Part shown: one piece after another, positions 1 through 24,456 of the stretch
How positions within the stretch are numbered: the first letter of the stretch is position 1
Layout: each line of letters begins with the position of its first letter
From: a virus
Strand: one strand, 5' to 3'
Virus record (IMG/VR): IMGVR_UViG_3300006737_000204
Location: 1 to 24,456 of that record
DNA: 24,456 bases
Notes under the pieces: generated by a model
Databases searched by the model: none
Told to the model about the DNA's origin: nothing
Seen by the model: only the letters and a program-made list of their open reading frames with translations
Program-made: the position numbers and the translations under genes

Positions 1-1392
1 GCGGAAATATGGCGCAGGGCTATTGAGCAGAAGCCTAGTCCAAGGGATGGGATTAAGTACACGAGGTTTGCGATTGTACGGAATACCAACCCTATGTTGA
101 GGACGACGACGTTGAAGACTTGGTTAGAGTTGATGCCTGAACACGTTTGGGGTCCGGTAAAGTATTCGCCGCCGATTTGTCATCATATTAAGTTACCGCC
201 TCGTGATGGTGCGGCTGGCATTGACTGCGAGGTTATCTTCTTAGCTTTAGATGACCCGAAGGATGTTAGGAAGCTGTTGTCTTTGGAGTTGACGGGAGCT
301 TGGGTTAATGAGGCTAGGGAGTTACCTAAAGCGGTTATTGATGGTTTGACGCATAGGGTTGGACGTTTCCCGACCAAGGCTGACGGTGGACCTACTTGGC
401 ATGGGGTCATTATGGACTCTAATCCAATGGATGATGACCATTACTGGTATCGCTTGGCTGAGAAGGAAAAGCCCCGTGGTAAGTATGCGTGGGATTTTTT
501 TAAGCAGCCCGGTGGTGTTGTGGAAGTAGGCATTGATGAATTGCCCGACACTATGCCCGAAGCTCAAGGGTTTATTCATCAAGCGGGTCGATGGTGGAGA
601 ACCAACCCCAAGGCTGAAAACGTCAAGAATTTACCGACGGGATACTATGAGCAGCTTCTGGGTGGTAAGAACCTAGATTGGATTCAGTGCTATGCTCAAG
701 GCAAATACACGTTTGTTCAGGAAGGTAGACCTGTTTGGCCTGAGTACAACGATAGTTTGATGGCGGCTGACCTAGAGCCTGACCCGGAGTTGCCTGTGCA
801 TATTGGCTTGGACTTTGGTTTGACCCCGGCGGCTATCTTTGCTCAGAAAATGGGGAACGGTAGATGGCATGTGTTGCATGAGCTTGTGACGTTTGACATG
901 GGGCTAAATAGGTTTGCGGAGATGCTCAAGAGCGAGTTAGAGGCGCGGTTTCCTAGATATGAAACGATGATATGGGGTGACCCGGCGGGTATGCAGCGTG
1001 ATCAGATATTTGAGACTACGGCGTTTGATCATTTAAAAACCTTGGGAATGTTAGCCCGACCTACGGCGACGAACGAGTTTAGAACTCGGCGGGAAGCTTT
1101 GGCGATACCGATGGGAAGGTTGATAGATGGTAAGCCCGGTTTTTTAATTAGTCGTAAATGCAATCGTTTACGCAAAGCTTTAGCTGGTGGGTATCACTTT
1201 AAGCGTGTGGCGATTGGTGCGGGGCAAGAACGGTTTAGAGATACGCCGAACAAAAACGAACACAGCCACGTTGGAGATGCGGCGGGGTATTGTTTGCTAG
1301 GTTCTGAGCATAGGATTATGACTAAGGCCCCTACTCGCGGTCGTGTAGCGACGACGCAAGCGAAGGTTTTGGAGTTCAATGTTTTCGACTGA
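1..1392 (+). CDS. terL: Terminase large subunit, 5'-truncated by window edge
   Basis: The packaging motor protein: it pumps genomic DNA into the prohead by ATP hydrolysis and cuts the concatemer. The frame is open from base 1, so the N-terminal part with Walker A is outside the window; 463 residues are visible (T7 gp19 has 586). Numbered from the internal Met at base 94, a Walker-B-like hydrophobic strand ending in NEARELP lies at about residues 68-78. The C-terminal RuvC-fold nuclease shows its three acidic motifs: HIGLDFGLTP (Asp240, bases 811-813), IWGDPAGMQ (Asp296) and HVGDAAGYC (Asp395). The Met at base 94 is therefore not the true start. The 3' end overlaps the next gene by 14 bases. 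The function is secure from the motif order and the adjoining head genes. Confidence 0.93.
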   Translation, partial: AEIWRRAIEQKPSPRDGIKYTRFAIVRNTNPMLRTTTLKTWLELMPEHVWGPVKYSPPICHHIKLPPRDGAAGIDCEVIFLALDDPKDVRKLLSLELTGAWVNEARELPKAVIDGLTHRVGRFPTKADGGPTWHGVIMDSNPMDDDHYWYRLAEKEKPRGKYAWDFFKQPGGVVEVGIDELPDTMPEAQGFIHQAGRWWRTNPKAENVKNLPTGYYEQLLGGKNLDWIQCYAQGKYTFVQEGRPVWPEYNDSLMAADLEPDPELPVHIGLDFGLTPAAIFAQKMGNGRWHVLHELVTFDMGLNRFAEMLKSELEARFPRYETMIWGDPAGMQRDQIFETTAFDHLKTLGMLARPTATNEFRTRREALAIPMGRLIDGKPGFLISRKCNRLRKALAGGYHFKRVAIGAGQERFRDTPNKNEHSHVGDAAGYCLLGSEHRIMTKAPTRGRVATTQAKVLEFNVFD

Positions 1393-1870
1393 AGAACTCA
1401 ACCGAGTTATGCCGCTTGATTATCCTCGACATAAATTGGTTAACTGGTCCCCGGCTCACTACCTGATGTGTGACCTCAATGACTTTGATGTAAAGATTGC
1501 GGCTCAACACGAAGATTATCTTTCTGTTCTTAGCCAGTACGCCCATGCGGGGGTTGCTTATACCGGGATCGGTGAGGGCAAAGTCTATGCAATGTTTGGG
1601 ATCTACGAGTATTGGAAGGGCAGTGCTGAAGCATGGCTTATTCCTTCAAAGCACATAGGTCGAAAAACGTTGTCATTCCACCGCACCGCTTTGCAGTTTT
1701 TTGAGCTAGCAGCGAACAGAATGGGAATAAAAAGGCTACAGTTCATAATACATTCTGACAACGTTCCAGCAGTCAAATGGGCTGAAAGGTGTTACTTTGA
1801 ATACGAGGGGACCATGCGACGGTATGGGCCTGATGGTAGTGACTACAAAATTTATTCGAGGTTATTCTAA
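1379..1870 (+). CDS. GNAT-like protein, T7 gp13-type
   Basis: A 163-residue protein. The second half looks like a GCN5-type N-acetyltransferase fold: the helix around residues 105-125 is followed by NVPAVKWAERCYFEYEGTMR, which has the usual 'A...y.k.GF..EG..R' pattern of GNAT motif B, and then a tyrosine-rich strand (KIYSRLF). Podoviruses commonly encode such a protein, and T7 gp13 (138 residues, a factor needed for virion assembly) belongs to the same loose family, so either an assembly role or true acyl transfer is possible. The glycine-rich acetyl-CoA loop (Q/RxxGxG/A) is not clear, which argues for a structural role. The start at 1379 has GGAG four bases upstream and overlaps terL; a later Met at 1408 is the alternative. 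Confidence 0.65.
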   Translation: MFSTEELNRVMPLDYPRHKLVNWSPAHYLMCDLNDFDVKIAAQHEDYLSVLSQYAHAGVAYTGIGEGKVYAMFGIYEYWKGSAEAWLIPSKHIGRKTLSFHRTALQFFELAANRMGIKRLQFIIHSDNVPAVKWAERCYFEYEGTMRRYGPDGSDYKIYSRLF

Positions 1871-2121
1871 TGGGCGGTCTTTTTAAAAAACCTAAAGCTC
1901 CACCACCTGATCCAAGGGTCGAGCAAAATTTACGAGAACAAGAGATTCAAGCGGAACAAGACCGAATTGATAAAGGTAAGCGTATAGCTGCACAAGCTAG
2001 TTCGCGTGTAACTGGTGGAACTCGTAGATTGATGGCTGAAGGTGTTACCGCCGGGACGCAAGGTCGAAATACAGCAGATTCATTACAAACAACGTTAGGA
2101 CGTAACCCAAGGTCTGGCTAA
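1870..2121 (+). CDS. Small charged virion-associated-type protein, function unknown
   Basis: An 83-residue hydrophilic protein starting MGGLFKKPKAPPPDP, followed by a highly charged stretch predicted to be helical (residues 18-45) and a Gly/Thr/Arg-rich tail. Short proteins with this 'GGLF...PKAPPPDP' head recur between terminase and portal genes in podoviruses of this type, but I know of no established function. It has no signal peptide and no membrane segment. The ATG overlaps the preceding stop codon (TAATG), which indicates translational coupling to the GNAT-like gene, and its own stop is shared in the same way with the next short frame. Confidence 0.7.
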   Translation: MGGLFKKPKAPPPDPRVEQNLREQEIQAEQDRIDKGKRIAAQASSRVTGGTRRLMAEGVTAGTQGRNTADSLQTTLGRNPRSG

Positions 2122-2249
2122 TGAAAAAATATATACGAAACCCTAAATTCAACGAGGTGCATGATGTACGGGGCAAAAAAAGGCAAGAAGCCATTGAGCA
2201 AGAAAATGAACAGCAAGACAAACAATCTTCGCAAAAAGATGGCGAGTAA
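2121..2249 (+). CDS. Small hydrophilic protein (42 aa), unknown
   Basis: A short frame whose ATG overlaps the preceding stop codon (TAATG) and has AAGG eight bases upstream (2109-2112), so a translation start is plausible. The product begins MKKYIRNPKFNEVHD and ends in a Gln/Glu/Lys-rich tail, with no hydrophobic segment. The second half is overlapped in another frame by the basic peptide that starts near 2161, so one of the two may be non-coding. The coupling to the upstream gene is the main support. I do not recognise the family. Confidence 0.5.
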   Translation: MKKYIRNPKFNEVHDVRGKKRQEAIEQENEQQDKQSSQKDGE

Positions 2250-2277
2250 ATATGGTAAAAAAGGCGTTTCAAAGTAA
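2161..2277 (+). CDS. Lysine-rich mini-protein (about 38 aa), overlapping frame
   Basis: A very basic peptide that begins MMYGAKKGKKPLSKKM and carries about 14 lysines in 38 residues. GAGG at 2154-2157 lies six bases before the second Met (2164), which is probably the real start. Comparable Lys/Gly/Met-rich peptides occur near portal genes of marine phages, so the frame is credible despite its size. It overlaps the 42-residue gene at 2121-2249 in one frame and the first eight codons of the gene at 2252 in another. A nucleic-acid-binding or DNA-neutralising role is only a guess from charge. Confidence 0.5.
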   Translation: MMYGAKKGKKPLSKKMNSKTNNLRKKMASKYGKKGVSK

Positions 2278-2506
2278 AGAAGGTGGCTTAAACGAAAAAG
2301 GGCGAAAAGCTCTTGGCATGGGTCGCAAGCTTAAAACTGGAACAAACCCGAGGCGGGTTTCATTCGCGGCAAGATTTGCTGGCATGAAGGGGCCAATGAA
2401 AGATGAAAAAGGTAGGCCCACAAGAAAAGCTCTAGCTCTAAAGGCTTGGGGCTTTGGTAGTGAAGAAGCTGCTAGAAATTTTGCAGAGAGGCACAAGCAA
2501 GCATGA
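2252..2506 (+). CDS. Small basic phage protein, DUF6321-like
   Basis: An 84-residue basic protein with the stretches QSKEGGLNEKGRKALG, RRVSFAARFAGMKGPMKDE and KALALKAWGFGSEEAARNFA. These match, from memory, a conserved small protein of marine phages and some bacteria (DUF6321), whose function is not established. There is no membrane segment. The N-terminal 'EGGLNEKGR' and the Ser/Arg-rich centre look like a compact nucleic-acid-binding or virion-associated protein, which is inference. The start at 2252 lies two bases after the stop of the 2121 frame and lacks a clear Shine-Dalgarno site, so coupling is likely. The 3' end overlaps the next gene through ATGA. Confidence 0.75.
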   Translation: MVKKAFQSKEGGLNEKGRKALGMGRKLKTGTNPRRVSFAARFAGMKGPMKDEKGRPTRKALALKAWGFGSEEAARNFAERHKQA

Positions 2507-2655
2507 GCTTAACAGAAAGACAAAAAAAGACGCTTGGAAAACACAAAAAGCATCACACCGAACGACATATGCGAATGATGCGTAACCTTATGGGTAAACA
2601 AGGAAAGACGTTTACCCAAGCTCACAACGCAGCAATGAAAAAGGTTGGCAAGTAA
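2503..2655 (+). CDS. Small His/Lys-rich protein (50 aa), unknown
   Basis: A 50-residue peptide starting MSLTERQKKTLGKHKKHH and ending in TFTQAHNAAMKKVGK. It is strongly basic, with clustered histidines (residues 14-22) and methionines. The ATG overlaps the previous stop (ATGA) and its stop overlaps the portal start (TAATG), so it is embedded in a translationally coupled run. Similar short 'TERQKKTL.KHKKHH' peptides accompany portal genes in uncultured marine phages, by recollection. The function is unknown; metal or DNA binding by the His/Lys cluster is possible but untested. Confidence 0.72.
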   Translation: MSLTERQKKTLGKHKKHHTERHMRMMRNLMGKQGKTFTQAHNAAMKKVGK

Positions 2656-4205
2656 TGTTAGACGTCAAAGAAATAAAAAAGCGATATAAAAGGGCTGAAA
2701 CGCATAAAGACCAGTGGAGGTCTATTTACGAAGAAGCTTATGAATATGCTTTGCCTATGCGTAACCTGTACGACGGTTATTACGAGGGTAATGTTCCCGG
2801 TCAAAATAAAATGAAAAGGGTGTTTGATAGCACGGCTATCCACTCAACGGCCCGGTTTGCAAACCGTATACAATCCTCCCTGTTCCCACCACAACGTCCG
2901 TGGTGTCGGCTTCAGCCGGGCCAAGAAATACCCGAAGAAAATAAAATAGAAGCTCAACAAGCATTAGATTTTTATACGGAAAAAATGTTTGGCGTTATGG
3001 CGCAATCTGGGTTTGATCTTGCTATGGGTGAATTTCTACTGGATTTAGCAGTAGGCACGGCGGTCATGCTTATACAGCCGGGAGATGAGATAACACCTAT
3101 AAGATATACCGCTGTTCCAAGTTATCATATTTCTTTTGAAGAAGGGCCAAACGGTACGGTTGATACGGTATATCGTAAGTTCAAGCGGCCTTTTAACGTT
3201 ATTCAGCGCGAATGGCCTGACGCAAATATTCCTGACCATATTGTAAAAAAATATGAAGAAGATCCGACGCAGCCATTGGAAATGATTGAGGCTACTTATA
3301 CCTTAGATAATCAAATACACTATTGCTTGATTACAGCCGAAGAGGACTTCAAGCTATTACACCGTGAACTCAAATCTTTTCCTTGGGTTATCTCCAGATA
3401 CATGAAAGCGAGTAACGAACGGTATGGTCGTGGCCCCGTGCTATACGCTCTACCCGACATTAAGACATTGAACAAAGTTGTTGAATTAACTTTGAAAAAC
3501 GCCAGCATTAGTATTGGTGGTGTGTTTACTGCGGTTGATGATGGTGTTTTAAATCCCCAGACAATAAGCATCGTGCCGGGCGCAGTAATAGGCGTTAGCT
3601 CGAACGGTGGACCTCGAGGACCATCCTTACAACCCCTACCCCGCTCGGGCGACGCCAACCTCACACAGATTGTAAGCAATGACTTGCGTATAAACATCAA
3701 GAAAACGTTGCTAGACGAAAGCTTGCCGCCTGATAATATGTCGGCTCGGTCAGCTACAGAGATCGTCGAAAGGATGAAAGAGTTATCTCAAAATCTGGGT
3801 AGTGCTTTCGGTAGATTGATTAGCGAGACTATGTTTCCAATCGTGCGTCGTAGCTTAGAGCTTATGGATGAAATGGGCATGATAGAGCTACCTCTAAAGG
3901 TAAACGGGCTACAAGTGAGCGTTATACCTCAGTCACCTTTGGCTATGGCGTCTAACATGGACAAGCTCAACGAGGTTATGCAGTTTATGCAGATATCTCA
4001 GATGATGGGGCCACAGGGACAAACATTATTGAGAATGGACAAAGTGGGTGATTATTTAGCCGATCAGTTAGGTATCCCGGCTTCACTTAGAACGACGCCA
4101 CAAGAGCGTATGCAAATGCAAGAAGAGATGATGCAGATGGCACAGATGGCAGCGCAGCAACAAGGCGTATTGCCGCCTGAAGGAGAACAGGAACAAATGC
4201 AATGA
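2655..4205 (+). CDS. Head-tail connector (portal) protein
   Basis: A 516-residue portal protein of the T7 gp8 type (gp8 has 536). Twelve copies are expected to form the ring at the head vertex through which terminase pumps DNA and to which the tail attaches. Evidence is the family-typical N-terminus (helical start, then a stretch around residues 58-85 with TARFANRIQSSLFPP), the segment YGRGPVLYALPDIKTLN near residues 257-273, and DNMSARSATEIVERMKELS before the C-terminal crown. The last 40 residues are Met/Gln-rich, as in many connectors of this family. It begins in TAATG overlap with the upstream basic peptide and ends in ATGA overlap with the Bbp19-like gene. Position between terminase and scaffold agrees. 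Confidence 0.95.
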   Translation: MLDVKEIKKRYKRAETHKDQWRSIYEEAYEYALPMRNLYDGYYEGNVPGQNKMKRVFDSTAIHSTARFANRIQSSLFPPQRPWCRLQPGQEIPEENKIEAQQALDFYTEKMFGVMAQSGFDLAMGEFLLDLAVGTAVMLIQPGDEITPIRYTAVPSYHISFEEGPNGTVDTVYRKFKRPFNVIQREWPDANIPDHIVKKYEEDPTQPLEMIEATYTLDNQIHYCLITAEEDFKLLHRELKSFPWVISRYMKASNERYGRGPVLYALPDIKTLNKVVELTLKNASISIGGVFTAVDDGVLNPQTISIVPGAVIGVSSNGGPRGPSLQPLPRSGDANLTQIVSNDLRINIKKTLLDESLPPDNMSARSATEIVERMKELSQNLGSAFGRLISETMFPIVRRSLELMDEMGMIELPLKVNGLQVSVIPQSPLAMASNMDKLNEVMQFMQISQMMGPQGQTLLRMDKVGDYLADQLGIPASLRTTPQERMQMQEEMMQMAQMAAQQQGVLPPEGEQEQMQ

Positions 4206-4498
4206 GCCAAGCAGAACGTATTCGAAGCATCAACTCTCCCGGCTGGGATGGAGTAGATTCTTCAGTAACACATTTAGAAATGCCCAATAGCGCACAGCGG
4301 GATATAGATATTCAGTTTAAAAGATGCTTTGACTCTGAGGCTGGTAAAAAGGTTTTAGAGCATTTGCGTACAATTACTGTAGATCAACCAGCGTGGTTGC
4401 CGGGTGCTGACCCTTCTTTTGGATACGCACGGGAAGGTCAGAATAGTTTAGTGCGTGAAATTGAGCAAAGGATAAAACGAGCGAATGAGCGAGAGTGA
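4202..4498 (+). CDS. Bbp19-like small phage protein
   Basis: A 98-residue soluble protein. Its central part, IDIQFKRCFDSEAGKKVLEHL, followed by a Pro-rich loop and YAREGQNSLVREIEQRIKRA, matches the pattern of Bbp19-type phage proteins (named after Bordetella phage BPP-1), which sit next to portal or scaffold genes. No biochemical function is established. It starts four bases inside the portal gene (ATGA) with AGGA upstream, and overlaps the scaffold gene by 14 bases, so the portal, Bbp19 and scaffold genes should be translated together. A role in head assembly is inferred from position only. Confidence 0.75.
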   Translation: MSQAERIRSINSPGWDGVDSSVTHLEMPNSAQRDIDIQFKRCFDSEAGKKVLEHLRTITVDQPAWLPGADPSFGYAREGQNSLVREIEQRIKRANERE

Positions 4499-5297
4499 CA
4501 ACCAAGAAGCCCAAGGGACAACCGAAGAAGTAGCGGCCCCCGATGGTTTGATGGCCGCAACAGCTTTAGAAGAAGAAAAAGCGGTAGAAGAAGGTGAAAC
4601 CATAGAGCATCGTGTAGATGCAGAGCCAACAGAAGAAAGCGAAGAGCCTGAAATATATGACAGGCCCGACTGGTTTCCCGAAAAGTTCTGGGACGAAAAA
4701 GAAGGCCCGGACTTAGAAAACATTGTTAAATCGTATGAAGAGTTACAAAAAAAGTTTTCTCAAGGTCAACATAAAGCCCCGAAAGAATACGATACTGAAG
4801 TTCTAACTTCTGCGGGGTACGAGGCTGATGACCCTCTTGTTTCAACGTATCTAGACTGGGCGCAAAAATATGGGGTCAATCAAGCGGCCTTTGATGAACT
4901 CGCTGGGTCTATTACTGGTATGGCTGGTGAGGATATGAAACAAGTGGAGATAGACACGGCTAAAGAACGTGAAGCCCTTGGCCCTAACGCTGATGCTATT
5001 TTAAAATCCAATATTGATTGGGCTGATGGCTTGGAGCGCAAAGGGATTATTTCTGAGGCTGAAAGACAAGAGTTGAATTTCTGGGGCGGTACTGCGGTCG
5101 GGCAAAGACTTATGCAAAAAGTACGATCCATGACTGGAGATATGTCCAAAATACCAGTTGCAGAAGTTGCTGAATCTGGTGTTAGCGAAGATGATTTCAA
5201 ACGGTCTGTGCAAAGTAAAATGGCTGATCCGCGTTATGGTAACGACCCGGCATTTACTCGTGCAGTAGAAAAAGAGTTTGAACAAAGATACGGCTAG
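4485..5297 (+). CDS. Capsid assembly scaffolding protein
   Basis: A 270-residue scaffold of the T7 gp9 type (gp9 has 307), which guides coat subunits into the prohead and is lost on maturation. The N-terminal 60 residues are extremely acidic and low-complexity. They are followed by the family-typical patch RPDWFPEKFWDEKEGPDLEN (residues 61-80), a helical middle region, and a short C-terminal domain with PRYGNDPAFTRAVEKEFEQR, which in this family contacts the coat. It lies between portal and capsid as expected. The stop codon falls inside a hairpin (5291-5307), and a terminator follows. Confidence 0.93.
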   Translation: MSESDNQEAQGTTEEVAAPDGLMAATALEEEKAVEEGETIEHRVDAEPTEESEEPEIYDRPDWFPEKFWDEKEGPDLENIVKSYEELQKKFSQGQHKAPKEYDTEVLTSAGYEADDPLVSTYLDWAQKYGVNQAAFDELAGSITGMAGEDMKQVEIDTAKEREALGPNADAILKSNIDWADGLERKGIISEAERQELNFWGGTAVGQRLMQKVRSMTGDMSKIPVAEVAESGVSEDDFKRSVQSKMADPRYGNDPAFTRAVEKEFEQRYG

Positions 5298-5307
5298 TCT
5301 GTAGCCG
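5291..5307 (+). other. Hairpin across the scaffold stop codon
   Basis: CGGCTA (5291-5296) and TAGCCG (5302-5307) form a perfect six-pair stem with a five-base loop; the scaffold stop TAG (5295-5297) lies at its top. A second stem, CAGGAG (5313-5318) with CTCCTG (5332-5337), follows at once. Neither has a T-tract, so they look like RNA-stability or processing elements rather than terminators. Confidence 0.5.
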
Positions 5308-5343
5308 TAACACAGGAGTTTTCACTGCTTTCTCCTGACACTA

Positions 5344-5379
5344 GCCCTCGCTCAGTCTTCCAAGCGAGGGCTTTTTATA
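5344..5379 (+). terminator. Rho-independent terminator after scaffold gene
   Basis: GCCCTCGCT (5344-5352) pairs perfectly with AGCGAGGGC (5363-5371) around a 10-base loop, followed directly by TTTTTATAT. This is a canonical intrinsic terminator. It separates the terminase-portal-scaffold transcript from the capsid transcript, so the capsid gene probably depends on readthrough or on its own promoter. Confidence 0.85.
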
Positions 5380-5380
5380 T

Positions 5381-5392
5381 GTACAAATACCA
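5381..5392 (+). promoter_or_regulatory. Boundary motif GTACAAATACCA, copy A
   Basis: This 12-mer is identical to one at 16110-16121 and nearly identical to one at 22210-22221. All three lie outside genes at module boundaries. Here it starts two bases after the T-rich tail of the terminator. Candidate late promoter or processing element; function not shown. Confidence 0.4.
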
Positions 5393-5410
5393 CACCTAGC
5401 ATCTAATATG

Positions 5411-5439
5411 TTTACAAGCTACAGCTTGTAGTATATCCT
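5411..5439 (+). promoter_or_regulatory. Sigma70-like promoter overlapping an inverted repeat, upstream of capsid
   Basis: TTTACA (5411-5416) and TATCCT (5434-5439) are separated by 17 bases, matching 5/6 and 4/6 of the sigma70 consensus. The spacer holds the inverted repeat TACAAGCT-AC-AGCTTGTA (5413-5430), which could be an operator or an RNA hairpin. It lies after the terminator and before the capsid gene, where a capsid promoter would be expected. The -10 match is only moderate. Confidence 0.4.
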
Positions 5440-5460
5440 ATGCGTGACAGATAACCTTAT

Positions 5461-5518
5461 GGCCTGTCTGGTTTAGAGAAATCTAACGGGCGTGGACGTA
5501 TCCACGAAGCCAGAGGCC
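5461..5518 (+). ncRNA. Predicted three-way-junction RNA in capsid leader
   Basis: Three nested stems can be drawn. The closing stem pairs GGCC (5461-5464) with GGCC (5515-5518), and after a two-base bulge TCTGG (5467-5471) with CCAGA (5510-5514, with 5514 shared by alternative pairings). The second stem is TTAGA-GAAA-TCTAA (5473-5486), capped by a GNRA tetraloop. The third is CGTGGA-CGTA-TCCACG (5491-5506). The junction strands are CGGG and AAG. The element ends 62 bases before the capsid start, inside the untranslated leader. I do not recognise a named RNA family; the core sequence of hammerhead ribozymes is absent. A cis-acting RNA or processing element is inferred from the pairing alone. 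Confidence 0.5.
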
Positions 5519-5580
5519 GGAACTCCCGACAACCTAATACGGCGACAAATTTAACTGGTTCAATATAGGAGCTATTAGAA

Positions 5581-6429
5581 ATGTCTACGAACCTAAGTCC
5601 AGCGTTCGTTCAGCTATTTGAAGCGGAAGTTCATCAAGCATATCAAGGTGCTGCTGTTCTCCGTGGGGCTGCGCGTACACGCACAGGTGTTGTTGGGGAC
5701 ACTGTAAAATTCCCAAAAGTTGGTAAAGGAACTGCATCAGTCAGGGTCCCCCAGACCGATGTTGTCGCAATAAATTCAGGTTTTTCACAGGTAAACGTGA
5801 GTCTTACTGACTATGTGGCTGCTGAGTACAGCGATATATTTAATCAGCAAAAAGTTAACTTTGACGAACGTCAAGAGTTGGCTCAAGTTGTTGGTAATGC
5901 TATCGGACGCCGCGAAGACCAAATCATTATTGATGCACTAAATGCCGCATCAGCGGGATCAACAGTGGCTAAAACTGTTGTGACTTCTGGTTCAGCCGCA
6001 TCATCAAACTTGAACGTTGGTAAAATATTAGCGGCGAAAAAAGCTTTGGATGCGAAAAACGTTCCAGCAACTGATCGTCACTTTGTAATTCATGCTAATA
6101 ACCTAGCTGGTTTGCTCGGTGATGAACGTGCGATTTCGAGTGACTTTCAGACGGTCCAAAATTTAGTAAGTGGAAGCGTTGATTCCATGCTAGGTTTTAA
6201 GTTCCATATTGTAGGTGACCGAGATGAAGGTGGCTTACCGTTAGCAACGGCTGATAGAACTTGTTTTGCTTTCCATCGTTCAGCAATCGGTGTTGGTGTT
6301 GGTATCGCTCCAAAAACAGAAATCAACTACATCCCTGAGAAAACGTCTTTTCTTGTAACTGCAATGCTCTCAATGGGCAGTGGCGTTATAGATGTTGACG
6401 GTCTCGTTGATGTTGTCTGTGCAGAGTAA
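5581..6429 (+). CDS. Major capsid protein
   Basis: A 282-residue coat protein with the likely HK97 fold, somewhat shorter than T7 gp10A (345). It sits directly after the scaffold gene. N-terminal FVQLFEAEVHQAYQGAAVLR, then VGDTVKFPKVGKG, a mid-protein helix NFDERQELAQVVGNAIGRRE, and an A-domain-like part with DRHFVIHANNLAGLLGD and GFKFHIVGDRD are typical of podovirus coat proteins. AGGAG (5567-5571) lies nine bases before ATG, a strong ribosome site suited to a highly made protein. Its own leader carries a promoter-like sequence and structured RNA. No frameshift signal for a 10B-like extension is apparent at the 3' end. Confidence 0.94.
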   Translation: MSTNLSPAFVQLFEAEVHQAYQGAAVLRGAARTRTGVVGDTVKFPKVGKGTASVRVPQTDVVAINSGFSQVNVSLTDYVAAEYSDIFNQQKVNFDERQELAQVVGNAIGRREDQIIIDALNAASAGSTVAKTVVTSGSAASSNLNVGKILAAKKALDAKNVPATDRHFVIHANNLAGLLGDERAISSDFQTVQNLVSGSVDSMLGFKFHIVGDRDEGGLPLATADRTCFAFHRSAIGVGVGIAPKTEINYIPEKTSFLVTAMLSMGSGVIDVDGLVDVVCAE

Positions 6430-6440
6430 GGAGAGATAAC

Positions 6441-6716
6441 ATGGCATACGCAGTAACAGGTCTAAACCCTATTGGGGGTCAATCAAAAAAAGGTAGTAAC
6501 TCAGCTATGTGGTCTTACACATCAGCCGATACTATCGCCACTGTTAATTCGGAAGGGTACTTCAATGATGCTTCTGAAATTTTGGCAGTCGGTGATGTGA
6601 TTTTTGTCTATGACAATAACACGCCTACAATGTCGATTGCTATGGTTGCTAGCAACGCTGCGGGCGTTGTTGACGTAACTGACGGCACAACGGTTGCAAT
6701 GACCGACTCGGACTAA
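6441..6716 (+). CDS. Small head-associated (decoration-like) protein
   Basis: A 91-residue soluble protein immediately after the coat gene, with a good GGAG site. It has the pattern MWSYTSADTIATVNSEGYFN followed by LAVGDVIFVYDN, which recurs in small proteins encoded beside capsid genes in many tailed phages. Those proteins are thought to be head decoration or fibre domains, though many are uncharacterised. The predicted content is beta-strand, with no membrane segment. It shares the capsid transcript, which seems to be bounded by a strong hairpin just downstream. The role is inferred from position and the GYFN/GD pattern. Confidence 0.65.
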   Translation: MAYAVTGLNPIGGQSKKGSNSAMWSYTSADTIATVNSEGYFNDASEILAVGDVIFVYDNNTPTMSIAMVASNAAGVVDVTDGTTVAMTDSD

Positions 6717-6723
6717 TCTGGTT

Positions 6724-6741
6724 GGGGGCGGTTACGCCCCC
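6724..6741 (+). terminator. Strong GC hairpin after capsid operon, weak terminator
   Basis: GGGGGCG (6724-6730), a GTTA loop, and CGCCCCC (6735-6741) form a seven-pair GC stem followed only by TTCCCT. Without a proper T-tract it may be a partial terminator or a 3' stabiliser that limits expression of the tail genes relative to capsid, as the terminator after gene 10 does in T7. Confidence 0.55.
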
Positions 6742-6764
6742 TTCCCTAACTCAAGGAGACACTT

Positions 6765-7397
6765 ATGGCCTCTGGCGATACCAACGTAGGTATATGTAAC
6801 AAAGCCCTTATTTTCCTTGGGGCTAATTCTATTACTAGTTTTACGGATGGTTCAGCGGCTGCGGCTGCTTGTAACGCTATATATGACGAAGTAAAGCTTT
6901 CAACCCTAGCAATGTATTCTTGGTCATTTACTGTAGCTAAATCCACATTAACGAGACAAGTTACCACGCCGACCTCTGAGTGGACGTATCAGTTTACTTT
7001 ACCCTCTGACATGCTCACGGGTGTACCTCGAGCGGTAAGAGCTAGTACTACGGCGGGTTCTCCTCTTATAACTAATTGGGAAATTGGTCAGTCTAGCACG
7101 GGTGGCGCAGTTTTATTTTCAGACGAAACATCCATCACAATAGATTATCAAAAGTCCATCGGTGAAGGTAATATGCCGACGTACTTTGTAACACTCCTAG
7201 CTTATCAGCTTGCGTGGCATTTGGCTGAAACAATTACAGATCAATCTGCTAAATCTGATTTGTGGAGAGGAATAGCGTTAGGCTCCCCAGCCGAGGGTAT
7301 GCGTGGCGGTTATTTTAGACAGGCCGTAAGTATTGATAGTGCGGGGCAAACACCTCAAGTAATCAGTGATTATATGTTGACGGAGCTTCGTGGTTGA
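6765..7397 (+). CDS. Tail tubular protein A (adaptor)
   Basis: A 210-residue protein of the T7 gp11 type (196 residues), which forms the ring between the portal and the nozzle. Family signs are the N-terminus TNVGICNKALIFLGANSITSF, a helix ACNAIYDEVKLSTLAMYSWSF, WTYQFTLPSDML at about residues 72-83, and FVTLLAYQLAWHLAETIT in the C-terminal helical half. AAGGAG lies seven bases ahead of the ATG. The stop overlaps the TTG start of the nozzle gene (TTGA), so the two are coupled and probably made in a fixed ratio. Confidence 0.92.
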   Translation: MASGDTNVGICNKALIFLGANSITSFTDGSAAAAACNAIYDEVKLSTLAMYSWSFTVAKSTLTRQVTTPTSEWTYQFTLPSDMLTGVPRAVRASTTAGSPLITNWEIGQSSTGGAVLFSDETSITIDYQKSIGEGNMPTYFVTLLAYQLAWHLAETITDQSAKSDLWRGIALGSPAEGMRGGYFRQAVSIDSAGQTPQVISDYMLTELRG

Positions 7398-9460
7398 GTT
7401 CATTCAAAGCATATCAAGCAAGTTTCACAGGTGGGGAAATGGACCCGCTACTGCGTGGTCGTACTGACTTACAACAGTATTATTCAAGTGTGGCTATAGC
7501 TGATAATGTGCTTTTTGAACCTCAAGGGGGATTTTCTAGACGGCCCGGTCTAAGATTTTTACTAGATATAACTGCTGATAATCCAGCTTCAGGTGTTTTG
7601 CTTATACCCTTTGAGTTTAGCACAACACAAAACTTTATGATTGTTGCAAGTGTCTATGCATCAACAACAATTAGATTTCGATTTTTTGCAGATCAGGTAT
7701 TGCTTACAAACATCAACGGCTCAGGCAATAGCTATTTAGATTTCAATGTTGGTACGCTGTTCGGCGGCGGGTCAATAGATATGGATAAAACATATTTTAC
7801 TCAATCCGCTGATACGTTAATTATAGTAAATGAGAACTTTGAACCTTTTAAAATTTTGAGAGGGGCAAACAATACAACGTGGACAGCCTCAACTCTCAGC
7901 TTAAAAAAACCTAAATCTGGTTTTACTCTTAGCACTTCAAACCCAGCGGGAACAATTACGGCTTCTGCTGTTACGGGTGCTATAACAATAACAGCAAGCT
8001 CAAGTGTATTTACTTCTTCGCACGTTGATCAGTTTATCAATGTTTTAAACGGTTTTGGTCGAGCTAGAATAACTAAACAAAACTCTGGAACTGTTGTAGA
8101 GGCTGTTACAGAAATACCTTTCTTTGGCACAACAGCTATTGCTAATGGAGATTGGGAGCTAGAAACGGGCTATGAGGATGCTTTTAGCTCAACAAGAGGT
8201 CATCCAAGAACGTGCAGCTTTCACGAAGGACGCTTATACTTCGGCGGTTCTGCTGCTGAACCCTCTACCTTATTCGGGTCAAAAGTCGGTGATTTTTTTA
8301 ACTTCAAGCCCGCCGAGGGCTTAGATGATGACGCTATCAAGGTAACGCTTACGACTGATAGTGTGAACGCTATAACGGCTTTACGTTCTGGGCGTGACTT
8401 GCAAATCTTTACGTCTGGTGCAGAGTTTTTTGTTCCTCAAGCGGATCTTGATCCTATTACACCATCAAACATAACTGTAAAGTCAGCAACCCGTCGAGGT
8501 TCTAAGTTTGGTATAAGACCACAAGCTGCTGAAGGCGGCACGTTATTTATTCAACGTCAGGGAAAAGCTCTACGCGAAATGTTATTTAGTGACGTAGAAT
8601 TAAGCTATGTGGCTAACAATGTGTCGTTGTTAAACTCTCACCTACTCCTAGATCCGCAGCGTATGGCTTTGAGAAATGCCACCGATACCACGGAGGGTGA
8701 TTTGTTGATGATCGTCAACGGCACAACGACGACGGGCTATAGGGCGGCGTCTGTTGGGCTAGCGGGTACAATCACAGCCTATATGCTTAATAGAGCGCAA
8801 CAAATTGTCGCCCCGGCTGTATGGACGACTGACGGTGTTTTTTGTGATGTAGGTGTAGATTTAGACACAATCTACACAGTTGTAAAAAGAACTATAGGTG
8901 GTGCTACAAAATACTATCTAGAAGTATTTGACGACGACAGAACAACAGACTCAGCAATTCAGTATTTTTCAGGGGCAACAAGTCCAGACCAATCTTTGCC
9001 GGGTAGCACTACAGCGGGAAGTCTTTCACACTTAGAGGGTAAAACCGTTAATGTCATTCGAGATGATATAGTTGATACTAATCAAACTGTAAGCTCTGGC
9101 AACGTAACACTAGCCGCAACTGCTAGTTCATATGTTGAAGTTGGTTTAAATTTTAGTGTTGAGGTAACGACCCAGCCTGTTGAGCTACGGTTACCAACAG
9201 GCTCTATGCAATCAACTCTTCGGCGTATTCTAGAAGTTAGCCCGGTTATGTATCAAACCCAAAACCTGACCGTGGCGGGGCAAGAAGTGCCAACACAAGA
9301 AACTGTTTCGGGTTCTGGTGGAGTTGTTGCATTTACGGGCATTAAAACACTAGAGGGGTTGACTGGTTATTCATTAGGTGGACAGGTCACAATTTCTCAA
9401 AACCAACCTCTCTTTATGACAGTTTTAAGTCTAGATTATAAAGTGAGTACCGGACAATGA
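7394..9460 (+). CDS. Tail tubular protein B (nozzle)
   Basis: A 688-residue protein of the T7 gp12 type (794 residues), the distal tail nozzle that binds the fibres. The start is a TTG overlapping the previous stop; this choice includes the conserved N-terminus FKAYQASFTGGEMDPLLRGR, whereas the next ATG (about 7440) would cut into the motif. The tract GGFSRRPGLRFL follows. Around residues 270-300 is the typical HPRTCSFHEGRLYFGGS, with LRSGRDLQIFTSGAEFFV after it. The remainder is beta-rich. The gene is followed by the internal virion proteins, as in T7. Confidence 0.93.
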   Translation: MSSFKAYQASFTGGEMDPLLRGRTDLQQYYSSVAIADNVLFEPQGGFSRRPGLRFLLDITADNPASGVLLIPFEFSTTQNFMIVASVYASTTIRFRFFADQVLLTNINGSGNSYLDFNVGTLFGGGSIDMDKTYFTQSADTLIIVNENFEPFKILRGANNTTWTASTLSLKKPKSGFTLSTSNPAGTITASAVTGAITITASSSVFTSSHVDQFINVLNGFGRARITKQNSGTVVEAVTEIPFFGTTAIANGDWELETGYEDAFSSTRGHPRTCSFHEGRLYFGGSAAEPSTLFGSKVGDFFNFKPAEGLDDDAIKVTLTTDSVNAITALRSGRDLQIFTSGAEFFVPQADLDPITPSNITVKSATRRGSKFGIRPQAAEGGTLFIQRQGKALREMLFSDVELSYVANNVSLLNSHLLLDPQRMALRNATDTTEGDLLMIVNGTTTTGYRAASVGLAGTITAYMLNRAQQIVAPAVWTTDGVFCDVGVDLDTIYTVVKRTIGGATKYYLEVFDDDRTTDSAIQYFSGATSPDQSLPGSTTAGSLSHLEGKTVNVIRDDIVDTNQTVSSGNVTLAATASSYVEVGLNFSVEVTTQPVELRLPTGSMQSTLRRILEVSPVMYQTQNLTVAGQEVPTQETVSGSGGVVAFTGIKTLEGLTGYSLGGQVTISQNQPLFMTVLSLDYKVSTGQ

Positions 9461-9954
9461 GCGCACCAATTTTTCAAATGATAGGATCAGCTTTGAGTGG
9501 CCTTGCACAAATACGTCAAGCACAAGCTCAACAGGTTCAATATGAAATCAAAGCTAGAAACGAAGTTATTCAAGCTCGTACTGATGCTGTTAATTACAAA
9601 AAAGAAGGCAATGAGCGTATGCAAGAATTACTTGTTGCAATGTCTAGTTCCGTTGCTCGAAGTGCTGCGGGTGGATTAGACCCTTACGCGGCAATGGAAA
9701 CGAAAGATTTAATTAACCTCAACTCAATGAAAATGGCTGGTATGGATATAAGAAGTCTTAACTTAAATTCTGAGAGCGCAATCTTACGCGGTGAATCTAA
9801 TGCTCAATCGGCTAGATTAGCTGGAGATGCCGCTGTGAGATATGCCAAAGTAGCGGCGGTTGCTAACGTTGCTACTACTGCGGGTGATGTCATGGCAAGT
9901 GGCTTACCTATAATACCGGGTGGTAGCGGTGCTAGCGGTGGATCTGGTAAATAA
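9457..9954 (+). CDS. Internal virion protein, T7 gp14-like
   Basis: A 165-residue Ala/Gln/Ser-rich helical protein. Like T7 gp14 (196 residues), it has a short hydrophobic N-terminal segment (residues 4-17), then a long amphipathic helical part with Gln/Ala repeats, a SSVARSAAGGLDPYAAMETK turn, and a Gly/Ser-rich tail. T7 gp14 is ejected and inserts in the outer membrane to start the DNA channel; that role is inferred here from size, composition and position after the nozzle gene. ATGA overlap with the nozzle gene indicates coupling. Confidence 0.78.
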   Translation: MSAPIFQMIGSALSGLAQIRQAQAQQVQYEIKARNEVIQARTDAVNYKKEGNERMQELLVAMSSSVARSAAGGLDPYAAMETKDLINLNSMKMAGMDIRSLNLNSESAILRGESNAQSARLAGDAAVRYAKVAAVANVATTAGDVMASGLPIIPGGSGASGGSGK

Positions 9955-9955
9955 A

Positions 9956-11716
9956 ATGGCAGAGAGTGTACGATATCAAGGACGCCGGGTAGCACTTAGA
10001 ATACCTGATGCACAAGCGTTTGAAGCTCAAGCGATTGAGCGTGGCATGGGTCAGCTACAGCAGTCCCTAAACCGTATGACTAACTTCTTTGCAGAACAAA
10101 CTCGTATACAAGCTAAAATACAAGGTGAAGAGTACGGAGCGGCTAACGCTCCTACTATGGAGCAAATACAAGCAGCTAGAGAAACAGGTGAAGAACTTAA
10201 ATTACCCGGTAATAATAATACATTATATGGTCGTGCTGCCCGACAAGCTGCGGCAACGGTTGTAGCTTCTGAGTTAGAGCTTGCTGCAAAACAAGAAATG
10301 AATGCTGCTATATTAGACTTTGAAACGAGAGAGGCTAACCCGGCTGGCCTCCAAGATAAGCTAGATGCAATTATTCAAGGATACTCATCAACTTTTGATG
10401 AAAGCGTTCCTTCTATGGCTAGGAGCATGAAAGCTAAGTTAGCTTTGAGTGCAAATAGTAAATACACAAGCTACCACAGTTCATACATTACAAATCAAAA
10501 ACAAAAAGCAAAATCGTCTTGGATGGCTTCGGCTCAATTAGATTTAGAAAACATGGATGAATTGCTACAAGTTAATCTTACTGGTTTAGATGCAAACGGT
10601 CAGATTGAAGCAAAGTTTGTTGATGCTGACACACTAACATCATTGAAAGCAAATAAGCTTTCTGAAATGCAAGCTAGAGATTTTAGCCCTTCAGAGATAA
10701 AAGGTTGGAGTTCTGCGTGGGATGCTCAGTCGGTTGCTTCAGCAACTAAAATTGTAAACGACAATATACTTACTTTAAAAAACCCTGATGCTTTAATTAG
10801 AAACATAGCACGGGGAGATGTCTCAAGGCTTGATGTAAAAACTAAAGCGGCAATATCTATATTACAAAATAATGATTTATCATTTGCTGAGATAGCGCAA
10901 AACCTCCGTAACTTTAGAAGTAACGAGTTAGCAGCTAGAGCGCAGCAAGAAGCCGTTAAAGACGCGGAACAAAGTGACCTTAACGATGGTTACGCAGCTA
11001 CTATGCTTAAATCTATAAACGAAGGTGATGCCACGCTATTTAAAGAAAACTATGACCAGCTATACAAATTTGATAAAGTTAGGGCTGAAGAACTTAGAAC
11101 AAAATATCTAGAGGCTGGACTTGCACCAGCTATTAGTGACGCTGGTTCTCGTGGCTATCTCCAAGGGTTACGGTCTAACATAGGTTTTGATGATGTTGAT
11201 AAACATTGGCTTAATTTAAATTTAGCTGACCGAGATAAATTTTATAAACTAGCAGAATTTTATGCGAATGAAGAAACTAAAATAGCTATTGAAGTTTTGC
11301 TTGGTAAAATGGAATTGCCTTTAAATTATCAATTACTTGATAAAGATGACCCAAATTATAATAAATCTTTTTTAGCTCAAAAACTTGTAAGCGCATTACA
11401 AAATGAAGCCTTAACATACAAAAGGCTTGACCAAGATTTTGAAGCGCGTGAATTTGTTAACACTCTCATAAATCAATTTAATGATGACATAGAATTGGCT
11501 GTCAAAAATGTTCAAGTTGTTGCGGCAAATAAATTTATTAATCTTATAAATACACAAGGCCAATTAAATTTAGAATTAGGTGATTTTAATACGGCAATAT
11601 CAACGCTTGAGGGGTTCAAGGCATTACTTGCAAAGAAACAAGGATTGCCGGGCGAGTTAGATTTTGATGACAAAGAAATTGACGCTATAATTTTAAAAAT
11701 TAAAGAGGCTTTATAA
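9956..11716 (+). CDS. Internal virion core protein, T7 gp15-like
   Basis: A 586-residue, mostly helical, hydrophilic protein. The ATG at 9956, two bases after the previous stop, gives MAESVRYQGRRVALRIPD; an open frame extends 12 codons upstream but only overlaps the previous gene. Long charged helices, few hydrophobic stretches and no signal peptide suit an ejected core protein like T7 gp15 (747 residues), which lines the periplasmic DNA conduit. No enzymatic motif is visible. The assignment rests mainly on gene order (gp14-like before it, and large ejection proteins after it). Base composition falls towards AT through this gene relative to terL. Confidence 0.72.
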   Translation: MAESVRYQGRRVALRIPDAQAFEAQAIERGMGQLQQSLNRMTNFFAEQTRIQAKIQGEEYGAANAPTMEQIQAARETGEELKLPGNNNTLYGRAARQAAATVVASELELAAKQEMNAAILDFETREANPAGLQDKLDAIIQGYSSTFDESVPSMARSMKAKLALSANSKYTSYHSSYITNQKQKAKSSWMASAQLDLENMDELLQVNLTGLDANGQIEAKFVDADTLTSLKANKLSEMQARDFSPSEIKGWSSAWDAQSVASATKIVNDNILTLKNPDALIRNIARGDVSRLDVKTKAAISILQNNDLSFAEIAQNLRNFRSNELAARAQQEAVKDAEQSDLNDGYAATMLKSINEGDATLFKENYDQLYKFDKVRAEELRTKYLEAGLAPAISDAGSRGYLQGLRSNIGFDDVDKHWLNLNLADRDKFYKLAEFYANEETKIAIEVLLGKMELPLNYQLLDKDDPNYNKSFLAQKLVSALQNEALTYKRLDQDFEAREFVNTLINQFNDDIELAVKNVQVVAANKFINLINTQGQLNLELGDFNTAISTLEGFKALLAKKQGLPGELDFDDKEIDAIILKIKEAL

Positions 11717-13215
11717 TGGATATTCTTGAAGCCAGAAGACAGTCTCATAGCGTAAGACAAAACCCTATGCACGATTTGGTTTTTACATCAACGGGCGTTG
11801 AGGTTGCTAATATGCGTTCTAGAAACACCACCAAAGAAATGTTTGGGTTTGATGGGCAAGATGTAGCAAATACAGCAAAAGCAGCGGGTCGAGCAATAAC
11901 TGGTGGTGTACAAGATGCAGTGACAGGTGTTGTTGGACTAGCTGATGATATTGGTCAAACCATTGACGAAAAAATTGGTGGTCTTGGTTACTTAACGATG
12001 GGGCCAGATGGCATTGAGTATACGCGAGAAAAGCCAGAGGGTGCGCCTAGATTAGATGAAATGTTTGACGCTGGCTTGCAAGAGCTTGGTATTAAAGTCC
12101 CACAGGGAGACAGTGGCCTTGAGGCGTTAGGTCGTGGGTTGGTTCAGTTTGGTGCGGGTATGATTGCCGCCCCTATCCGTGGTGTTGGGTACGTTAATAC
12201 AATGTTGCGTGGTGGTTTTGCTGACGCACTGTTTGACCCAGAAGAAGGTAACCTTTCTACGCTTTTAAAAGAGTTTGGTTTAGATAATGCAGTTCTTGAT
12301 TTCTTAGATAGTAAAGTTGATGAGGAAGCTTCTGCTGAAGAGCGATTAACGGCGAGAATGAAACAAGCTTTAGAGGGTACTGGGATTGCGTTACCTATAG
12401 ACCTTATTGTTAATGGTTTTAAAATTGTACGTTCTGACGAAGGTGCGGTTGAAATAATTCGTAACAAATTGTCAACTGTTACGGATACAATAACGCAACC
12501 GGGTGAAATGCCTACGGTTGGGAGCAACCTTGGCAACATTGCAGACTTTAAAGCACCTACTGAAAAAGAGCCGGGCATAATAGCTTTTAGTGGTTCTAAA
12601 AACGATTTTGATGAATTTAAACTTGAAAAAGTAGGAACTGGAACAGGTGAAGCGGCTTTTGGTAATGGTTTATATTTTTCTGATTTAGAAGAAATTGCGC
12701 TGTTTTATAGGCGTTCATTTGGCTCTGATCAAAAAGAAGGAAAAGTGTACCAAGTTGCGCTTGATGTAACGCCAGATAAACTTTTAGATTACGACAAGCC
12801 CATTGGACAACAAAACCAATTTGTTCAAGAGCGTTTGAGAAAACTTGTTGAAACTGAACTAAATGAAAGCGATGCGGCTAATCTAGGTTTTGAACCTTCT
12901 GAGCTTAACAAAGCTAAAGAAGCAATGCTTAAAGGTGATATGTCCGTAATTTATTTTCTAAACAACTGGGCTGTGTTTAGAGGCAAAGATAACGCGGCTG
13001 AAGAGTTGCTTGATAAATATGGTGTTAAAGGCATTAAATATAAGGCAAATCGCAAGGATGCTGCCATAGGTCAAGTCTCTGATTCTGACCCCAACAACTA
13101 CGTTATTTTTGACGACAAGCTGATTAGCATTATGAAAAAATACGGCATTGTTGGGCCAGTAGCTGTAACAGCAAAATCGGTAGCGTCTAATAATGATGAG
13201 CAAGAGGGTATCTAA
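11716..13215 (+). CDS. Internal virion protein with C-terminal ADP-ribosyltransferase-like domain
   Basis: A 499-residue two-part protein. Residues 1-280 are helical and resemble phage structural sequence, with a glycine/alanine-rich amphipathic stretch (140-165). Residues about 287-472 look like the ART domain found in phage polyvalent proteins: FSGSKNDFDEF (291-301) at the first strand, FGNGLYFSDLEEIALFYR (315-332), YQVALDVTPDKLLDYD (345-360), YGVKGIKYK (435-443) and NNYVIFDDKLISIM (460-473). The family usually has a His in the first motif (HGS); here it is Ser292, so NAD binding may be altered. It lies between two ejection proteins, with TAATG-type coupling on both sides, so it is probably packaged and injected, like T4 Alt. 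Activity and target are unknown. Confidence 0.72.
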   Translation: MDILEARRQSHSVRQNPMHDLVFTSTGVEVANMRSRNTTKEMFGFDGQDVANTAKAAGRAITGGVQDAVTGVVGLADDIGQTIDEKIGGLGYLTMGPDGIEYTREKPEGAPRLDEMFDAGLQELGIKVPQGDSGLEALGRGLVQFGAGMIAAPIRGVGYVNTMLRGGFADALFDPEEGNLSTLLKEFGLDNAVLDFLDSKVDEEASAEERLTARMKQALEGTGIALPIDLIVNGFKIVRSDEGAVEIIRNKLSTVTDTITQPGEMPTVGSNLGNIADFKAPTEKEPGIIAFSGSKNDFDEFKLEKVGTGTGEAAFGNGLYFSDLEEIALFYRRSFGSDQKEGKVYQVALDVTPDKLLDYDKPIGQQNQFVQERLRKLVETELNESDAANLGFEPSELNKAKEAMLKGDMSVIYFLNNWAVFRGKDNAAEELLDKYGVKGIKYKANRKDAAIGQVSDSDPNNYVIFDDKLISIMKKYGIVGPVAVTAKSVASNNDEQEGI

Positions 13216-16091
13216 TGTCAGCCTATCGTGAATTAGTTGAGTTTATAACCAAGTCAGTAACAAATGCTGAAAATAAAGCCTATGGTAATTTAGTGCCAGA
13301 TGAAGACATAACGCCCGGCCCCGGCGGTTCTCTCGTAATTAAAGGTTTAGACAATACCGACGTTGAGGCGTTGAATAATGTTTTGCGTGACGGTGGTTTT
13401 GAGCCGGGTTTAAACCTTGGGCGTATCGGTCAAATATTTGATGGAACGACAGATGACTTTAACCCAACAACTGTTTTTGAAAACATCAAGAAAAACAATG
13501 AAGCTTTGTTTAAGCATCTTAAAAGAGACAAGCAGTCTATGGACGCTATGGTTGCAATGGCAAACGCAACGGGTTTTGAAAACATTGCAGTAAAATTTCT
13601 TAACAGAAAACCGGGCGAAATACTTCCAGCAGAGGATGTATTAGCTGGTATTTTAACGCTTATAAAATTTGGTAAAGAGTTACAGTATGGAGCGCACAAG
13701 GCTTATCGCAGTTTAGACCGTCAAACTAGAGAAACAGAATTTAAAAAGCTACAAGTTATGGCGGCTGTGCAATCTAATTTAGCTGCACAAGTTTCTGGTA
13801 ATGTATCTGAATATGGTAGAGGTTTAGGCGTTGTAAGTTCTATAGCAAAGCTAGAAAATTTAGATGTATCCGCTTATGCAGAAAGTTTAGATACATGGGT
13901 ACGGGAAGCTGACGATGGTTTAGTTGATTACCACCTACATACTTTTCTACAGCTTTCTACACCAATGCAACGAGCCAGATATGCAGAAAAAGGTTTTGTT
14001 TCAAAGTCTTGGGATTTTGCAATGGAGAATTATATTAATGCTCTTTTGTCTGCCCCTTCTACGCATATCGTAAACATTGCGGGTAATGCTGCTTTCCAAG
14101 TGCAAACTATAGCAGAACGTGGATTAGCCGGGGTCATAGGAAATATAAGAACTCTTGGCGGTTTGCGAGGGGATATAGGTGACCAAAGGTATGTAGGCGA
14201 AGCGGCTGCCGAAGCTCATGGTCTTATGATGGCGCAAAAAGATGCTATGCTTCTTATGGCTAGAACTATGATGACTGGTGAAAGTGGTGACCTTGTAAGT
14301 AAAATAGACTTGCGTACTAGACGAGCATTAGGAAGCACCGACAATTTAAACGATGTTAAAACAAGTATGGCCCAAGGTGATTATTTTAAATCGTTTGTTG
14401 ATTTAATGGGCATTTCTACAAGGTTACCGGGAAGGTTTCTAGCAAGTGAAGATGAGTATTTTAAAGTTATTACGATGCGTCGTGTGCTGTACAGAGAAGC
14501 GCACCGAGCATCTCAGATAGCTTACACAACAGCAAGGCGTGAAGGTATAGGTAGAGATGAAGCTAAAGAATTAGCGTCGCAAAAATATGCCGACATAATA
14601 ACGACAACGCCTGACGAAATTAAAAAGATGATGACTACTGAAGCGCGAAAGATGACTTTTCAGGGTGCGCCTGATGGGTTTTTTGGTCGTGCTGGTTCGT
14701 TTGTAAATAGTGTTCCATTAATCAAAACTGTTGTGCCATTTTATAATACGCCAACAAATATTATTAACGAAGCGTTTGACCGAACCTTAAACTGGTCACC
14801 AGTTTACAGAGCTATAAAACAGACAAACTTACCGGGTACTCAGATTATGCCGGGCGGGAATACACCAATAAGCGGAAAAGAATTAGACGATGCTCTAGCT
14901 AAATTAACATTAGGCAACGGTATAGCTATGACGATGTTGTATATGGCTAGTGGCGAATATGGTGATAACATTGTTATTACTGGCACAGGCCCAAGTGAGT
15001 ACAACGCCAAACGTAATATTATGGATCCGGCTGGGTTCAACCCAGCATCTATAGGCATTAAGCAACCTGACGGCACTTATGAAACATTTACTTTTAGTAG
15101 ATTTGACCCAATGTCGGCTTTGCTTGTAATGGGTGCAGACTTAGCAAACTATATGAAATACGAAGATGACCCGAACTTACTATCGGCCGTTATTAAAGGT
15201 TATGTTTTAGCAACGGCTGAGTATGCGTCTAGCTTACCATTTCTTCAGGGTGTATCAGAAATGTCTGAGTTTGCTATGGGCCGAGGTACGAAAGAAGACG
15301 CTGGTGAAAGAATGATGCAATATTTAGGTCAACTTTCAGCGGGTGTTGGTACGAATGTATTAGGTAATTTAGACCGTTCAACGTTTGGATTAGGTAGCTA
15401 TGCCGCACATTATTTAAGTGACGGTCAGTATACACCAGTGACACAATCTAGCTTTCACGCGATGCTTGAAAGGATGAACGACCCAACTGCAAGCAATACG
15501 GGATTACCGCCGGGCAAAGACCCTATAACTGGCAAGCTAATTACTGAAGCTCCTAAATGGGTGCAAGGTTTCTATAGCGGTTTACAAAAAGCTAAAGCTA
15601 GAAACTCATATTTTTCAGATAGTCTACCACCAGCATTAGATTTTTGGGGCAATGAAATAGTAAGAGGTCAAGGAACTTTAAGTGAAAACTTTAATCCTAC
15701 ACGATTAAGAACGGCTAAATATTCTAAAGTAGACCAAGAGCTTCTTAGATTAAGTGAGATAGGAATGGGAACTTTTTCACAGCACAACAAAAGCATTAAT
15801 CAGGTTAAACTAAACAATGAAGAAATTAATGAGTTTCATACGCTTATCAATACCGTTGACGCAAACGGTAATACGCCAGAAGATACGGGCTATGACCCAA
15901 CAAGCACATTAGCTAATTCTTTGTTGTTTGAAGTTCTTGATGCTGATTATCAATCATTAATTACAGATGAAGACAAATTCAAATCATTAAACACAATTTT
16001 AGAAGATAGGCGTGAATTAGCTAGAGAGGCGTTTGTTGAAGGTTCATCACGGTTTCAACTAATGAAAATGTTAGAGGAAGCAATGCAGTGA
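13215..16091 (+). CDS. Large internal virion (ejection) protein, gp16-position
   Basis: A 958-residue protein, the largest in the window, in the place of T7 gp16 (1318 residues). I see no lytic transglycosylase signature in its N-terminus, so wall cutting may be done elsewhere or not by this protein. Two tracts resemble those of phage polyvalent-type ejection proteins: YINALLSAPSTHIVNIAGNA near residues 272-291 and SVPLIKTVVPFYNTPTNII near 498-516. The second is a weakly hydrophobic, proline-containing segment that could insert in a membrane. A hydrophobic patch follows near residues 565-575. Position at the end of the internal-protein run, before the tail fibre gene, supports an ejected core role. 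Stop codon TGA overlaps a 12-base palindrome. Confidence 0.72.
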   Translation: MSAYRELVEFITKSVTNAENKAYGNLVPDEDITPGPGGSLVIKGLDNTDVEALNNVLRDGGFEPGLNLGRIGQIFDGTTDDFNPTTVFENIKKNNEALFKHLKRDKQSMDAMVAMANATGFENIAVKFLNRKPGEILPAEDVLAGILTLIKFGKELQYGAHKAYRSLDRQTRETEFKKLQVMAAVQSNLAAQVSGNVSEYGRGLGVVSSIAKLENLDVSAYAESLDTWVREADDGLVDYHLHTFLQLSTPMQRARYAEKGFVSKSWDFAMENYINALLSAPSTHIVNIAGNAAFQVQTIAERGLAGVIGNIRTLGGLRGDIGDQRYVGEAAAEAHGLMMAQKDAMLLMARTMMTGESGDLVSKIDLRTRRALGSTDNLNDVKTSMAQGDYFKSFVDLMGISTRLPGRFLASEDEYFKVITMRRVLYREAHRASQIAYTTARREGIGRDEAKELASQKYADIITTTPDEIKKMMTTEARKMTFQGAPDGFFGRAGSFVNSVPLIKTVVPFYNTPTNIINEAFDRTLNWSPVYRAIKQTNLPGTQIMPGGNTPISGKELDDALAKLTLGNGIAMTMLYMASGEYGDNIVITGTGPSEYNAKRNIMDPAGFNPASIGIKQPDGTYETFTFSRFDPMSALLVMGADLANYMKYEDDPNLLSAVIKGYVLATAEYASSLPFLQGVSEMSEFAMGRGTKEDAGERMMQYLGQLSAGVGTNVLGNLDRSTFGLGSYAAHYLSDGQYTPVTQSSFHAMLERMNDPTASNTGLPPGKDPITGKLITEAPKWVQGFYSGLQKAKARNSYFSDSLPPALDFWGNEIVRGQGTLSENFNPTRLRTAKYSKVDQELLRLSEIGMGTFSQHNKSINQVKLNNEEINEFHTLINTVDANGNTPEDTGYDPTSTLANSLLFEVLDADYQSLITDEDKFKSLNTILEDRRELAREAFVEGSSRFQLMKMLEEAMQ

Positions 16092-16102
16092 CAAACGTTT
16101 GT
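16091..16102 (+). repeat. 12-base perfect palindrome before tail-fibre module
   Basis: ACAAACGTTTGT is a perfect palindrome beginning at the last base of the preceding stop codon. It lies seven bases upstream of boundary motif copy B and could be an operator or a small hairpin. With no T-tract, it is not a terminator. Confidence 0.4.
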
Positions 16103-16109
16103 AAATGGT

Positions 16110-16121
16110 GTACAAATACCA
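16110..16121 (+). promoter_or_regulatory. Boundary motif GTACAAATACCA, copy B
   Basis: Identical 12-mer to that at 5381-5392, in the 47-base gap before the tail-fibre genes. Here GTGACA (16088-16093) and TACAAA (16111-16116) have a 17-base spacing that could also be read as a sigma70-like promoter (5/6 and 4/6 matches), but the other copies lack a matching -35. Candidate promoter for the tail-fibre transcript. Confidence 0.4.
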
Positions 16122-16138
16122 AAAGTGAGGTATGGTAA

Positions 16139-16969
16139 ATGGCTACGTTTAGTGTATTAGATCAGGTAAGGCGAACTCAAGGAACTGGTGACGGTTCTAA
16201 TACTGAGTTTAGTTTTAGTTTTCAGGTCAACAATACATCAGATATTAAAGTTCATGTAGGCAATACGCTCCAAACGGAGAGTACTCATTATGATATAGTT
16301 GACGCTTCCAATGCGGCTGGCCTAAACGCCAATGGCACAGGAAAAGTTAAATTTAAAACTAGCCCTAATGACCACACCCCGGCAAACGGTTCTACGGTAA
16401 CTATTCATTCAGATGTTCCTTTGGCTCGAACGTCTGTCTATACATCGGGCGGTAATATAACGGCTACAGCTTTAGAGGGTGATTTTGACACAATCACTAT
16501 GCAAGTGGCTGATAGAGAGGAGCGTGACGCTAGAGCCTTAACCGCTCCTATCACTGATCCAGTAACTGTTGATATGAATATACCATCAAAATCTGCTCGT
16601 TTAGGTTATGTGTTGGGTTTTGATGATAGTACGGGCAATCCTATTCTCGGCCCTAAAATAAGTAACTTTAGTACGCTTACTTCTATATCTGCGGATATTG
16701 CGACACTAGCCGACATAGAAGACGGTACAGTGGCGACAACGGCAATCTCTAGATTAGCTGCTGTTGATACTGACATAAATGCGTTGGCAGCCATTAAACA
16801 AGAAATCATAGATTGTGCGGCTGGTTTAATTCACACCACACCCATTAGTCGCGGCGGTACTGGTGCGACTACAGCCGCACAAGCAAAAATCAACTTAGGA
16901 ATAACAGACGGAATTACACTTCAACAAGCTTCAGATGAAGCATTAGCACTGGCAATTGCATTAGGATAG
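16139..16969 (+). CDS. Tail fibre N-terminal adaptor protein, T7 gp17-like
   Basis: A 276-residue protein that has the nozzle-binding N-terminal domain of T7 gp17-type fibres but lacks a receptor-binding tip. Evidence is VRRTQGTGDGSNTEFSFSFQ (residues 10-29), the beta-rich domain to about 150 with VPLARTSVYTSGGNITATAL, and the helical collar with REERDARALTAPI. The final part has ISRGGTGATTAAQAKINLGI, the Gly-Gly-Thr-Gly collar motif common at shaft-tip joints in phage fibres. It ends soon after with a helix. T7 gp17 is 553 residues, so the shaft and tip functions are probably carried by the following small genes. GAGG precedes the start at suitable distance. Confidence 0.88.
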   Translation: MATFSVLDQVRRTQGTGDGSNTEFSFSFQVNNTSDIKVHVGNTLQTESTHYDIVDASNAAGLNANGTGKVKFKTSPNDHTPANGSTVTIHSDVPLARTSVYTSGGNITATALEGDFDTITMQVADREERDARALTAPITDPVTVDMNIPSKSARLGYVLGFDDSTGNPILGPKISNFSTLTSISADIATLADIEDGTVATTAISRLAAVDTDINALAAIKQEIIDCAAGLIHTTPISRGGTGATTAAQAKINLGITDGITLQQASDEALALAIALG

Positions 16970-16979
16970 GAGAAAAACA

Positions 16980-17429
16980 ATGGCTGATGATGCAGTAGTA
17001 ACAGTCTCGGCGACGGTGTTGCCAGACGAAATACAAAAGACGTTCTCGTCTTCGATGACAAAAAGTCCGAAAGACGGTAACGACAAATGGTACTATAAAC
17101 TAACAAGCGTAAGTAACTCAAGCACAGACTTAATGGCTGGCTATTACACTGACTACACTGCTGTAGACGATGATACAGCCCCAACAGCAATAGATGCAGC
17201 AGATAAAGTAGAGTTCTTGTTTGTCAAAAACACTGACGCTGCTGAGAGCGTATACATTGTTTTAGACGGTGGTACTGCTGGACCAACTACAGCAGACGGT
17301 ATTCACCTAGGCCCATCAGAAGCTTTTGCTTTACGCTTACCCAACGCAACTGTAGCTGACATACACGCTATCAGTTCTGCTGGTACAGTAACTTGCATAG
17401 TGTGCGCTTTACTTGACGATGTAGCGTAA
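16980..17429 (+). CDS. Putative tail fibre/virion protein, unknown
   Basis: A 149-residue acidic, beta-rich protein with many Thr, Asp and Ala residues and no membrane segment or signal peptide. A tract KVEFLFVKNTDAAESVYIVL (residues 79-98) alternates hydrophobic and polar residues as in beta-sandwich virion proteins. It follows the fibre adaptor by ten bases with an AGGAG site, and is itself followed by a known-type fibre-associated protein. I do not recognise the family; a fibre-accessory role is inferred from position. Confidence 0.6.
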   Translation: MADDAVVTVSATVLPDEIQKTFSSSMTKSPKDGNDKWYYKLTSVSNSSTDLMAGYYTDYTAVDDDTAPTAIDAADKVEFLFVKNTDAAESVYIVLDGGTAGPTTADGIHLGPSEAFALRLPNATVADIHAISSAGTVTCIVCALLDDVA

Positions 17430-17438
17430 GGATAGGTT

Positions 17439-17747
17439 ATGGCTAATACATTTAAAAACCATACTAAAGCTTCTATAGGAACAACTGGTCAGAGTATTTA
17501 TACAGTTCCAAGTGGCACTACGTCTGTAATGATTGGCCTTAACCTTGCTAATACTTCTGCTGCTCAAGTCACTGGCGATGTGCTGTTGAATGGCACTCAC
17601 ATTGTTAAGAATGTTCCTATCCCTGCTGGCTCGGCGCTCGATGCGCTGGGCGGCAAAATAATATTAGAGGCTGGGAATAATGTAGTTGTTGAGTCAAGTG
17701 CAGCAAACAGCATTGACGTAATTCTTAGCGTATTGGAGCAAACATAA
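17439..17747 (+). CDS. Small virion structural protein, cyanophage-type
   Basis: A 102-residue beta-rich protein with the pattern MANTFKNHTKASIGTTGQSI, IGLNLANTSAAQVTGDVLL, and a C-terminus with GNNVVVESSAANSIDVILSV. This arrangement (N-terminal ANTFKN, central NxS/T sheet, LExGD/NxxxV...S...DVI.S.LE end) is one I associate with small virion proteins in T4-like cyanophages and other marine phages. Its exact place in the virion is not established; a tip or fibre-associated role fits the context. AGGA lies at suitable distance before the start. Confidence 0.68.
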   Translation: MANTFKNHTKASIGTTGQSIYTVPSGTTSVMIGLNLANTSAAQVTGDVLLNGTHIVKNVPIPAGSALDALGGKIILEAGNNVVVESSAANSIDVILSVLEQT

Positions 17748-17960
17748 ATGGCTGGATATATTGGAGTTGTTAGTCCTACCTCAGTATCAAACACCGACTC
17801 TATTACGGTAACAGGTGACATTACATTTGATGGGCTTTTATCGAACGATGACTCGATTGATGCGGATGTTACAATTTTGTCAGGAAGAAATGCAGCAGTC
17901 GTTGGACCAGTAACAATAAATGCTGACGTAACAGTTACAGGGACTTTGACTATACTATGA
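17748..17960 (+). CDS. Short MAGYIG-type tail protein, internally reduced
   Basis: A 70-residue protein. It begins MAGYIGVVSP and ends in a Thr/Val-rich beta-solenoid-like part, DADVTILSGRNAAVVGPVTI then NADVTVTGTLTIL. The larger protein at 19041-19499 has the same start and a closely corresponding C-terminus, but an extra middle domain. This gene therefore looks like the ends of such a protein joined with the middle missing. The start follows the previous stop directly, with GGAG ten bases upstream. The ATGA overlap couples it to the next gene. Confidence 0.68.
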   Translation: MAGYIGVVSPTSVSNTDSITVTGDITFDGLLSNDDSIDADVTILSGRNAAVVGPVTINADVTVTGTLTIL

Positions 17961-18478
17961 GTGAGTTGTTTGTAAATAATATTAGCAATCAAGCTGGCAC
18001 AAGAGGATTAACTATTAATAGTAGTGGGTTAGTATTACCTAAATCTTTAATGTTTAAGGCTCTTGCTGATGACATAGATCAATCAGTTTCTGCTGGTACT
18101 GACACAGTTGTACAATTTCCAACTGTTGTTATTGATAATGGTAGCGGCTGGGATAGTACTAACCATAGATATATTGGAAGCGTTGCAGGGTATTATTTAT
18201 GTTCTGCAACAATAAGATCATCACAACAAGTTGTATCTAAAAAAGTTATAGCTTGGCGTAAAAATGGCGTTCAAGCGAGTGGAATTGAAACTCGTTTTCA
18301 AACAAATACTGATGAATTAACAAGCAGTAATTTACCAGCACCAACTACACTAATTGAACTAAATGGTAGTGGTGATTACATAGATCTTGTATTTAATTGT
18401 GAAGAAGCAATGCAATTATCTACTTCTAATATTCCAGCCCATTCAGAAATAAACATTATATTGGTACACGCAACATGA
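17957..18478 (+). CDS. C1q-like tail fibre protein
   Basis: A 173-residue protein. The N-terminal tag ELFVNNISNQAGTRGLTINS resembles the attachment segments at the head of neighbouring genes. The rest fits a C1q/TNF-type jelly-roll: KALADDIDQSVSAGTDTVVQF, HRYIGSVAGYYLCSATIRSS (C1q-typical 'aGyY...a.i'), then KKVIAWRKNG and ELNGSGDYIDLVF (C1q 'LN.GDyv'). Such trimeric domains often act as receptor-binding tips. Coupled to both neighbours by ATGA. Its exact receptor is unknown. Confidence 0.65.
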   Translation: MSELFVNNISNQAGTRGLTINSSGLVLPKSLMFKALADDIDQSVSAGTDTVVQFPTVVIDNGSGWDSTNHRYIGSVAGYYLCSATIRSSQQVVSKKVIAWRKNGVQASGIETRFQTNTDELTSSNLPAPTTLIELNGSGDYIDLVFNCEEAMQLSTSNIPAHSEINIILVHAT

Positions 18479-19041
18479 CCTCCATAATAAAAGTTGATGA
18501 GATACAAAACAAAGCTGGCACTTCAGCTTTTGATATTAGAAGTAATGGTATCGTTAATAATAAAGTACCTTGTGGTTTTTCTGTTGGTCTTGTTAATGCT
18601 ACTGATCAGACAGGTATTGTAACTAATACTTTTACTAAAACTGAGTATGTAAAAACTAATGTTGATCATGCTTTTGATACACACAATGGATGGAGTGACA
18701 CAAATCACACTTACACTGTACCAGCTAATTGTGGTGGTTACTGGCTTTTAAATGTATGGGCTGAGTTTGACAGAGCTTCCGAAACTAATGTTATCACTAT
18801 TACAAGAGGCACAACAGTAACAAATAATAATAGCCAACATTATGTTAGGGGTGTCCACGTTTCAAACCCTCAAAACGCTAGTAACCCTACTCCTAATATA
18901 CAATTTTTTGTTTCTCTTAATGATGGTCAAGCTATTCACTCACAAGTTTATCACACTTATGGGAGTAATGCTACGCTTTTAGCTCCTGATGCTGGGGATG
19001 ATTATTTAAGGTCTGGTATGCAAGGTTGGAGGTTATTTTAA
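18475..19041 (+). CDS. Second C1q-like tail fibre protein
   Basis: A 188-residue protein paralogous in layout to the preceding one: tag IIKVDEIQNKAGTSAFDIRS aligns with the previous N-terminus, then a jelly-roll-like part with HTYTVPANCGGYWLLNVWAE and QFFVSLNDGQAIHSQVYHTY. The two sequences differ strongly in the body, so this may be an old duplication or a swapped-in domain. It starts by ATGA overlap without a clear ribosome site, so it should depend on translational coupling. A tip or receptor-binding role is inferred from the fold and position. Confidence 0.6.
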   Translation: MTSIIKVDEIQNKAGTSAFDIRSNGIVNNKVPCGFSVGLVNATDQTGIVTNTFTKTEYVKTNVDHAFDTHNGWSDTNHTYTVPANCGGYWLLNVWAEFDRASETNVITITRGTTVTNNNSQHYVRGVHVSNPQNASNPTPNIQFFVSLNDGQAIHSQVYHTYGSNATLLAPDAGDDYLRSGMQGWRLF

Positions 19042-19499
19042 TGGCAGGATACATAGGCACAGTACCAGCACCTCAAGCTACTCAACGAAGACAGACGTTC
19101 ACAGCGACTGCTTCTCAAACAACCTTTGGTACTGTTGGATATACTGTAGGTTTTATTGATGTATTTTTAAATGGTGTCAAACTAGTTGATGGCACTGACT
19201 ATGCAGCTACTAATTCTAGTGAGGTTGTTTTAACTACTGGTGCTGCTGCTGGAGATGTTCTTCATGTTATAGCTTTTACTGCTAATGACACTGCTTCAAC
19301 GATGGGTGGTGGCAAGTTTAAGGGTGATCGAGGTACGTTTGGTTCTGGCGGTGCAGATATATTCAGGGTGCATGAGCAAGAGCTAAACACGGATGTAACC
19401 ATAGAGGCTACTGAGAATGCATTAGCTAGTGGCCCTTTGACTGTAGCTAGTGGTGTTACCTTGACTGTTACAACAGGGGGGAACTTGAGCATTGTCTGA
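19041..19499 (+). CDS. MAGYIG-type tail protein with phage fibre domain
   Basis: A 152-residue protein. The ATG at 19041 overlaps the previous stop (TAATG) and has GGAGG upstream; a TTG five codons earlier is less likely. The body has FTATASQTTFGTVGYTVGFI (residues 20-39) and DVFLNGVKLVDGTDYAAT, a small domain repeated in fibre proteins of marine phages, and VVLTTGAAAGDVLHVIAFTA. The end, GADIFRVHEQELNTDVTIEA followed by a Thr/Val-rich beta-solenoid-like tail, is a common virion-protein terminus. The domain between the two ends is what the shorter gene at 17748 lacks. Confidence 0.78.
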   Translation: MAGYIGTVPAPQATQRRQTFTATASQTTFGTVGYTVGFIDVFLNGVKLVDGTDYAATNSSEVVLTTGAAAGDVLHVIAFTANDTASTMGGGKFKGDRGTFGSGGADIFRVHEQELNTDVTIEATENALASGPLTVASGVTLTVTTGGNLSIV

Positions 19500-19890
19500 G
19501 ATACGAGCAACAACAATTAGTGATGAGACAGGTAACGGTCCTATTGCTTTGACTAAGCAACATGCTGCTAAACTTTGGATAAATTTTGATGGTGCTACAG
19601 CCGATGCAACTGAAAATTTAACTGGTGTTAGAGACAGTCTAAATGTTTCGAGTTTAGTAGACGTTTCTTCTGGAAAATATAAAATAAATATAAATAATAA
19701 TATGGCAAATGATGACTATAGTTTGCAATGTTCTCATACAACAAGCTCTGGTGGCAGAAGCGATCTTATTCCTTTTATAGATCAAACAACAAATCCTATG
19801 GCAGTTGGATCTTTTGGTGTATTATGTGTTTCTTCTGTTTTTGATGATACTCCTGTTGCATGTTCTACAATACACGGAGACCTAGCATGA
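19492..19890 (+). CDS. GDLA-family tail protein, copy 1
   Basis: A 132-residue protein read from a TTG start that overlaps the previous gene by eight bases, preceded by a GGGGGG tract. It begins SEIRATTISDETGNGPIALT, an attachment-type N-terminus. The body has the family pattern WINFDG, RDSLNVSSLVDVSSGKY, and NNNMANDDYS, and it ends HGDLA. Similar 'W.nF.g...DSfNVSS..D.gtGdY...f...M.n.nYs' proteins are common in marine phages; a trimeric tip role is likely but unproven. The codons for Gly-Asp (GGAGAC, 19876-19881) form the Shine-Dalgarno site of the next gene. Confidence 0.7.
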   Translation: MSEIRATTISDETGNGPIALTKQHAAKLWINFDGATADATENLTGVRDSLNVSSLVDVSSGKYKININNNMANDDYSLQCSHTTSSGGRSDLIPFIDQTTNPMAVGSFGVLCVSSVFDDTPVACSTIHGDLA

Positions 19891-20228
19891 GTACACTAAA
19901 GGTCACAAACATCCAAGCTACAGGTGAAACAGTTAGTCGTGCAGTGTCAGGTGTTGCTGCTGCTTGGTGTCAATACTCTGGTAGCGGTACAACATTTGCT
20001 GACAGTTTTGGCATGAGTTCAGCAACAGATAATGGTACTGGCGATTATACTGTTACTTTATCAAACAACATGGCTAATGATGATTACGCACCAAGCAATA
20101 TATCTCTATTTAACAATGTAAGCGCAGCTTCTATTGCTGCTGCTTCTGTTCAAGTCCAAATAACAAACAACTCTTTTTCTAGTGCAGATGGTTTAGTTTG
20201 TGTAACATTTCACGGAGACTTAGCATGA
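19887..20228 (+). CDS. GDLA-family tail protein, copy 2
   Basis: A 113-residue protein starting by ATGA overlap. N-terminus STLKVTNIQATGETVSRAVS, body with AAWCQYSG, FADSFGMSSATDNGTGDYTV and SNNMANDDYAPSN, end HGDLA. The middle aligns with copy 1 (MANDDY is identical), and the last residues are the same. It is shorter in the tip-proximal part. Its own GGAGAC (20214-20219) precedes the next start by the same distance, so translation of the array should be chained. Confidence 0.72.
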   Translation: MSTLKVTNIQATGETVSRAVSGVAAAWCQYSGSGTTFADSFGMSSATDNGTGDYTVTLSNNMANDDYAPSNISLFNNVSAASIAAASVQVQITNNSFSSADGLVCVTFHGDLA

Positions 20229-20629
20229 GCAGTACTCTAACAGTCACCAATGCTAATACTACTAATCTTACTACCACGAATGTTACAGCTACTAATCTCA
20301 CTGATGGTGGTGGCACAACTTCTACGTTTGCTAATGTGCGTGCTGGTTCTTTAAAAAGTTATATTTTTGGTGATTCTGCTGCAAATATTTTAAAAAGTTT
20401 AAACGTCAGTGGTGGCGTTGATAACGGAACAGGTAATTACACATACAGTTTTACGTCAGCTATGGATTCTGTAAATTATAGCTGTGGATGTGCAGCAAAC
20501 AGTGGTAATGATAGAAGTGCAATGACTAACAGTAAAACGGCTTCTAGTTATATAGTTGAAGTTGCACAACAGAACGGAAATGCTGTTGATAGCTCACATA
20601 GCTCAAATGTTGCAGGAGACTTAGCATGA
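20225..20629 (+). CDS. GDLA-family tail protein, copy 3, with shaft-like repeats
   Basis: A 134-residue protein starting by ATGA overlap. Unlike its neighbours it has an N-terminal Asn/Thr repeat, NTTNLTTTNVTATNLTDGGG, of the short-period kind found in fibre shafts. The body has LKSLNVSGGVDNGTGNYTYS and FTSAMDSVNYSCG, matching the family frame, and it ends AGDLA. The GGAGAC at 20615-20620 serves the next start. The added shaft-like repeat may lengthen the distance of its tip domain from the virion. Confidence 0.7.
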   Translation: MSSTLTVTNANTTNLTTTNVTATNLTDGGGTTSTFANVRAGSLKSYIFGDSAANILKSLNVSGGVDNGTGNYTYSFTSAMDSVNYSCGCAANSGNDRSAMTNSKTASSYIVEVAQQNGNAVDSSHSSNVAGDLA

Positions 20630-20979
20630 GTACACTACAAGTCTCCAATCTCAACGATGGCACAACAACTGTAGCGACTACGTTTGTTACTAGTGGGTCT
20701 GCAAAAGTTTTTTCTAAAACAAGTGCAGATGGAACAAGTATTACAAAAAGTTTTAACGTAAGTAGTTTAGTAGACACTAATACAGGTCAGCAAACTATTA
20801 ATATAAATAGTAATATGTCTGATGGTGATTATATTGTTCAAGTTGGGAAACATACTTCTGCTGCAAATGCTGAATGGGTTCAAAGCACCGCAGTGGGAAG
20901 TTTCATAATGTATAATTATAATGGGTCATCTTATGTAGACTCTATAATGTTTACTTCTGTTGATGGAGACCTAGCATGA
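20626..20979 (+). CDS. GDLA-family tail protein, copy 4
   Basis: A 117-residue protein starting by ATGA overlap. The N-terminal NDGTTTVATTFVTSGSAK is nearly the same as part of copy 5 (DGTTSVATSFVTNGSVK), and the body, ITKSFNVSSLVDTNTGQQTI then INSNMSDGDY, is closest to copy 1. It ends DGDLA. The GGAGAC at 20965-20970 is the ribosome site of an unrelated type of gene (20976), which shows that the junction itself is what is kept between genes of different kinds. Confidence 0.7.
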   Translation: MSTLQVSNLNDGTTTVATTFVTSGSAKVFSKTSADGTSITKSFNVSSLVDTNTGQQTININSNMSDGDYIVQVGKHTSAANAEWVQSTAVGSFIMYNYNGSSYVDSIMFTSVDGDLA

Positions 20980-21389
20980 GCCACGGACATCTATGGGATA
21001 GATTAGCAGAAGCTAAGACTAGGTTAGATCCAGTACAATCTAAATACAGAGTATTGTTCGAAGATCCTAACGAGCCAGATACACCAGCTAGGGTGCTATG
21101 CCCAGATCCTAATTGGATGGCTTGTGCTTTGACTGGCGGCGTACTTCCTCCGATAGAAACCTATCAGCGTGACAGAGATGTGCCTGACGGAGAGCCAAAG
21201 GAACACCCATACGCTGAACCTATTGGTCCTATGACAGAAGAGGAAGCAATAGAATACTTAATTCAGAAGGATATAGATCCGTCAGTATGGCGAGACTATA
21301 AAGGAAACAGAACAATTATGAAGATTGTACCTGTTGAACTGATCCCTAGTGATCGCTCATTTAGAAACGCATGGAGAATTATGCAATGA
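20976..21389 (+). CDS. Small soluble protein of tail-fibre locus, possible assembly factor
   Basis: A 137-residue acidic, Pro-rich protein without similarity to the fibre paralogues. It has a tract ARVLCPDPNWMACALTGGVL, an acidic middle with MTEEEAIEYLIQKDI, and ends in ELIPSDRSFRNAWRIMQ. The last motif, DRSFRNAW, is repeated as DRTFRSAW near the start of the next gene. Proteins with this motif occur next to tail-fibre genes of marine phages and may be assembly chaperones, by analogy with other fibre-assembly proteins; that is inference. The start lies in the GDLA-type junction (GGAGAC, then ATGA). Confidence 0.6.
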   Translation: MSHGHLWDRLAEAKTRLDPVQSKYRVLFEDPNEPDTPARVLCPDPNWMACALTGGVLPPIETYQRDRDVPDGEPKEHPYAEPIGPMTEEEAIEYLIQKDIDPSVWRDYKGNRTIMKIVPVELIPSDRSFRNAWRIMQ

Positions 21390-21736
21390 CTAAAACCTAC
21401 ATCAATATAGACGGAGATGTTCGTGATGCATCTTCTCTAAAAATACCAGCAGACAGAACCTTTAGGAGTGCTTGGCAGTATAACGAAAATGTTATCGAGA
21501 TTAACATGACTAAAGCAAAAGAAATTCATAGGGATAATCTAAGGTTAGAACGTCAACCACGTTTAGAAGCTTTAGATGTTGACTACATGAAAGCTTTAGA
21601 AGCTGGCTCAGGTGCAGATGCTATAGCTGCTAAGAAAAAGACACTGAGGGATATCATAGCAGATGCTCGTATTGATAATGCAGCAGATGCTGACGCACTC
21701 AAAGCATTGGATTTGGCTACTCTATTAGGAGAGTAA
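21386..21736 (+). CDS. Tail-fibre-locus protein with DRTFRSAW and C-terminal helices, chaperone-like
   Basis: A 116-residue protein. The start at 21386 overlaps the previous stop (ATGA); a Met five codons earlier is in the previous gene. Residues 19-31 hold KIPADRTFRSAW, followed by ENVIEINMTKAKEIHRDNLR and a helical Leu/Ala/Asp-rich half (LRLERQPRLEALDVDYMKAL). Proteins with 'M.KAK.I.RD.LR..R.p.L..LD..y..A.E' are known from phage tail-fibre loci, some annotated as DUF4376-type, and are candidates for fibre assembly or attachment factors. GGAGAG in its last codons precedes the next ATG. Confidence 0.62.
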   Translation: MTKTYINIDGDVRDASSLKIPADRTFRSAWQYNENVIEINMTKAKEIHRDNLRLERQPRLEALDVDYMKALEAGSGADAIAAKKKTLRDIIADARIDNAADADALKALDLATLLGE

Positions 21737-21737
21737 T

Positions 21738-22178
21738 ATGTCTAAAGCTAAAAACTTAGCTAACTTTCAGACTACGATTACTGATGGCACAACTTCAGTA
21801 GCTACTAGTTTTGTAACTAATGGATCTGTTAAGCATTGGGTTAATTATGATGCAGTAAATCAAACAACAGATGGTTCTTTAAATCAAAGCAGTTTAGTTG
21901 ATAATGTAGAAGGTGATTATACTAGCAATTACACTAGTAATTTAGCTAGCGCACGAAACAAATGTATTATGACTGGTACTTGGAACACTGTAGACAATGG
22001 TAGTAACACAAATTCAGGTGCTGGTAGAGGTGGTTCAAACTCTGATCAAGCAGGAGATTCTGTTCAATCCGTATCCTCAATTAATTTTCATACTTATTTT
22101 CTTGCTAAAAGTACTGCTAATGGCGATTTTGAAGATACGAATGGTTCATATTGCATGACAATTGGAGACTTAGCTTAG
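21738..22178 (+). CDS. GDLA-family tail protein, copy 5
   Basis: A 146-residue protein, the longest of the family, separated from copies 1-4 by two unrelated genes. N-terminus SKAKNLANFQTTITDGTTSV, then VATSFVTNGSVKHWVNYD, QSSLVDNVEGDYTSNYTSNL and a Gly/Ser/Asn-rich loop (residues 93-107) before the end IGDLA. It keeps GGAGAC (22164-22169) although no gene starts at the stop (TTAGCTTAGG instead of the TAGCATGA of the others). The retained terminus suggests a role for GDLA in the protein, or a relic of a recently lost junction. Confidence 0.7.
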   Translation: MSKAKNLANFQTTITDGTTSVATSFVTNGSVKHWVNYDAVNQTTDGSLNQSSLVDNVEGDYTSNYTSNLASARNKCIMTGTWNTVDNGSNTNSGAGRGGSNSDQAGDSVQSVSSINFHTYFLAKSTANGDFEDTNGSYCMTIGDLA

Positions 22179-22209
22179 GTGATTATATGAATATTTTATT
22201 AACTTTAAT

Positions 22210-22221
22210 GTACAAAAACTA
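22210..22221 (+). promoter_or_regulatory. Boundary motif GTACAAAAACTA, copy C
   Basis: A variant (10 of 12 identical) of the sequence at 5381 and 16110, in the 53-base gap between the tail and lysis modules. The inverted repeat ATTAA-CT-TTAAT (22198-22209) lies directly before it. Candidate promoter for the lysis transcript; no clear sigma70 -35 element. Confidence 0.38.
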
Positions 22222-22231
22222 GAGGTAACAA

Positions 22232-22360
22232 ATGGTACATATATATGATTTAAATCCAAACCTACGTCCGGGCGGTGCGCCGAAGCCTAAGAAAAAAGCG
22301 GCGGCTAAAGAAGAAACTGCCGAAAAGAAAAAGGCCGGGCGTCCTAAGAAGAAAAGCTAA
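22232..22360 (+). CDS. Lysine-rich AT-hook-like mini-protein (42 aa)
   Basis: A 42-residue peptide. After MVHIYDLNPNLRPGGAPKPK it is almost entirely Lys, Ala and Glu, and it ends KKAGRPKKKS, where GRP flanked by lysines matches the core of an AT-hook. GAGG (22222-22225) gives the start a ribosome site, and its stop overlaps the next start (TAATG). Minor-groove DNA binding is suggested by the motif, but a single short hook in a disordered peptide is weak evidence. Its place at the head of the lysis module is unexplained. Confidence 0.6.
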   Translation: MVHIYDLNPNLRPGGAPKPKKKAAAKEETAEKKKAGRPKKKS

Positions 22361-22740
22361 TGGAGCTACCCAAGGTTAACATAGCCGTTGCCGCTAGTGC
22401 GGTGGTAGCCATTGTGTCAACCGTGGGCGGTGGCATTTGGTATGCTTCACAGCAAGCATCAATCATTGAAGGGCTTACTTCTCAAGTAGAAAGATTGACG
22501 ATTGAGAACAACGCAACCGACCGCACCAACCTAATCAGAGATGTTGAGAACAACAGCGAGAACATTGATGAGATGATCGATATGCTTGCTGAAATTTACG
22601 ATGAAATGGAACAGGCAGATAGTGAACTTTGGGATGAGGTAGATAATATGATTAATTACTTCACTCAGTTGGTTCAGTTACAATCTCGCATAGCAATTCT
22701 TGAAAAGACAGTAGAGTTTACACGGCGTGATGGGATGTAG
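22360..22740 (+). CDS. Membrane-anchored coiled-coil protein of lysis module
   Basis: A 126-residue protein with a single N-terminal membrane segment (about residues 8-29, VNIAVAASAVVAIVSTVGGG) and a long acidic coiled-coil region (about 33-118). It has N-terminal Lys only ahead of the helix, consistent with the coil lying outside the cytoplasm. Size and topology suit an i-spanin-like or other lysis accessory protein, but no o-spanin lipobox gene is seen beside it. Similar short TM-plus-coil proteins occur near lysis genes in marine phages. TAATG overlap with the preceding gene. Confidence 0.6.
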   Translation: MELPKVNIAVAASAVVAIVSTVGGGIWYASQQASIIEGLTSQVERLTIENNATDRTNLIRDVENNSENIDEMIDMLAEIYDEMEQADSELWDEVDNMINYFTQLVQLQSRIAILEKTVEFTRRDGM

Positions 22741-22742
22741 TC

Positions 22743-23198
22743 ATGGACCCATTAACGATTTTAGCTGGCTTAAAAACAGGGCTTGCTGCTGGCAAAACTG
22801 TAGCGAGTTTATCTAAAGAGATTGGTAACTTTTTTGATGCAACTGACAATGCAAAAAAGAAATTACAAAAAAAAGGTGTAAGCAGTTCAGACGTTAACTC
22901 GATTGCTATGGACCGATGGGCCAAAGAGCAAGAGGCTGCACAGGCTGAAGAGGATCTACGCGAATGGGTGTGCAACAATCTTGGCAAAAGCAAATGGGAC
23001 CAACTTCTACGCATAAGAAAAGAAGTGTTGCAAGAAAAGCGTGAGATGGAAGCTAGACTACGACGCGAAGCTATAGAGAGACAAGAGTTAGCTGTTACCA
23101 TTGCTGGAATTGTTGTGCTGCTCACTTTCGCGTTCGTCGGCTCGACGGCTTATATGCACTATTTGGGTTGGGTAGATGTGCGTGATTGGTTTCGTTGA
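22743..23198 (+). CDS. C-terminally anchored protein of lysis module, unknown
   Basis: A 151-residue protein. N-terminal amphipathic region (MDPLTILAGLKTGLAAGKTV), a charged helical middle with LREWVCNNLGKSKWDQLLRI and many Glu/Arg, then one strong membrane segment near residues 115-140 (AVTIAGIVVLLTFAFVGSTA) and a short tail WVDVRDWFR. Proteins with the same order occur in T4-like cyanophages and marine podoviruses without known function. It may anchor in the inner membrane and serve in lysis control, which is inference from the neighbours. Confidence 0.62.
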   Translation: MDPLTILAGLKTGLAAGKTVASLSKEIGNFFDATDNAKKKLQKKGVSSSDVNSIAMDRWAKEQEAAQAEEDLREWVCNNLGKSKWDQLLRIRKEVLQEKREMEARLRREAIERQELAVTIAGIVVLLTFAFVGSTAYMHYLGWVDVRDWFR

Positions 23199-23223
23199 AA
23201 CTAGTTGAGGTGAAAAGAAACAG

Positions 23224-23313
23224 ATGGGTGATTTACAGAAAAAAAAAGGTGGTAATTCAGACCACCGACAAACGAGTAGCAATGAGGATTATGGAGAATG
23301 GCACACACAATAA
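23224..23313 (+). CDS. Possible 29-residue peptide
   Basis: A short hydrophilic frame (MGDLQKKKGGNSDHRQTSSN and nine more residues) preceded by GAGG about 13 bases upstream. It overlaps the start of the next gene by 16 bases, which would couple them. Too short to judge by composition; it could equally be a leader that sets translation of the membrane protein that follows. Confidence 0.3.
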   Translation: MGDLQKKKGGNSDHRQTSSNEDYGEWHTQ

Positions 23314-23498
23314 TTGATGATTGGAAAATAGTACCCCGGCTTATGATGCTAGCGGTTACGGTTTTAACTTACCAGTCGGTGCATTGGTACATGGGACTTG
23401 AGGAACCTACCAATGGGCAAGCTGGACTAGTGTCTGTGTGCATGGGCGCACTCACTGGTTGCTTTGGTATCTGGATGAACAAGGAAGCGAACAAATGA
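23298..23498 (+). CDS. Small two-segment membrane protein, holin-like
   Basis: A 66-residue protein with two membrane segments, about residues 12-31 (VPRLMMLAVTVLTYQSVHWY) and 42-59 (AGLVSVCMGALTGCFGIWM), and a short charged tail, MNKEANK. The IIDDWKIVPRLMML start and 'VHWYM....P...Q..LVSV..GALTG.FGIWM' pattern is common in lysis loci of marine phages. A holin, or antiholin-like partner of the next gene, is possible. GGAG sits close to the ATG. It ends in ATGA overlap with the next gene. Confidence 0.65.
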   Translation: MAHTIIDDWKIVPRLMMLAVTVLTYQSVHWYMGLEEPTNGQAGLVSVCMGALTGCFGIWMNKEANK

Positions 23499-23836
23499 TT
23501 GGAATTGTAAACAGCCTAAGTGGTTTAGCCAAGAGTTACATTGATGCAAAAACCGCAGTTAAAATTACAGAAGCAGAGATTAAAAAGAAGCAGCTTACCG
23601 GGGAAATTGATTGGGAACAATCTGCGATTGAGGCTAGCAAGGATAGCTGGAAGGATGAGCTTTGGACACTTGTGTTTGTTGTTATCCTTGTTGCTAATTT
23701 TATTCCTTCTCTACAAGAAACTATGGCACGAGGATTTGCCAACCTTGAGACTACCCCCCTCTGGGTTCAATGGGGGATGTATGCGTCCATTGCCGCCTCG
23801 TTTGGAATAAGAACTATGAAAGGCTTTGGAAAATGA
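23495..23836 (+). CDS. Holin candidate, GTA/3TM-holin-like
   Basis: A 113-residue protein. The start at 23495 overlaps the previous stop (ATGA); an upstream Met in frame lies within the previous gene. The N-terminal half is an amphipathic charged helix (residues 8-50). The C-terminal part has two membrane segments, about 56-73 (LWTLVFVVILVANFIPSLQ) and 89-106 (LWVQWGMYASIAASFGIR). The pattern 'W.DELWTLVFV...NFIPS' and 'P.WVQWG...S.AASFGIR' resembles the holin family of gene transfer agents. It should make the membrane holes that release the endolysin encoded next. Confidence 0.75.
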   Translation: MIGIVNSLSGLAKSYIDAKTAVKITEAEIKKKQLTGEIDWEQSAIEASKDSWKDELWTLVFVVILVANFIPSLQETMARGFANLETTPLWVQWGMYASIAASFGIRTMKGFGK

Positions 23837-24348
23837 AACAGAACTTTGATCAATCACTAGAAATGTTATTGCATCACGAAGGGGGATACGTTTGGCATCC
23901 TGAAGATCCGGGCGGTGAAACAAACCTTGGTGTTACCCGCGCAGTCTATGAGCAATGGGTTGGGCGTCAGGTCATGGATGGCGAGATGAAGAGACTGACA
24001 GTTTCAGACGTAGCTCCTATCTACAAAAAAAATTATTGGGATAGAATACGGGGTGATGACTTACCCTCTGGGCTAGACTTTGCGGCTTTTGATTGGGCGG
24101 TAAACTCTGGCACAGGTAGGCCAGCCAAGGTCATTCAGAAGTACATTTCAGCAAAACAAGACGGGGCAATCGGGCCACGAACCCTAGCACTCGTATCCGA
24201 AAATGATCCGTCAGATATGATTCAGTATTTGTACGAACAACGTCAGAAGTTTTACGAACGACTAAAAACGTTTGAAACATTCGGTAAGGGTTGGACAAGG
24301 CGGAACCAAGAAACATTAAAGGCAGCAATGGAGATGGCTAATGGCTAA
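23833..24348 (+). CDS. Endolysin, GH108 N-acetylmuramidase with PG-binding domain
   Basis: A 171-residue lysozyme-type enzyme cutting the glycan of peptidoglycan. Residues 15-28 hold HEGGYVWHPEDPGG, with the family's catalytic Glu16, followed by TNLGVTRAVYEQWV. DFAAFDWAVNSGTGR (82-96) is the second GH108 hallmark. The C-terminal part, QDGAIGPRTLALV (109-121) to FGKGWTRRNQ (150-159), fits the small peptidoglycan-binding domain usually fused to GH108. No signal peptide, so release depends on the holin upstream. It starts in ATGA overlap with that holin. Size matches the family. Confidence 0.93.
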   Translation: MKQNFDQSLEMLLHHEGGYVWHPEDPGGETNLGVTRAVYEQWVGRQVMDGEMKRLTVSDVAPIYKKNYWDRIRGDDLPSGLDFAAFDWAVNSGTGRPAKVIQKYISAKQDGAIGPRTLALVSENDPSDMIQYLYEQRQKFYERLKTFETFGKGWTRRNQETLKAAMEMANG

Positions 24349-24456
24349 GAAAAAAGGTTTGTGGGATAACATCCACGCTAAAAGAAAAAGAATTAAGGAT
24401 GGTAGTGGCGAGAAGATGCGTAAGCCGGGAAGCCCCGGCGCACCTACCAATAAAGC
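24341..24456 (+). CDS. Small basic phage protein, 3'-truncated by window edge
   Basis: An open frame to the last base, 38 codons visible, that overlaps the endolysin gene by eight bases. It begins MAKKKGLWDNIHAKRKRIKD and continues GSGEKMRKPGSPGAPTNK. Short proteins with this exact style ('GLWDNI.AKRKRI..GSGEKMRKPGS.GAPT') are very common in marine phages, by recollection, but their function is unknown. Basic and unlikely to be membrane-bound. Confidence 0.78.
   Translation, partial: MAKKKGLWDNIHAKRKRIKDGSGEKMRKPGSPGAPTNK

Follow-up and report, generated by a model that had tools for sequence, protein, structure and literature searches.

A covarying structured RNA in the capsid gene leader of HTVC010P-type pelagiphages and their relatives

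A dedicated capsid transcription unit is known from T7 gene 10 and comprises the phi10 promoter, a gene 10 leader with the TTAACTTTA element, and the T-phi terminator. 5′ hairpins slow mRNA decay, since RppH and RNase E require single-stranded 5′ ends (PMC3997798). One study of an HTVC010P-type pelagiphage reported neither terminators nor RNA switches (PMC10504331). Here, our models detect a leader RNA before the capsid genes and, in many relatives, a terminator-like hairpin after them. The RNA is strongly conserved and accompanies the capsid gene in HTVC010P-type pelagiphages, a very common kind of marine phage, and in hundreds of relatives. It opens to experiment the practical question of how phages that lack an RNA polymerase of their own raise capsid production and fix its level.

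Architecture and covariation of the leader

The window is the whole 24,456-nucleotide stretch analysed here (IMG/VR record IMGVR_UViG_3300006737_000204). Three parts make up its leader RNA: hairpin P1 on the 5′ side, a three-way junction (P2, P3a and P3b) in the middle, and hairpin P4 on the 3′ side (Table 1). The original prediction had drawn a bare three-way junction in 58 bases (5461–5518), with a closing stem that began as GGCC/GGCC. Its GNRA-capped and six-pair hairpins are present exactly as drawn (P3a and P3b), and scan and sequence confirm that a terminator-like hairpin precedes them and that the capsid start follows. The junction itself stands as the central domain. The GGCC/GGCC outer stem is rejected, as its halves belong to the better supported hairpins P1 and P4: GGCCTGTC (5461–5468) is the 3′ half of P1, and GGCC (5515–5518) is the 5′ half of P4. 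All that survives of the closing stem is TGG(T)/(G)CCA, as P2, and the match to model R1 extends the element well beyond the 58 bases.

Table 1. Features of the capsid leader and its surroundings (positions in the window)
Feature	Position	Strand	Details and evidence
Head-assembly family match (scaffold-like gene)	4485–5297		upstream of leader
Terminator-like hairpin with T run	5344–5376	+	between scaffold-like gene and capsid unit; sequence, scan
Sigma-70-like promoter TTTACA-17-TATCCT	5411–5439	+	scan; conservation in relatives
Whole structured leader RNA	5446–5546 (3′ border about)	+	R1 match 84.8 bits, E 1e-17; covariation in relatives
Hairpin P1	5446–5468	+	GACAG 5446–5450 / CTGTC 5464–5468
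P1 internal loop		+	ATAA 5451–5454 opposite C 5463; inner CC 5455–5456 / GG 5461–5462
P2, closing the three-way junction	5469–5512	+	TGGT 5469–5472 / GCCA 5509–5512
Hairpin P3a	5473–5486	+	TTAGA-GAAA-TCTAA, GNRA-capped; 5/5 pairs with significant covariation
Hairpin P3b	5491–5506	+	CGTGGA-CGTA-TCCACG; 5/6 pairs with significant covariation
Hairpin P4	5514–5535	+	outer AGG 5514–5516 / CCT 5533–5535; inner CGG 5518–5520 / CCG 5526–5528
P4 internal loop		+	C 5517 opposite ACAA 5529–5532; loop motif as in P1
TTTAAC, like the T7 gene 10 leader element	5550–5555	+	between structure and Shine-Dalgarno
Shine-Dalgarno AGGAG	5567–5571	+	sequence
Major capsid protein gene	5581–6429	+	PHROG 3437 major head protein, E 2e-47
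Small protein of capsid unit, decoration-like by position	6441–6716	+	PHROG 18004, function unannotated
Strong hairpin with poor T tract	6724–6741 (approximate to few bases)	+	would close capsid unit; sequence

P1 and P4 share one internal loop, 5′-G-AYAA-C-3′ opposite G-C-C, with the strand order exchanged. The general patterns are NNNNG-AYAA-CYY...RRG-C-CNNNN for P1 and outer-C-inner...inner′-AYAA-outer′ for P4. One lineage replaces the first A opposite C of the P4 loop by G opposite U, and some HTVC010P-type leaders carry AAAA or AGAA in place of AYAA. The CG of the P3b loop is near-invariant among relatives (C 97%, G 97%). Two further pairings were considered and set aside. The P1 loop can pair with the strand preceding P4 (CUGUAACC/GGUUACAG in the L042 type and CUCUUUG/CAAAGAG in L126), a match that is striking but lineage-specific rather than general; the P3b loop (CGU) finds a partner in a GCG downstream of P4 only sporadically. 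Where the former occurs (L042 1221–1328, L126 2383–2474), the complementarity is perfect over 7–8 bases and may represent a switch or pseudoknot.

Folding of the 58 bases yields −23.4 kcal/mol (z = −2.95), and 3 of 200 dinucleotide shuffles are equally stable, so the single sequence does not settle the fold. Relatives were fetched from IMG/VR by the capsid protein (80), by two divergent capsids (80 each) and by HTVC010P (80); each set is the best 80 of at least 600 candidates, so that counts of relatives are not prevalences. All sets but the HTVC010P one, with eight isolates added, provided 125 distinct leaders. A descriptor of the twin hairpins P1 and P4 fits 105 of these and 37 of 2500 shuffles, a descriptive result only since the descriptor was written on the same sequences. 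A few misplaced or spurious fits (HTVC010P P4, L087 and L192) were excluded from later counts.

Three alignments address covariation. Alignment A1 (34 leaders, MAFFT) was not fitted to structure; all five measures exceed those of 500 out of 500 shuffles, slid controls collapse, and 8 of 31 pairs are significant against a phylogeny-aware null on the capsid-protein tree. This null was computed with a simplified R-scape-like script of our own. Alignment A3 comprises 89 matches realigned by R1 and leans to the structure by construction; here, 22 of 31 pairs covary beyond the phylogeny-aware null (71 distinct relatives), and the 17 highest-scoring column pairs all lie inside the structure. In A3, 98% of P1 cells are paired and six of its eight pairs are significant against the tree-based null. 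P4 likewise has six of eight pairs with significant covariation. P2 is paired in 92% of cells, yet without significant covariation. Base-pair cells hold 88 G-U against 25 A-C combinations, indicating that the capsid-sense strand is the one that folds. Alignment A2 covers 33 leaders of the HTVC010P type, an independent clade of SAR11 phages, with 97% of cells paired and double changes at 12 of 20 pairs.

The original prediction had named a lack of covariation in relatives as its refutation; covariation was clearly found in two clades, and the compensatory changes bear out its proposal that the capsid leader holds a conserved cis-acting RNA. The fold itself is near certain. The original prediction's claim that chance was unlikely draws decisive support from this comparative evidence, single-sequence folding being moderately unusual only. 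To a chance fold, or to palindromes acting solely at the DNA level, we give almost no credence: the shuffles as stable as the native sequence speak for it, while the covariation in two clades, the G-U pairs on one strand and the descriptor counts speak against it.

Occurrence across phages

Model R1 was built without the HTVC010P-type clade, and it matches HTVC010P, Greip, HTVC024P, Lederberg and HTVC203P (E 7e-5 to 3e-3). Model R2, built from that clade, matches these five and Skadi; all six are isolates. Each record matching R1 has a single full-length copy, which directly precedes the gene for the major capsid protein. A second, partial match at the other contig end of G002 looks like an end repeat, an extra match in G014 (E 0.24) is at chance level, and the G019 record starts within the element. 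Two DNA pattern scans independent of the capsid gene found at least 120 and 47 stretches, with a capsid gene downstream in 107 of 120 (among the matches listed) and in 46 of 47; in the remaining 14, the contig ends within 188 bases.

Beyond these groups, divergent relatives (G004–G006) lie below the reach of R1, though their leaders fit the twin-hairpin descriptor. The leader of Vibrio phage CKB-S2 (capsid ∼40% identical) also fits the descriptor; R1 matches neither this phage nor MEP301. Phages of the MEP301 type (L082, L191, L194–L197, L202, L204, L208, L210 and L212–L214) carry a different, related-looking capsid leader that R1 does not detect, composed of hairpins CAAG-UAAC-CUUG and GCUAU-cguaa-AUAGC followed by a P4-like hairpin. 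L210 has a GC-rich form of it with compensatory changes. In a freshwater podophage from Manatee Spring (L464, ∼780–870), a P1-like hairpin, UUGG-AUAA-UCUAUUUCGAUAGA-C-CCAG, lies upstream of the capsid gene. Within the HTVC010P type, the P1 hairpin shares an overlap of ∼40 bases with a short annotated ORF (L086, 727–903 with 863–961; the same in L460–L463 and L466).

The RNA appears to be uncatalogued. In agreement with the original prediction, which knew of no named family, Rfam 15 gave no match in the window above gathering thresholds. Relaxed thresholds gave three chance-level overlaps only, in the upstream terminator region, and 11 relatives gave no match at E up to 2. We found no description in the literature, and a prior unnamed listing is possible. 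Fremin and colleagues have reportedly published a catalogue of viral structured RNAs.

Promoter and capsid transcription unit

The sigma-70-like promoter upstream of the leader does not score above chance on its own; it is conserved in relatives. Of 89 leaders, 63 contain TTTACA, and in 52 of these it starts 35 or 36 bases 5′ of P1; the distance from the end of the −10 element to P1 is 5–8 bases in 65 of 91. From this conserved spacing we infer that the first base of P1, usually a G or an A, is the transcription start, which would leave the transcript's 5′ end paired within P1. The promoter spacer is filled by a palindrome (ACAAGCT-AC-AGCTTGT, 5414–5429) kept in relatives with compensatory arm changes (ACAACCTCCAGGTTGT, ACAAACTGGGGTTTGT), and therefore resembles an operator for a dimeric regulator. 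In Alteromonas phage ZP6 (L465, ∼760–800), a near-consensus TTGACA-17-TATAAT directly precedes the capsid leader, which matches neither R1 nor R2.

A start at P1 also bears on the suggestion that the RNA is a self-cleaving ribozyme or an RNase processing site, since it would leave no upstream leader for removal. The compact conserved fold and its invariant unpaired bases are what one would expect of such an element, though these bases fall mostly within two repeats of one small loop and the hairpins are short for RNase III. As the original prediction had noted, the hammerhead core is absent; neither it nor any other self-cleaving ribozyme model in Rfam matches the window, and the 11 relatives likewise gave no ribozyme match. 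The self-cleaving motif that it had proposed thus lacks support, and we consider this class of explanation very improbable.

The likely user of the promoter is the host polymerase, as T7-type RNA polymerase (PF00940) is absent from 11 searched relatives, some of whose records may be incomplete (T7 control, 1e-109), and a phage of the HTVC010P type is reported without one (PMC10504331). A T7-like promoter reading of CCTAATACGGCGAC (5533–5546) was rejected, given that this site is CCTATCAAGGCG or CCTATAACGGCG in relatives and that the search for a T7-type polymerase came out negative. Two bulged stem-loops in ∼65–105 bases just downstream of a promoter recall HK022 putL (PMC9378689); with the likely use of host polymerase, they raise the idea that the RNA binds the transcribing polymerase and suppresses pausing or termination. 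The put RNA acts on termination by way of the zinc-binding domain of the polymerase beta′ subunit. We regard this as improbable. The RNA occurs as a single copy at the capsid gene and at no other promoter, and neither R1 nor R2 matches the HK022 genome, a comparison that would miss a distant analogue. Long-range antitermination is further disfavoured because terminator-like hairpins follow the capsid unit in many clades.

These hairpins are almost confined, in relatives, to the gap after the capsid and small-protein genes, peaking at +1100–1200 in 35 of 167 loci and at +1300–1400 in 28 of 155, the latter mostly of the HTVC010P type; they occur in many clades, not all. With the conserved promoter, they suggest from sequence that the leader heads a separate capsid transcription unit. 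Several group-A relatives also have, 5′ of the leader, a hairpin similar to the terminator-like one at 5344–5376. Against a separate unit, the window's own downstream hairpin (GGGGGCGGTTACGCCCCC) is strong but has a weak T tract. Between P4 and the start codon lie 24–48 bases (median 39), which puts the end of P4 at about the edge of a ribosome footprint. Within 45 bases of the start, 50 of 150 relatives carry TTTAAC where shuffles predict 3.75, a 13-fold excess, and TTTAAC occurs at no other listed gene start in the window.

Proposed function and described counterparts

Translation or stability enhancement, as the original prediction had suggested, is plausible. We conjecture that the RNA is the 5′-terminal leader of a dedicated capsid unit, shielding the capsid mRNA while leaving its ribosome site accessible; we hold this tentatively, with close to half of our confidence. 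Host RNA polymerase would initiate at the conserved promoter such that the first mRNA base already lies within the P1 pairing, and P1, the junction domain and P4 would fold into a compact block. The ∼24–48 unstructured bases that follow, with the U-rich TTTAAC stretch and the Shine-Dalgarno sequence, would stay accessible to the ribosome. The block may thereby shield the 5′ end of a short capsid mRNA whose 3′ end is hairpin-closed in many relatives, and the exposed ribosome site and protected 5′ end would together yield capsid protein in large, set amounts. In this scheme, the twin G-AYAA-C/G-C-C loops serve as tertiary-contact or recognition sites and may bind protein. 5′ pairing is known to hinder RppH and RNase E (PMC3997798); such stabilization, together with an open ribosome site, is the reading we favour. 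The fold, its conservation, its position ahead of the capsid gene, the promoter spacing and the downstream hairpins are observed, whereas the start, the protection and the enhancement are predicted; the leader probably sets the amount of shell protein made.

Two points count against this reading. Several relatives whose capsids are ∼40% identical (the Vibrio phage 1.257.O type) lack the RNA, and a plain 5′ stabilizer would need a stem alone, whereas invariant loop bases are kept across divergent phages. This excess of the twin loop over a stabilizer's needs makes a protein operator the main rival: the capsid or another phage protein, possibly in dimeric form, would bind the two bulged hairpins and tune translation or decay of the capsid mRNA. 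The presence of one asymmetric loop in both hairpins with its strands swapped, its G-opposite-U replacement in P4 of one lineage, and the tie to the capsid gene across different hosts (SAR11 isolates and metagenomic phages) would all suit an operator. However, some related capsid genes lack the RNA, and a bound protein would not directly cover the ribosome site since P4 ends ∼40 bases upstream. Overall, we judge an operator possible though on balance unlikely. The narrower proposal, autoregulation by a tailed-phage HK97-fold capsid protein, or by a partner encoded on its mRNA, through binding to the twin hairpins, is doubtful; we know of no such regulation by an HK97-fold capsid. If the operator reading is true, an HK97-fold capsid RNA operator has spread through some of the most abundant ocean phages. 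Mechanisms outside those discussed, such as a small-molecule switch, take up a small remainder of our confidence.

Considered as a leader that protects and exposes the capsid mRNA, the element resembles several described systems in part. As in the T7 gene 10 unit, a dedicated promoter and a TTTAAC-type stretch lie 5′ of the capsid gene and the Shine-Dalgarno sequence, respectively, and a putative terminator follows the capsid genes in many relatives; unlike that unit, to which it is not homologous as far as tested, the locus has a host-type promoter and, at the 5′ end, an RNA of several covarying helices. Like the E. coli ompA and papA leaders, its 5′ end would be paired at or within ∼1 base of the inferred start, but its sequence constraint is far larger, it carries a twin loop motif, and it belongs to a phage capsid gene only. 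HK022 putRNA (PMC9378689) similarly places two bulged stem-loops directly after a promoter in a similar length; the pelagiphage RNA differs in its central junction domain and in heading a short capsid unit with a terminator-like hairpin in many clades. Finally, the coat operators of the RNA phages MS2 and PP7 likewise associate bulged hairpins with a capsid gene, whereas here the phages have dsDNA genomes, the hairpins are two and lie away from the start codon, and their binding by a protein is putative.
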